Origin: an uncultured Fimbriimonadaceae bacterium
GTDB taxonomy: Bacteria; Armatimonadota; Fimbriimonadia; Fimbriimonadales; Fimbriimonadaceae
Direction: 5' to 3'
Assembly: GCA_937961665.1 (NCBI GenBank)
Contig: CALGMO010000039.1
Span: 1 to 45,944 of the forward strand
DNA: 45,944 nucleotides
In this document: positions 1 to 45,944 of the stretch, in pieces
Position numbering within the stretch: position 1 is the first letter of the stretch
Layout of the letters: each line of letters starts with the position of its first letter
Translations under genes and position numbers: made by a program
The notes under the pieces: model-generated
Told to the model about the DNA's origin: nothing
The model's database searches: none
What the model saw: the letters and a program-made list of their open reading frames with translations, nothing else

Positions 1-170
1 ACGCGCGTGCGGGTGGAGTTCTCGAAGAACAGCATCCCCAGCACGTGCCCCTGCAGCGAGGGCACCGGCTTGCCCTGGTTGACCCGCTTCTTGAACTCCT
101 TCGCCATCGCGAGGAGGTGCTCGATCTGTTCGGGCTCCAGGTGGCGGATTCCGAGGAGGTTTCTGCTCAT
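1..170 (-). CDS. pyrB: Aspartate carbamoyltransferase, N-terminal part (runs off the window)
   Basis: Catalyses carbamoyl phosphate plus aspartate to carbamoyl aspartate, the committed step of pyrimidine synthesis in the cytoplasm. Only the first 56 codons are in the window. The visible part begins MSRNLLGIRHLEPEQ and reaches FFENSTRTR, the carbamoyl-phosphate-binding Ser-Thr-Arg-Thr loop shared by aspartate and ornithine carbamoyltransferases. Assignment to PyrB rather than ArgF rests on that motif together with the neighbour: the ATG lies 4 bp after the pyrR stop, so the two are probably translated from one mRNA. The C-terminal half, which would settle the substrate, is not visible. Confidence 0.9.
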   Translation of the reverse strand, partial: MSRNLLGIRHLEPEQIEHLLAMAKEFKKRVNQGKPVPSLQGHVLGMLFFENSTRTR

Positions 171-174
171 CGCT

Positions 175-702
175 TCAGTCTCCGTGGGCGCGGTGGAGCA
201 CGACGGCGTCCTCCCCGTCGATCTCGCTCACCCGCACCTCGATGCGGTCGTCCCGGTCGGTCTCGATGGCGCGGCCGCAGAAGTTCGGTTGGATCGGCAG
301 CTCACGGTGCCCACGGTCGATCAGCGCCGCGAGCTGAACCTGGCTGGGTCGGCCGAAGCGCATCAGGGCGTCCAGCGCGGCGCGCACGGTGCGGCCCGTG
401 AACACGACCTCGTCGACCAGCAGCACCTTCTTGCCGGTCACGGAGAACGGGATCTCGCTCTCCGACCCGCCCTTGGGCGGCCGGTCGTCGCGGAAGTCCG
501 AGATGTCCAGCTTGCCGCACGGCACCGTGACGCCCTCGATCTGGGTGAGCAGGAACGCCAGCCGCTTGGCGATGGGCCAGCCCCGGCGGAGGATGCCGAC
601 GACCACCAGGTCCTCCAAGCCCTTGTTGGCTTCGAGGATCTCGTGCGCCATCCTTCCCAAGGTTCGGCGCATGTCGCTGGCGTCCAGAACGACGGTGGCC
701 AT
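175..702 (-). CDS. pyrR: PyrR: pyrimidine regulator / uracil phosphoribosyltransferase
   Basis: A 175-residue type I phosphoribosyltransferase. PyrR proteins bind pyr mRNA in response to UMP and often also convert uracil plus PRPP to UMP. The PRPP-binding loop is at residues 95-107 (VDEVVFTGRTVRA, close to the PyrR consensus). The region around LRRG (residues 38-41) and the C-terminal IDRGHRELPI also match the family. The start at 702 (MATVVLDASDM) fits homologue N-termini; an in-frame ATG at 711 is possible and neither has a strong Shine-Dalgarno. pyrB follows 4 bp later. Only 44 bp separate it from the upstream DUF503 gene and I see no PyrR-binding anti-antiterminator there, so any attenuation must act elsewhere. 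Confidence 0.93.
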   Translation of the reverse strand: MATVVLDASDMRRTLGRMAHEILEANKGLEDLVVVGILRRGWPIAKRLAFLLTQIEGVTVPCGKLDISDFRDDRPPKGGSESEIPFSVTGKKVLLVDEVVFTGRTVRAALDALMRFGRPSQVQLAALIDRGHRELPIQPNFCGRAIETDRDDRIEVRVSEIDGEDAVVLHRAHGD

Positions 703-746
703 CCCGGTCATTATGGCGGTACGCGACGCTCGGAGTCCATTCGGTC

Positions 747-1037
747 TCATCGCATCCGGATCGTCTCCCGGGCGACGCCGGCCACCTCCAAGTCCGGCCG
801 CTCCTCGATCCACCGCAGCACGGCGTCCATCTCGGCCTCGGCGTGGCCGGGCGAGCCGCTGACGACCGCGATCCCGATCTCGGCCCGGCGCAACAGGTCC
901 AAGTCGCCGACCTCGGCCACGCTCGCCCCGAAACGGCGTCGGGCGGCGTCGATCAGGCCCCGCACCACCCTCCGCTTGTCCTTGAGGGACTCGCTGCCGG
1001 GAATGCGGAGCTCGACCAGCGCCGCCTCGACGGTCAT
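747..1037 (-). CDS. DUF503 (YlxP-like) small conserved protein
   Basis: A 96-residue protein with the DUF503 pattern: a first beta strand (AALVELRIPGSESLKDKRRV), the conserved LKDKR turn, then a helix and the segment VAEVGDLDLLRRAEIGIAVVSG. In many bacteria members lie near rbfA and nusA, and their biochemical role is unclear. Here the gene lies between a sugar isomerase (13 bp gap) and pyrR (44 bp gap), all on the minus strand, so the four genes may share a transcript. Full length for the family. No function is inferred beyond family membership. Confidence 0.85.
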   Translation of the reverse strand: MTVEAALVELRIPGSESLKDKRRVVRGLIDAARRRFGASVAEVGDLDLLRRAEIGIAVVSGSPGHAEAEMDAVLRWIEERPDLEVAGVARETIRMR

Positions 1038-1050
1038 CGCCGATGCCGGG

Positions 1051-1809
1051 CTACTTGCCCATCTTGCGCAGGTTCTGCAGGCACCGCTCCACCGCCTCGA
1101 TGGGAGGCCCCTGCTCCTCGCTCTCGTGCTCCACGACGTACCACTCGACGCCGCCGACCTTCTCCGCGGCTTCGAACACCTTCTCCCAGGGGATGTCCCC
1201 CTCGCCGACGACCGCCTTGCCGTGGCCGCCCTTGTACTCCTTCAGGTGCACCGACTTCGCGCGGCCGGGCACGTCCAGGATCGGTTGCACGGCGTCCGCG
1301 CCGCCGTCTACGCCGTTCGCCGTGTCGTACTGCATCACGAACTCCGCGGGGGTGTTCTCGGCGATCAGCTGCCAGGCCGACTTGCCGCCGTCCAGCGGCT
1401 TCATGTCGCCCGCGTGGGCGTGGAATCCCAGGCAGAGCCCCTCGGCGGAGAGCTTCTGGGTGAGTTCGGTGAGCCTCTTGCAGGTCTCCTTGGTCGACGC
1501 CTCGGTGTTGCGCATCTCCTCGGGAATCCAAGGGATGATCACGAATTTGGTGTCGAGAACCTTGTGCAGCCGGACCGTCTCCGCGAAGTTCTCTTCGTCG
1601 AGGGCGTGGATCGGGGTGTGGGTGCCGGCGCACTTGAGGCCGACCTCGTCCAGCACCGCCTTGATGGCCTCGGGCGTGTGGCCGTGGTAGCCGGCGAACT
1701 CCACGCCGTCGTAGCCCATCTTCGCCACCTTGCGGATGGTGCCGAGGAGGTCTTGGGCGCAGTCGTTGCGCACGGAGTAGAGCTGCAGGGCGATCGGGAT
1801 GCGTGCCAT
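1051..1809 (-). CDS. Sugar phosphate isomerase/epimerase (xylose-isomerase-like TIM barrel)
   Basis: A 252-residue single-domain TIM barrel of the AP endonuclease 2 / xylose isomerase-like family. It begins with the typical IALQLYSVRND strand. Probable metal-site positions are in GFHAHAGD, QYDTANG, VHLKEY and VEHES. Enzymes of this family isomerise, epimerise or dehydrate sugars and inositols; the sequence does not fix the substrate. No signal peptide, so cytoplasmic. It is divergent from the MFS gene with a 42 bp gap. A TAACAT hexamer (1816-1821) ends 6 nt before the ATG with no Shine-Dalgarno, which suggests a leaderless mRNA. Confidence 0.85.
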   Translation of the reverse strand: MARIPIALQLYSVRNDCAQDLLGTIRKVAKMGYDGVEFAGYHGHTPEAIKAVLDEVGLKCAGTHTPIHALDEENFAETVRLHKVLDTKFVIIPWIPEEMRNTEASTKETCKRLTELTQKLSAEGLCLGFHAHAGDMKPLDGGKSAWQLIAENTPAEFVMQYDTANGVDGGADAVQPILDVPGRAKSVHLKEYKGGHGKAVVGEGDIPWEKVFEAAEKVGGVEWYVVEHESEEQGPPIEAVERCLQNLRKMGK

Positions 1810-1851
1810 GCGGGCATGTTAGCACCATGCTCTCTGGGACCACAATGGTGC

Positions 1852-3024
1852 ATGGCTCCCCGGGGCGGGGATTGGCGGAACGTGCGGCTGATGGGCTGGA
1901 TCAGCTTCTTCGCCGACGTGAGCAGCGAGATGGCCTATCCGGCCATCCCCCTGTTTCTCAAGAACACCCTCCGCGCCCCGGCGGCGGCTCTGGGGTGGAC
2001 CGAGGGCGCCGCCCAGCTGATCATCGGCCTCATGGCGTTCCTCTCGGGCCGACGCAGCGACCGAACGGGCCGCCGCACCGTGTGGATCCGCATCGGCTAC
2101 CTGCTGGCGGCGATCGGCAAGCCGATGCTCGCCTTGGCGCACGCCTGGACCGTGGTGCTCGGCGCGCGGGCGGTGGACCGAATCGGCAAAGGCCTGCGGA
2201 CGGCGTCCCGCGACGCGCTCCTCGCCGACAGCGCTCCCCCCGGCGAGGCGGGCAGGGCGTTCGGGCTCCAGCGGGCGATGGACAACGCCGGCGCGCTGGC
2301 CGGAGCGACGCTGGCCGTCGTTCTGCTGGCGATCCTGCCCGAGGGTTACCGGACGATCTTCCTCTTGGCCTTCGTGCCGGGCATGGTCGCCGTCGCGCTC
2401 GCGTTCGGCCTGAGGGAGCTTCCGCCGACCCCGAAGCAGATCGCCGGGGCCAAGGTCGGCGTCCCCCGCTCGCCGGCGTTTTGGTGGGCGATCGGCCTGG
2501 TGGCGCTCTTCGAGCTGGGGAACAGCAGCGACGCGTTCCTTCTGCTTCGCGCCAACGACCTCGGCCTGGCGTCGACTGCGACGGCCGGAGCCTATCTGGT
2601 GTACTGCCTCGTCGCGGCGGCGAGCAGCTACCGCCTCTCGGGCCTGTCGGACCGCGTGGGCCGAGCGCCGCTGATCGTCGGTGGGTGGTTGGCGTACTGC
2701 GCCGTGTACCTCGGCATGGCCTTCGCGAATTCCGCCGCCGTATGGCCGCTGCTGGCGCTCTACGGACTTTACTTCGGCGCGACCGACGGGGTGGCCAAGG
2801 CTCTCGTGCGGGACGCGACCGACCCCGAGCACCGCGGCCAGGCGATGGGGCTGTTGGCGCTGGTCCGCGGGGTCATGCTGTTCTCGGGCAACCTGGTTGC
2901 GGGTTATCTGTGGGACCACGTCGGCCACGCCGCACCGTTCCTGTTCGGTGCGTGCGTCGCCGGCTTGGCGTCGCTCGCTCTGCTGGCCGCTTGGAAAGCG
3001 GGCAGGCTGCCTGCGCTCAGCTAG
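1852..3024 (+). CDS. MFS transporter
   Basis: A 390-residue major facilitator with about twelve hydrophobic segments. The first helix reads MGWISFFADVSSEMAYPAIPLFL, matching a subgroup of putative metal or drug exporters. The loop-2/3 motif (FLSGRRSDRTGRRTVWIRIGY) and the GKGLRTASRDALLADS segment are typical of that subgroup. Substrate unknown. The ATG at 1852 is chosen because CACAAT (1841-1846) would be its -10, giving an almost leaderless mRNA; an ATG at 1816 in the same frame would lie upstream of that promoter. Its TAG overlaps the stop codon of the convergent hemerythrin gene at a shared CTAG. Confidence 0.85.
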   Translation: MAPRGGDWRNVRLMGWISFFADVSSEMAYPAIPLFLKNTLRAPAAALGWTEGAAQLIIGLMAFLSGRRSDRTGRRTVWIRIGYLLAAIGKPMLALAHAWTVVLGARAVDRIGKGLRTASRDALLADSAPPGEAGRAFGLQRAMDNAGALAGATLAVVLLAILPEGYRTIFLLAFVPGMVAVALAFGLRELPPTPKQIAGAKVGVPRSPAFWWAIGLVALFELGNSSDAFLLLRANDLGLASTATAGAYLVYCLVAAASSYRLSGLSDRVGRAPLIVGGWLAYCAVYLGMAFANSAAVWPLLALYGLYFGATDGVAKALVRDATDPEHRGQAMGLLALVRGVMLFSGNLVAGYLWDHVGHAAPFLFGACVAGLASLALLAAWKAGRLPALS

Positions 3025-3422
3025 GCGGCGCGGGCGATGGCGCCCAGCTTGCAGTCCACGTTCTTGATGTGGCTCACCAGCCAGTCTCCGAGCTTGTTCT
3101 TCAGTTCGATGGTGAGCGACGGGCTCGCTCCCTCGCGCTGGTAGCGGGCGACCAGCTCGTCGACGGTCTTGCGGAACTCCGCGTGCGCCCGGACGTTGGC
3201 CTTCTGCTCGGGGCAGTCGAGCCGGGCGAAGGCGGCCTCCTCGTGCCGGAAGTGCTCGTCCACGTAGCGCCCGAGGAAGGAGAGGATCGGCTGGATCTCC
3301 TCCTTCCCGCGCGCCTGCTTCATGGCGTCGAGCAGTCGGTTCACCTGCTGGATCAGCTGCTTGTGCTCGGCGTCCACGGCGGGGTTGCCGGTCGAGAGGG
3401 ATTCGTTCCAAGCGTAGGCCAT
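3021..3422 (-). CDS. Bacteriohemerythrin (oxygen-binding di-iron protein) with an altered iron ligand
   Basis: A 133-residue four-helix hemerythrin domain protein; the family binds O2 reversibly at a di-iron site, usually for storage, sensing or delivery. Ligands visible are His20 (DAEHKQ), His57 and Glu61 (HFRHEE), His80 (RAHAEF), His118 and Asp123 (SHIKNVD). In the usual pair of histidines four residues apart (H77/H81 in the Methylococcus protein) the first is Asn76 here, so one terminal iron ligand seems lost or replaced. Start ATG at 3422, divergent from the apiose operon. Convergent and overlapping the MFS stop by 3 bp. Confidence 0.9.
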   Translation of the reverse strand: MAYAWNESLSTGNPAVDAEHKQLIQQVNRLLDAMKQARGKEEIQPILSFLGRYVDEHFRHEEAAFARLDCPEQKANVRAHAEFRKTVDELVARYQREGASPSLTIELKNKLGDWLVSHIKNVDCKLGAIARAA

Positions 3423-3533
3423 AGAGCAGTTTCGGTGCGGACGGTGCCGTTCTTGATGCCATCGGCGCAAGAAGCGTTTCCCTGATGGTGATCGTTGGTG
3501 GTAAGTTGGGGCGTAGGGAGGCTTGTTCCGACG

Positions 3534-5048
3534 GTGCCCGATCCGATCTTGTTCCGACGCGGCGACTGGTCGTTCGAGTTCGATCCTGGGACGGGCTTCA
3601 TCCGCCGGCTCCGGTTCGGAAGGGAGCAGCTGCTGCTGGCGCTGTACTGCGCGGTCCGCGGCACCGACTGGAGCACGCTGCCGTTCCGCGCGCGCGACTA
3701 CAAGGCCTCGCCGGAGGGCTGCTCCTGGGTCTCCGAGTCGGTGGGGGCGCCGTTCCGCTGGACCACCAAGGCCAGCCTCACGGAAGACGGGTTCAAGTAC
3801 GAGGTGGAGGGCGAGGCGCTCGGCGACTTCCAGACGTGCCGAACCGGAGTGTGCGTGCTGCACCCGATGGAGGTGGCCGGTTGCCCCGCCACCGCGGTCC
3901 ACACCGACGGAACGACGGAGGAGAAGCCGTTTCCGACGCACGTGAGTCCGCACCAACCGTTCTTGGATCTGAAGGAGATCCGTTACCGCGGGCGGTACGG
4001 GCACCGCGTCGAGATCGCCTTCGAAGGCGAGGTCTTCGAGATGGAGGACCAGCGGAACTGGTCCGACGCCTCGTTCAAGACCTACTGCCGTCCCCTCGGC
4101 TCGGGGCGGCCGTACACCCTGGGCAAGGGGCAGAGGCTGCGCCACGTCGTGCGGGTGCGGTGCGCCGGCGATCCGGCGATGGAGCGGATGCCCCTGGGGC
4201 TGTTCGGCAAGCTGCCGAGGCTGAGCGTGTGGCTGGACGGCCTTGCCGACCAGCAGATTCCGGCGATCGCTGCCTTGGGCCAGAAGCGCGCCGCGACGTC
4301 AGACCCGAAGTCCGTCGGGGCGGCCAAGCGGAGCGGAGTCTCGCTGGACCTGTTCGTGCCTGTGGCGGGCGCCGCTGGCGCGCCGGTCCTGGAGGCCCCT
4401 TCCGCCGACTCCATTCTGTGGGTCGTCTCAGACGGCTGGAGTCCGACCGCCGAACAGGCTCTGGCCGCTCTTCGCAAGACATGGGGATCGGCGGGCTGGC
4501 AGCTGGGCCTCAGCACGTCCCAAAACTTCACGGAGCTGAACCGCGCCCGACCCGTGGATTCCGGCAGCGATTGGATCGGCTTCGCGGCCAGCCCCCAGGT
4601 CCATGCGTTCGACGACTGGTCGATCGTGGAGAACGCGGCCACCTTCGCGCCGATCGGAGAGACCGCGCGGATGTTCGCCGGACGCGCCCGCCTGTGCGCC
4701 GGCCCGATCCGCTTCGAGTCCCCCTACCGGCCGCAGGACCCGAGGGCGGCCGGGAGCTTGGGCGGCCTGTATACGCTGCTCGCGCTGGCGGCCACGGCGG
4801 TGGGCAGGTTCGACGCCGCGATCGTGGGCAAGGCCTCGCTGCTCGCCGACACGGCGTCGCAGGCCGGCGAGGTGCTCCGGACCATCGCCGCGAGCGGAGC
4901 CACGCAGGTCGAATGGAGAAGATCCGAGGGCTCGGAGACGATTCTGCTGAAGGGCGGCCGCGCGTCGCTGCTCTGGCGCGTGAACCCCGAGCCCAGGTCT
5001 CAGCAGGGAATCGGCAAGTTCGGCTATCGGATGGAGACTCTGCGGTGA
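3534..5048 (+). CDS. apnL: D-apionate lactonase-like protein (ApnL family)
   Basis: A 504-residue protein that I match to ApnL, which opens D-apionolactone to D-apionate in D-apiose degradation. The diagnostic part is a block at residues 167-186 reading VFEMEDQRNWSDASFKTYC, preceded by FCVLHP-like CVLHP (107-111), HTDGTTEEKPFP and VSPHQPFLDLK. These follow my memory of the family's order of motifs closely. No signal peptide, so cytoplasmic. The GTG start at 3534 has AGGGAGG (3515-3521) upstream; an in-frame TTG at 3495 is possible. It is first in a four-gene operon and its stop overlaps the next start as GTGA. Function follows from family and context, not from visible catalytic residues. Confidence 0.78.
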   Translation: MPDPILFRRGDWSFEFDPGTGFIRRLRFGREQLLLALYCAVRGTDWSTLPFRARDYKASPEGCSWVSESVGAPFRWTTKASLTEDGFKYEVEGEALGDFQTCRTGVCVLHPMEVAGCPATAVHTDGTTEEKPFPTHVSPHQPFLDLKEIRYRGRYGHRVEIAFEGEVFEMEDQRNWSDASFKTYCRPLGSGRPYTLGKGQRLRHVVRVRCAGDPAMERMPLGLFGKLPRLSVWLDGLADQQIPAIAALGQKRAATSDPKSVGAAKRSGVSLDLFVPVAGAAGAPVLEAPSADSILWVVSDGWSPTAEQALAALRKTWGSAGWQLGLSTSQNFTELNRARPVDSGSDWIGFAASPQVHAFDDWSIVENAATFAPIGETARMFAGRARLCAGPIRFESPYRPQDPRAAGSLGGLYTLLALAATAVGRFDAAIVGKASLLADTASQAGEVLRTIAASGATQVEWRRSEGSETILLKGGRASLLWRVNPEPRSQQGIGKFGYRMETLR

Positions 5049-6061
5049 GGGTGGCGCTGACCGGCTGCGGCTTCTGGTCGCGGTTCCAGATCGCGGGGTG
5101 GCGCGAGATCGGCGTGCCGGTGGTGGCCGTGCACAGCCGCAATCCGGAAAGGGTTCGGGCTACGGCGGAACGGTTCGGCATCGGCCGCGCCTACACGGAT
5201 CTCGACCGGATGCTCGCCGACGGAGGGTTCGACGTCCTGGACGTCTGCAGCGACGTTCCGGGCCACCTGCCGGCGGTGCTGGCGGCCGCGGAGAGGGGCC
5301 TGCCGGTGATCTGCCAGAAGCCGCTGTCGGACAAGCCGGAGGAGGTCGCGCGCATGGCCGACGCCTGCCGCGCGTCGGGAATCTGGTGGGCGGTGCACGA
5401 GAACTGGCGCTTCCAGCGGCCTTTCCGGGCGATGCGTCGCTGGATCGACGACGGCGCGATCGGCGTCCCGTACCGCATCCGCCTGACGTTCCTCCAGTCC
5501 TTTCCGGTGTTCGACAACCAGCCCCAGCTGAAGGAGGCTGAGCGGTTCATCCTCTCGGACTTGGGCACGCACCTGCTGGACACGGCCCGCTATCTGGGGG
5601 GAGAGGCGGACCGCCTGTTCTGCCTCGCCGGCCGAGTGCGACCGGATGTGCGCGGGGAGGACTCGGCCACGGTGCTCCTGCGGTTCGAGAGCGGCGCCCA
5701 CGGTTGTCTGGAGATGACCTACGCCGGCTTGCGCGAGCGGGACGAGTTCCCATCGACGTTCGCGCTGATCGAGGGCGATCGGGGGTCGATCGAGCTCGGC
5801 CGAGGGGCGGAGCTGCGGCTGACCACGAGCCGGGGAACTCGCGTGGAGTCCGCCCGTCCGCCCGCCTACGACTGGGCCGACCCCGCCTACCTGCTCGTGC
5901 ATTCCAGCATCGTGGACTGCCTGCTGGAGCTGAGGGACGCCTGGGTCTCGGGTCGTCCAGCCGAGACGAGCGGCGAGGACAACCTGAGGACGCTGTCGCT
6001 GGTTTTCGCCTGCTACGAGTCGGCCGAACGGGGAGAGGCCGTGCGGCCAAGGAGGTTCTGA
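5045..6061 (+). CDS. Gfo/Idh/MocA oxidoreductase, probable D-apiose dehydrogenase
   Basis: A 338-residue NAD(P)-dependent oxidoreductase. It has an N-terminal Rossmann fold (VALTGCGFWSRFQ), the family's E-K-P motif as QKP in VICQKPLSDKP, and the substrate-domain motif LSDLGTHLLDTARYLGG with the catalytic Asp and His. D-apiose dehydrogenase (ApsD), which makes D-apionolactone, belongs to this family. Position between an ApnL-like and an ApnO-like gene makes that the best assignment, but the family alone would allow many sugars. The GTG start overlaps the upstream TGA (GTGA), so translation is probably coupled. The start codon is supported because the glycine-rich fold begins at once. Confidence 0.75.
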   Translation: MRVALTGCGFWSRFQIAGWREIGVPVVAVHSRNPERVRATAERFGIGRAYTDLDRMLADGGFDVLDVCSDVPGHLPAVLAAAERGLPVICQKPLSDKPEEVARMADACRASGIWWAVHENWRFQRPFRAMRRWIDDGAIGVPYRIRLTFLQSFPVFDNQPQLKEAERFILSDLGTHLLDTARYLGGEADRLFCLAGRVRPDVRGEDSATVLLRFESGAHGCLEMTYAGLRERDEFPSTFALIEGDRGSIELGRGAELRLTTSRGTRVESARPPAYDWADPAYLLVHSSIVDCLLELRDAWVSGRPAETSGEDNLRTLSLVFACYESAERGEAVRPRRF

Positions 6062-6066
6062 GGCTC

Positions 6067-6903
6067 ATGTCGAAGGTCGCGCTGTTCGGAGCCGGCGGCA
6101 AGATGGGATGCCGCCTGGCGGACAACCTGGTCCGCACGGAGTACGAGCTCGCCTGCGTGGAGCCGAGCGAGCAGGGAAGGGCGAATCTGCGGTCCCGCGG
6201 TCTGGAAGCGACCGATCCGAAGGCGGCGCTGGCGGGAGCGGAGTTCGCGGTGCTGGCCGTGCCGGATGTCGCCCTCGCGTCGGTGTCGAGCGAGGTGGTG
6301 CCCGCCATGGAGCCCGGGGCGATCCTCGTGGTGCTCGATCCGGCGGCGGCCCACGCGGGGGTGCTCGCCCGCCGGGACGACGTGCCGCTCTTCGTGACGC
6401 ATCCCTGCCATCCGCCGCTCTGGAGGGAGGAGACCGACCCGGAGGCACTGAGGGACTTCTTCGGGGGGATCAAGGCCACCCAGCCGATCGTCTGCGCGAT
6501 CGACGGCGGCGGAGACGACGACTACGTGCGCGCGGAGGCGCTGGCGAAGGCGATGTACGCGCCCGTCAGCCGCTCGCACCGGATCACCGTCGAGCAGATG
6601 GCGATCCTGGAGCCCGCGATGGCCGAGACGGTGACTGCCTGCTGCTGCACGATCATCCGCGAGGCCCTGGACGAGGCCGTCGCCCGCGGCGTGCCGCCGG
6701 AGGCCGCCCGCGACTTCATGATGGGCCACGTGTCCATCCCCCTCGCCATCGTGTTCGGCGAGATCGGTTCGCCGTTCAGCGACGGGGCCAAGCGCATCAT
6801 CGAGTACGGTCGAAAGAGGCTGATCCAGCCGGACTGGAAGAGGCTGTTCGAACCGGAGAGCGTGCTCGACCAGGTTCGCACGATCGTGCGTGGCGGCGAA
6901 TGA
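6067..6903 (+). CDS. apnO: D-apionate oxidoisomerase-like dehydrogenase (ApnO family)
   Basis: A 278-residue NAD-dependent dehydrogenase. Rossmann motif GAGGKMG is at residues 8-14. The middle holds FVTHPCHPPLW and FFGGIKATQPIVCA, and the C-terminal domain (PGDH_C type) holds SHRITVEQMAILEPAMAET. ApnO oxidises and rearranges D-apionate to 3-oxo-isoapionate. The HPCHPP block and the C-terminal domain are what I recognise as characteristic; related 4-carbon-acid dehydrogenases look similar. ATG at 6067 is 5 bp after the upstream stop, and its own stop overlaps the next ATG (ATGA). Cytoplasmic. Confidence 0.78.
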   Translation: MSKVALFGAGGKMGCRLADNLVRTEYELACVEPSEQGRANLRSRGLEATDPKAALAGAEFAVLAVPDVALASVSSEVVPAMEPGAILVVLDPAAAHAGVLARRDDVPLFVTHPCHPPLWREETDPEALRDFFGGIKATQPIVCAIDGGGDDDYVRAEALAKAMYAPVSRSHRITVEQMAILEPAMAETVTACCCTIIREALDEAVARGVPPEAARDFMMGHVSIPLAIVFGEIGSPFSDGAKRIIEYGRKRLIQPDWKRLFEPESVLDQVRTIVRGGE

Positions 6904-7742
6904 GAGTCGGCGTCTGCTCCTACGCTCTGCCGTGGACCATCGGGTGGGACGGCTGGCATCCGCCGGAGCCGTTCGAGCCCGAGGACCTGCTGGACCTCGC
7001 CACCGGGCTGGGCGCGGAGGTCGTGCAGTTCTGCGACAACCTTCCGATCGACGGCTGGGTGGAGACCGACCTCGAGCGGCTCGACAGGCTGGCGGACCGG
7101 GCGCGAGGGGCCGGAGTGTCCCTGGAGGTCGGCACGCGCGGCCTTCGGCCGGAGACGCTGCGCCGCTGCATCCGCGCAGCCCAGCGCGTCGGCTGCGGCT
7201 TCGTTCGGGTCGTGGCCGACGAGGGCGACTATCGCCCGGACCTGCAGCGGCTCAGGACGGATCTGCAGGCCGCGCGGCCGCTCTTCGAGGACGCCGGGCT
7301 GGCCATGGCGCTGGAGAACCACGATCGGTTCCTCGCGGAGGACCTCGCCCGGATCATGGAAGCCTCCGGCGGCTGGCTCAAGGCCTGCTTCGACACGGCC
7401 AATTCGCTCGGGTGCCTGCAGGGACCGATGGAATCCCTGCGGCCGCTTCTGCCGCACATCGTCAGCCTGCACCTGAAGGATGTCCGGGCCCGCAGGCTGC
7501 CCCACGGGCTGGGTTTCCTGGTCGAGGGCGCTCCGGCCGGGAAGGGCGCCGCGATGCTCGAGAGGATCTTCGCCGAGGTCGCTGGGGCCTGCCCCGGGGC
7601 CACGGCGGTGTTGGAGCAGTGGGTGCCCAAGGGTGCCGATTGGCGGGCCACCTCCGACGCGGAGATCGAGTGGCTACGGGAGGGGTGGCGGACGGTCAGG
7701 GCTTGGCGTGCGCCACGGGGCGCTCCGCCACCCGAACTCTAG
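6900..7742 (+). CDS. TIM-barrel isomerase-like protein, probable 3-oxo-isoapionate decarboxylase (OiaC-like)
   Basis: A 280-residue xylose-isomerase-like TIM barrel. Likely metal ligands are in ALENHDRF (Glu), ACFDTANS (Asp), SLHLKDV (His) and VLEQW (Glu). In the characterised apionate route OiaC, a protein of this fold, decarboxylates 3-oxo-isoapionate to L-erythrulose. The gene is the last of the operon, exactly where that step is needed. The N-terminus (MRVGVCSYALPW) is normal for the fold. Fold assignment is firm; the reaction is inferred from gene order. Its 3' end overlaps the convergent LacI gene by 47 bp. Confidence 0.7.
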   Translation: MRVGVCSYALPWTIGWDGWHPPEPFEPEDLLDLATGLGAEVVQFCDNLPIDGWVETDLERLDRLADRARGAGVSLEVGTRGLRPETLRRCIRAAQRVGCGFVRVVADEGDYRPDLQRLRTDLQAARPLFEDAGLAMALENHDRFLAEDLARIMEASGGWLKACFDTANSLGCLQGPMESLRPLLPHIVSLHLKDVRARRLPHGLGFLVEGAPAGKGAAMLERIFAEVAGACPGATAVLEQWVPKGADWRATSDAEIEWLREGWRTVRAWRAPRGAPPPEL

Positions 7743-8754
7743 CGGGTCCCGTGCTGGACCGACGGACCAGCTCGACCGGGAACACGAGGTGCTCCTCGGT
7801 GGCGTCCGGGCGGGCGGCTCTCTCGGCGAGGATCCGCGCGGCCTCCGCTCCCATCTTCTGCAGCGGCTGGCGCAGCGTGGTGAGCGGCGGGTTCGCGGTC
7901 TGGGCGATCAGGGTGTCGTCGGTGCCGATGATCGAGACGTCGTCGGGGATTCGGATTCCAGCCTCGTTCAGGCGCTGGGCTGCGCCGAACGCGATCTCAT
8001 CGTTCGAGCAGATCCAGGCGGTCGGCCGGTCCTCGCCCTCCGTCTGCAGCAGGCGGTCGGCAAGCTCGTAGCCGGAAGCCTTGGAGAACACGCCGTCCAG
8101 CACGATCGGTTCGGGCAGGCCCAGCTCCACCAAGCGGCTCAGAACGCCCTCCAGTCGCTCGAGGGAGCTGGACTTGTCCTTGACGCGCCCCACGAAGGCC
8201 ATGCGCACGTGGCCGAGGCCGGCGAGGTGGTCGACCGCCATCCTGCCGCAGGCGACGTTGTCGACGTCCACGGTGGATACCCTCTTGCCCTGGCTTTCGG
8301 AGCCGATGACCACCACCGGCACGCCGCGCTCCACCAGCTCCGCCACGAGCAGGCTGTCGATCACGGGCGCCATCACGGCAACCCCGTCGCACCGTCCGTC
8401 AAACGCGTGGCGGACCTTCTGCACGCCGTCGATCGAGACGCGCTCGACGTCCACGGTCACGCTGTAGCCCCGCTTCCAGGCCTCCTCGAAGAACCCGTCG
8501 AGCAACTTCGCGAAGTAGTCCTTGGAGAGCAGCGGGGAAGGCTCCGCCTCCTCCAGGATGAACGCCAAGTTCATGCTCGGAGGCACGCCCTTGCGGGTGC
8601 GGTAAGGGGAGGGGCGGTAATTGAGTTTGCGGATGGCCCGCATCACCTTGGCCCGGGTGGCGTCGGACACGCGATCCCACCGCCCATTCAGCACGTGGGA
8701 GACGGTCGCGGTCGAGACACCGCTGGCTTTGGCGACATCCTTGAGCGTGGCCAT
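7696..8754 (-). CDS. LacI-family transcriptional regulator, probably of the apionate operon
   Basis: A 352-residue regulator. The N-terminal helix-turn-helix (TLKDVAKASGVSTATVSHVLNG, residues 3-24) and hinge (RKLNYRPSPYRTRKG) precede a periplasmic-binding-type effector domain with the usual STVDVDNVACGRMAVDHL and GTDDTLIAQ segments. ATG at 8754 is preferred over an upstream GTG-type extension because GGAGGAGGG lies about 10 nt before it. It sits tail-to-tail with the apnL-to-oiaC operon and downstream of S41 and ClpS-like genes on the same strand. Control of the apionate genes is inferred from proximity; I found no clear operator upstream of apnL. Confidence 0.9.
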   Translation of the reverse strand: MATLKDVAKASGVSTATVSHVLNGRWDRVSDATRAKVMRAIRKLNYRPSPYRTRKGVPPSMNLAFILEEAEPSPLLSKDYFAKLLDGFFEEAWKRGYSVTVDVERVSIDGVQKVRHAFDGRCDGVAVMAPVIDSLLVAELVERGVPVVVIGSESQGKRVSTVDVDNVACGRMAVDHLAGLGHVRMAFVGRVKDKSSSLERLEGVLSRLVELGLPEPIVLDGVFSKASGYELADRLLQTEGEDRPTAWICSNDEIAFGAAQRLNEAGIRIPDDVSIIGTDDTLIAQTANPPLTTLRQPLQKMGAEAARILAERAARPDATEEHLVFPVELVRRSSTGPARVRVAERPVAHAKP

Positions 8755-8815
8755 GGCGGAGCAACCCTCCTCCGAGGGGACCTCAACCTCCATTATAGGC
8801 CGAAAGGCCGCGCGA

Positions 8816-10102
8816 TCAGAACTTGGCGTCGCTGGCCTGCTGGAACCGCTCCTCGCGCAGGCGGGCCCGCTCCAGAAGCGCGGCCGCCTTGGAGATCGCC
8901 ACGTCCGGCTCGCCGAACCTCGGGGGCGGCACCTCGAGCGTCGGCCGCACTCCCGTTCCCTCCAGGCGCACGCCCTCCATCGTGACGTAGTCCGAGATCG
9001 GGTACTGCAGCTGGAACCCGCCCGGGAGCATCGCCATCACGCTCACCAGAACCGCACCCGCCGAGGGCGTGCCGACGACCGGCGCCTCGAGCTGCTCCTG
9101 CAGGGCCGCCGCCACGATCTCCGACGCGCTTCCGCTCCGGCGGTCCACCAGCACGGCGACCTTGCCGGCGAACGGCTTGCGGTCGGTGCGCGCGGGCTTG
9201 ACCTTGCTGTCCGACCACCGGGCGATGGCTCGGAGGTCCGTCGGGTCGCCCTGGGTCTCTTTGACGAACCTCTCCACCATGGACCGGCTCACGAACGTTC
9301 CGACGGGCGTGTTCTGGGGCAGGAACTGGGCCAGCAGGTGCATGAAGTTCGCCACGGCCCCTCCGCCGTTGCCGCGCAGGTCCAGGATCAGCTGCTTGGC
9401 GTCCTTGGCCTCGTCGATCATGCGCTCGATGGCCTGACGGTCGTAGCCGCGGTCGAACGTGTGCACCTTCAGCACGACGGTCTCGCCGTCGATCCAGGTG
9501 AGCTTGTCGGGCAGCAGCGTGCTGAACGCGCGCCGCACCAGAGAGACCTCCGCCGTCTTGCCATCGTGCTTGCGCAGCTTCAGGCGGATCTCGGCGCCCT
9601 CGTCGCCGGAAAGCTGGGAGAGCTCGGTGGCCGGCTTGCCGTCCACCTCCAAGATCACGTCGCCCAGCTGGATGCCCGCCTCGGCGGCCGGGCTCTGTGG
9701 GAACAGGTTGATCACCCTCATCCCCTCGGATTCGCGTTGCAGACCGACGCCGATGCCGATCGCCTTGCGCTCGCGGCGCGCCTGGGCCGCCTTGGGCGTG
9801 GCCAGAACGATGTGGCTGATTCCCAGACGGCGGAGGCTCCGGTTCACCGCTTGGGCGAACGCCGCCTCATCCTTGGCCTCCTCGATCGCCTGCGACTCCG
9901 AGGCCACGATCTCGGGCCACTTGCCGAAGTCCACTCCCGGCACGTAGGCGTTCTTCGAGAGGATCTCGCCGATCCGCTGGAGCACCGCCTTCTTGGTCTC
10001 GGGGCCGAACGGCTCGGCCGAGGGGCGGCCCTGCGCGGACGCGGGTTGAGCCAGCGCGAGCGACGCGACGAGGGCGAGGCACGTTGCGACGGAACGGAGC
10101 AT
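8816..10102 (-). CDS. S41-family (tail-specific protease-like) peptidase, secreted
   Basis: A 428-residue protein with a signal peptide (residues 1-23, cleavage after ASA), an N-terminal helical part, a PDZ domain (about 115-190) and an S41 catalytic domain. Ser325 in GSASEIVAAAL is the nucleophile position. The Lys that follows 25 residues later in CtpA/Tsp enzymes is Ala here. Instead His97 (GISHIV) and Glu381 (EGTGVRP) sit where the tricorn-type subgroup keeps His and Glu, so a Ser/His/Glu site is likelier than a Ser/Lys dyad. TATCCT (10111-10116) lies 8 nt before the ATG. It probably acts outside the cytoplasmic membrane on unknown substrates. Confidence 0.88.
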   Translation of the reverse strand: MLRSVATCLALVASLALAQPASAQGRPSAEPFGPETKKAVLQRIGEILSKNAYVPGVDFGKWPEIVASESQAIEEAKDEAAFAQAVNRSLRRLGISHIVLATPKAAQARRERKAIGIGVGLQRESEGMRVINLFPQSPAAEAGIQLGDVILEVDGKPATELSQLSGDEGAEIRLKLRKHDGKTAEVSLVRRAFSTLLPDKLTWIDGETVVLKVHTFDRGYDRQAIERMIDEAKDAKQLILDLRGNGGGAVANFMHLLAQFLPQNTPVGTFVSRSMVERFVKETQGDPTDLRAIARWSDSKVKPARTDRKPFAGKVAVLVDRRSGSASEIVAAALQEQLEAPVVGTPSAGAVLVSVMAMLPGGFQLQYPISDYVTMEGVRLEGTGVRPTLEVPPPRFGEPDVAISKAAALLERARLREERFQQASDAKF

Positions 10103-10148
10103 CAGGAATCAGGATACGACGGATCCGGTCCCGACGCGTTCCCAAGAC

Positions 10149-10457
10149 CTACTCCGGGCTGACCTCGACCCGGATGCCGATCGTGGCGATGATCGAAGCC
10201 GCCCGCTCGCACTCCGCCCTGTCGCCGTGGTGCACCACGGACTTGCCGAGGTTGTGAATCTCCCAGGTCTCGATCTGGGCCTCCCGCATGGAGCAGCCGG
10301 TGGCCACGATCAGGATCGCGATCACCTCTTCGAAGGTGTTGTGGTCGTTGTCGAAGACGGTGACGATCCAGCGGTCTCCCGACCCTTGCCCGGTGTCGGC
10401 GTGCTCTTCCAGCGAGGGGTGGACGGTCGACGCCGTGGCGAGGATCACTCCTCCCAT
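10149..10457 (-). CDS. ClpS-like N-degron adaptor, second tandem copy
   Basis: A 102-residue protein matching the ClpS core: RWIVTVFDNDHNTFEEVI, ATGCSMREAQ, WEIHNLGKSVVHHGDRAECE and IGIRVEVSPE. ClpS adaptors bind proteins with destabilising N-terminal residues and hand them to ClpA/ClpC-ClpP. The E. coli N34-D35-D36 pocket reads D36-N37-D38 here, and the H66 equivalent is His68, so the pocket is altered but not lost. Start choice is open: ATG 10457, or a GTG at 10448 that overlaps the upstream stop as GTGA. About 25 extra N-terminal residues precede the fold. It is a paralogue of the adjacent upstream gene. Confidence 0.8.
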   Translation of the reverse strand: MGGVILATASTVHPSLEEHADTGQGSGDRWIVTVFDNDHNTFEEVIAILIVATGCSMREAQIETWEIHNLGKSVVHHGDRAECERAASIIATIGIRVEVSPE

Positions 10458-10732
10458 TCCGGGCGGACCGTGGTGCGCACGCCGATCATCGCGATCATCG
10501 CGGCCACGATCTCGCACTCGTGGCGATCCGCGAAGTGGACCGGCGCCTTGCCGTACGTGTGGGCCTCCCAAGTCTCGAAGAACGCCTCCTCGGTCCCGCA
10601 GCCCGTGGCCCGCATCAGCGCCTCGATGACCTCGTCGAAGGTGTTCGTGTCGTTGTTGTGGATCTCGACCATCCATCGCCCCGTCACCAAACCTTTCTCG
10701 ATGATCTCGGGAGCGACCCAAGCGCGCGACAT
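10445..10732 (-). CDS. ClpS-like N-degron adaptor, first tandem copy
   Basis: A 95-residue protein with the ClpS fold signature: RWMVEIHNNDTNTFDEVIEAL, RATGCGTEEAFFETWEAHTYGKAPVH, and a final strand IGVRTTVRPEW. Pocket positions matching E. coli N34-D35-D36 read N26-N27-D28, and His58 matches H66. It shares the order and spacing of all motifs with the gene just downstream, which it overlaps by 13 bp, so a local duplication is likely. A strong Shine-Dalgarno (GAGGAGG) and a TAAAAT -10 (10757-10762) precede its ATG, making it the first gene of the transcript. No clpA or clpC is in the window. Confidence 0.82.
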   Translation of the reverse strand: MSRAWVAPEIIEKGLVTGRWMVEIHNNDTNTFDEVIEALMRATGCGTEEAFFETWEAHTYGKAPVHFADRHECEIVAAMIAMIGVRTTVRPEWEE

Positions 10733-10803
10733 CGTCGGAGCACCTCCTCGTGAACCATTTTACGCCGATCCGCCGAAGGGCTGGGCCGGTATCCTGATGC
10801 GGC

Positions 10804-12717
10804 ATGGTGTTCGGTAAGCGCATCGTCCCGTATTGCATCCTTCTTGCGACGGCGCTGATACCGGTCGCCCGTGCCCTCTTCTCCGCGGAAGCGGTCGGCG
10901 CGTTCGACCAGATCCGAGCGATGGCCCCATGGAACGGCCCCGAGCCGAAGCAGGCGTGGGACGTGCTCCAGGCGGATTCGGTTCTGCAGTTCTTCGTGTG
11001 GCGCAAGCTGGCGATCGAGGAGGGCCTGACCGAGACGAACCCCTACACCTTCGGCGGCTCGCCTCTGGCGGCCAACTCGCAATCGGCGGTCTGGTATCCG
11101 CCCCACGTGATCCTGCGGTGGCTGCGCGTTCGCGCCGACGACGCGATTGACCTGCTGGCTTGGTTCCACCTGTTCGTGCTCGGTGCGGGGGTGTTCGCGC
11201 TCTGCCGGAAGGCCGGCGCCGGGACGGCGCCCTCGGTGGCCTCGGCCATCGCCGTTCAGCTTTCGCCGTTCGCCTTGGGATGGCTCGCCTTGGCCAGCGT
11301 GCCCACGACGATCGCCTGGATCCCTTGGCTGTGCCTGGCGGTCTGGTCCGGGGTGGCGGGAAGCCGTTGGGGCTGGCTGTGGCTGGCGGCGTCGGGGGCG
11401 ATGCTGCTGACGGCCGGGCACCTGCAGTTCGCCGCCTACGGCGTTTTCGCGGCCTTCGCCGTCGCCGCGGGAGCGGCCGTGCGGCGCCTCCGATCGGGCG
11501 AGAGGCCTTGGCTCGGCCTGGCCTCGGTGGGAGTGGGCGGCGCCGCGGCGGTTGCCCTGGCCTGGGTCCACTTGGGGCCGGTGCTGGCGCTCTCGGCCGA
11601 GTCGCACCGACGCAACAGCCCGACCGAGGAGGGTTACGCGGCGTACGTGGGAGGCGCGATCCGGCCGCACGAGCTGGTCGGCAGGCTGGCCGGGCCGTTC
11701 GCCCACGGCAACCCTCTCGTCTCGCCGGAGTCGCTGCCGACGGAGTACCTGCCGGCGATCACCAGGCCCGGGGCGAACTACGCCGAGTCTGCGGCCACCG
11801 TCGGCCCGCTTCTGCTGGTGGGCGCCCTGGCCGCGCTCTTCGGTCCGGCCACGCGGAAGGCCGCCTTCTGGTGGGGGCTGGCGGCCTTCGCGGCACTGCT
11901 GGCGGCGGGCACCCCGCTCAACCGCCTGCTCTACTTCGGTCTGCCCGGTTGGTCCGCCAGCGGCTCGCCCGGCAGGGTGATCGTTCTCCTCGTGCTGGCG
12001 CTCGCTGTGGCGGCGGCCTTGGGTCTGACGCCGACGCAGGAGCAACCGGCCAAGACCGACCGCTGGAAGGTCGCCGCGCTCGCCCTTGCGTTCGGAATCA
12101 TGGCTGCGGGTGTGGCGTGGGGCGAGGAGCCCTACCCCCCGGGACTGCCCGATAGCCACCCGGCGGAGGTCGTTTGGATGGAGGTGTTCACGCGGAACGC
12201 GACGATGGTGGGTCTGTGGGGCTTCGCCGCGCTGGCCCTGGTCCCGATCGTCTGGGAGCGTCCGAGAGCCGCCTGGGCCCTGGCGGCCTACGCCGCCGCC
12301 TTTCCGATTCTGACGGGGGTGACCGCGCTCGTTCGCACCGGGGACCCCTCGTTCCTGAGGGAGAGGATCGAGGGCGTCGGTCCGGGCGACCTGGTGGCGA
12401 TCGTGAACGAGCACTGGACGTTCGTCGGCAGGCCCAGGGCGCTGATGCCGCCCAACACGGCGGCCGCCTCGGGCATCCGCGAGCTGGGCGGATACGACTC
12501 GCTGATGCGCCGCGACGTCAAGGCCCGGCTGGACGAGATCAACGGCCAGGATTCGAGCCCGCCCGCCAACGGCAACATCGCCTTCGTCAAGCCGACCGCC
12601 GACCCGGCCAAGCTCAAGGCCGCGGGGGTCACGCAGGTCTGGAGCCTGCGCGAGCTGCCCCGGGCGTTCGGCCCGGGCCAGAGGCACCCCCGCGGCTTCT
12701 GGGTGTACCGCCTTTAG
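10804..12717 (+). CDS. YfhO-like polytopic membrane protein
   Basis: A 637-residue membrane protein with many hydrophobic helices. The first large loop holds AMAPWNGP and YTFGGSPLAANSQ, then SAVWYPP, the layout of YfhO-type proteins, which resemble GT-C glycosyltransferases and are implicated in sugar transfer to cell-envelope polymers. A second conserved stretch is TAGHLQFAAYG. The C-terminal roughly 110 residues are a soluble domain ending in GFWVYRL. Donor and acceptor are unknown. It is divergent from the ClpS-like genes. TATCCT (10790-10795) lies 8 nt before the ATG with no Shine-Dalgarno. It ends 6 bp from the convergent E1 gene. Confidence 0.72.
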   Translation: MVFGKRIVPYCILLATALIPVARALFSAEAVGAFDQIRAMAPWNGPEPKQAWDVLQADSVLQFFVWRKLAIEEGLTETNPYTFGGSPLAANSQSAVWYPPHVILRWLRVRADDAIDLLAWFHLFVLGAGVFALCRKAGAGTAPSVASAIAVQLSPFALGWLALASVPTTIAWIPWLCLAVWSGVAGSRWGWLWLAASGAMLLTAGHLQFAAYGVFAAFAVAAGAAVRRLRSGERPWLGLASVGVGGAAAVALAWVHLGPVLALSAESHRRNSPTEEGYAAYVGGAIRPHELVGRLAGPFAHGNPLVSPESLPTEYLPAITRPGANYAESAATVGPLLLVGALAALFGPATRKAAFWWGLAAFAALLAAGTPLNRLLYFGLPGWSASGSPGRVIVLLVLALAVAAALGLTPTQEQPAKTDRWKVAALALAFGIMAAGVAWGEEPYPPGLPDSHPAEVVWMEVFTRNATMVGLWGFAALALVPIVWERPRAAWALAAYAAAFPILTGVTALVRTGDPSFLRERIEGVGPGDLVAIVNEHWTFVGRPRALMPPNTAAASGIRELGGYDSLMRRDVKARLDEINGQDSSPPANGNIAFVKPTADPAKLKAAGVTQVWSLRELPRAFGPGQRHPRGFWVYRL

Positions 12718-12723
12718 CGATCG

Positions 12724-15195
12724 CTACAGGCCGCACCGGCTGCGGTTCAGGATCTCCTCGGCTCCGCAGGCCCTTTGCGGCTGGTACCCGGGGAGCGGCT
12801 TCAGGTGCGTGTGCATCGCGTCGAGGATGTCGGACGGGAACGGGAAGAACGCCTCCTCCAGCTCGTCCGGCGGGGTGATCCAGTTCCGCGCGCCCACCAC
12901 GGTCGGCGGAGCGTCCAGCTCGTCGAACGCCAGCTGGGTGATCTTCGACGCCATCGTGTGCAGCACGCTCCCGCGCTCGCACGCGTCGCTCGCCAGGACG
13001 ATCTTGCGCGTCTTCCGCACCGACTCCAGCACGGGCTCGTAGTCGAACGGAACGATCGACCGCGCATCGATCACCTCGGCGGACACCCCGAACTCCCGCT
13101 CGAGCCGGTCGGCCGCCTCGAGGGCCCTGTACAGCGTGGCGCCGATCGTCAGGATCGTGACGTCCTCGCCCCGCCGCTTGACGTCCGGCAGACCGAACGG
13201 GATCTCGTACCATTCCTCCGGGACGCCGCCCGGGTGGAACAGCTCCGGCACGTCGTAGATCCGCTGGCTCTCGAAGAACACCACCGGGTCGGTGCCGACC
13301 AGCGCCGAGGCCAGCAGGCCCTTGGCGTCGTAGGGCGTCGCGGGGAAGGCCACCTTCAGGCCGGGCACGTGCGCCACCATCGCGGACCAGTCCTGGCTGT
13401 GCTGCGCGCCGTACTTGCTTCCGACGCTGACCCGCAGCACCACGGGCATGCGGAGCAGGCCGCCGCTCATGCTCTGCCACTTGGCCAGCTGGTTGAAGAT
13501 CTCGTCTCCAGCCCGGCCCATGAAGTCGCAGTACATCAGCTCGACCAAGGCACGGCCGCCTTCCAGCGCGTAGCCGACCGCCGAGCCGACGATCGCCCCC
13601 TCGCTGATCGGCGTGTTGAACAGCCGGTGGTAGGGCAGGGCCTCGGTGAGGCCGCGGTACACGGCGAACGCCCCTCCCCAGTCGCGGTTCTCCTCGCCGT
13701 AGGCCACCAGCGTGGGATCCTTCTGGAACGCCGCGTAGATCGCCTCGAACAGCGCGTCTCTCAGCGACACGCACTTGGCCTTGGGAAGCGGCTTGCCGTC
13801 CGGCCCGATGCCCGATCGGCTCTTGCCCGCGATCTGCCGCACGCGCGGGTTCTCCTCCGGCGTTCCGAGGAGCTCCGGCTCGCGGGCGGGATCCAGCGTC
13901 TCTGCCCTCTGGTTCGAGAGCATCGTCCGGTCCAGCAGGCAGCCCTCGCGCATCAGGTCGGCGCGGGGCGAGACCTCTGGATCGATGGCCTTCCGGAAGC
14001 AGCGGAGGATGACCTCGTCGATCTGCTCGCGGGTTCGCTGGAGCTCCTCCTCCGAGGCGACGCCCGCCCGGACCAGCTCCTCGGCGTAGGTCTTGAGCGT
14101 GTCGACCTGCTGCCAAGCCTCGACCTCCGACCGGTCGCGGTACGAGGACGCGTCCGACGGCGAGTGGCCGCTGAACCGGTAGGTCAGGGTGTCCAGCAGA
14201 ACCGGTCCGTCGCCCTCGGCCAGCACCCGCTTCTTGCGCTCGAAGGCGTCCACTACGGCGAGCGGGTTGTAGCCGTCCACGCGCTCCGCGTGCAGGTTGT
14301 TCGGGGCGAGCCCCGCGCCGATCCGCGCCAGCACCTTGAAGCCCATGGTCTCGCCCACGGGCTGGCCGCCCATGCCGTAGAAGTTGTCGACGAAGTTCAG
14401 GATCAGCGGCAGGCCGCCGCGATACGCCTCGTCCCACAGCTCCTTGTACTGGTCCATCGTGGCCAGGCACATCCCCTCCCAGACGGGGCCGCAGGCCGAC
14501 GAGGCGTCGCCGATGTTGCAGACCACCACGCCGCGCCTGCGGTTGATGTGCTTGAACAGCGCGGCCCCCACGGAGATGTCGCCCGATCCGCCGACGATCG
14601 CGTTGTTGGGGTAGATGCCGAACGGCGGGAAGAAGGCGTGCATCGATCCGCCCATGCCCTTGTTGAAGCCGGCCTCGCGCCCGAAGATCTCCGCCAGGGC
14701 GCCGTAGACCAGGTAGTCGATCGCCAGCTCCTTGACCGACGCGTGCGCCCCGTCGTCCACCACCCGCAGCGTCGCACCGTCCATGTATCCGCGGAAGATC
14801 GCCATCAGCTCTTCGTCCGGAAGCTGATGGATCGCCGAGAGCCCCTTGGCGAGGATCTCGCCGTGGCTTCGGTGGCTGCCGTAGATGTGGTCGTCGACCT
14901 CCAGCGCGAACGCCTGACCTACGGCGGCCGCCTCCTGACCGATCGAGAGGTGCGCCGGACCGCGGTGCTCGTAGGCGATGCCGCGGTACGCGCCCTTGAG
15001 CTTCACCTCGCTGAGCATCGACTCGAAGGCGCGGATGAGCGCCATGTCGCGGTAGATGCGCCGGAGGGCCTCCGGGCCGCGCCGCGCGACCTCCTCCTCG
15101 ATCGGGCGGTCGTACTGGTTGAGCGGGATCGGCGGGATCTCCAGCTGTCCCTTTCTGCGGACGTCTTCGGGTCGGATGGGAACGCTCTTGGGCAT
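12724..15195 (-). CDS. 2-oxoacid dehydrogenase E1 component, alpha and beta subunits fused
   Basis: An 823-residue thiamine-diphosphate enzyme. The alpha part (about 1-420) carries [23 protein letters not shown], the cofactor motif from GD (229-230) to N271, and [15 protein letters not shown]. The beta part (about 475-823) carries [32 protein letters not shown] and [14 protein letters not shown]1 decarboxylates a 2-oxoacid and acylates the lipoyl group of E2. Most relatives have two separate subunits, so the single chain is unusual. Substrate cannot be read from sequence. It follows deoR by 11 bp, and the matching E2 starts the divergent operon. E3 is absent from the window. Confidence 0.85.
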
Positions 15196-15206
15196 GGGCT
15201 CTTCTC

Positions 15207-15983
15207 TCAGTTTCGCTGTTGTTCGGGTTCGGGGCAGACCAGGTCGATGCCGCGGGCCGCGAGGGCCTCGCGCCACGGCTCGCTGGGGGGCAAGTCGGTC
15301 ACGATGCGCGACACGGCCTCGAGGTCGGCGATGCGGAACAGCGACGGCGCTTGGAACTTGGTGTGGTCCACGAGCAGCACGGCGTCTCGCGCGTTCTTGA
15401 TCACGTGCTGGTACAGGTAGGCGGTCTGGATGTCCGTCGCGGAGATGCCGAACTCCAGGCTGAGCCCGTCCGCCCCGAGGAACGCCGTGTAGCCGCGGAG
15501 CTGGTCGATGGCGTTGGCCGCCAGCGGGCCGACGAAGTCCATCCGCTCCGGGCGGTAGTGCCCGCCGAGCTGGATCAGGGTGATCTCGGGGCACGGGCCG
15601 AGCTCCAGGGCCAGCCGCGTGGAGTTGACGATCACCGTGAGGTCTCGCCTGCGGCGCAGGCCGGGGCACATCTCGAAGCAGGTGCTTCCCGAGTCGACAT
15701 AGATCATGTCGCCGTCGGCCACCAGCTCGGAGGCGAGCTGGCCGATGATCCGCTTGGCCGACGCGTTCTGGCCGGCCCTCGAGGCGACCGACTCCTCGAC
15801 CGATCGCCGGATCGTCGCGCCTCCGTACACGAGGTCGATCAGGCGGCTGTCGGCCAGGGCGCGGAGGTCGCGGCGCACGGTTGCCTCCGAGACGTCCAGC
15901 TCGGAGGCGAGGTCCTTCACGGACACGTGCCCGCGGGCTTGGATCGCCTCGAGAATCGCGTCCCGTCGCGTCCGGGGCGCCAC
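15207..15983 (-). CDS. DeoR-family transcriptional repressor
   Basis: A 258-residue DeoR regulator. The winged helix-turn-helix is at residues 8-60 ([22 protein letters not shown]), with the signature Asp-Leu-Arg recognition helix. The sugar-phosphate-sensing domain holds [33 protein letters not shown] and [16 protein letters not shown]. The GTG at 15983 is preferred because GGGAGGG lies 9 nt upstream; another GTG at 15989 is too close to it. DeoR proteins usually respond to a phosphorylated sugar intermediate, which suggests the controlled pathway has one. It precedes E1 by 11 bp and is divergent from the E2 operon, with paired palindromes between them. Confidence 0.9.
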
Positions 15984-16051
15984 GCTCACCCGCCCTCCCT
16001 GTGGCGGAACCCGCTCAGTGCATGACGGAGTTCGATCATCCGTTGATGGAA

Positions 16052-16106
16052 TTGTGGCACAAAACGGGCGCTTCTCGCTTTGCGTTTGATCGAAATGTGT
16101 CACAAT
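16052..16106. promoter_or_regulatory. Paired operator palindromes in the DeoR/E2 divergent promoter
   Basis: Two copies of TTGTGnCACAA: a perfect one at 16052-16062 and one with a single mismatch at 16095-16105, with centres 43 bp apart (about four helical turns). Each is followed by T or preceded by a base giving a CACAAT hexamer, one reading toward E2 (16101-16106) and one toward deoR (16057-16052 on the minus strand). The sites may therefore overlap the -10 of each divergent promoter. TTCGATCA (16031-16038) and its complement TGATCGAA (16087-16094) add an outer inverted pair. DeoR is the natural candidate to bind; this is inferred from position. Confidence 0.65.
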
Positions 16107-16127
16107 GGGCGCAGGAGCCGTCGCAAG

Positions 16128-17363
16128 ATGTCCGACCAGCAGCAAGACGCCGTCACGCCGATCCTCCTGCCCCAGGCCGGCAACACGATGGAGGAGGGCA
16201 CGATTCTGGAGTGGAGGGTTTCGCCGGGCGATCGGGTGCGGCCGGGCCAGGTTCTGTTCGAGCTGGAGACGGACAAGGCCACGATTGAGGTCGAGGCCGA
16301 GACCGAAGGCCGGGTGGCCAAGATCCTCGTCCCCGCGGGGCAGAGCGTTCCGGTCAAGACGGTCGTGGCGCTGCTCGCCGAGGACGACGCCGCGGCGGAG
16401 AGGGTCGCGGCGCAAGCCGTCGGGCAAGCCGCCTCCGCGCCGCAGCCCGCCCAAGAGGCGCCGGATCGCCCTGCGGAGACCTCGGCGGAGCCGCGTCCCG
16501 CGCCGAGCCCTACCCGTCGCAAGGCCTCTCCGGCCGCGAGGGCGGCGGCCGCCGCGCTGGGCGTCGACCTGGATTCCATCCCTCAGGGCAGCGGCCCCGG
16601 CGGGCGGATCCTGAGGGAGGACGTCGAGCGGGCCGCGGCGCAGTCGAAGCCGGCCGCCCCGGAGCGGCCACGGCCACCAGCCCCCCAGCAGCCGGCGTCG
16701 GCGGGGGACCGGAGGCCGCTCTCGAAGATGCGCCGCGCCATCGCGCGCAACCTGACCGCGAGCAAGCAGCAGCTGCCGCACTGGTACCTGCGAACCACGG
16801 TGGTCGCCGACAACCTGGTTGCGTTCCACAAGAGGGAGAAGGCCCTGTACCCCTGCTCGCTGAACGACGTCGTGGTTCTGGCCGTGGCCCGGGCGATCCT
16901 CGAGATGCCGGAGTTCCGTTCTCGGCTGGAGGGCGAGGAGGTGGTCACGTTCGACTCGGTGAACATCGGGCTGGCGGTGGCGGTCGACGAGGGCCTGGTG
17001 GTGCCTGTGGTGCGCGGCGTGGACCGCATGAATCTGAAGGGCCTCGCGGCGGAGAGCCGCAGAGTGGTGGAGGCGGCGCGTGAAGGCCGGCTGGAGGGGG
17101 TCGGAGAGGGCGTGTTCACGGTGAGCAATCTGGGGATGTTCGGCGTGGAGGAGTTCGCCGCGATCATCAACCCGCCCGAGGTTGGCATCCTCGCCGTCGG
17201 GGCCGTTCGGGAGGAGGTCGTCGTGCAGGACGGCGCGATGCGGCCGGGTCGCAAGATGACGCTCACGCTGAGCGCCGACCACCGTCTGATCGACGGCGTG
17301 ACGGGCGCGCGCTTCATGGCCCGGGTCAAGGAGCTGCTGGAGGATCCGGCGTCGTGGGCCTGA
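16128..17363 (+). CDS. 2-oxoacid dehydrogenase E2 (dihydrolipoamide acyltransferase)
   Basis: A 411-residue E2. The lipoyl domain (about 10-85) has the modified Lys50 in ETDKATIEV. A Pro/Ala-rich linker leads to the peripheral subunit-binding domain (about 133-169, ASPAARAAAAALGVDLDSI and GSGPGGRILREDV). A second linker leads to the catalytic domain (about 195-411) with His385 and Asp389 in ADHRLIDG. It takes the acyl group from E1 and passes it to CoA. ATG 16128 has GCAGGAG 10 nt upstream. It opens an operon divergent from deoR-E1, so the complex is made from both sides of one control region. Confidence 0.92.
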   Translation: MSDQQQDAVTPILLPQAGNTMEEGTILEWRVSPGDRVRPGQVLFELETDKATIEVEAETEGRVAKILVPAGQSVPVKTVVALLAEDDAAAERVAAQAVGQAASAPQPAQEAPDRPAETSAEPRPAPSPTRRKASPAARAAAAALGVDLDSIPQGSGPGGRILREDVERAAAQSKPAAPERPRPPAPQQPASAGDRRPLSKMRRAIARNLTASKQQLPHWYLRTTVVADNLVAFHKREKALYPCSLNDVVVLAVARAILEMPEFRSRLEGEEVVTFDSVNIGLAVAVDEGLVVPVVRGVDRMNLKGLAAESRRVVEAAREGRLEGVGEGVFTVSNLGMFGVEEFAAIINPPEVGILAVGAVREEVVVQDGAMRPGRKMTLTLSADHRLIDGVTGARFMARVKELLEDPASWA

Positions 17364-18559
17364 GGGAGCTTCTCGCGGGATTGGGCGGCTCCGTTCCGAA
17401 GTGGGATCCCGAGCCCAGGCCGCACAACGCGCACATCCACCTTCCGCCGAACTTCTCGGCGTTCGACTCGGTGGAGGAGGCGGTGTCGCAGGCCCAGGCC
17501 GAGGGCGCGGTTCTGCTCGGGACCGCGAACTACTACGACTACGCCGTGTTCGAGCCCTTCGCGGCCCGGTGCCCGGCCGCGGGGATCTTTCCGCTGGTCG
17601 GCACCGAGATTCTGACGTGGATGGACGACTGCGCCGAGAGGGGTTGGCTGGTGAACGACCCCGGCAACCCGGGCAAGGCCTACCTGTGCGGCAAGGCGAT
17701 CGTCCGGTGCGCCGAGCCAACGGCTTGGGCCGCCGCCAAGCTGGGCGAGATCCGGGCGGGGGACTCCCGGCGGATGGAGCAGATGGCTGCTCGGATCGTC
17801 GAGGCGGCTCGCGCGGTCGGCCTGAAGCTCGAGCTAGGGGCCGACGGGGTTCGGGAGCGGGTGGCGCGGCGGCACCGGGTTCCCGTGGAGACGGTCGTTC
17901 TGCAGGAGCGGCACCTCGCGATGGCCGTGGCGGAGCGGCTCCTCGCGGCCGACGACCCCGAAGCCGCGGCCCGTCTGCTGGGCTGCGACCCGCCCACCGA
18001 CCCGATCCCCCTGCAGAACGAGGTGCGGAGCCGCCTGATGAAGGCGGGCAAGCCGGCCTACGTCGAGGAGAGGTTCGTGCCGTTCGAGGAGGCGGCGCGA
18101 CTGATCCGGGAGCTCGGCGGCGTGCCCTGCTATCCGGCCATCATGGACGGCATCCCGGGCGGGCCGTCCCGCTTCGAGAGCTCGCCCGAGGAGCTGGCCG
18201 AAAGGTTGGTGGAGCGGGGCATCCCCGCGATCGAGTTCATCCCGACCCGCAACGATCCCGATGTGCTCGAGGCCTATGCCGCGGCGGCGAGGTCGGCGGG
18301 GTTGGTGGTTGCGGCCGGGACGGAACACAACACGCTGGGGCGTCAGCCCATCCTGCCGACCTGCAAGGGCGGAGCGCCGATCCCGCGTCGGGCCGCCGAG
18401 CTGTTCTGGGAGGGGGCCTGCGTGTTGGCCGGTCACCAGACGGCAGTCGCGAAGGGCGAGCCGGGCTTCGAGGAGGCCGGCGGGGGCGTCGAGGAGCGCA
18501 TCGCGCGCTTTCGGGCCATCGGGTGCGCCGCGATCTTGGGAGTGTCGGACGATGCCTGA
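17354..18559 (+). CDS. PHP-domain-like metal-dependent hydrolase
   Basis: A 401-residue protein with motifs of the PHP superfamily of phosphoesterases: HNAHIHLP near the N-terminus (residues 24-31), LVGTEIL, and near the C-terminus AAGTEHNTLG. These supply the His, Glu and His ligands of a metal cluster. The central 200 residues (LVNDPGNPGKAYLCG onward) match nothing I recognise. The likely reaction is hydrolysis of a phosphate ester or ring bond, but no substrate is evident. GTG 17354 overlaps the E2 stop by 10 bp and its own end overlaps the next gene by 8 bp, so it is firmly part of this operon. Confidence 0.65.
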   Translation: MGLRELLAGLGGSVPKWDPEPRPHNAHIHLPPNFSAFDSVEEAVSQAQAEGAVLLGTANYYDYAVFEPFAARCPAAGIFPLVGTEILTWMDDCAERGWLVNDPGNPGKAYLCGKAIVRCAEPTAWAAAKLGEIRAGDSRRMEQMAARIVEAARAVGLKLELGADGVRERVARRHRVPVETVVLQERHLAMAVAERLLAADDPEAAARLLGCDPPTDPIPLQNEVRSRLMKAGKPAYVEERFVPFEEAARLIRELGGVPCYPAIMDGIPGGPSRFESSPEELAERLVERGIPAIEFIPTRNDPDVLEAYAAAARSAGLVVAAGTEHNTLGRQPILPTCKGGAPIPRRAAELFWEGACVLAGHQTAVAKGEPGFEEAGGGVEERIARFRAIGCAAILGVSDDA

Positions 18560-20495
18560 TCTGAGCAAGCTGGTGGAGGTCTCCAGGCGCTACGGCGCAG
18601 ACCGCGACTTCGTGATCGCCGGCGGCGGCAACACGTCGTACAAGGAGGGCGGGCGCATGTGGGTCAAGGCGAGCGGCGTCGCCCTGGCCGAGATCGACGA
18701 GTCGGGCTTCGTGGAAATGGATCTGGAGGCGCTCCGCTCGCTCGTCGGGCGCGACTTCGGGCCGGACCCGGACCTTCGCGAAGCTCGGTTCAAGGAGGCG
18801 ATCTACGCGGCGCGTCTGCGTCCCGAGCTGGGCCAGCGCCCCTCGGTCGAGTGCGCCGTGCACGCGCTGTTCCCGCACGCCTACGTGGTCCACACGCACG
18901 CGACGTACGCGAACATGGTCTCGTGCTGCGTGCAGGGAGAGGAGCTTTGCAGCGAGCTGTTCGAAGGTCGGGTGGTCTGGGTGCCGTACACGGACCCCGG
19001 CTTCTTGCTGGCCAAGTCGATCTCTGAGAGGCTGCGTGGGAGCGACGCGGACCGCCCCGTGGCCATGCTCTGGCAGAACCACGGCCTCGTGGTCGCCGCC
19101 TCCACGCCCGAAGAGATCGAGGACCTGACCGAGCGGCTTCTGGCGCGGGTCCGCGAGCGCGTGCCCGAATTGCCCCGGCAAGGGCCGGAACCGGAGAGCG
19201 AGATTCTCTGGAGGCTGCTGCCCAGCCTGAGGGGGGCCCTTCTGGCTCGGGGCTGGGCGAGCGTGCTTCGATGCCGGACGACCGGACCCGGGCGCGTCTT
19301 CGCCGACCACCCCGAGGCCCGGCGCCTGACCGCCCTCGGACCGCTCATTCCGGACCAGATCGTGTACTGCAAGTCGTTCCCGCTCTGGCTGGGGGCCGAG
19401 GAGGATCCCGCGGCGGCGCTGGACCGGCACGCCGAGGAGACCGGCTTCCCGCCGAGGATCGTGCTGGTCCCGGGAGTGGGCCTGATGTCCGCCGGCCCCA
19501 GCGCCAAGGAGGCCGATGCGGCCGCGGACATGTACGAGGACGCAGTCCGCGTGGCCCTGGGGGCGGAGGCCCTCGGCGGAGTCGCGCCGCTCTCGAAGCG
19601 AGACCGGGAGTTCATCGACGCGTGGGAGGTGGAGCAGTATCGCCGGCAGGTGGCCTCCGCCGGCGGCGGGGGGCGCTTCGCGGGCAAGGTCGCGGTCGTC
19701 ACGGGAGGGGCCCAAGGGTTCGGGCGCGGCATCGCGGAGCGGCTGGCGTCGGAAGGCGCGCACGTGGCCCTCTGGGATGTGTCGGCCGAGAATGCCGTGG
19801 CGGCTGCCCGGGAGATCCAGTCCGCCCACGGTCGCGGCCGCGCGGAAGCGGTGCAGACCGACGTCTCGGACGCGGACTCGGTCCGCCGCGCGATGACCGA
19901 GACGCTCCGGGCGTTCGGCGGGGTGGATCTGTTCGTTTCGAACGCCGGCATCCTGCGGGCTGGCAGCGTGAAGCTGCAGCCGCCGGAGGAGTTCGAGCGC
20001 GTCACCCGCGTCAACTACCACGGCTTCTTCGTCTGCTCGCAGGCCGCCGCACGGGTGATGGCCGCCCAGAACGCACAGAACCCCGGGGCGTGGACGGACA
20101 TCGTGCAGATCAACTCGAAGTCCGGCCTCCAGGGGTCGAACCGCAACGGCGCCTACGCCGGAAGCAAGTTCGGGTCGATCGGCCTCGTCCAGTCGTTCGC
20201 CCTCGAGCTGGTGGAGGACCGCATCAAGGTGAACGCCGTCTGCCCCGGGAACTTCTTCGACGGTCCGCTGTGGTCCGATCCGGAGAACGGCCTGTTCGTG
20301 CAGTATCTGCGCGAGGGCAAGGTGCCGGGGGCCAAGACGGTGGAGGACGTTCGGCGGTTCTACGAGAGCAAGGTGCCCATGGGCCGCGGCTGCGGCGTCG
20401 AGGACGTCTACCGGGCGATCGTGTACGTCGTGGAACAGCAGTACGAGACCGGCCAGGCCCTGCCGGTGACCGGCGGCCAAGTGATGTTGAACTAG
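18552..20495 (+). CDS. Class II aldolase fused to a short-chain dehydrogenase
   Basis: A 647-residue two-domain enzyme. Residues 1 to about 365 form a class II (adducin-type) aldolase: IAGGGNTSYKEGGRMWVKASG, then zinc ligands in VVHTHATY and WQNHGLVV. Residues from about 376 form an SDR with nucleotide motif VVTGGAQGFGRG and the Ser-Tyr-Lys site in INSKSG and AYAGSKFG. The SDR closely recalls sorbitol-6-phosphate 2-dehydrogenase SrlD, including KVPMGRGC and a terminal TGQALPVTGGQVM. The same layout occurs in the rhamnulose-1-phosphate aldolase/dehydrogenase RhaEW. It would cleave a phosphorylated ketose or interconvert it with a polyol phosphate; the true substrate is unknown. Confidence 0.85.
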   Translation: MPDLSKLVEVSRRYGADRDFVIAGGGNTSYKEGGRMWVKASGVALAEIDESGFVEMDLEALRSLVGRDFGPDPDLREARFKEAIYAARLRPELGQRPSVECAVHALFPHAYVVHTHATYANMVSCCVQGEELCSELFEGRVVWVPYTDPGFLLAKSISERLRGSDADRPVAMLWQNHGLVVAASTPEEIEDLTERLLARVRERVPELPRQGPEPESEILWRLLPSLRGALLARGWASVLRCRTTGPGRVFADHPEARRLTALGPLIPDQIVYCKSFPLWLGAEEDPAAALDRHAEETGFPPRIVLVPGVGLMSAGPSAKEADAAADMYEDAVRVALGAEALGGVAPLSKRDREFIDAWEVEQYRRQVASAGGGGRFAGKVAVVTGGAQGFGRGIAERLASEGAHVALWDVSAENAVAAAREIQSAHGRGRAEAVQTDVSDADSVRRAMTETLRAFGGVDLFVSNAGILRAGSVKLQPPEEFERVTRVNYHGFFVCSQAAARVMAAQNAQNPGAWTDIVQINSKSGLQGSNRNGAYAGSKFGSIGLVQSFALELVEDRIKVNAVCPGNFFDGPLWSDPENGLFVQYLREGKVPGAKTVEDVRRFYESKVPMGRGCGVEDVYRAIVYVVEQQYETGQALPVTGGQVMLN

Positions 20496-20497
20496 CC

Positions 20498-22108
20498 ATG
20501 AGCGACCTGCCAGACACCCAGCGCGCCATCCAGCTCGTCGGACCGGACCAGATCCGCCTGAATCCCTCCAAGCCGGTGCCCCGTCCCAAGGGCCGCCAGA
20601 TTCTGGCCAAGGTCGAGGCGGTCGGACTGTGCTTCTCGGACATGAAGCTGCTGCATCAGTTCGACCGGCACGTCCGGAAGGCGCCGGTGGAGTCCGGCGT
20701 GGACCCGGAGGTGCTGGCCGAGCTGCCCAGCTACGTTCCCGGAAGCCAGCCCACGGTGCCGGGCCATGAGGCCGTGATCCGCATCGTCGCCGTGGGGCCG
20801 GACGTGCAATGGTACCGACCTAGCGAACGCTACATCGTGCAGGCCGATTTCCGTCGGCTCCGGGTGCCCACCGCCAACGCGGCCTTCGGCTACAACTTCG
20901 AGGGTGCGCTGCAGGAGTACGCGCTGCTTGACGAGAGGATCGTGGGCGACCCGGACGATCCCGACTCGTACCTGATTCCCGCCCCGGAGGGGCCGAGCGC
21001 CTCGTCGATGGCGCTGGTGGAGCCTTGGGCCTGCGTGGAGAACAGCTACAGCTCGCCCGAGCGGCGCAGGCCGCTTTCAGGCGGAAGGCTGCTGCTGTTC
21101 GGAGCGGGCGTGGAGGAGAGGCGGCGGGTGCTGGAGCTTTATGACCGGGGTCCCGAGCTGATCGCCGAAGCCCGCACCCTGGACGCTCTCTGCGCCCTCC
21201 CCGATGCGTCGTTCGACGACGCAGTTCTGTTCCGACCGACCGCCGAGGCCGTCGAGCTGGTGTCGGACAAGCTGGCGGACAGGGGCATCGCCAACCTGGT
21301 CCTCGCGGGCGGCAAGCTCGGACGAGCCTGCACCATCGGCATCGGCCGCCTGCACTATGGCGGCTGCCGGTGGGTCGGCACCACCGGCGTGGACCCGGCG
21401 GACGGGTACGCGTGGATTCCGGAGACCGGCGAGCTGCGGCCGGGCGATCGGATGCTGGTCGTGGGCGCCGGCGGGCCGATGGGCCAGATGCACGTGCTCC
21501 GCTCGCTGATGGGGGGATTTGGGGCCACCGTGGTGGCCGCGGACGTGGACGACGGGCGCCTGGAGGCGCTGGCCCGAAAAACGGGGCGGCTGGAGGAGTT
21601 CGTTCCGGCCAACCCGGCCCGCTCCGACCTCGGCGGCGGGTTCACCTACGCCGCCGTCATGGCTCCCGTTCCGGATCTGGTCGCCGACGCCCTGGCGAGG
21701 TGCGCCGAGGGCGCTCTGGTCAACGTCTTCGCCGGAATCCAAGTTGGCGTGAAGCACCCGTTCGACCTCGACGCCGTGGTGGGCAAACGGGTCTTCCTCT
21801 TCGGCACGAGCGGATCGGAGACGCGCGACATGCGCTCGGTGCTCGCCAAGGTGCTGGAGCGCCGGCTGGACACCGACGCCTCGGTGGCGGCCGTGTGCGG
21901 CATGGCGGGAGCGGAGGACGGCCTGCGGGCCGTGGAGCGCCGGACGATCGAGGGCAAGATCGTCGTCTACCCGTGCCTGAAGGATCTGCCGCTCACCCCG
22001 CTGGGCGAGCTAGGTCGGGTGTGCCCCGAAGCGGCGGCGGCGCTCCGGGACGGAGGGTGGTGCCTCGAGGCGGAGCGCGCGCTGCTCGCGGCTTTTGCCG
22101 GCGCCTAG
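20498..22108 (+). CDS. Enlarged zinc-dependent alcohol dehydrogenase (MDR family)
   Basis: A 536-residue medium-chain dehydrogenase. Catalytic zinc ligands are Cys45 (GLCFSD), His90 and Glu91 (PGHEAV). The nucleotide fold appears near 316-330 (GDRMLVVGAGGPMG). At 195-310 there is an additional segment that starts like another Rossmann fold (GGRLLLFGAG) but lacks its full glycine pattern, which explains why it is about 150 residues longer than usual. L-sorbose-1-phosphate reductase (SorE) is also an MDR that partners an SrlD-type SDR, so a polyol or ketose phosphate substrate is plausible. It starts 2 bp after the aldolase-SDR stop and ends next to the ilv promoter. Confidence 0.8.
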   Translation: MSDLPDTQRAIQLVGPDQIRLNPSKPVPRPKGRQILAKVEAVGLCFSDMKLLHQFDRHVRKAPVESGVDPEVLAELPSYVPGSQPTVPGHEAVIRIVAVGPDVQWYRPSERYIVQADFRRLRVPTANAAFGYNFEGALQEYALLDERIVGDPDDPDSYLIPAPEGPSASSMALVEPWACVENSYSSPERRRPLSGGRLLLFGAGVEERRRVLELYDRGPELIAEARTLDALCALPDASFDDAVLFRPTAEAVELVSDKLADRGIANLVLAGGKLGRACTIGIGRLHYGGCRWVGTTGVDPADGYAWIPETGELRPGDRMLVVGAGGPMGQMHVLRSLMGGFGATVVAADVDDGRLEALARKTGRLEEFVPANPARSDLGGGFTYAAVMAPVPDLVADALARCAEGALVNVFAGIQVGVKHPFDLDAVVGKRVFLFGTSGSETRDMRSVLAKVLERRLDTDASVAAVCGMAGAEDGLRAVERRTIEGKIVVYPCLKDLPLTPLGELGRVCPEAAAALRDGGWCLEAERALLAAFAGA

Positions 22109-22110
22109 GG

Positions 22111-22139
22111 TTGGCATTCGGCGAGAAACGTGGTACGAT
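22111..22139 (+). promoter_or_regulatory. ilv operon promoter
   Basis: TTGGCA (22111-22116, five of six bases of TTGACA), a 17 bp spacer, and TACGAT (22134-22139) make the best consensus promoter in the window. It begins 2 bp after the upstream stop codon. Transcription should start near 22146, only a few bases before the leader-peptide ATG. Confidence 0.7.
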
Positions 22140-22149
22140 GAAGGCTCCA

Positions 22150-22245
22150 ATGCGTCACCAGTCTGCAGGGACCCGGAATCAGCGACCGGCCGAGCCGCTC
22201 GGGCTCGAGCTCGGCCTGGTTCTCGTCCTTATCCTTCCGGCATAG
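22150..22245 (+). CDS. ilvL: ilv leader peptide (attenuation peptide)
   Basis: A 31-residue open frame beginning MRHQSAG and ending LGLELGLVLVLILPA. Ten of the last 15 codons are Leu, Val or Ile, the three products of the pathway that follows. An ATG 12 bp upstream in the same frame (22138) lies inside the -10 box, so 22150 is the likelier start and the mRNA is nearly leaderless. Its stop codon sits in the loop of the first hairpin. Ribosome stalling at the branched-chain codons would decide which downstream hairpin forms. There is no other function to infer for the peptide. Confidence 0.75.
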   Translation: MRHQSAGTRNQRPAEPLGLELGLVLVLILPA

Positions 22246-22308
22246 CCGGAGGGCGCTGCAGACGCTGCAACGGGCCTCTCCGGCGGGATCGGAGAGGCCC
22301 TTTGTTTT
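22236..22308 (+). terminator. Transcription attenuator of the ilv operon
   Basis: Three mutually exclusive stems. Pause hairpin: TCCGGC (22236-22241) with GCCGGA (22245-22250). Antiterminator: GCCGGAG (22245-22251) with CTCCGGC (22278-22284). Terminator: GGGCCTCTCC (22272-22281) with GGAGAGGCCC (22291-22300), ten perfect pairs, followed by TTTGTTTT (22301-22308). The arrangement, with a branched-chain-rich leader peptide overlapping the first stem, is a classical amino-acid attenuator. The 119 bp from here to ilvB shows no other feature I can name. Confidence 0.85.
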
Positions 22309-22427
22309 CGGTCCACGACGCCGTGCGGCCGAAGGCCCGAAAGGGTAGCGCGGTGGCTCATGGGCAATCTGCCGACGCCGCTGTTGGCACGCGGGCTCCG
22401 ACGCTGGGGCTGAGAAGCGAGGCTCGT

Positions 22428-24131
22428 ATGACAAGAAGCGGTTCGCAGATCGTGATGGAGGCGCTCGTCCGGCACGGCGTCGACACCATCTTCGGCTATC
22501 CGGGCGGCGTGGTTCTGCCGCTCTACGACGAGATGCTGCACTGGCCGACGGTCCGCCACGTGCTCGTCCGGCACGAGCAGTGCGCGGCGCACATGGCCGA
22601 CGGCTACGCCCGGGCTACCGGCAAGGTGGGGGTGTGTCTGGCCACCAGCGGACCCGGCGCGACCAACCTGGTCACCGGCATCGCCACGGCGATGATGGAC
22701 AGCATCCCGATGGTGGCCATCACCGGTCAGGTGGCGACGGCGGTGATCGGAAAGGACGCCTTCCAGGAGACGGACATCCAAGGCATCACCATCCCGATCA
22801 CCAAGCACAACTACCTGGTGACCGACGTGGCGGACCTGCCATGGGTGCTCGAGGAGGCGTTCTTCCTCGCCAACACCGGTCGCAAGGGTCCCGTGCTGGT
22901 GGACATCCCCAAGGACGTGTTCATCGCGGAGACGAGCGCGGACGCCTCTCAAGCCTCTCCGCGCCGGGGCTACCGCCTGCCCGGACCGCCGTCGGAGGAA
23001 CAGGTTCGCGAGGCCGCGCGGCTGATCGCCGAGGCGGAGCGCCCCGTGATCATCTCCGGCGCGGGAGTGCTGCACGGAGAGGCTTGGGAGGAGCTGGCCG
23101 AGCTGGCCCGCAGGGCGGACATTCCGGTGGCCAACTCGCTGCTGGGCCTGGGCACCTTCCCGAGGGACGACGAGCTTTCGCTCGGCATGCTGGGCATGCA
23201 CGGAGAGGCCGCCGCGACCATGGCCGTCCAGAACGCCGACCTGGTGCTGGGCATCGGCATCCGGTTCGACGACCGTCTGACCGGCAAGACCAGCGGATTC
23301 GCCCCCAAGGCCAAGATCGTGCACTTCGACATCGACCCGGCCGAGGTGGGCAAGACGGTGACCCCCGTGTCGTTCGTGATCGGCGACGTGAAGCAGAGCC
23401 TGGCCGCGCTGCTGCCCCTCGTCCAGCCCAAGCGGCACGATGCCTGGCGGGCGCAGGTGCGCGAGTGGCAGCGCCGCTATCCGCTCGTGGTCCCCGAGGA
23501 CGGACGGCTGCTGGCTCGGCACGTCATCCGGGCGCTGAACGAGCACACCCAGGGCCAGGCGATCGTGTCGACCGACGTTGGCCAGCACCAGATGTGGGCG
23601 GCGCAGTTCTACCGCTTCCGCGAGCCTCGCCAGTGGCTGAGCAGCGGCGGCCTGGGCACGATGGGCTACGGGATGCCGGCGGCGGTCGGAGCGAAGTTCG
23701 CGCGGCCGGACCGCGAGGTGTGGGCCATCGTCGGCGACGGCGGGTTCCAGATGACGCTGCAGGAGCTGCAGACGATCCGCGACCACGACGTGGACGTGAA
23801 GATCTGCCTGATCAACAACGGGTACCTCGGCATGGTCCGGCAGTGGCAGGAGCTGTTCTATGACAACCGCTACAGCCACGTGGCGATGGGCAACCCGAAC
23901 TACGCGAAGCTCGCCGACGCCTACGGCATCGCCTTCGTGCAGTGCACCAACCGGGACCAGGTGGACGAGACGCTGGAGCGCGCCCGCAGCATCCGCGGCC
24001 CGGTCCTGGCGGAGTTCGTCGTCGAGATGGAGGAGAACGTCTATCCAATGGTCGGGCCGGGGGCGTCGAACGACGCCGTGATCATGGATCCGGACCTGGA
24101 GAGCGGCTCCCCGCTGGAGGCCCGCCGATGA
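22428..24131 (+). CDS. ilvB: Acetolactate synthase, large subunit
   Basis: A 567-residue thiamine-diphosphate enzyme making acetolactate or acetohydroxybutyrate, the first common step of valine, leucine and isoleucine synthesis. Features: GYPGGVVLPLYDE, catalytic Glu50 in RHEQCAAHMADGYARATG, the cofactor motif running from GDGGFQ to INNGYLGMVRQWQE, and FAD-region motifs (GMLGMHG, GIRFDDR). Full length for the family. ATG 22428 is preceded by GCGAGG. It overlaps ilvN by ATGA, so the two subunits are probably made in fixed ratio. Expression should be set by the attenuator upstream. Confidence 0.96.
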   Translation: MTRSGSQIVMEALVRHGVDTIFGYPGGVVLPLYDEMLHWPTVRHVLVRHEQCAAHMADGYARATGKVGVCLATSGPGATNLVTGIATAMMDSIPMVAITGQVATAVIGKDAFQETDIQGITIPITKHNYLVTDVADLPWVLEEAFFLANTGRKGPVLVDIPKDVFIAETSADASQASPRRGYRLPGPPSEEQVREAARLIAEAERPVIISGAGVLHGEAWEELAELARRADIPVANSLLGLGTFPRDDELSLGMLGMHGEAAATMAVQNADLVLGIGIRFDDRLTGKTSGFAPKAKIVHFDIDPAEVGKTVTPVSFVIGDVKQSLAALLPLVQPKRHDAWRAQVREWQRRYPLVVPEDGRLLARHVIRALNEHTQGQAIVSTDVGQHQMWAAQFYRFREPRQWLSSGGLGTMGYGMPAAVGAKFARPDREVWAIVGDGGFQMTLQELQTIRDHDVDVKICLINNGYLGMVRQWQELFYDNRYSHVAMGNPNYAKLADAYGIAFVQCTNRDQVDETLERARSIRGPVLAEFVVEMEENVYPMVGPGASNDAVIMDPDLESGSPLEARR

Positions 24132-24637
24132 GGGACAGACAGATCAAGGAGCACACGATCATCGCTCTGCTCCAGAACGAGGCCGGCACGCTCAACCGGC
24201 TGGTGAGCCTCTTTCGGCGCCGCGGCTTCTCGCTGGCCAGTCTCAACGCGGGCGACTGCGAGCAGCCGGGCTACTCCCGCTGCACCATGGTGGTCACCGC
24301 CGACGACCGCGAGCTGAGGCAGATCCTGCAGCAGCTGGACAAGCTGATCGACGTGGTCGAGGTGGAGGACCTGCCCCGCGCCCGCTCCATCCAGCGCGAA
24401 CTGGCCTTGATCCGGGTGGACGTGGCCAGCGGACAGCGCAGCGAGGTGCTGGAGATCGTGGGCGTGCTCGGGGGCAAGGTCGTGCACCTCACGCAGAGGT
24501 CCATCACGGTGGAGTTCACCGACGAGCCCCACAAGATCGAGCAGCTCATCCATATGCTCGAGCCCTACGGCATCGGCGAGATCGTGCGGACGGGTCTCGT
24601 CGCGATGAAGGCCGACACCCCGTCCGCGGCCAACTGA
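24128..24637 (+). CDS. ilvN: Acetolactate synthase, small regulatory subunit
   Basis: A 169-residue regulatory subunit with an N-terminal ACT domain (TIIALLQNEAGTLNRLVSLF, RRRGFSLASLNAG) and the conserved C-terminal domain (RELALIRVDV, ITVEFTDEP, GIGEIVRTGL). It binds IlvB, activates it and confers feedback inhibition, usually by valine. It overlaps ilvB at ATGA and is followed 15 bp later by ilvC. Length and motif order are normal, so feedback control is expected, though effector choice cannot be read here. Confidence 0.95.
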   Translation: MRDRQIKEHTIIALLQNEAGTLNRLVSLFRRRGFSLASLNAGDCEQPGYSRCTMVVTADDRELRQILQQLDKLIDVVEVEDLPRARSIQRELALIRVDVASGQRSEVLEIVGVLGGKVVHLTQRSITVEFTDEPHKIEQLIHMLEPYGIGEIVRTGLVAMKADTPSAAN

Positions 24638-24652
24638 GGAGGAAGAGAAGGA

Positions 24653-25648
24653 ATGGCTAAGCTTTACTACACGCAGGACGTCGACCCCCAGATCGTGCGC
24701 GGCCAGAAGGTGGCGGTGCTCGGTTATGGGAGCCAGGGGCACGCGCACGCGCTGAACCTCAAGGACAGCGGCGTGGACGTGTGCGTGGGCCTCTACGAGG
24801 GCAGCAAGAGCTGGACCAAGGCCGAGCAGGACGGTCTGCCGGTGAAGACCGTCGCCGAGGCGATCCGTTGGGCCGACATGGCGATGTTCTGCGTGCCGGA
24901 CGTGCCGATGCGCGACATCTACCGCGAGAGCGTGGCCCCGAACCTGCGCGACGGGCAGATGCTGCTGTTCGCCCACGGGCTGAACATCCACTTCGGACTC
25001 ATCCAGCCTCCCGCGTCGGTGGACGTGGCGATGATCGCGCCGAAGGGGCCGGGGCACCGCCTCCGCCACGAGTTCGTGCATGGAGCGGGGATGCCCGCGC
25101 TGGTGGCCGTGCACCAAGACGCGACCGGACAAGCCCTGGCCCGCGCGCTCAGCTACGGTTGGGGCATCGGCTCGGCCAAGGCCGGCATCCTGGAGACGAC
25201 CTTCAAGGAGGAGACCGAGACCGACCTGTTCGGCGAGCAGGCGGTGCTGTGCGGGGGCCTGAGCGCGCTCATCAAGGCGGGATTCGAGACGCTCGTGGAG
25301 GCCGGCTACCAGCCCGAGGCCGCCTACTTCGAGTGCCTGCACGAGATGAAGCGCATCGTCGACCTGATCTACGAGGGCGGCCTGAGCTACATGCGCTACT
25401 CGATCAGCGACACCGCCGAGTGGGGCGACTACACCGCCGGGCCCAAGGTGATCGGAGACCAGTCCCGGCAGGCCATGCGCGAGATCCTCGCCGCGATCCA
25501 GGACGGCTCGTTCGTCAAGCGGTGGATCGAGGAGAACGAGACGGGCCGCAAGCAGCTGCAGGCCTACCGCGACCGCGAGGCCCAGCATCCGATCGAGCAG
25601 GTCGGGAAGAGGCTCCGCGCGATGATGCCGTTCATCGAGGCCAAGTGA
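24653..25648 (+). CDS. ilvC: Ketol-acid reductoisomerase
   Basis: A 331-residue class I enzyme that rearranges and reduces acetolactate to dihydroxyisovalerate. The Rossmann motif is [17 protein letters not shown] (24-40). The second conserved block is [15 protein letters not shown], and catalytic acidic residues lie in ETDLFGEQ and in [10 protein letters not shown]. The cofactor-specificity loop reads [10 protein letters not shown]: the Arg common after GL in NADPH-dependent enzymes is Tyr48, while both Ser are kept. Shine-Dalgarno GAGGAGGAAG precedes the ATG. Its 3' end overlaps the convergent dapF by 17 bp. Confidence 0.96.
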
Positions 25649-26468
25649 GCCGACCTTCGAACACGCAGCGGGCCCTTCCGCGAAGCCAGATGGGGGCGTC
25701 CCAGGCGGCGAGCCGCACGCCGAGGACGCCCCCTCGGCTCTCCGCACGGATCTCGCCGGCCAGCTCGTTCCCGAATTTCCGAAGGTAGGCCGAGGCCGCC
25801 GCGCAGGTTCCCGAGCCGCAGGCCAGCGTCTCGCCGACCCCCCTCTCCCAGATGCGCAGCCGCAGGTCCCTGGGGGCCTCCGCGCGGACGAACATCGCGC
25901 TGGTGCGGGCCGGGAACGCCGGGTGGTGCTCCAAAGCCGCGCCGAGGCGCTCGAACCTGGGCGACTCCGGAAGCTTCTCGCAGAAGACCACCGTGTGGGT
26001 GCTGCCGGTGTTCAGGGACCAGATCTCGAGGCGCTCCCCCTCGAGCTGGACCTGGGCGGGCGCGAACTCCGGGAGCCCCTCGGCCAACGGCACGTCCTCC
26101 GGCCTCCAAGAGGCGGGGCCCAGGTTCGACTCGATCGTCGGGCTGACCAGGCCCTCGCCGTCCTGAGCCCATCGCACCTCGACGGTCCTGCCCCAATGGT
26201 CTACCGGGAACGGCGCATGGAACCACTCCCGTCGCAGGGCGTGCCACACGGCGCAGCGCAGGCCGTTGCCGCAGAAGTCCTCCGTCCCGTCGGGGTTGAA
26301 CATGCGCAGGCTCAGGCCGCGGTCGGTGGGGTTGGCGATCAAGAGGCCGTCGGAGCCGACGCCGAAGCGGCGGTCGCAGGCGAACTGGGCCAGCGCCTCG
26401 GGATTCTCCGGGCTGCCCTCCGTCAGAACGAAGTCGTTTCCGACCGACTCGTACTTCCAGAACGTCAT
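25632..26468 (-). CDS. dapF: Diaminopimelate epimerase
   Basis: A 278-residue cofactor-independent epimerase that converts LL- to meso-diaminopimelate for lysine and peptidoglycan. The two catalytic cysteines are Cys66 in FCGNGLRC and Cys217 in [10 protein letters not shown], each in the expected half of the pseudo-symmetric fold. The N-terminus ([15 protein letters not shown]) fits homologues and fixes the start. It overlaps the upstream unknown gene at ATGA and the ilvC tail by 17 bp. Full length, no oddities. Confidence 0.93.
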
Positions 26469-28417
26469 GCCAGCGGCTCCAGCTCGCACACGGCGGTCTG
26501 GATGGTCCTCGCGAACCACGCCCCGTCCGGACAGACGAGCGGGAACCACCAGGCGCTGGGGCGGTGGTTGGCTTTCTCCAGCCCGTCGGAGCACAGGATG
26601 GCCTCTCGGGCCATGCTCAGACGCATCAGTTCGGCCTCGAGTTCGATGGACCGGCGCCGCTCGTGGGTGTCCCGCGCCTCCGGGCCTCGCGCGACGGCGT
26701 TCTGCCTCCGGAGGGATTCCCGGACGGCCTCGCGCAGCCGGTCGGTCTCCGCGATGGTCCGCCGGATCTCCTCGGCGAAGGCCTCGCGGCGCCGCAGCTC
26801 CTCTTCCGCGGGCTCCCGGCCGTAGATCGCTTGGCGGAAGTGCTCACCCATGAGCCGTTCGGTCTCAACCCGGTGGACGCGCAGCTCGCGCAGCCGCCGG
26901 TACAGCCTCCTCCGCTCCTCGCGCTCCGCCTCGATGGACGCCCGGATGGCCGCGGCCTTGGCGTGCAGCGACTCGTACTCCCTGGCGATCGCCTTCCACG
27001 CTCCCCCGACCTCGGAGTCGAGGAATCGAATGAGATCGATCGGCCGTCGAAGCTCGGCCAGGCGCCTCAACAGGTCCCTCTGCTCCTCGGCGACCACCCT
27101 CCAGCGCTGGGCGAAGCTCTTTGAGCAGATCTCGCTCGCGCCGAACGGTCGCCGAAACGGTTCCGGCAGCCGGATCCAGCTGCAGCACGAGTCCATCGCG
27201 TCCAGGGCGTTGTACTCCACGCGCAGCAAAGGGTTCAGCCGCAGGCCCAACCCGCTCTGGGCCAGCAGGCGGTGGAGGGTCTTGGACCGCGACACGTAGC
27301 CGCTGGCCCCTCGGTGGAACACGAACACGAACTCGCGGGACAGCTGGCCGATGAGCGCCACGGCCTTGCCCACCAGCGCGCAGTCCGGGCCGAACTTCCT
27401 CTCCACCGCCTCGGCCAGCTCCTCGACCGACCGGATCGGCTTGGAGAAGGTGAGGAAGCGCGGCTTGGGCGTCTGGATGACCGCCCCGCGCGTTCCCAGA
27501 CGGATGGTGCCCCGCCCCGCGCCGGGGATGACGAGGTCGAACGGGATCGCGCCGGTGCCGAACCGGTCCAGGGTGTAGAGCTCGGAACCTTCGATGGCCC
27601 TGTTGTACGCTTGCTCGGCCGACGGCCGCGTCTCGGGATCGACGAACAGCCTGAGGAGGTCGAACCTCGGAAGCCCGCAGGTTCGGGTGTTGAACCGGAG
27701 GAGCTCGGTGGTGGCCGTCGTGTCGATGTCCACGGGCTTTCCGGCCGCGAACTCGTACAGGAGCGGCAGCAGGCGGCGGTAGAAGGCGCCGAGCGTCTGG
27801 TTCGGGTCCTCGTCGGCCAGGTCGCAGGCCCTCCGAACCAGGAGATCGGCGAGTTCCTGGGCGCGGGACGAGTCCTCGTGCCGGACGGTCTCCAGCGTGC
27901 CGCGGATCGCCCACTCCAGCGTCTTTTCCAGAGCCGGCCAGACGAGCCGCACGGGCAGTTCGGCCGCGACCCGGTGGTCCTCGACGGTGCTCACCACTCC
28001 CTTCCAGCCCCAGGCCTCGGTGGCCTCGTCCAGCAGGCCGGGGCGGTTGTGGGCCACGGTGCGCACGCGCACGCCGGCGGCCATCAGCGCCTCGCGGGTC
28101 ACCACGGTCTCCGACCCGAGCAGGCGGCTGAACTCCCCTGCCGCGCTCCAAAGGTCGCGGGTCGTCGTGTCGTTGTGGCCGAGAGCGACGTAGCGCTCCT
28201 TGGACAGGCTTCCTCCGTGCTTGGCGAAGTAGTCGGTGTCGTGGACTCCGGCGACGAAGCGTCTGGCCGATCCGGCCTCTTGAAGCGCAAGGGCCACTCC
28301 AGCCTTCATCGGCTCGTCCCAGAAGACCGTCTGACCCAGGCCGAGCAGCGGCACGCCCGGAGCGACCTGATCCAGGCGCTCCAGCGCTTGCGAGAGGCTA
28401 CAGGGACCCTCGGTCAT
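26465..28417 (-). CDS. Conserved-looking protein of unknown function with long coiled coil
   Basis: A 650-residue protein I do not recognise. Residues 1 to about 430 look globular, with motifs LLGLGQTVFWDEPMKAG, VAGVHDTDYFAKHGG and RFNTRTCGLPRFDLLRL. Residues about 440-620 are rich in Glu, Arg and Leu with heptad-like repeats (EREERRRLYRRLRELRVHR), predicting a coiled coil. The tail ends in WWFPLVCPDGAWFA. No signal peptide or membrane segment. ATG 28417 is chosen; a GTG at 28426 is possible. Its stop overlaps dapF by ATGA, and it follows the thioesterase closely, so the three genes are probably one operon. Confidence 0.7.
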   Translation of the reverse strand: MTEGPCSLSQALERLDQVAPGVPLLGLGQTVFWDEPMKAGVALALQEAGSARRFVAGVHDTDYFAKHGGSLSKERYVALGHNDTTTRDLWSAAGEFSRLLGSETVVTREALMAAGVRVRTVAHNRPGLLDEATEAWGWKGVVSTVEDHRVAAELPVRLVWPALEKTLEWAIRGTLETVRHEDSSRAQELADLLVRRACDLADEDPNQTLGAFYRRLLPLLYEFAAGKPVDIDTTATTELLRFNTRTCGLPRFDLLRLFVDPETRPSAEQAYNRAIEGSELYTLDRFGTGAIPFDLVIPGAGRGTIRLGTRGAVIQTPKPRFLTFSKPIRSVEELAEAVERKFGPDCALVGKAVALIGQLSREFVFVFHRGASGYVSRSKTLHRLLAQSGLGLRLNPLLRVEYNALDAMDSCCSWIRLPEPFRRPFGASEICSKSFAQRWRVVAEEQRDLLRRLAELRRPIDLIRFLDSEVGGAWKAIAREYESLHAKAAAIRASIEAEREERRRLYRRLRELRVHRVETERLMGEHFRQAIYGREPAEEELRRREAFAEEIRRTIAETDRLREAVRESLRRQNAVARGPEARDTHERRRSIELEAELMRLSMAREAILCSDGLEKANHRPSAWWFPLVCPDGAWFARTIQTAVCELEPLA

Positions 28418-28431
28418 GATTCGCACCGATT

Positions 28432-28863
28432 CTACGCCAGACGCTCGAAATCGTTCGGGTCGCGCTCGAGCAGCTCCCGAACTTCGGCCGGAGCCGACAC
28501 CGCGCGGAGCGACTCGTCCACGAGCATATGGACGGTGTACCCCTCCGTGACCACCTTATCCGAACCGTCGATCACGACCTCGTAGTCGAAGCGAAGGATC
28601 GCGCGCTTCACCTCGGTCAGGCGGATGCGGACCACGATCAGGTCGTCGTACCGAACCTGGCCCTTGTAGCGCACGTGGGCCTCGACCACCGGGAGCCTGT
28701 AGCCCATCTCCTCCAACCCGCGGTAGGTGAACCCGCGGTCCCGACACCAGGCTCCTCGGGCCTGCTCGAACCACAGGAGGTAGCTGCCGTAGTAGGCGTG
28801 GCCCATCTGGTCGGTCTCGCCATACCGAACCCGAATGCGCTCTTCGGTCACCGCCTGCAGCAT
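28432..28863 (-). CDS. Acyl-CoA thioesterase, YbgC/FadM (4HBT hotdog) family
   Basis: A 143-residue hotdog-fold thioesterase. The signature is RYGETDQMGHAYYGSYLLWFEQAR (residues about 13-36), with the catalytic Asp in ETDQMGH, then VEAHVRYKGQVRYDDLIVVR. Such enzymes hydrolyse acyl-CoA or acyl-ACP thioesters; chain preference is not readable. Cytoplasmic. TAGATT (28870-28875) lies 6 nt before the ATG, although a GGAGG further upstream is also present. First gene of the thioesterase, unknown protein, dapF run. Confidence 0.88.
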   Translation of the reverse strand: MLQAVTEERIRVRYGETDQMGHAYYGSYLLWFEQARGAWCRDRGFTYRGLEEMGYRLPVVEAHVRYKGQVRYDDLIVVRIRLTEVKRAILRFDYEVVIDGSDKVVTEGYTVHMLVDESLRAVSAPAEVRELLERDPNDFERLA

Positions 28864-28920
28864 CGTCCCAATCTACCTCCGTCGGCCGAGCGGGGCGTTC
28901 TCGTGTGCCATAGTCTGCTC

Positions 28921-30297
28921 ATGGCGAGGCTGCTGTTCGCGATGGGCCTGCTCCTTGCGTGCCGCCTGGGCGCGGCGGACGTCTGGCACGGAACGCTGTC
29001 GGTCGGAGGGGGCAAGCTGACGCTGGTCCTGCGAGCCGAGGGGAAGACCGTCACCATGGACGTGCCCGAACAGGGCGCGAAAGGGATTCCCGTCACCGTG
29101 TTCGCCATCCGGAAGGGGGAGCTGCGCTTCGAGGTCAGGCCGCTCGGAGCCTCGTTCGTCGGGAAGCTGAACGCGGCGGGGACCCGCGCCACCGGCGTGT
29201 TCCGGCAGAGCGGCTTGGAGTTGCCGCTGACGCTGGAGCGGGGCGAGCCGAAGATCGAGAGGCCCCGGAGGCCCCAAACCCCCGTCCCGCCGTTCCCCTA
29301 CGACGTGGCGGAGGTGCAGTTCGACAACCCCGAGGCTACCGGAGTCCGGCTGGCCGGAACCCTGACCAAGCCGGCCGGGCAGGGGCCGTTCCCGTGCGTG
29401 GTGATGATCACGGGCTCGGGGCCGCAGGATCGGGACGAGACGCTGTTCGACCACAAGCCGTTCGCCGTCTGGGCCGACGCGCTGGCGAAGGCTGGAGTGG
29501 CGTCGCTGCGGTATGACGACCGCGGCGTGGGCAAGTCGACGGGCCTGTTCACCGCCGCCACGTCGGACGACTTCGCCTCGGATGCCAAGGCGGCGGTCCG
29601 GTACCTCCTCTCGCGCCCGGATATCGACCGGAAGCGGATCGGGCTGGTGGGCCACAGCGAGGGCGGGCTGATCGCCCCCATCGCCGCCGATGGCAACCCC
29701 GACGTCGCGTTCGTGGTGCTGCTGGCGGGCACGGCCGTGCCGGGACGGGAGATCCTCGTTCTCCAGAGCAGGCTGATCGCCGAGGCGGAGGGCGCGTCGC
29801 CCGAGGAGGCCCGCAAGGCCGCGGAGCTGAACGAGGCCCTGGTGGCTGCCGTGCTTTCGGAGGAGGACCGCGACAAGGCGGAGCAGGCGGCCCTGGCGGT
29901 GCTGGAGGCCAGGATCGGCGAGGTGCCGGAGAAGGATCGCGAGGCGGCTCTCGCGGCCCGCAAGCGGCAGGTCGCACAGCTCAACACCCCTTGGATGCGG
30001 CGGTTCCTGGTGCTGGACCCGAGCGAGTACCTGCGGCGCCTGAAGGTTCCCGTGCTGGCGGTTTGGGGCGAGAACGACCTTCAGGTTCCGCCCTCCCAGA
30101 ACCTGCCCGCGGCCCGCGAGGCGCTCGCGGGGAACCCCCGGGCCGAGCTCAAGGTGCTCTCCATGCTGAACCATCTGTTCCAACTCTCGGCGACGGGCAG
30201 GTTCAGCGACTACGGAAGGATCGAGGAGACGGTCAACGAGATCGCCCTTCGCGAGGTGGTGGGCTGGATCGTGCGCACGACCGGGGCGAAGCCCTAG
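28921..30297 (+). CDS. Secreted alpha/beta hydrolase (probable esterase)
   Basis: A 458-residue protein with an N-terminal signal peptide (MARLLFAMGLLLACRLGAAD), a beta-rich domain (about 20-115) and an alpha/beta hydrolase domain. The catalytic triad appears as Ser246 (GHSEGG), Asp386 (GENDLQVP) and His418 (LNHLF). The oxyanion region is MITGSGPQDRDE. A helical insertion at about 285-360 may form a lid. Related proteins are annotated as serine aminopeptidases or esterases. Substrate unknown. CATAGT (28909-28914) lies 6 nt before the ATG with no Shine-Dalgarno. It is convergent with the tRNA gene. Confidence 0.82.
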   Translation: MARLLFAMGLLLACRLGAADVWHGTLSVGGGKLTLVLRAEGKTVTMDVPEQGAKGIPVTVFAIRKGELRFEVRPLGASFVGKLNAAGTRATGVFRQSGLELPLTLERGEPKIERPRRPQTPVPPFPYDVAEVQFDNPEATGVRLAGTLTKPAGQGPFPCVVMITGSGPQDRDETLFDHKPFAVWADALAKAGVASLRYDDRGVGKSTGLFTAATSDDFASDAKAAVRYLLSRPDIDRKRIGLVGHSEGGLIAPIAADGNPDVAFVVLLAGTAVPGREILVLQSRLIAEAEGASPEEARKAAELNEALVAAVLSEEDRDKAEQAALAVLEARIGEVPEKDREAALAARKRQVAQLNTPWMRRFLVLDPSEYLRRLKVPVLAVWGENDLQVPPSQNLPAAREALAGNPRAELKVLSMLNHLFQLSATGRFSDYGRIEETVNEIALREVVGWIVRTTGAKP

Positions 30298-30305
30298 GGA
30301 GAGTC

Positions 30306-30380
30306 TGGAGCGGGCGACGAGATTCGAACTCGCGACATCAAGCTTGGGAAGCTTGCGTTCTACCCCTGAACTACACCCGC
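30306..30380 (-). tRNA. tRNA-Gly, anticodon CCC, with encoded CCA
   Basis: Reads GCGGGTG at the 5' end, pairing with CGCCCGC before discriminator T and an encoded CCA. The D arm is GTTCAGGGGTAGAAC, the anticodon stem CAAGC/GCTTG encloses TTCCCAA (anticodon CCC), and the T arm is GCGAG-TTCGAAT-CTCGT. All stems pair, with two G-T wobbles. No intron. Confidence 0.96.
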
Positions 30381-30392
30381 TCTCCGCTTCCC

Positions 30393-30424
30393 ATTCTATC
30401 CCAAAGCGGGGTGCCGCGGGTCAA
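30393..30424 (-). promoter_or_regulatory. Probable tRNA-Gly promoter
   Basis: On the minus strand TTGACC (30424-30419) and TAGAAT (30398-30393, followed by GG) lie just upstream of the tRNA. The 20 bp spacer is longer than ideal, so the -35 assignment is uncertain; the -10 matches others in this window. Confidence 0.5.
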
Positions 30425-30534
30425 GGGCGCGGACGGGACCTTTCGGCCCTGTTGGGACCACCGGGAACGAATCTCCGGCGGTTTGCGTTTGCTCTAATGA
30501 AGCGAAGCATATCCTCCTTCCCTCTCCCAAGCAG

Positions 30535-30598
30535 CCAAGCCGCAAGGCGGACGGAAAGCCCCCAAAGATCCCCGGATCGGAGGGGGCTCCGTTCTTTT
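30535..30598 (+). terminator. Hairpin cluster ending in an intrinsic terminator upstream of the HD gene
   Basis: A small GNRA-capped stem (GCC-GCAA-GGC, 30539-30548) is followed by a strong stem: ACGGA (30551-30555), an AA bulge and GCCCCC (30558-30563) pair with GGGGGC (30582-30587) and TCCGT (30588-30592), then TTCTTTT (30592-30598). It lies 36 nt before the HD-protein ATG, between that gene and the tRNA. It either ends a small RNA started near TCTAAT (30493-30498), or acts as a regulated terminator for the HD gene. The rest of the 253 bp gap holds the tRNA promoter and nothing else I can name. Confidence 0.55.
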
Positions 30599-30633
30599 GG
30601 CCCTTCGGACGGGCGGTCGGGTAAAAGCTCGCC

Positions 30634-31191
30634 ATGAACGATCGGGAATCCGCCTACCGCCTCCTGTGCGAGCACACGCAGAGCGACTCCCTCCGTCGCC
30701 ACTGCCTGGCTGTGGAGGCCTGCCTGGCATGGTACGCCCGCAGACTCGGGCAGGACGAGGAGCTGTGGCGCACGGTGGGGGTCCTGCACGACTTCGACTA
30801 CGAGGCCCATCCGGACGAGCACCCGATGTGGGGCGTCCGCTACCTGGAGGAGCAAGGCTGGGACCCGACGATCGTCCGGGCGATCGCCAGCCACAGCGAC
30901 CGGACGGGGGTTCCCCGCGAGAGCCTGCTGGAGAAGCACCTGTTCGCCGTGGACGAGCTGACCGGCTTCATCGCCGCCGTGGCCTACGTTCGCCCGTCCA
31001 AGAGCGTGCGGGACGTTGAGGTCAAGTCGGTGCTGAAGAAGCTGAAGACGCCTTCGTTCGCGGCCGCGGTCAACCGCGAGGAGGTGGCGCTGGGCGCAAC
31101 CGAGATCGGGCTGTCGCTCGAGGAGCACATCGCGAACATGCTTGAGGCGATGTCGGCCGAGGCCGAGGCGCTAGGACTGGCGGGCCGGTAA
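30634..31191 (+). CDS. HD-domain (HDIG-type) hydrolase
   Basis: A 185-residue HD-superfamily protein. Metal ligands expected for the fold are His23 (RRHCLAVE), His52-Asp53 (LHDFDYE), and later His and Asp residues in IASHSD and AVDELTG. Members are metal-dependent phosphohydrolases, often acting on nucleotides. Substrate unknown. TAAAAG (30622-30627) lies 6 nt before the ATG and there is no Shine-Dalgarno. A terminator just upstream may modulate expression. The C-terminal helix ([21 protein letters not shown]) is common in this subgroup. Confidence 0.85.
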
Positions 31192-31211
31192 ATTTGCCGG
31201 GTTTTTCGCCG

Positions 31212-31235
31212 AACCGACCGAATCGGTTGTAGAAT
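31212..31235 (+). promoter_or_regulatory. Inverted repeat and -10 upstream of the PEP-CTERM gene
   Basis: AACCGA (31212-31217) and TCGGTT (31223-31228) form a perfect 6 bp inverted repeat with a 5 nt spacer. Immediately after comes TAGAAT (31230-31235), a likely -10. The repeat sits where a repressor or activator could act. GGAGG (31242-31246) then serves the ATG at 31254. Confidence 0.5.
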
Positions 31236-31253
31236 GAGTCGGGAGGTTTCTCG

Positions 31254-32006
31254 ATGTTGAGGAAGGGGTGGTTCGCAGCAGTCGCGTTGTGCCTTGCGGG
31301 CGTAGCCAACGCGGTCGTGCTCTTCGAGGATGGCTTCGAGAGCGGCGACTTCAGCCAGTGGGATACGGTGATCAATCCGTCGGGGCCGGTGGGGCAGGAG
31401 ATCGTCACGAGCCCCGTTTACTCGGGCAACTACTCGGCGAGGCTGATCGGCGTGTCCTCGGGCAGCCCGACCCGCTTGGGGAAGGTCCTGTCTTACGAGG
31501 ACCCGAACGCGACCTTCCGCCTGAGCTTCTGGATGTACGACGATAAGGGCACGTCGCTGGGCGGCGGCCGACATTATCTGGAGCTGCGCGCCTACAGCGG
31601 GGACGGGTTCGTGGGCACGCTGCAGAACCTCTGGGCCCTTGGCAAGTACAACACGGTCAGCTCAGGCTCCTACAACGGTCGCAAGTACCAGGCCCGCGTG
31701 GCCTTTGGAGGCGTGGGCTGGATCAACCTCTCGGACGCGCCCGACCGGAGCGTCGGCTGGCACCTGATGGAGATGGAGATCACCCCGACCCTGGCCCGCT
31801 TCTACGTGGACGGCGTGCTGGGCGCGGAGGTCTCGCGCGGGGCCGCGGGCATCGTCGATTCGCTCGTGCTGGATTCCGGGCTGTCGTCGTCGGGCATCGA
31901 CCTCTGGGTGGACGACATCCGGGTGACGGCCGTTCCCGAGCCGGCCACCCTGTTGGCCCTCGGAACCGGCGCGGGAGCGCTCCTGTTGCGTCGGCGTCGG
32001 CGCTGA
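31254..32006 (+). CDS. PEP-CTERM surface/exported protein with lectin-like fold
   Basis: A 250-residue exported protein. Signal peptide at 1-20 (MLRKGWFAAVALCLAGVANA). The mature part begins FEDGFESGDFSQWD, a jelly-roll opening seen in concanavalin-like domains, and contains beta-rich segments (RLSFWMYDD, LEMEITPTLARFYVDG). The tail VPEPATLLALGTGAGALLLRRRRR is a PEP-CTERM sorting signal: Pro-Glu-Pro, a transmembrane stretch, then a basic end. It should be processed by an exosortase-type system; none is in the window. Ligand unknown. A clear Shine-Dalgarno precedes the ATG and a terminator follows the stop. Confidence 0.88.
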   Translation: MLRKGWFAAVALCLAGVANAVVLFEDGFESGDFSQWDTVINPSGPVGQEIVTSPVYSGNYSARLIGVSSGSPTRLGKVLSYEDPNATFRLSFWMYDDKGTSLGGGRHYLELRAYSGDGFVGTLQNLWALGKYNTVSSGSYNGRKYQARVAFGGVGWINLSDAPDRSVGWHLMEMEITPTLARFYVDGVLGAEVSRGAAGIVDSLVLDSGLSSSGIDLWVDDIRVTAVPEPATLLALGTGAGALLLRRRRR

Positions 32007-32029
32007 TCCTGTTCGCGCTTCGTGTTCCG

Positions 32030-32065
32030 CCCCGGTGGGTGCCTCCCCGCCGGGGCTTCGCTTTT
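32030..32065 (+). terminator. Intrinsic terminator after the PEP-CTERM gene
   Basis: CCCCGGTGGG (32030-32039) pairs with CCCGCCGGGG (32046-32055), ten pairs including one G-T wobble, followed by CTTCGCTTTT. It lies 24 bp after the stop codon and before the nitroreductase promoter. Confidence 0.75.
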
Positions 32066-32101
32066 GCCGGCGGCTTGGGCTGGGATCGGTCACAATGGGC
32101 C

Positions 32102-32905
32102 ATGTTCCACGAGTCGTTCGCCGATTGCTGGCGCCTGCGCTACGGCACGGAGCCTCCCTGCGACGTGCCGGAGCTCGCGTCCTTCCTCCGCCACCGCAGC
32201 GTGCGGGAGTTCTCCGACCAGCCAATCGCAGACGGTCTGCTCTCGGCGCTGATCGCCGCGGCGCAGAGCGCCTCCACGAGCAGCAACCTTCAGCTGTGGA
32301 GCGTCGTGAGCGTCGATGACCCCTCCGCGAGGGAGGACTTCGCCGTGCTGGCGGGCAACCAGCGGCAGATCGTGCAGGCGGCGCGGTTCCTCGTGTTCTG
32401 CGCGGATCACCATCGGCTGAAGAAGGCGGGAGAAAGGGTTGGCGAGGCCTGCGAGGGCCTTGAGTACGCCGAGTTCGGGCTCATGGCGTTCATCGACGCG
32501 GCGTTGGCGGCCGAGCGGCTCGTGTGCGCGGCCGAGGCCGTCGGCCTAGCGGCCTGCTACATCGGCGCCGTGCGGAACGACCTGCCCAAGGTCTGTGCGC
32601 TGTTGGGGCTGCCCGATGGGGTCGCGCCGCTCTTCGGCCTGTGCCTCGGCTATCCGCATCCCGCGTGCAAGGCCGAGGTGAAGCCGCGCCTGGACCAGTC
32701 GGCCGTGTGGCACCGGGAGCGGTACAACCCGGACGCCGACGTCTCCCCGTACGACGAGCGGATGCGCGGGTTCTACGTCAGCCAGGGCATGAAGGGCGAG
32801 GTCACGTGGTCGATGCGCAGCGCGCGCCGGGTGGACGGCAGGCACATGACCGGCCGCGAGATTCTCAAGGAGTTCTTCGAGAAGCTCGGTTTCTGGCGCC
32901 GCTGA
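32102..32905 (+). CDS. NfsA-like nitroreductase / FMN oxidoreductase
   Basis: A 267-residue flavoprotein of the nitroreductase superfamily. FMN contacts are expected in FLRHRSVREFSDQPI and AAAQSASTSSNLQLWSV near the N-terminus and in AVGLACYIG-like AVGLAACYIGAVRND. The second half (FGLCLGYPHPACKAEVKPRL) matches NADPH-dependent NfsA/FrxA-type enzymes that reduce nitroaromatics, quinones or flavins. Physiological substrate unknown. CACAAT (32091-32096) lies 5 nt before the ATG. It ends 3 bp from the convergent glycosidase-like gene. Confidence 0.86.
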   Translation: MFHESFADCWRLRYGTEPPCDVPELASFLRHRSVREFSDQPIADGLLSALIAAAQSASTSSNLQLWSVVSVDDPSAREDFAVLAGNQRQIVQAARFLVFCADHHRLKKAGERVGEACEGLEYAEFGLMAFIDAALAAERLVCAAEAVGLAACYIGAVRNDLPKVCALLGLPDGVAPLFGLCLGYPHPACKAEVKPRLDQSAVWHRERYNPDADVSPYDERMRGFYVSQGMKGEVTWSMRSARRVDGRHMTGREILKEFFEKLGFWRR

Positions 32906-32908
32906 TCG

Positions 32909-35326
32909 CTAGTCCCAGAAGGCCTCCACCAGATGCGGGCCGCAGCAGAGGGGTGTCTCCGGCACGGCGTAGATCGAGTCGGAGACCCTTTCCATGCCGA
33001 AGGCGACTGGCTTGCCGTCCACCAGCACGCGGGTCGGTGCCTCGGGCGCCAGAAGGCGAAGGCGGCAGGCGTCGCCAGAGGTCGCGACGGTCACCCGAAC
33101 GACCTTCGCCTCCAAGTCGGCGGCATAGTCGTACGCCACGTAGCCGTCGGACGTAGGAAAGGCGACGCAGGCGCTCGCCGTCATCTCCCCCTTTGCGAGC
33201 CAGCGCGGAGAGACCGTGGAGGTCCGGAAGGCCGGCTCGTCGCAGACCACACCGGCCAAGCCCTCCAGCAGGGCGTACACCACCGCGGCCGCTCCCCAGT
33301 TGTCTGGGATGCCGAAGCTGATCGGCGACGGCGGAAAGCGGAAGGGTCTCTCCGCCAGCGTGAGGCCCAGGACGTACCACACCGCCCCCTCCGGAGCGGC
33401 GGCGAACTCCACCGCCTCGATCTCCCTGTCGGGATGGGGGTTGTCGATGGCCGCGGCGCACACGGCCACGTGCGGAAGAACCGGGTTGGCGCCGCGCCAG
33501 ACGATCTCCAAGGTTCTTGGGCCGTGCTGGGTCACGGGGTCGGGCATCCACCAGGTCACGATGTCTCGGCCGTGCTGGATGGTCCGGCGATGCACGTCCC
33601 CGCCGGAGTAGAGCAGGCGAAGCTCGCCGGCGACAGGGCCGCCGGAGCAGACCGTGTGCAGCAACACCAGCGTCGAGGCTCTGCGGCCGATCGGGACGCG
33701 CACCTTCTGGGGGTACTCCAGCTCCTCGGACACCGCCGCCGCGCCCCTGCCGTGCGTGCTCTCCGGGTCCGGAACCTTGAAGGGGACGTCGCAGAGTCGC
33801 ACCTGCCCGACGGGGAACTCGCGTAGGTCGTTCGGGGCGGTGGGCCAGCGGGGCACGCCCGGGTGCTCGCGCCCGTGAACGTCGGCGTTCGCGTGTGGGC
33901 TCAGATCGATCGTGGTCCACCCGGGTTCCTCCCTCGGCGGGAACCATCCGGTGTAGGAGCAGTGGAACCGGCCCCCGAAGCGCCGCCCGAGGTCCGTGAG
34001 CCGCTCCAGAATGTCGCAGCCGTAGGCCTCCTCGCCGTGCTCGAAGGCGCCCCGCGCCAGCTCGCCGGCCACGATCGGCGTGACGCTGCCGTTCATGTAC
34101 TGGCCCTTGCCGCAGTGGCCGCCGAAGCCCCGCTCGAAAGGCGGCCAGATCGTGTACCACTCGCCCGGCGAGCCCTCGGGCAGGTTGTCCCGCATTCGCC
34201 GGTAGGTGGCGAGGATGGCCCGGCACTGGTTCGGACCGATGCCGCGGTTCAGCGAATAGGCGTTGCTGAGGCTGACCTGGGCGCTCTCATCGACCCCCAG
34301 ATCGCGGACCACCGACGGATCCTCCGGAACGTGGTGCCTAAAGTGGGACCCGAGCCACGACACCTCGTTCAGCCGGCGCAGCACCCGATCGCTCAGGCGG
34401 CGGTGCTTCTCGGCCTCCTCGGCGCGGCCGGCGCGCTCCAGCATCTCCGCGAGCATCGAGCACGCCATGGCGTAGCCGGTGGCGTCGCCGAACATGACCC
34501 CGAAGCGGGTGGTTCCGGGCCGGATCCGCATCGGGTCGCCCTCGACGTTGCAGTCCTCTTCGGCTTGGAAGTCCCAGGTGTCGATCGTGTAGCCGCGCTT
34601 GGGGAGGTCCAGCCGCTCGCTCCATCGGTAGGCGCGGTCGGTGCGGGTGTATTCTAGGGCGCGGATGGCCGCGTCGAGGCACGATCGCATCCAGGCGTCG
34701 TCGCCGGTGGCCTTCCACGTGTTGTAGATCCCTTCGACGAACAGGTACTCGACGTCGCTCTCCACGGGAAGGCGCTTGAACTCGCCGGTATTGTCCTCGA
34801 AGGGCCGGTAGAAGCCTCCCTCGGTGAACCGCACGACCCAGTAATTGTCGTGCTCGTGCCGAGGGTAGACGTTGTCCCACACCATGCCGTCTTCGCGCTG
34901 GGAGTCGCGGTACAGATCGATCGCGCTCTTCAGCTCGTCGGCGAAATAGCGCATCCCCTTCAGCGTGTGGACATGGTCGCGGAGCCAGCGGACGAAAAAA
35001 CGGTAGACCCGACCGTTCCACAAGATCGCTCCCTGCTCGCCGTCCGCGGCCATCGTGTGGTGCAGCATCGCCAGGAGCTCCGCCATGCGCCCGGAGCCGT
35101 CGCGGATCTCGGTGCGGGGCTCCAGTCGGAAGCGGGCCTGCTGGCCGGTGGACAGGCACCGAACGGTCTGCCAACCGGGGGCGCCACCGGCGAGGAACGA
35201 GCCGGGCCCGCGATGCACCTCCCTGCCGAGCGAGTCCGTGACGACGAACGGACCCGGCGCGCCCTCCGCCTCCAGCGGCTGCAGCGGCCGAACCGGCTGG
35301 CCTTCCAAGACGCCGGCGATCCTCAT
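32909..35326 (-). CDS. Glycosidase-like protein with an (alpha/alpha)6 six-hairpin barrel
   Basis: An 805-residue protein without a signal peptide. A central helical region (about 110-450) shows repeated hairpins typical of six-hairpin glycosidases: ILWNGRVYRFFVRWLRDH, DSQREDGMVWDNVYPRH, YLFVEGIYNTWKATGDD, RRLNEVSWLGSHF and YMNGSVTPIVAGEL. Beta-rich segments flank it at both ends. Aspartates and glutamates in these hairpins could be catalytic, but I cannot assign a GH family. It should act on an imported oligosaccharide in the cytoplasm. Its ATG overlaps the stop of the LacI gene (ATGA), so the two are one operon. Confidence 0.65.
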   Translation of the reverse strand: MRIAGVLEGQPVRPLQPLEAEGAPGPFVVTDSLGREVHRGPGSFLAGGAPGWQTVRCLSTGQQARFRLEPRTEIRDGSGRMAELLAMLHHTMAADGEQGAILWNGRVYRFFVRWLRDHVHTLKGMRYFADELKSAIDLYRDSQREDGMVWDNVYPRHEHDNYWVVRFTEGGFYRPFEDNTGEFKRLPVESDVEYLFVEGIYNTWKATGDDAWMRSCLDAAIRALEYTRTDRAYRWSERLDLPKRGYTIDTWDFQAEEDCNVEGDPMRIRPGTTRFGVMFGDATGYAMACSMLAEMLERAGRAEEAEKHRRLSDRVLRRLNEVSWLGSHFRHHVPEDPSVVRDLGVDESAQVSLSNAYSLNRGIGPNQCRAILATYRRMRDNLPEGSPGEWYTIWPPFERGFGGHCGKGQYMNGSVTPIVAGELARGAFEHGEEAYGCDILERLTDLGRRFGGRFHCSYTGWFPPREEPGWTTIDLSPHANADVHGREHPGVPRWPTAPNDLREFPVGQVRLCDVPFKVPDPESTHGRGAAAVSEELEYPQKVRVPIGRRASTLVLLHTVCSGGPVAGELRLLYSGGDVHRRTIQHGRDIVTWWMPDPVTQHGPRTLEIVWRGANPVLPHVAVCAAAIDNPHPDREIEAVEFAAAPEGAVWYVLGLTLAERPFRFPPSPISFGIPDNWGAAAVVYALLEGLAGVVCDEPAFRTSTVSPRWLAKGEMTASACVAFPTSDGYVAYDYAADLEAKVVRVTVATSGDACRLRLLAPEAPTRVLVDGKPVAFGMERVSDSIYAVPETPLCCGPHLVEAFWD

Positions 35327-36483
35327 CGCCCGGCCACCTGCTCGCTCGGTGTCCGCAGACAGAGGCGGCCCTGCCGCGGAGCCACGATGGACCCGCGGTC
35401 CACGAGCTCCGGAGCGATCAGCACGTGCTCGGCGTGCCGATCCGGGTTCTCAATATGGTCGATGAGGATGCGTGCGGCGGTGCGGCTGATCACCGGCACA
35501 TCCTGGGCGATGGACGTGAGCGGCGGATCCCCCAGCACGAAGTTCTCGTTGTTGTCCACGCTGACGACCGACAGTTCCTCGGGCACGCGGACACCCGCGC
35601 GCAGGAACGCATCCACGAGCCCCCTGGCGAAGGCGTCGTGCCAGACGAACAAGCCGGTCACATCGTGGCCGATCTCTTCGAGGAGCCAGGCGGGATCCAC
35701 CTCGGTCGCCCGCCGTCCGAGAAAGCGCATCGAGCCGGCCACTCTGCGCAGCGACCGCGAGGGTGAGTGCTTGATCTCCTCCGCCTCCGGCTGGTCGTCG
35801 AGGATGAAGCCGGCGACCCCCGCCGCGAGTCCGGCCGCCTCGAAGGTCTGGCGAAAGCCCTCGAAGCGCTCGTACGTGCTGGCCTGGCTGTTCGAGATGC
35901 CGATGTAGGCCACTCTGCGGTGTCCCTTCTCCAGAAACAGCTCGGCCGCGATCTCGCCGACGCGGAGGTTGTCGACGTCGACGGTCGACACCCCCTCGAG
36001 ACGGAGTCGGGATCCCATGCTGACCACCGGCAGCCCGCGCTCCCAAAGCTGCTGCACGGCGTCACCCAGAGCGCTCGGGGCGAGCATCAGGATGCCGTCG
36101 CATCGTCCGTCGAACTTCCGTCTGGCAGCCTGCCCGACCTGGTCCCACACGCGTTCTGCAACGACGGTGAGGCTGTATCCGCTGGAGAGGGCGACCTCCG
36201 TCGCCCCGAGAATCGTCTGCCCAAAATAAAAATCGTTCGAGCGGATCGGAACGGAGAGATCGGGAATCACCAGGGCGATGTTGTGGGTGCGCATCGCCGT
36301 CTGGCCGTCCTCCTTCGGAGGAAGACGGTAGCGGAGCTCGCGCACGACCCGAAGAACCCTCTCCCGGGTTTCCGCACTGACCTTCTCCCGCCGATCGTTC
36401 AGAACGTGGGAGACGGTCGCGATGGACACCCCTGCGGCGCGTGCGACGTCGCGGATCGTCGGGTTCTTTCGACCATGTGCCAT
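35323..36483 (-). CDS. LacI-family regulator of the sugar-uptake locus
   Basis: A 386-residue LacI regulator: helix-turn-helix PTIRDVARAAGVSIATVSHV (residues about 8-27), hinge (VRELRYRLPPKE), and effector domain with STVDVDNLRVGEIAAELFL, GHRRVAYIGIS and VVSVDNNENFVLGDPPLTSI. ATG 36483 has AGAGG 10 nt upstream, favouring it over an in-frame TTG at 36501. Its own promoter contains TAACGCGTTT, nearly the palindrome found at the ABC importer promoter, so it probably represses itself and the importer. It is co-transcribed with the glycosidase-like gene and divergent from the sulfatase. Confidence 0.92.
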   Translation of the reverse strand: MAHGRKNPTIRDVARAAGVSIATVSHVLNDRREKVSAETRERVLRVVRELRYRLPPKEDGQTAMRTHNIALVIPDLSVPIRSNDFYFGQTILGATEVALSSGYSLTVVAERVWDQVGQAARRKFDGRCDGILMLAPSALGDAVQQLWERGLPVVSMGSRLRLEGVSTVDVDNLRVGEIAAELFLEKGHRRVAYIGISNSQASTYERFEGFRQTFEAAGLAAGVAGFILDDQPEAEEIKHSPSRSLRRVAGSMRFLGRRATEVDPAWLLEEIGHDVTGLFVWHDAFARGLVDAFLRAGVRVPEELSVVSVDNNENFVLGDPPLTSIAQDVPVISRTAARILIDHIENPDRHAEHVLIAPELVDRGSIVAPRQGRLCLRTPSEQVAGR

Positions 36484-36502
36484 GTGGGCCAGACCTCTCA
36501 AC

Positions 36503-36523
36503 CTTATAGGCTAACGCGTTTTT
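36503..36523 (-). promoter_or_regulatory. LacI promoter with operator
   Basis: On the minus strand AAACGCGTTA (36521-36512) is followed by TATAAG (36508-36503) as the -10. The core ACGCGT with A/T flanks is a LacI-type palindrome and lies between -35 and -10, where binding would block RNA polymerase. It matches the fully palindromic TAACGCGTTA at 41094-41103 in nine of ten positions. Confidence 0.7.
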
Positions 36524-36595
36524 CCAAAGATGCAAAACGCCGTCCGAGGGTGGCGTCGCCGGCGATCCTACGAAGGCCCCGGAGTAGAATGGGCC

Positions 36596-38035
36596 GTGCT
36601 TCCGGGACTGCTCGCGACCGCCGCACCGGCAACGCCTCCGGTGAACATCGTTTGCATTCTAGCCGATGACTTGGGCTACGGCGAGCTTGGCTGCTACGGG
36701 CAGCGGCATATTCCCACGCCGAACATCGACCGGCTGGCCAGGGAGGGGATCCGCTTCACCCGGTTCTACGCCGCGTCCCCGGTCTGCGCCCCGACGCGCT
36801 GCTCGCTGCTGACCGGGAGGCACCAGGGCCACGCGGCGGTTCGCGGCAACAAGGAGCGGGGGGCGTTCGATGTGCGGGGCCTCGAGGGGCAGTTCCCCCT
36901 GCCGCGATCCGAGCGGACCATCGCGGGAGTCCTTCGGCGCGCCGGGTACGCGACGGCGCTGGTCGGCAAGTGGGGCTTGGGAAGCCCCTTGCCCGGCCAA
37001 AGGCCCAACGACCACGGCTTCGACCGCTTCTACGGTCTCCTGTGCCATCGGCGCGCCCACGACCACTACCCCGCCTACCTTTGGAGCGACTTCGACGTGG
37101 ACCCCCTGCCCGGCAACGTGGTCCGCAACGCCCACCAAAGGCTCTCCTCTCCTTTGGAATCCGAGGACGAGTACTACGAGCGCTACGGCGGCGGCACGTA
37201 CGCCCCCGAGGCGATGGCCGACCAGGCGGTTCGCTTCGTGCGCGAGAACAGCCGCCGCCCCTTCTTCCTCTACTACGCCCCGACGCTCCCGCACGTGACC
37301 CTCGCCGCCCCCCGGGATTGGGTGGATCGGTTTCCGAGGGAGTGGGACGCCGGGCCCTACCTCGGGCAAGGCGGGTACCTGCCCTGCGCCAGGCCGCGAG
37401 CCACCTACGCGGCGATGATCGCCTACCTGGACCACACGGTGGGGCGGATTCTGGACGAGCTGGACCGGCTCGGCCTCGCGCAGAACACCCTTGTCGTGTT
37501 CACCAGCGACAACGGCGCCACCACCGAGGGCGGCGTGGACCGCGACTTCTTCCGATCCAACTCCCCTCTCCGAGAGGGCAAGAGGAGCCTCTACGAGGGT
37601 GGGATCCGGGTACCGTTCGTGGCGCGCTGGCCGGGCCGGATCCCCGCCGGCTCCGTGTCCGATGTGCCCGCGGCCTGTTACGACCTGCCGGCAACGTTCG
37701 CCGAGGTCGCCGGGGCTTCGTTCGGCAGATCGGACGGCGTCAGCCTGATGCCGGCGCTGGCGGGCGGCAATCTCGCTCGGCGGAGGCCGCTTTACTTCGA
37801 GTTCGGGGAGCGGGGCGGGATGCAGGCCGTGATTCTCGACGGCAAGATCAAGGTGATCCGACCGAGCCTGAGCACCGATCCTTCCCGCGTCGAGGTCTAC
37901 GACGTCGCGGAGGACCCCTCAGAGACCCGCGATCTGGCCGCGAGCAAGCCGGAATGGGTGCGCCGCGGCCTGAAGGCCATGGAGACCGAGCGCCGGCCGA
38001 ACCCGGACTTCCCGCTGCCGGGTGTGGATCGGTAG
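36596..38035 (+). CDS. Sulfatase (formylglycine-dependent arylsulfatase family)
   Basis: A 479-residue sulfatase. Metal Asp24-Asp25 are in ILADDLGYGE. The sulfatase signature SPVCAPTRCSLLTGRH has the Cys64-x-Pro-x-Arg core that the formylglycine-generating enzyme converts. VGKWGLG and FTSDNGATTEGG follow in order. The subfamily likely cleaves sulfate esters from sugars. The start is uncertain: TAGAAT (36585-36590) would be a -10 placed 5 nt before the GTG at 36596, excluding an ATG at 36530. The N-terminus (VLPGLLATAAPATPP) is too short for a clear signal peptide, so location is open. It ends 3 bp from the convergent LacI-like gene. Confidence 0.85.
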   Translation: MLPGLLATAAPATPPVNIVCILADDLGYGELGCYGQRHIPTPNIDRLAREGIRFTRFYAASPVCAPTRCSLLTGRHQGHAAVRGNKERGAFDVRGLEGQFPLPRSERTIAGVLRRAGYATALVGKWGLGSPLPGQRPNDHGFDRFYGLLCHRRAHDHYPAYLWSDFDVDPLPGNVVRNAHQRLSSPLESEDEYYERYGGGTYAPEAMADQAVRFVRENSRRPFFLYYAPTLPHVTLAAPRDWVDRFPREWDAGPYLGQGGYLPCARPRATYAAMIAYLDHTVGRILDELDRLGLAQNTLVVFTSDNGATTEGGVDRDFFRSNSPLREGKRSLYEGGIRVPFVARWPGRIPAGSVSDVPAACYDLPATFAEVAGASFGRSDGVSLMPALAGGNLARRRPLYFEFGERGGMQAVILDGKIKVIRPSLSTDPSRVEVYDVAEDPSETRDLAASKPEWVRRGLKAMETERRPNPDFPLPGVDR

Positions 38036-38038
38036 GGG

Positions 38039-38995
38039 TCAGGCCGCCGAGCGGAGAGGAGGCACGACGGACCCGCGCTCGTGCAACGAAGGCTGCACCA
38101 GAACGACCTGAGGATCGGCGGACGGGTTCTGCATCCGCGCCAGCAGCAGGCGGACCGCGACCCGACAGATCTGTGGGACGTTCTGGCCGATCGACGTGAG
38201 GCGGGGCGCGCCGAGCACGTAGCGGCCAACGTTGTCCACCCCGATCACCGACACCTCGGCTGGCACCCTGCGCCCGCTTCGGATCAGGTGGTCCGTCAGC
38301 ATCCGGGCGTCCTGGTCGTTGAACGCGAGGATGGCGGTTACGCCATCCTGCCTCAGCTTGGCGAGGAAGGCGTCCATGACCCCCGGGTTGGCGTGCCACC
38401 CGAGGTGCTCCAGCCCGGCGAACTCGGCCGCGAGGTCGTCCTCCAGCTCCTCCGTGCTCTCCAGCGGGGCGAACTCGTTCAGACCGTAGTAGCGCACGCT
38501 CTCCGCCGCCTTGCCGGCCGCCAAGTAGCCTGCCTTCAAGCCCGCGTGGCGCTCCATCGAGCTGATCTGCAGCGGGGCGGTCGTGACGAAAGCCACCCGC
38601 TCGTGCCCGGCCTTGAGAAACTGCTCGGCGGCGAGCTGGCCCACCCTGCGGTTGTCGACGTCCACGCAGTCGCTGCCGGGAACGGACAGCTTGGATCCCA
38701 CGAGAACCGACGGGAGGCCGCGCCGCACGATGCGAAGCAGATCGGGGCAGCTGGGCTGGGGTGCCACGAACGCGTAGCCGTCCAGATCGTCCGGAACCCC
38801 GCCCTGGGCCCGGAGACCGATCTCGTCGTACACCCTCAGGGCGACCGTGAGCACCTCGTAGCCCTGCAGGAACACGGCCTCGTGCAGACACTTCCAAGCG
38901 TGCCCGATGTACTGCGTGTCGTCCATCGGGAGGTAGATGTCCGACAGCACACAGGCGATTCTCAACCTCTGCATCCCGCCCCGTTCCTGAGCCAT
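38039..38995 (-). CDS. LacI/RbsB-like sugar-binding protein lacking a DNA-binding domain
   Basis: A 318-residue protein equal to the effector domain of LacI regulators. It starts MQRLRIACVLSDIYLPMDD (after a short MAQERGG), then shows DCVDVDNRRVGQLAAEQFL, GHERVAFVTT and VSVIGVDNVGRYVLGAPRLTSIGQNV. The usual 60-residue helix-turn-helix and hinge are absent. Only 86 bp separate it from the next gene upstream, and I see no HTH in another frame there. No signal peptide, so it is not an ABC binding protein in the usual sense. It could be a decayed repressor, a cytoplasmic sensor, or a partner for another regulator. Confidence 0.8.
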   Translation of the reverse strand: MAQERGGMQRLRIACVLSDIYLPMDDTQYIGHAWKCLHEAVFLQGYEVLTVALRVYDEIGLRAQGGVPDDLDGYAFVAPQPSCPDLLRIVRRGLPSVLVGSKLSVPGSDCVDVDNRRVGQLAAEQFLKAGHERVAFVTTAPLQISSMERHAGLKAGYLAAGKAAESVRYYGLNEFAPLESTEELEDDLAAEFAGLEHLGWHANPGVMDAFLAKLRQDGVTAILAFNDQDARMLTDHLIRSGRRVPAEVSVIGVDNVGRYVLGAPRLTSIGQNVPQICRVAVRLLLARMQNPSADPQVVLVQPSLHERGSVVPPLRSAA

Positions 38996-39081
38996 GCCCT
39001 TGCGGCCTCCCCGATGAAGGATCTATTCCATCTTTCGGCGCGGATCCGCCGGGTCCGAACCCGCACAGGGACCGGTTTTTC

Positions 39082-40938
39082 TCACAGGAGCTCGGCGAAG
39101 TCCTCCACGGTCCCGCCCTGGCGGAAACAGTGGATGATCCGACGGCCCAGCGGGTGCAGGCCGCCGCGCTCGAACTTCGGAAGGTGCGTCTCGAAGAACT
39201 CGCGAAGGATGCGGGCGCCAGCGTCGTAGGCCTCTGGTCCCACGTCAGCCTGCTTGTCCACCTGCAGGAACCAGTAGGGGATCGTGGTGCCCTCCACCAT
39301 CAGGCTCTGCAGGGCCCACCCGAGGAGCGGGCTCCTAGCGGGCGTCAGCTGGTCCGGCCGGAACTTGGCGTTGCCCTTGCGGGCCAGGTACTCGCGGGCG
39401 ATCCACTGGGGCATGAAGCCGACCCTCCAGGCGCCGACGTGCTGGTTGGGGATCAGGATGTAATCCACACCCTTGGTCTCGCGGAACTGCTCCAGCAGCA
39501 GGTTCGCCTGGTCCACCCGCAGGCCGGTGGCGAAGGGCCAGTAGGAGCCCACGCCCTCGCTGCCCATGGCTCCCGCCTCGACGACGCTCGGGTTGTCGTG
39601 GCCGCGCGGGGCGACCAGCCTCCAGAGCCACGCCAGCGCCGGCGGCAGCACGTGGAACAGACCGAGGATGCCGTACGTCGGGGCGTCCTTCGTGCACGGA
39701 GGGGTGCGGACTCCGAAGCTGCGGATGTCCACCTCCACCGGGCCGTCGACCACGTTGGGCACGATGGACCGAGGGATTACGACCCGCGGGTTGGGGCACT
39801 TCCTTCCGGGCTCGTCCTCGATGTGTTCCCAGATCAGCGCGGTGGATCCTGGCACGGTGTCGAGGTTCAGGAACAGCAGAGGCTGGGCGGGGCTGATGGT
39901 CAGGGCCTCGAGGTTCGGGTCCGTGCCATAGCGCTGGATGTGGTTCACGCGCACGAACCACGCGGACTCGGCGTCCATCACGCTGAGCTTCCGCTTGTTC
40001 TCTTGGAACGAAGGGTGGCACAGCGCCATGTCGTCGGTCACGGGCCGGAGCTCGCAGGCGCGGGGAAGCGTCAGGTAGCGCCGGTCGCCCGTGACGGTGT
40101 TCTGGCCCAGCAGCAGCCGTCCGTCCGGCTCGCGGTGCACGTGCTCGAGGAACTCGCTCTTGCCGCCGCCGCTGGCGCCCTCGTGCATGAAGGTGACGAC
40201 GTTGTCGTAGGGGGTGACCACCTGCACGGTGGAGCAGTGCGCCGTCAGCCAGCCCTCCTGCTCGCCGGCGTTCAGCAGCACCCCGTACACCCCCTTCTTG
40301 GCGCTGGGGCCGGGATAGAGGTTGAAGCTGTGCAGCTCGTGGATGCCGCCCTGCCGGAAGTGGACCACCACCTGCTTCCCGCCGAAGTGGCTGTGCCGGA
40401 ACGGCGGGGCGACGTAGATCACGGACCTCGCCTCGAACCCCGGCACGTCGTCGATGTCCACGACGCCCTGCAACAGGGCCAGGCCGTAAGCGAAGAACCC
40501 CGCGTTGGCAGGGCACACCGCCAGCGAGGGGATGCCCTTCTCCCACCCTCCTGCAAGGAAGGCGAACGCCACCAAGTCCTGGGTGCCCAGCCACTCCAGC
40601 GCTTGGCGGCGCACCTCGGCGAACGGCACTCCGAACGCCTTGTCGAACCGGGGCTTGTCGGTGGGAAGGTCGTCGCCGACGTAGAGGCAGCCCGGGTCGC
40701 GCCGGCGCAGATAGGGGTCGTAGTAGTTAACCGAGATGCCGTTGCGGCACCGTTGGACCCACGCCTCCCGCACGGTGCCGCGGCCCTCGACCTCGAACTC
40801 CACGACGCAGGAGCTCGATTCGGGATCCGGAAGGACCAGCTCGCGGATCTCCTCCACGGACCGGAGAAGGCGGAAGCTCGGGGCGCGCTGGGAAAGCTCC
40901 AGCACCTCGGGTGGCACGACGGGCGGGCGATGCGTCAT
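39082..40938 (-). CDS. DUF4914 family protein (PEPCK-like P-loop kinase fold)
   Basis: A 618-residue protein I match to DUF4914. A nucleotide-binding loop GASGGGKS (254-261) lies in the sequence FMHEGASGGGKSEFLEH, like the kinase-1a motif of ATP-type PEP carboxykinases and HPr kinase. Other stretches include AFAFLAGGWEKGIPSLAV, VIYVAPPFRHSHFGGKQVV and GAMGSEGVGSYWPFATGL. Role is not established for the family; a kinase or carboxykinase acting on a sugar-derived acid is possible. GAGGAG lies 6 nt before the ATG. It is divergent from the ABC importer and may share its operator. Confidence 0.75.
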   Translation of the reverse strand: MTHRPPVVPPEVLELSQRAPSFRLLRSVEEIRELVLPDPESSSCVVEFEVEGRGTVREAWVQRCRNGISVNYYDPYLRRRDPGCLYVGDDLPTDKPRFDKAFGVPFAEVRRQALEWLGTQDLVAFAFLAGGWEKGIPSLAVCPANAGFFAYGLALLQGVVDIDDVPGFEARSVIYVAPPFRHSHFGGKQVVVHFRQGGIHELHSFNLYPGPSAKKGVYGVLLNAGEQEGWLTAHCSTVQVVTPYDNVVTFMHEGASGGGKSEFLEHVHREPDGRLLLGQNTVTGDRRYLTLPRACELRPVTDDMALCHPSFQENKRKLSVMDAESAWFVRVNHIQRYGTDPNLEALTISPAQPLLFLNLDTVPGSTALIWEHIEDEPGRKCPNPRVVIPRSIVPNVVDGPVEVDIRSFGVRTPPCTKDAPTYGILGLFHVLPPALAWLWRLVAPRGHDNPSVVEAGAMGSEGVGSYWPFATGLRVDQANLLLEQFRETKGVDYILIPNQHVGAWRVGFMPQWIAREYLARKGNAKFRPDQLTPARSPLLGWALQSLMVEGTTIPYWFLQVDKQADVGPEAYDAGARILREFFETHLPKFERGGLHPLGRRIIHCFRQGGTVEDFAELL

Positions 40939-41077
40939 GGCTTGCTCCTCGGTCGCCGGACGACGCTGGCCTGCGCTGCGCCAAGCATACCCCCTCGCGC
41001 CCGGGTCGTCCGTCCGTCGGCGCAGGAGTCCCCGCGACCCGCGCCGAAAACTTCCCGCGAGGCACGGATCTCCGCGC

Positions 41078-41103
41078 TATAATGGTGCGGGATTAACGCG
41101 TTA
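41078..41103 (+). promoter_or_regulatory. ABC importer promoter with LacI operator
   Basis: A perfect -10, TATAAT (41078-41083), is followed by the palindrome TAACGCGTTA (41094-41103), which would cover about +4 to +14. No convincing -35 is seen. A repressor bound here would block initiation. The near-identical site at the LacI promoter (36512-36521) points to that regulator. Confidence 0.75.
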
Positions 41104-41116
41104 CCCGAGAGATCCC

Positions 41117-42460
41117 ATGAAGCTCACCTTCGCCGCGATCGGAGCCGTGCTCGTCCTGCTCAGCATCTTCGCCTACCGCACGTTGCCGAGCGAGAACACG
41201 GACGGCAAGACGCGCCTAGTCTGGGTGACCGACAACAACCCGGTGAGGGCCGAGCAGGTCGCGCTGTTCAACAAGCTCAATCCCGATCTGGAGCTGGTGA
41301 TCGACCCGGCCAACACCGACCAGCAGAAGGTGATCGTGCAGTCCATCGGCGGCGTCGGTCCCGATCTCTTCGACACCTACGGCCAGGAGTCGGCCGAGGC
41401 CTACGTCGCGTCGGGGATCGCGTGGGACATCACCGACCGTATGCTCGAGGCGGGCATCGACGTGCCGAAGGTGATCTGGCCCGTGGCGGTGCCCAGCTGC
41501 GTGGTCAACGGCCGGGTGTACGGCTTTCCGTGCAACGTCAACGCGAACGCGATCTGGTTCAACAAGGACGTCTTCGACCGAAGCGGGGTGCCCTACCCGA
41601 AGCCGGGATGGACTTGGGAGGAGTTCATTGAGACCGCCAAGAAGCTGACGATCCGGGACGAGAAGGGCAGGGCCAAGCAGTTCGGGCTGTACTGGGATTT
41701 CGGCGCTACCCGGGACCTCGTCTACCAGCACGGAGGGCGCTACTTCGATCCCACCCTGACCCGTTGCACGCTGGACTCGCCGGAGGCGATCGCGGGCGTC
41801 AAGCTCTCGCACGCCCTGATGTACGTCCACAAGGTCGCTCCGACCCCGACGGAGGAGGCCGCGCTCTCCACGCAGGGCGGCTGGGGTTCCGGCGGCATCA
41901 CCTTCCTGATGAGCGGGCGCGTGGCGATGGCCTACGGCGGACGCTGGTGGCTGAACCTCATGCGCAAGCAGAAGGGTCTGCGCCTGGGGGTGGTGGAGAT
42001 CCCCTACGCCAAGGACAAGGTCACCGTGGGCGGCGCGCGCTGCACGTTCGTCAACAAGAACAGCCCGAAGCGCGAGCTGGCCCTGCGCTTCATCCGCTTC
42101 CTCGCCAGCCGGGAGTACAACGAGCTGCTGAACGACCAGGCGGACGCGCTGGCCCCGGTGATGGAGTACTGCTACACGGAACGCTTCCTGCACAACCCGG
42201 AGCATCCGGAGGAGGACTACAACGCCGTGTGGCGCGAGGTCGTCAAGAACTCCGTGCCTGCCGAGTTCTGCCCGTTCCTGCGCGGGGGAGAGATGGAGCC
42301 GATCAACACCCAGCTGGACCTGGTCCGAGGAGGTCTGAAGGATCCGGAGCTGGCCTGCAAGGACGCCGCGAGGAACGCCACCGCGCGCATCCGCCGCAAC
42401 GCCCGCCTCATCCCGCACCTCGGCCGGCTGTACCGAGAACGAACCGGAATGGATCCATGA
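41117..42460 (+). CDS. ABC sugar-binding protein (family 1), membrane-anchored
   Basis: A 447-residue extracellular solute-binding protein. The N-terminal hydrophobic segment (KLTFAAIGAVLVLLSIFAY) has no lipobox cysteine and no evident cleavage site, so it may stay as a membrane anchor. Family features include LVWVTDNNPVRAEQVALFN, VGPDLFDTYGQ, YGFPCNVNANAIWFNKDVF and GWTWEEF, all seen in maltose/trehalose-type binding proteins. The C-terminus is basic (ARIRRNARLIPHLGRLYRER), which is unusual. It is first of three importer genes and overlaps the next at ATGA. Likely ligand: an oligosaccharide handled by the neighbouring glycosidase and sulfatase. Confidence 0.9.
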   Translation: MKLTFAAIGAVLVLLSIFAYRTLPSENTDGKTRLVWVTDNNPVRAEQVALFNKLNPDLELVIDPANTDQQKVIVQSIGGVGPDLFDTYGQESAEAYVASGIAWDITDRMLEAGIDVPKVIWPVAVPSCVVNGRVYGFPCNVNANAIWFNKDVFDRSGVPYPKPGWTWEEFIETAKKLTIRDEKGRAKQFGLYWDFGATRDLVYQHGGRYFDPTLTRCTLDSPEAIAGVKLSHALMYVHKVAPTPTEEAALSTQGGWGSGGITFLMSGRVAMAYGGRWWLNLMRKQKGLRLGVVEIPYAKDKVTVGGARCTFVNKNSPKRELALRFIRFLASREYNELLNDQADALAPVMEYCYTERFLHNPEHPEEDYNAVWREVVKNSVPAEFCPFLRGGEMEPINTQLDLVRGGLKDPELACKDAARNATARIRRNARLIPHLGRLYRERTGMDP

Positions 42461-43425
42461 CGAGCGCCGCCCGACACCGCCGCAACCTGCTCATCGCGCT
42501 CAGCTTCCTGCTGCCGAACTTCCTCGGGTTTCTGATCTTCACGCTCGGGCCGGTGGTCTTCACCTTCGGCGCCGCCTTCACCAACTGGGACCTGCAGGGA
42601 ATCGAGCCTCTCCGTTGGGTCGGGCTGTTCAACTTCGCGACGCTCGCATCCGACGATCGGTTCTGGATCTACCTGGTGAACACCATCTACTTCCTGCTGG
42701 GGATGCCTTTCGCCATCGCCGGCTCGCTGGCGGTCGCCGTGCTGCTCTCCACCAAGATCCGCGGACTGGTCGTGTACCGCACGCTGCTGTACCTTCCCAG
42801 CGTGACGAGCGGCGTGGCGGTGATGCTGCTGTGGAAGGTGCTGTACAACCCCGACTTCGGGCCGATCAACCACCTGATTGAGACGTTCCTCGGGTGGCTG
42901 GGCTTCGAGAACGCCAAGGGGCCGGCATGGCTGCTGTCCACCCAGAACCTGTTCGCGCTGGCCGTCGAGCGCCTCGGCATCGACCCCGGGCAGTTCGGGC
43001 TCGGGGCACGCGAGGCGATCATCCTGATGGGCCTCTGGGGGGCGGTCGGGGGCGGCAACATGCTTCTGTACCTCGCCGCCCTCACCAACGTGCCGAAGGA
43101 GCTGCAGGAGGCGGCCGAGCTGGACGGGGCCACCCGCTGGCAGAACTTCCGCAACGTCACCTGGCCTCAGCTCGCGCCCACGACGTTCTTCATCGTGGTG
43201 ATGGGCTTCATCGGCGGCCTGCAGGGCGGGTTCGAGCAGGCGCGGGTGATGACCGGCGGCGGCCCGGCCGGCACCACCACCACGCTCGCCTACTACATCT
43301 ACAACAAGGCGTTCACCGAGTTCCAGATGGGCTACGCCAGCGCGGTGGCGCTCGTGCTGTTCGCGCTCATCTTCGCGGTGACGCTGATCAACTGGAAGTT
43401 CGGGAACAAGGAGCTGAACTACTGA
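42457..43425 (+). CDS. ABC sugar permease, MalF/UgpA type
   Basis: A 322-residue permease with six predicted membrane helices, beginning LLIALSFLLPNFLGFLIFTL. The EAA loop for contact with the ATPase reads EAAELDGATRWQNFRNVTWPQL near residues 216-237. The region FVIVVMGF-like FFIVVMGFIGGLQGGFEQARVMTGGGP is characteristic of the MalF/LacF group. It is coupled to its neighbours by ATGA at the start and TGATG at the end. It forms a channel with the following permease; the ATPase is not in this window. Confidence 0.93.
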   Translation: MTSAARHRRNLLIALSFLLPNFLGFLIFTLGPVVFTFGAAFTNWDLQGIEPLRWVGLFNFATLASDDRFWIYLVNTIYFLLGMPFAIAGSLAVAVLLSTKIRGLVVYRTLLYLPSVTSGVAVMLLWKVLYNPDFGPINHLIETFLGWLGFENAKGPAWLLSTQNLFALAVERLGIDPGQFGLGAREAIILMGLWGAVGGGNMLLYLAALTNVPKELQEAAELDGATRWQNFRNVTWPQLAPTTFFIVVMGFIGGLQGGFEQARVMTGGGPAGTTTTLAYYIYNKAFTEFQMGYASAVALVLFALIFAVTLINWKFGNKELNY

Positions 43426-44258
43426 TGGCCGCCGAGAACATCAAGGGGGAACGCGCCCGCAAGTTCGCCGCGCACGTCACGCTCTGGGTGCTCGCGGCCC
43501 TGTCGCTGCTGCCGTTCTTCTGGATGGTGTTGACCAGCTTCAAGCCGCTCGCCGAGGTCGAGTCGCCCAACCCGTTCCCGACCGAGTGGCACCCGGAGAA
43601 CTACCGCCTGGTGTTCGAGCAGGTGCCTTTCGCCCGCTACTATTTCAACAGCGTGTTCATCGCGGCCTGGTGCACGTTCCTCGTGGTGCTCACCAGCTCG
43701 ATGGCCGCCTACGCCTTCAGCCGGCTGCACTGGCCCGGAAGGGACCATGTGTTCCGCCTGTACCTGGCGACCATGATGATCCCCGGCCTGGTGACGACGA
43801 TCCCGAACTTCAGCCTGATGGTTCGGCTGCACCTGCTCGACAGCTACCAGGGTCTGATCATCCCGGCCGCGTTCAGCGCGTTCGGGACGTTCATGCTGCG
43901 TCAGTTCATGATGTCCATCCACCCGGCCTTGGACGAGTCCGCCGAGGTCGACGGCGCGCGGCCCTGGCAGATCTTCTGGGACATCATCCTGCCCCTCGCC
44001 CGGCCCGGGCTGGTGACTCTGGCGATCTTCACCTTCATGGGGAACTACGGGTCGCTGTTCTGGCCGCTGATCATGGTCAAGAGCGAGGCGCTGCGCACGC
44101 TTCCGATCGGCATGATGTACTTCGACAGCCAGTACGGCCGACAGACCAACGTGCTGATGGCGGCCAGCGTGATGAACATCGTGCCGCTGGTGGTGCTGTT
44201 CGTGGTCGGCCAGCGGTTCTTCGTGAAGGGCATCATGCTGGGAAGCGTGAAAGGCTGA
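43425..44258 (+). CDS. ABC sugar permease, MalG/UgpE type
   Basis: A 277-residue permease of the MalG group with about six helices. The signature opening is WVLAALSLLPFFWMVLTSFKP, followed by AAYAFSRLHWPGRD, and the EAA motif lies in LDESAEVDGARPWQIFWDIILPL. The C-terminal QRFFVKGIMLGSVKG is nearly invariant in this group and shows the protein is complete. The start overlaps the upstream stop as TGATG. It completes the channel; no nucleotide-binding subunit follows, so a shared MsmK/MalK-type ATPase encoded elsewhere is needed. Confidence 0.94.
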   Translation: MAAENIKGERARKFAAHVTLWVLAALSLLPFFWMVLTSFKPLAEVESPNPFPTEWHPENYRLVFEQVPFARYYFNSVFIAAWCTFLVVLTSSMAAYAFSRLHWPGRDHVFRLYLATMMIPGLVTTIPNFSLMVRLHLLDSYQGLIIPAAFSAFGTFMLRQFMMSIHPALDESAEVDGARPWQIFWDIILPLARPGLVTLAIFTFMGNYGSLFWPLIMVKSEALRTLPIGMMYFDSQYGRQTNVLMAASVMNIVPLVVLFVVGQRFFVKGIMLGSVKG

Positions 44259-44292
44259 ATCCGGTCCGGCCGCGTGGCATACTGTTGCCGCT

Positions 44293-45399
44293 ATGGCCGC
44301 ATCGGACTACGCTTCCCGCATCCGGCGGTTGGCCGGGGTGCTCGAGGAGCTCGGCTACGACGCGTTCCTCGCGAGCTCGCCGGTGACGATGGGCTTTCTG
44401 CACGGGCTGTTCGAGGGCGGAGGCGAGCGCTTCCTGACGCTCGCGGTGAGCCGCTCGGGCGACTGCCGCCTGATCTGCCCGGGACTCTCGGCCACGCAGG
44501 CCCGCCGCCAGGGAGTCCGGGACGTGCGGCCCTGGAACGACGGCCAGGACCCGATGGTCCATGTGGCGGAGCTGGCGCAGGATTGGGGGCTGTCCTCCGG
44601 GTTGATCGCCGTGGAGGACGAGATGCGCGCCGACCACCTGCTCGCGATCCAGAGGACGCTGCCCGCCGCGCTGTTCCGCCCCGGCCGAGAGGCGATCGAG
44701 GCGTTCATGGGCCGCAAGGAACCTTGGGAGGTGGAGCGCCTGGAGCGGGCCGGGGCGATCGCGGACGCGGCCTTCGAGGCGTTGCTGGGCTGGCTCCGGC
44801 CCGGAATGACGGAGGCGGAGGTCGCCCGGCGGATCGAGGAGGAGATGGCCCAGAGGGGCGGCGGACCGGGCTTCTGCATCGTCGCGACCGGGGCGAACGG
44901 CGCCGAGCCCCACCACCTGAACGATGAGACCGTCCTGCAGCCGGGCGACGCCGTCGTGCTGGACTTCGGTTGCTCGGTGGAGCGCTATCCCAGCGACATC
45001 ACCCGCACCGTGTGCCTCGGCCGCGCCTCCGACGAGCTGAAGAGGGTCTACGAGAGCGTCTTCCGCGCCCACCACGCCGGCAGGGAGGCCGCCCGGCTCG
45101 GCGCTCCTTGCCAGGAGGTCGATCGCGCGGCTCGCAGGGTGATCGCGGAGGCCGGTTACGGGGAGTTCTTCATGCACCGCACCGGGCACGGCATCGGCCT
45201 GAGGGGGCACGAGGACCCGTACATGGTCGAGGGGAACGAGACGCCGCTGGCCGTGGGGCACTGCTTCAGCGTGGAGCCGGGGGTGTACCTTCCGGGCCGG
45301 TTCGGAGTCCGGATCGAGAACATCGTGTGCATGACGGAGCAGGGCTGCCGGAGCCTGAACGCCGAGCCCGCGCCGGAAATCCTCGAGCTGCCGGTCTGA
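44293..45399 (+). CDS. M24-family metallopeptidase (Xaa-Pro aminopeptidase-like)
   Basis: A 368-residue creatinase/prolidase-fold enzyme. Metal ligands are Asp223 (LDFGCSV), Asp234 (SDITRT), His298 (HRTGHGIGL), Glu327 (VEPGVY) and Glu341 (RIENIV), all present and in order. The N-terminal 130 residues form the creatinase_N domain. It should remove N-terminal residues preceding proline or cleave Xaa-Pro dipeptides. TACTGT (44280-44285) lies 7 nt before the ATG with no Shine-Dalgarno, pointing to its own leaderless transcript rather than read-through from the importer. Confidence 0.9.
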   Translation: MAASDYASRIRRLAGVLEELGYDAFLASSPVTMGFLHGLFEGGGERFLTLAVSRSGDCRLICPGLSATQARRQGVRDVRPWNDGQDPMVHVAELAQDWGLSSGLIAVEDEMRADHLLAIQRTLPAALFRPGREAIEAFMGRKEPWEVERLERAGAIADAAFEALLGWLRPGMTEAEVARRIEEEMAQRGGGPGFCIVATGANGAEPHHLNDETVLQPGDAVVLDFGCSVERYPSDITRTVCLGRASDELKRVYESVFRAHHAGREAARLGAPCQEVDRAARRVIAEAGYGEFFMHRTGHGIGLRGHEDPYMVEGNETPLAVGHCFSVEPGVYLPGRFGVRIENIVCMTEQGCRSLNAEPAPEILELPV

Positions 45400-45437
45400 C
45401 GGCCCGGCGAGACTCGGCCGAGGTGCAACGTAGAACA

Positions 45438-45478
45438 CCGTTGGGGTACACCAACGGCCAGAAAGGGCCGCGTGGCCC
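45438..45478. repeat. Two hairpin-forming inverted repeats before nuoG
   Basis: CCGTTGG (45438-45444) with CCAACGG (45451-45457) is a perfect 7 bp inverted repeat with a 6 nt loop. GGGCC and GGCCC with loop GCGT follow at about 45465-45478. They lie in the 108 bp between the M24 gene and nuoG. No T-run follows, so they are not a clear terminator; a structured leader or operator is possible. Confidence 0.4.
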
Positions 45479-45507
45479 CGGCGCAGCGCAGATTGGGGCG
45501 AACCCGC

Positions 45508-45944
45508 ATGGCGAAGAAAACCGAAGCTCCTCCCGTCAACATCACCGTCAACGGCATCGACCTCCAAGTCCCCAAGGGCGAGCTGATCGTCGAGTCCGTC
45601 AAGCGGTTGGGCCTCGAAATCCCGATCTTCTGCTACCACCCGAGGATGAAGCCGGTCGGGATGTGCCGGATGTGCCTGGTGGAGGTCGGCATGAAGCAGC
45701 CGGACGGTTCGGTGCGGAAGATGCCCAAGCCCCAGGCCGCCTGCACGCTGCCCGCCTCCGAGGGTCTGGTGATCTTCACCGACACCGAGCAGGTCCATAA
45801 GGACCGCAAGGGCGTTCTCGAGTTCCTCCTGATCAACCACCCGCTGGACTGCCCGATCTGCGACCGCGGCGGCGAGTGCCCCCTGCAGAACAACACGCTG
45901 TTCTACGGCCCCTCCACCAGCCGGTTCGTGGAGATGAAGCGGCA
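45508..45944 (+). CDS. nuoG: NADH-quinone oxidoreductase subunit G, N-terminal part (runs off the window)
   Basis: The first 145 residues of the iron-sulfur subunit of respiratory complex I. A ferredoxin-like [2Fe-2S] domain has Cys42, Cys53, Cys56 and Cys79 (CYHPRMKPVGMCRMC, ACTLP). Next come the His/Cys ligands of the following [4Fe-4S] cluster: His111, Cys115, Cys118 and Cys124 (NHPLDCPICDRGGEC). The protein sits on the cytoplasmic arm and passes electrons from NADH toward quinone. The molybdopterin-like domain expected further on is outside the window. An NAD-reducing hydrogenase or formate dehydrogenase subunit is a less likely alternative. Confidence 0.88.
   Translation, partial: MAKKTEAPPVNITVNGIDLQVPKGELIVESVKRLGLEIPIFCYHPRMKPVGMCRMCLVEVGMKQPDGSVRKMPKPQAACTLPASEGLVIFTDTEQVHKDRKGVLEFLLINHPLDCPICDRGGECPLQNNTLFYGPSTSRFVEMKR

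Follow-up and report, generated by a model that had tools for sequence, protein, structure and literature searches.

The window, by which we mean the whole stretch of 45,944 nucleotides that was analysed, carries on its minus strand two overlapping genes, ClpS A and ClpS B, flanked by a membrane protein gene and a protease gene. The features are listed below, with the residues of both ClpS copies numbered as in E. coli ClpS here and throughout.

10804-12717, plus strand: YfhO-like membrane protein of 637 aa, divergent from ClpS A
10741-10749, minus strand: ribosome-binding-site-like GAGGAGGTG, 5' of the ClpS A ATG, read from the sequence
10445-10732, minus strand: ClpS A, the upstream copy, 95 aa, with N34 N35 D36, A65 H66 and a C-terminal EWEE
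10445-10457, minus strand: overlap of the ClpS A 3' end and the ClpS B start, candidate translational coupling
10149-10457, minus strand: ClpS B, the downstream copy, 102 aa from an ATG at 10457, or starting from a GTG at 10448, with D34 N35 D36, I65 H66
8816-10102, minus strand: S41 protease with a PDZ domain (Pfam S41, 5.7e-32), adjoining ClpS B

Depending on the start codon chosen for ClpS B, the two genes overlap by 4 or 13 bases. Indeed, the candidate starts lie at -4 and -13 counted from the end of the ClpS A stop codon, and the GTG start gives a GTGA overlap with this stop. An overlapping layout is also found in most of the relatives' pair loci. The EW at the end of ClpS A was considered as a by-product of the ClpS B start codon, which was dismissed given that EW is also retained where ClpS B starts far downstream (loci L066, L085 and L095).

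The original prediction of two overlapping genes, each with a complete ClpS domain, was confirmed by Pfam matches and AlphaFold models. On the Pfam ClpS family (PF02617, curated cut-off of 23 bits) ClpS A scores 38 bits (E 1.4e-9) and ClpS B 42.1 bits (E 7.8e-11), and the best scores on the NCBIfam ClpS equivalog models are 20.6 and 25.8 bits, below the curated cut-offs of 107 and 86. The AlphaFold (AF2) models, built from alignments of 51 rows for A and 64 rows for B, both display a pLDDT of 89. When superposed on ClpS, both were ClpS-like with a Z of about 15, and the Foldseek probability for the ClpS core fold is 1.00. With the best ClpS crystal structures, 75-78 residues superpose at 1.0-1.7 Å, and Z ranges from 12 to 16 over the crystals of Mycolicibacterium smegmatis ClpS, plant ClpS1, Caulobacter ClpS and E. 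coli ClpS; the A model reaches 15.8 to plant ClpS1 (7d34), and the B model 15.2 to the same structure and 15.1 to M. smegmatis ClpS. The latter (9ayo, 9b1p) is the best Foldseek match of both models. The fold of E. coli and Caulobacter ClpS (2wa8, 3dnj) is the same (Z 13-14.5, 1.0-1.2 Å over 75-76 aa), although their identity to A and B is 14-21%.

Caulobacter ClpS uses N47, D49 and H79 to bind the alpha-amino group, and D48, M53 and V78 are among the residues lining its specificity pocket (PMC12493166). These sites correspond in E. coli numbering to the ligands N34, D36 and H66 and to the lining residues D35, M40 and V65. Hence the N-D-D trio, which had been taken as the pocket signature, is not the alpha-amine site but two ligands plus D35, which only lines the pocket, and ClpS A with its N-N-D and His is ordinary at the alpha-amine site. 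Indeed, N34, D36 and H66 are all present in the window's ClpS A.

Pocket residues were counted over 78 A and 77 B sequences. Among the A sequences the ligands are retained in 73/78 (N34), 69/78 (D/E36) and 68/78 (H66), and position 35 is Asn in 67/78. ClpS B has N35 in all 77 copies and D/E36 in 71, with Asn (45/77) or Asp (32/77) at position 34 and Asp (59/77) or His (18/77) at position 66. An Asp at 34 or 66 is present in 75 of the 77 B copies, and the N34/H66 combination, usual in ClpS A and classical ClpS, in only two. The window's ClpS B, with D34 and H66, is of a minority type among the B copies; the claim that the His is kept in both paralogues holds for the window's own A and B but not for most B copies. 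Position 65 is Ala in 76/78 A compared to Ile/Val in 77/77 B, and position 40 is Phe, Met, Tyr, Ile or Val in A, whereas Tyr predominates in B. The pockets are paralogue-specific, as anticipated, A and B differing consistently at 34/66, 65 and 40. Compared with E. coli and Caulobacter ClpS, the three ligands are the same in ClpS A, whereas both copies have Asn for D35, mostly Thr/Ala for M62 and Trp63-Glu64 for Leu-Ala, and have lost K84; this ClpA contact of E. coli is replaced by Val/Ala in almost every A and B sequence.

Positions 34 and 66 of ClpS B evolve together, with Asp at one or the other. Fisher's test on the two sites gives 2e-8 with kinship ignored, and an independent-pairs test found too few supported pairs; likelihood models were therefore used, comparing independent and dependent change (Pagel-type) on a tree of 100 B-type sequences from which columns 34 and 66 were excluded. 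Dependence is favoured with an LR of 25.7 (p 4e-5, an exact value that is not to be leaned on since the B tree, of fewer than 80 columns and weak support, is poorly resolved) and an LR of 24.2 on a second tree. None of 60 simulations under independence reaches 25.7, the largest being 12.8, and N34/H66 is observed in 3 of the 100 B-type sequences compared to a simulated mean of 15.

Each of the B solutions has a precedent, Asp34/His66 in M. smegmatis ClpS and Asp66/Tyr40 in Leptospira ClpS1 and UBR1/UBR2. M. smegmatis ClpS shares Asp34 and His66 with the window's B but has D35-P36 instead of N35-D36 and about 18-26% identity; given that it has been solved with Phe-Ala and Trp-Ser, N34D need not abolish binding. 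Leptospira interrogans also has two ClpS per genome with differing pockets (PMC12493166), and its ClpS1 resembles most B copies in the changes His to Asp and Met to Tyr and in a Val at the K84 position. However, the two Leptospira genes are not arranged as a tandem, the one for ClpS2 being next to clpA, and the proteins share 17% identity.

UBR1 and UBR2 (9wbw, 9wbv) are the best PDB sequence matches of the A (1e-7) and B (3e-7) profiles, ahead of bacterial ClpS. Their ClpS-like domain, which recognises type-2 N-degrons, has Asp66 and Tyr40 like most B copies but retains N34-D35-E36 and falls outside the A/B clade. The structure of yeast Ubr1 is further off (Z 10-11 compared to up to 15 for bacterial ClpS), and UBR1 and UBR2 are large UBR-box E3 ligases whereas A and B are stand-alone proteins of about 95-102 aa. 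Descent from UBR was dismissed, since N-D-D ClpS of the same phylum matches both E. coli ClpS and UBR, and UBR lies outside A/B. The sequence resemblance is thus read as likeness, not kinship, and the ClpS B pocket with Asp66 and Tyr40 offers a useful comparison for these ligases.

The lasting pocket differences between A and B suggest that the two proteins sort different protein ends. Alternatively, A and B could be redundant or dose-setting, both recognising the same classical N-degrons with pocket differences that are neutral or compensatory. The three classical ligands retained in ClpS A and the precedents in ClpS or UBR domains for every B solution would fit such redundancy, but the differences at 34/66, at 65 (Ala versus Ile/Val) and at 40 are consistent over dozens of genera, and chthonomonad-type genomes have B without a tandem A, which shows that the two are separable; we consider redundancy improbable. 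The preference of E. coli ClpS at P2-P5 is influenced by two negatively charged residues next to the pocket, D36 and E41 (PMC12258705), and B has an additional acid in this region. A and B might then differ mainly from substrate position 2 onward rather than at residue 1 and may act on the ClpC ring as a mixture of both, a reading to which we give very little weight.

The A-B pair was followed through a phylum sample of 291 Armatimonadota genomes. Its named relatives belong to the Armatimonadota, chiefly Fimbriimonadales/Fimbriimonadaceae and Chthonomonadales. Among the families f1, f3 and f5, which are tied to NCBI names through shared contigs alone, at least two ClpS matches are found in 75 of the 85 sampled f1 genomes, in 8/8 f5 genomes listed and in the f3 genome, and the pairs are in tandem wherever coordinates were inspected. 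Family f2 genomes have one mostly classical N-D-D ClpS or none, and those of chthonomonad type encode B, either by itself or with a more distant ClpS elsewhere. The tandem duplication is hence real, the A-B pair being conserved across dozens of genera. A recent local duplication or assembly artefact was dismissed, as about 80 genomes share the A-B order and the identity between A and B is 55% over 74 aa. A phage origin was dismissed as well, ClpS B having no protein match in 50,697 phage records.

In an 80-column tree of A, B, single-copy, N-D-D ClpS and UBR sequences, the ClpS A sequences together with an unlinked A-like gene of genome G115 and two singles form one clade (support 100/92), and A, B and the B-like singles form a clade separate from classical N-D-D ClpS (support 100/99). 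The duplication is therefore older than the spread of these families and, judged from these sequences, is ancient and maintained. Within the genus, amino-acid change is far below synonymous change for both copies, with a dN/dS of 0.02-0.05 for A and 0.09-0.19 for B. By these signs A and B are maintained genes under purifying selection, and a pseudogene reading was dismissed because dN/dS is well below 1.

Several genomes depart from this pattern. Two reduced genomes of 1.5 Mb from the same family, G030 (L063) and G048 (L096), retain just one ClpS, which is A-like and has WETH, and aat was not detected in either. The f2 genome G073 (L006) has, unlike its relatives, a proteobacterial-type ClpS (109.6 bits) and aat, possibly through horizontal transfer. 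A third, divergent ClpS-like gene (L080, G060:C5:477398-477589) occurs beside an A-B pair in the same genome.

The window's assembly is 2.88 Mb long and 95% complete. A search of it for a third, canonical clpS returned none above the Pfam cut-off, and a canonical gene hidden elsewhere in the genome was dismissed, the best other match being sub-threshold (12.5 bits, contig C128). The sole Clp_N protein found in this genome is an 853-aa ATPase on contig C89, assigned to the ClpC type on the basis of its short middle domain and its sequence as a whole; clpA was not found. In keeping with the original remark that the pair lies far from clpA or clpC as far as visible, clpC is on another contig. Two large Clp_N proteins are encoded in the complete genomes of relatives, and their lengths point to ClpC and ClpB as the most likely identities. 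The window's genome also encodes ClpP and the leucyl/phenylalanyl-tRNA-protein transferase Aat, so that with ClpC, ClpP and Aat the gene set for the ordinary Leu/Phe N-degron pathway is nominally complete. Aat is present in 64 of 72 pair genomes, compared to 0/10 f2 genomes whose only ClpS is of the N-D-D type, an association that follows family lines and hence is not independent evidence; four of the eight pair genomes in which it was undetected are less than 80% complete. A Bpt/ATE transferase was dismissed as a part, since only one of 121 genomes has it.

In light of these results, we propose with a probability of about 0.6 that A and B are N-degron adaptors which serve ClpC-ClpP, split substrate recognition between them and stand in for a single classical ClpS in the Fimbriimonadales. 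Each adaptor would capture proteins that expose particular N-terminal residues and pass them to ClpC-ClpP, and Aat would enlarge the substrate pool by adding Leu/Phe onto Arg/Lys N-termini. ClpS A would recognise the alpha-amino group as classical ClpS does, through N34, D/E36 and H66, with Ala65 in the pocket wall. In ClpS B, this recognition would involve an additional acid at 34 or 66, along with Ile/Val65 and mostly Tyr40, on account of which B should accept different N-terminal residues, probably smaller or differently flanked ones. The gene overlap would hold the levels of A and B in step. The fold, the paralogy, the conservation, the purifying selection, the joint change of sites 34 and 66 and the presence of ClpC, ClpP and Aat are shown by the data, and from there we infer binding to ClpC, N-degron binding, the division of specificity and translational coupling. 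A caution against the ClpC-adaptor reading is that the ClpA-binding residues of E. coli are not conserved in A and B (K84 is lost), which is softened by the fact that Leptospira ClpS1, with Val at this position, still binds ClpA (PMC12493166).

The closest parallel for divided specificity is found in Synechococcus, whose ClpS1 prefers F/Y/W and ClpS2 L/F/Y/V/I in vitro (PMC7966870). These are likewise paralogous ClpC adaptors with differing N-terminal residue preference, measured in Synechococcus and predicted for A and B from sequence and models. By this analogy A and B probably share out N-terminal residues as Synechococcus ClpS1 and ClpS2 do. The pair is a conserved variant of ClpS organisation that is of N-degron interest and not a new type of system. 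No description of the paired A/B organisation was found among the open-access papers searched, and no dedicated study of Armatimonadota ClpS among titles and abstracts. ClpS pockets serve to understand and engineer N-terminal residue recognition, in degron control and protein sequencing reagents; the A/B pairs represent a natural variant set for finding specificity-setting residues and make a bacterial N-degron division of labour directly testable.

The neighbouring genes were compared over 57 related loci. The S41 protease gene does adjoin ClpS B in the window, as first pointed out, but this position is not conserved. Only 12/57 loci have a relative of it close to the pair, for which reason it was dismissed as a functional partner; its presence is incidental. 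The 637-aa membrane protein has no Pfam match and we take it to be YfhO-like from general resemblance. In most relatives its gene is on the same strand, directly upstream of ClpS A. Within about 5 kb of the pair, the YfhO-like gene is found in 45/57 loci, a small TPR gene in 24/57 and the single-copy ftsH in 25/57, and many Fimbriimonadales loci display the order ftsH - small TPR - YfhO-like - A - B on one strand. Such an arrangement could stem either from long-retained synteny or from a functional connection to FtsH.

One of the two copies, with B the likelier candidate, could be something other than a plain N-recognin, namely a regulator such as an anti-adaptor or heterodimer partner of A, or an adaptor of another AAA+ protease, e.g. 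FtsH. The recurrent same-strand YfhO-like and ftsH genes near the pair and the N34/H66 combination missing from B speak for this. However, ftsH-TPR lies on another contig (C110) in the window's genome and far from the pair in G009 and G055, chthonomonad B genes lack such neighbours, the synteny may reflect plain vertical inheritance, and the titles and abstracts of the papers listed mention no delivery to FtsH by ClpS; we regard this alternative as unlikely. Returning to two adaptors with divided specificity, a broader, order-wide form can be put forward only tentatively and is itself rather doubtful. In this two-recognin system B would need one acid at either site and would prefer N-ends outside those of classical ClpS (e.g. 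small or beta-branched residues, or free Met), A would cover the classical residues, and both may link to membrane protein turnover through the ftsH cluster.

Some variation of the cluster was also observed. The ftsH-TPR-YfhO-like-A-B order is displayed by loci among L041-L095, and locus L062 (G029) has an ftsH-TPR-YfhO-like cluster with B only, A being undetected. In the genus of the window's genome the YfhO-like gene is inverted, and ftsH-TPR is found behind a tilS-like gene (L213), on a separate contig.

Follow-up and report, generated by a model that had tools for sequence, protein, structure and literature searches.

The window analysed here is the whole 45,944-nucleotide stretch of DNA, which is contig C39 of the genome of an uncultured Fimbriimonadaceae bacterium (G000; 2,880,785 bases in 142 contigs). 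On its minus strand, deoR (15207-15989) encodes a 260-aa DeoR-family regulator, in which an N-terminal helix-turn-helix (Pfam HTH_DeoR, PF08220, 2e-15) and a C-terminal sensor domain (DeoRC, PF00455, 9.6e-43) both scored above the curated cut-off. When the protein was searched against its own genome, only itself was matched at E <= 0.001. Downstream of deoR, on the same strand, lies a gene for the E1 component of a 2-oxoacid dehydrogenase (12724-15195), a single protein that comprises both the alpha and the beta part. A divergent set on the plus strand begins with the gene for the E2 component, a lipoyl acyltransferase (16128-17363), 138 bp from deoR counted from start codon to start codon, and continues with genes for a PHP-like protein (17354-18559), a class II aldolase/short-chain dehydrogenase (SDR) fusion (18558-20495) and an alcohol-dehydrogenase-like protein (20498-22108). 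The PHP-like protein, part of the conserved operon, has 401 aa, no Pfam match at E <= 0.001 and a weak NCBIfam match to nucleoside bisphosphate phosphatase, and the fusion enzyme scored 308.6 bits against a RhaD cut-off of 567.75. A 637-aa protein without Pfam match at E <= 0.001 is encoded at 10804-12717.

This gene order was kept in five relatives (G002, G121, G123, G113 and G154). The closest named match of the regulator came from a Fimbriimonadales bacterium (L010, 91% identity), followed by two Armatimonadota records at 59-60%. A search of the phylum matched DeoR in 12 of 291 genomes at E <= 2.3e-88, the next match being at 3.4e-38, and in 8 of these 12 loci deoR was divergent to an E2 (6) or a PHP (2) gene. 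In the remaining loci (L018, L019, L021 and L023), no E2 or PHP gene divergent to deoR was found within the 1.5-kb flank.

Palindromes between deoR and the E2 gene

Two copies of TTGTGnCACAA were confirmed in the gap as they had been described in the initial annotation: palindrome 1 (TTGTGGCACAA, 16052-16062) is perfect and palindrome 2 (ATGTGTCACAA, 16095-16105) has one mismatch, with centres at 16057 and 16100 and thus 43 bp apart. They were the only matches with at most one mismatch in the window, compared to a mean of 0.30 in shuffled sequence, where 4 of 100 shuffles reached two or more. A CACAAT hexamer is present at each and points to a different gene, on the minus strand of palindrome 1 (16051-16056) to deoR and on the plus strand of palindrome 2 (16101-16106) to the E2 gene, and the predicted pair of divergent promoters was retained. 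Palindrome 1 additionally reads CACAAA on the plus strand, while palindrome 2 has CACAAT on the plus strand only; the outer arm is TTG at site 1 and ATG at site 2.

Outer repeats, said to frame the palindromes, were placed differently by our analysis, since TGATCGAA (16087-16094) lies between the two palindromes and touches site 2, the other arm being TTCGATCA (16031-16038). Two further repeats had gone unmentioned, namely a 20-bp direct repeat and an inverted pair of 16-mers (see below). Copy 1 of the direct repeat (16043-16062, plus strand) consists of a weaker half-site, TGATGGAA, and palindrome 1, and copy 2 (16086-16105, plus strand) of the half-site TGATCGAA and palindrome 2; the copies are identical at 17 of 20 positions.

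The genome scan for the 11-mer that had been proposed returned two perfect copies, palindrome 1 and one at C109:13879, and 22 sites with at most one mismatch; the reversed control pattern gave 80 such sites, and TTGTGnCACAA therefore has no genome-wide excess. Among the ortholog gaps, copies with at most one mismatch were found only in the window and in its nearest relative, G002, and copies with two mismatches were located upstream of deoR in L021 and L022. In G002, the right palindrome is perfect and the left has two mismatches; the arm reads TTG on the E2 side and ATA on the deoR side, with TGTCACAAT whole at both promoters, including the position matching the deoR-side -10 of the window. 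The perfect copy in this gap is the only one in the G002 genome, in which the reversed control also occurs once. Because TGnCA is its own reverse complement, the near-palindromic look comes mostly from the word TGnCACAAT: TGnCACAA supplies 7 of the 10 specified palindrome bases and only TTG is extra. Symmetry may nevertheless carry some function, as the 11-mer exceeded shuffles across the 8 divergent ortholog gaps (0/500) and G002 has its single perfect copy there.

TGnCACAAT as an extended -10 word

Extended -10 promoters carry TG one base before the hexamer, and the -10 elements of leaderless genes sit close before the start. In TGnCACAAT, TGn directly precedes a -10 hexamer ahead of starts, and the palindromes are most likely the start signals, or extended -10 elements, of two opposite promoters. 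The element TGCCACAAT (16051-16059, minus strand), part of palindrome 1, faces deoR 61 bp before its GTG, and TGTCACAAT (16098-16106, plus strand), part of palindrome 2 and kept in G002, faces the E2 gene 21 bp before its ATG. No -35 element was returned by a sigma-70 two-hexamer scan of 15900-16250. The TTG arms of the window sites are left over by the extended -10 reading, which gives no account of them.

In the whole genome, TGnCACAAT, mostly as TGCCACAAT, occurred 19 times, compared to 3 for the reversed control. Of these, 17 were intergenic and pointed to a called start 5-99 bp away. One was situated in the last part of a called gene and preceded the next start by 18 bp, and one was inside a called gene, 7 bp ahead of an in-frame ATG that lies 114 bases past the called start (letters counted by hand). 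Seven of the 19, six at called starts and the one at the in-frame ATG, had a distance of 5-7 bp, which is expected of a -10 element if transcription starts at the start codon and suggests leaderless genes in this Armatimonadota lineage. In a sample of 596,043 bases (the window and 36 other stretches, 68.4% G+C), 512 genes were called with a custom script trained on nine window genes, which also defined the gene starts. All 10 TGnCACAAT words of this sample fell within its 45,157 intergenic bases, with a start ahead at 5-61 bp, and none in the remaining 550,886 bases. Since the word is placed before starts genome-wide, the window sites are part of a wider promoter class. In the 113 co-directional gaps of the sample, [CT]A[CT]AAT was found 17 times in sense and once in antisense orientation, and CACAAT alone 4 times and once, respectively.

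Across 25 genomes, G000 included, TGnCACAAT followed by six bases and ATG was found 45 times, against 4 for the reversed control. The bare word exceeded its control in G002 (23/1), G001 (15/0), G154 (23/9) and G121 (69/32), showed a weak excess in G123 (89/60) and had none in G113 (57 vs 51). When 244 upstream regions were searched de novo for 10-mers, the top motif was GGtA.aaTgg, a -10-like sequence; searching in antisense yielded the reverse complement of this motif from the same sites and is thus not usable as a control. The word resembles extended -10 and leaderless promoters in the TGn before the hexamer, the lack of a clear -35 and the position of several copies 5-7 bp ahead of a start; it differs in its hexamer, CACAAT, and in the G+C content of the sample. 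By title and abstract opening, no transcription start mapping for Armatimonadota was found in our literature search. In the E2 gaps of L014, L015 and L020, a different promoter word, TTGCGCTATyCT, was seemingly present when read by eye, and the corresponding word in the L022 gap reads TGTGGCATAGT, also by eye.

A fully symmetric version, ATTGTGGCACAAT, is located at G000:C109:13878-13890 (L057, L121, L122), where a 13-bp palindrome reads TGnCACAAT in either direction and separates a divergent gene pair whose called starts are 55 and 47 bp away. The neighbouring genes presumably encode FmdB and TerC proteins, and ATTGTGGCACAAT is a candidate two-way promoter. Symmetric -10 sequences have been reported to drive divergent transcription, and in that report the term "bidirectional promoter" excludes separate divergent promoters (PMC12825309). 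The present words are like those bidirectional promoters in that a near-symmetric -10 word, with full symmetry at C109, lies between divergent genes, and unlike them in that each window transcript would have a -10 word of its own, 43 bp from the other. Our wider proposal for this lineage is tentative, and we consider it somewhat less likely than not: TGCCACAAT would represent a regular extended -10 class, often of leaderless or very short-leader genes, whose palindromic versions, at C109 and in the window, would be two-way promoters that one local repressor could close both ways.

A candidate DeoR operator

DeoR itself probably recognizes different repeated words that lie next to the -10 elements, and TGATCGARnTnYGTCA is a likelier DeoR operator than the palindromes. 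Its two copies form the inverted pair of 16-mers. The deoR-side candidate (TGATCGAACTCCGTCA, 16023-16038, minus strand) is identical at 13 of 16 positions to the E2-side candidate (TGATCGAAATGTGTCA, 16087-16102, plus strand), which overlaps the E2 extended -10; a match of 13 was also reached in 2 of 100 mononucleotide shuffles, and taken by itself the pair is weak. The 8-mers TTCGATCA and TGATCGAA lie within this pair. Both window copies contain the half-site TGATCGAA, and the candidate operator contains TCGAA. The centres are 64 bp apart, or about six helical turns, a spacing that allows joint binding.

The 16-mer TGATCGAACTCCGTCA was found identically in the deoR gap of G121, which 0 of 300 shuffle pairs reproduced, and the DeoR proteins of the two loci are 58% identical. 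TGATCGA occurs twice in each of the gaps of L005 (window), L006 (G002), L014 (G121) and L015 (G123), giving 8 in the 8 divergent ortholog gaps against a shuffle mean of 0.43, a number reached in 0 of 500 shuffles, the ortholog set being small with two pairs each from one genus. In the gaps of L016, L017 (a fixed 150 bases), L020 and L022 it is absent, and thus the operator is not fixed across the ortholog group. G002 has two copies 21 bp apart on the deoR side, and its E2-side operator is degenerate. Among the 230 intergenic intervals in the sample that measure 40 bases or more, two contain TGATCGA at least twice, namely the deoR-E2 gap and an uncalled 914-base stretch opening L099. The consensus TGATCGARNTNYGTCA has two perfect matches in the genome (16023-16038, minus strand; 16087-16102, plus strand) and three with one mismatch elsewhere; as it was derived from these very sites, it is the 16-mer in G121 and the number of TGATCGA words that give independent support.

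Of five other near matches of TGATCGARNTNYGTCA (in G121:C80, at G002:C80:17556, and in C45, C51 and C67 of G000), four fell within open reading frames, and the one in C67 lies near a contig start. A palindromic consensus, TGATYGARYTCRATCA, was too loose to define a regulon, matching at two mismatches 9 sites in G000 and 8 to 51 in six other genomes. The gaps without TGATCGA contain two copies of TTGTGCA (reached in 17 of 500 shuffles) and four of TGTGCA (11 of 500). In the DeoR helix-turn-helix, the residue before VSEAT is D or E in the four divergent orthologs with TGATCGA in the gap (L005, L006, L014, L015) and C or G in the four without it (L016, L017, L020, L022), the orthologs being few and related. 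Our literature search found nothing joining the DeoR family with TTCGATCA.

Regulation of the divergent gap

We consider it probable that the gap holds two back-to-back extended -10 promoters and that the local DeoR binds the TCGAA-type 16-mers, shuts both promoters and is released by a metabolite. The proposal that DeoR shuts both transcripts is kept as the best model, with its operator moved from the palindromes to other words. Within the 138-bp gap, TGCCACAAT would drive deoR and TGTCACAAT the E2 gene, from predicted start sites near 16044 (minus strand) and 16113 (plus strand), and DeoR would recognize TCGAA-type half-sites in the 16-mers TGATCGARnTnYGTCA. The E2-side site (16087-16102) shares five bases with the extended -10, and DeoR bound there would cover the upstream part of this element and exclude RNA polymerase. 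The deoR-side site (16023-16038) follows shortly after the deoR -10, from where DeoR would repress its own gene. The inducer that releases the repressor would be a pathway metabolite, probably either a sugar or a sugar phosphate. A weak point of this model is that a start near 16113 leaves the E2 transcript a leader of about 15 bases, opening at its AGGAG. Overall, this would be a self-regulated metabolic switch of a common type.

In the model first proposed, DeoR would recognize the palindromes themselves, either cooperatively or with a loop spanning 43 bp. This would fit the two copies in one short gap adjoining deoR, the single perfect copy of G002 in the same gap and the finding that the 8 gaps contain the 11-mer more often than shuffled sequence does. 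We regard it as unlikely, since no copy with at most one mismatch was found in the gaps of orthologs beyond the window and G002, the left copy of G002 has two mismatches, and the part conserved is the directional promoter word, which precedes starts genome-wide, whereas TGATCGA accompanies DeoR in more distant orthologs. Alternatively, both promoters might be controlled through the palindromes by a different regulator with no relation to DeoR. For this speak TTG arms commoner than the other genomic TGnCACAAT sites would suggest and the perfect copy between two other divergent genes at C109:13879; the reading is improbable nonetheless, as the 11-mer lacks a genome-wide excess and the C109 site can be read as a two-way promoter. 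Just as improbable to us is a reading in which the 20-bp direct repeat forms two tandem E2 promoters and the upstream one (TGGCACAAA, site 1), together with the deoR promoter that it overlaps, acts in both directions. The copies agree at 17 of 20 positions, TGGCACAAA is on the plus strand of site 1, and symmetric -10 sequences are reported for divergent transcription (PMC12825309), but G002 is without the TGATSGAA part at both places and its plus-strand word is TGACATATT. Under the preferred model, the operator can be told apart from the promoter in a conserved divergent operon where both overlap, which provides testable words for each in a little-studied phylum. The genome-wide promoter word TGCCACAAT is a more useful by-product than the local regulation.

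The closest parallel is RhaR of Chloroflexus aurantiacus, a DeoR-family protein which, according to PMC3870299, bound in an EMSA a 38-bp operator with four TCGAAA sites in tandem and was released by L-rhamnulose; motifs of DeoR-family RhaR proteins are described there as direct repeats with a 10-11 bp period. Our locus is similar in the protein family, in a candidate site ahead of the regulator's own gene, in TCGAAA-type half-sites that may follow that period, and in an aldolase/dehydrogenase fusion within the putatively regulated set. By eye, the plus strand of the window reads TCGAAA (16090-16095) and, 10 bp on, TCACAA (16100-16105), and the minus strand reads TCAACG, TCGAAC and TCATGC, spaced 11 and 10 bp. 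Such tandem units fit TGATCGAA and not TTGTGnCACAA, if the analogy applies. Unlike the four tandem units described for Chloroflexus, only two or three weak or degenerate units per side were seen by eye, the fusion enzyme falls short of the RhaD cut-off and the set includes the E1 and E2 genes. As the fusion enzyme is far under that cut-off, we did not name the protein RhaR. No match to rhamnose isomerase or kinase was found among the seven proteins scanned, which gave no sign of rhamnose-gene control. Two more distant DeoR relatives, L007 and L008, have 33% identity. They adjoin a gene that we take to encode L-rhamnose isomerase, and a separate rhamnose-type regulator may exist in the DeoR family here.
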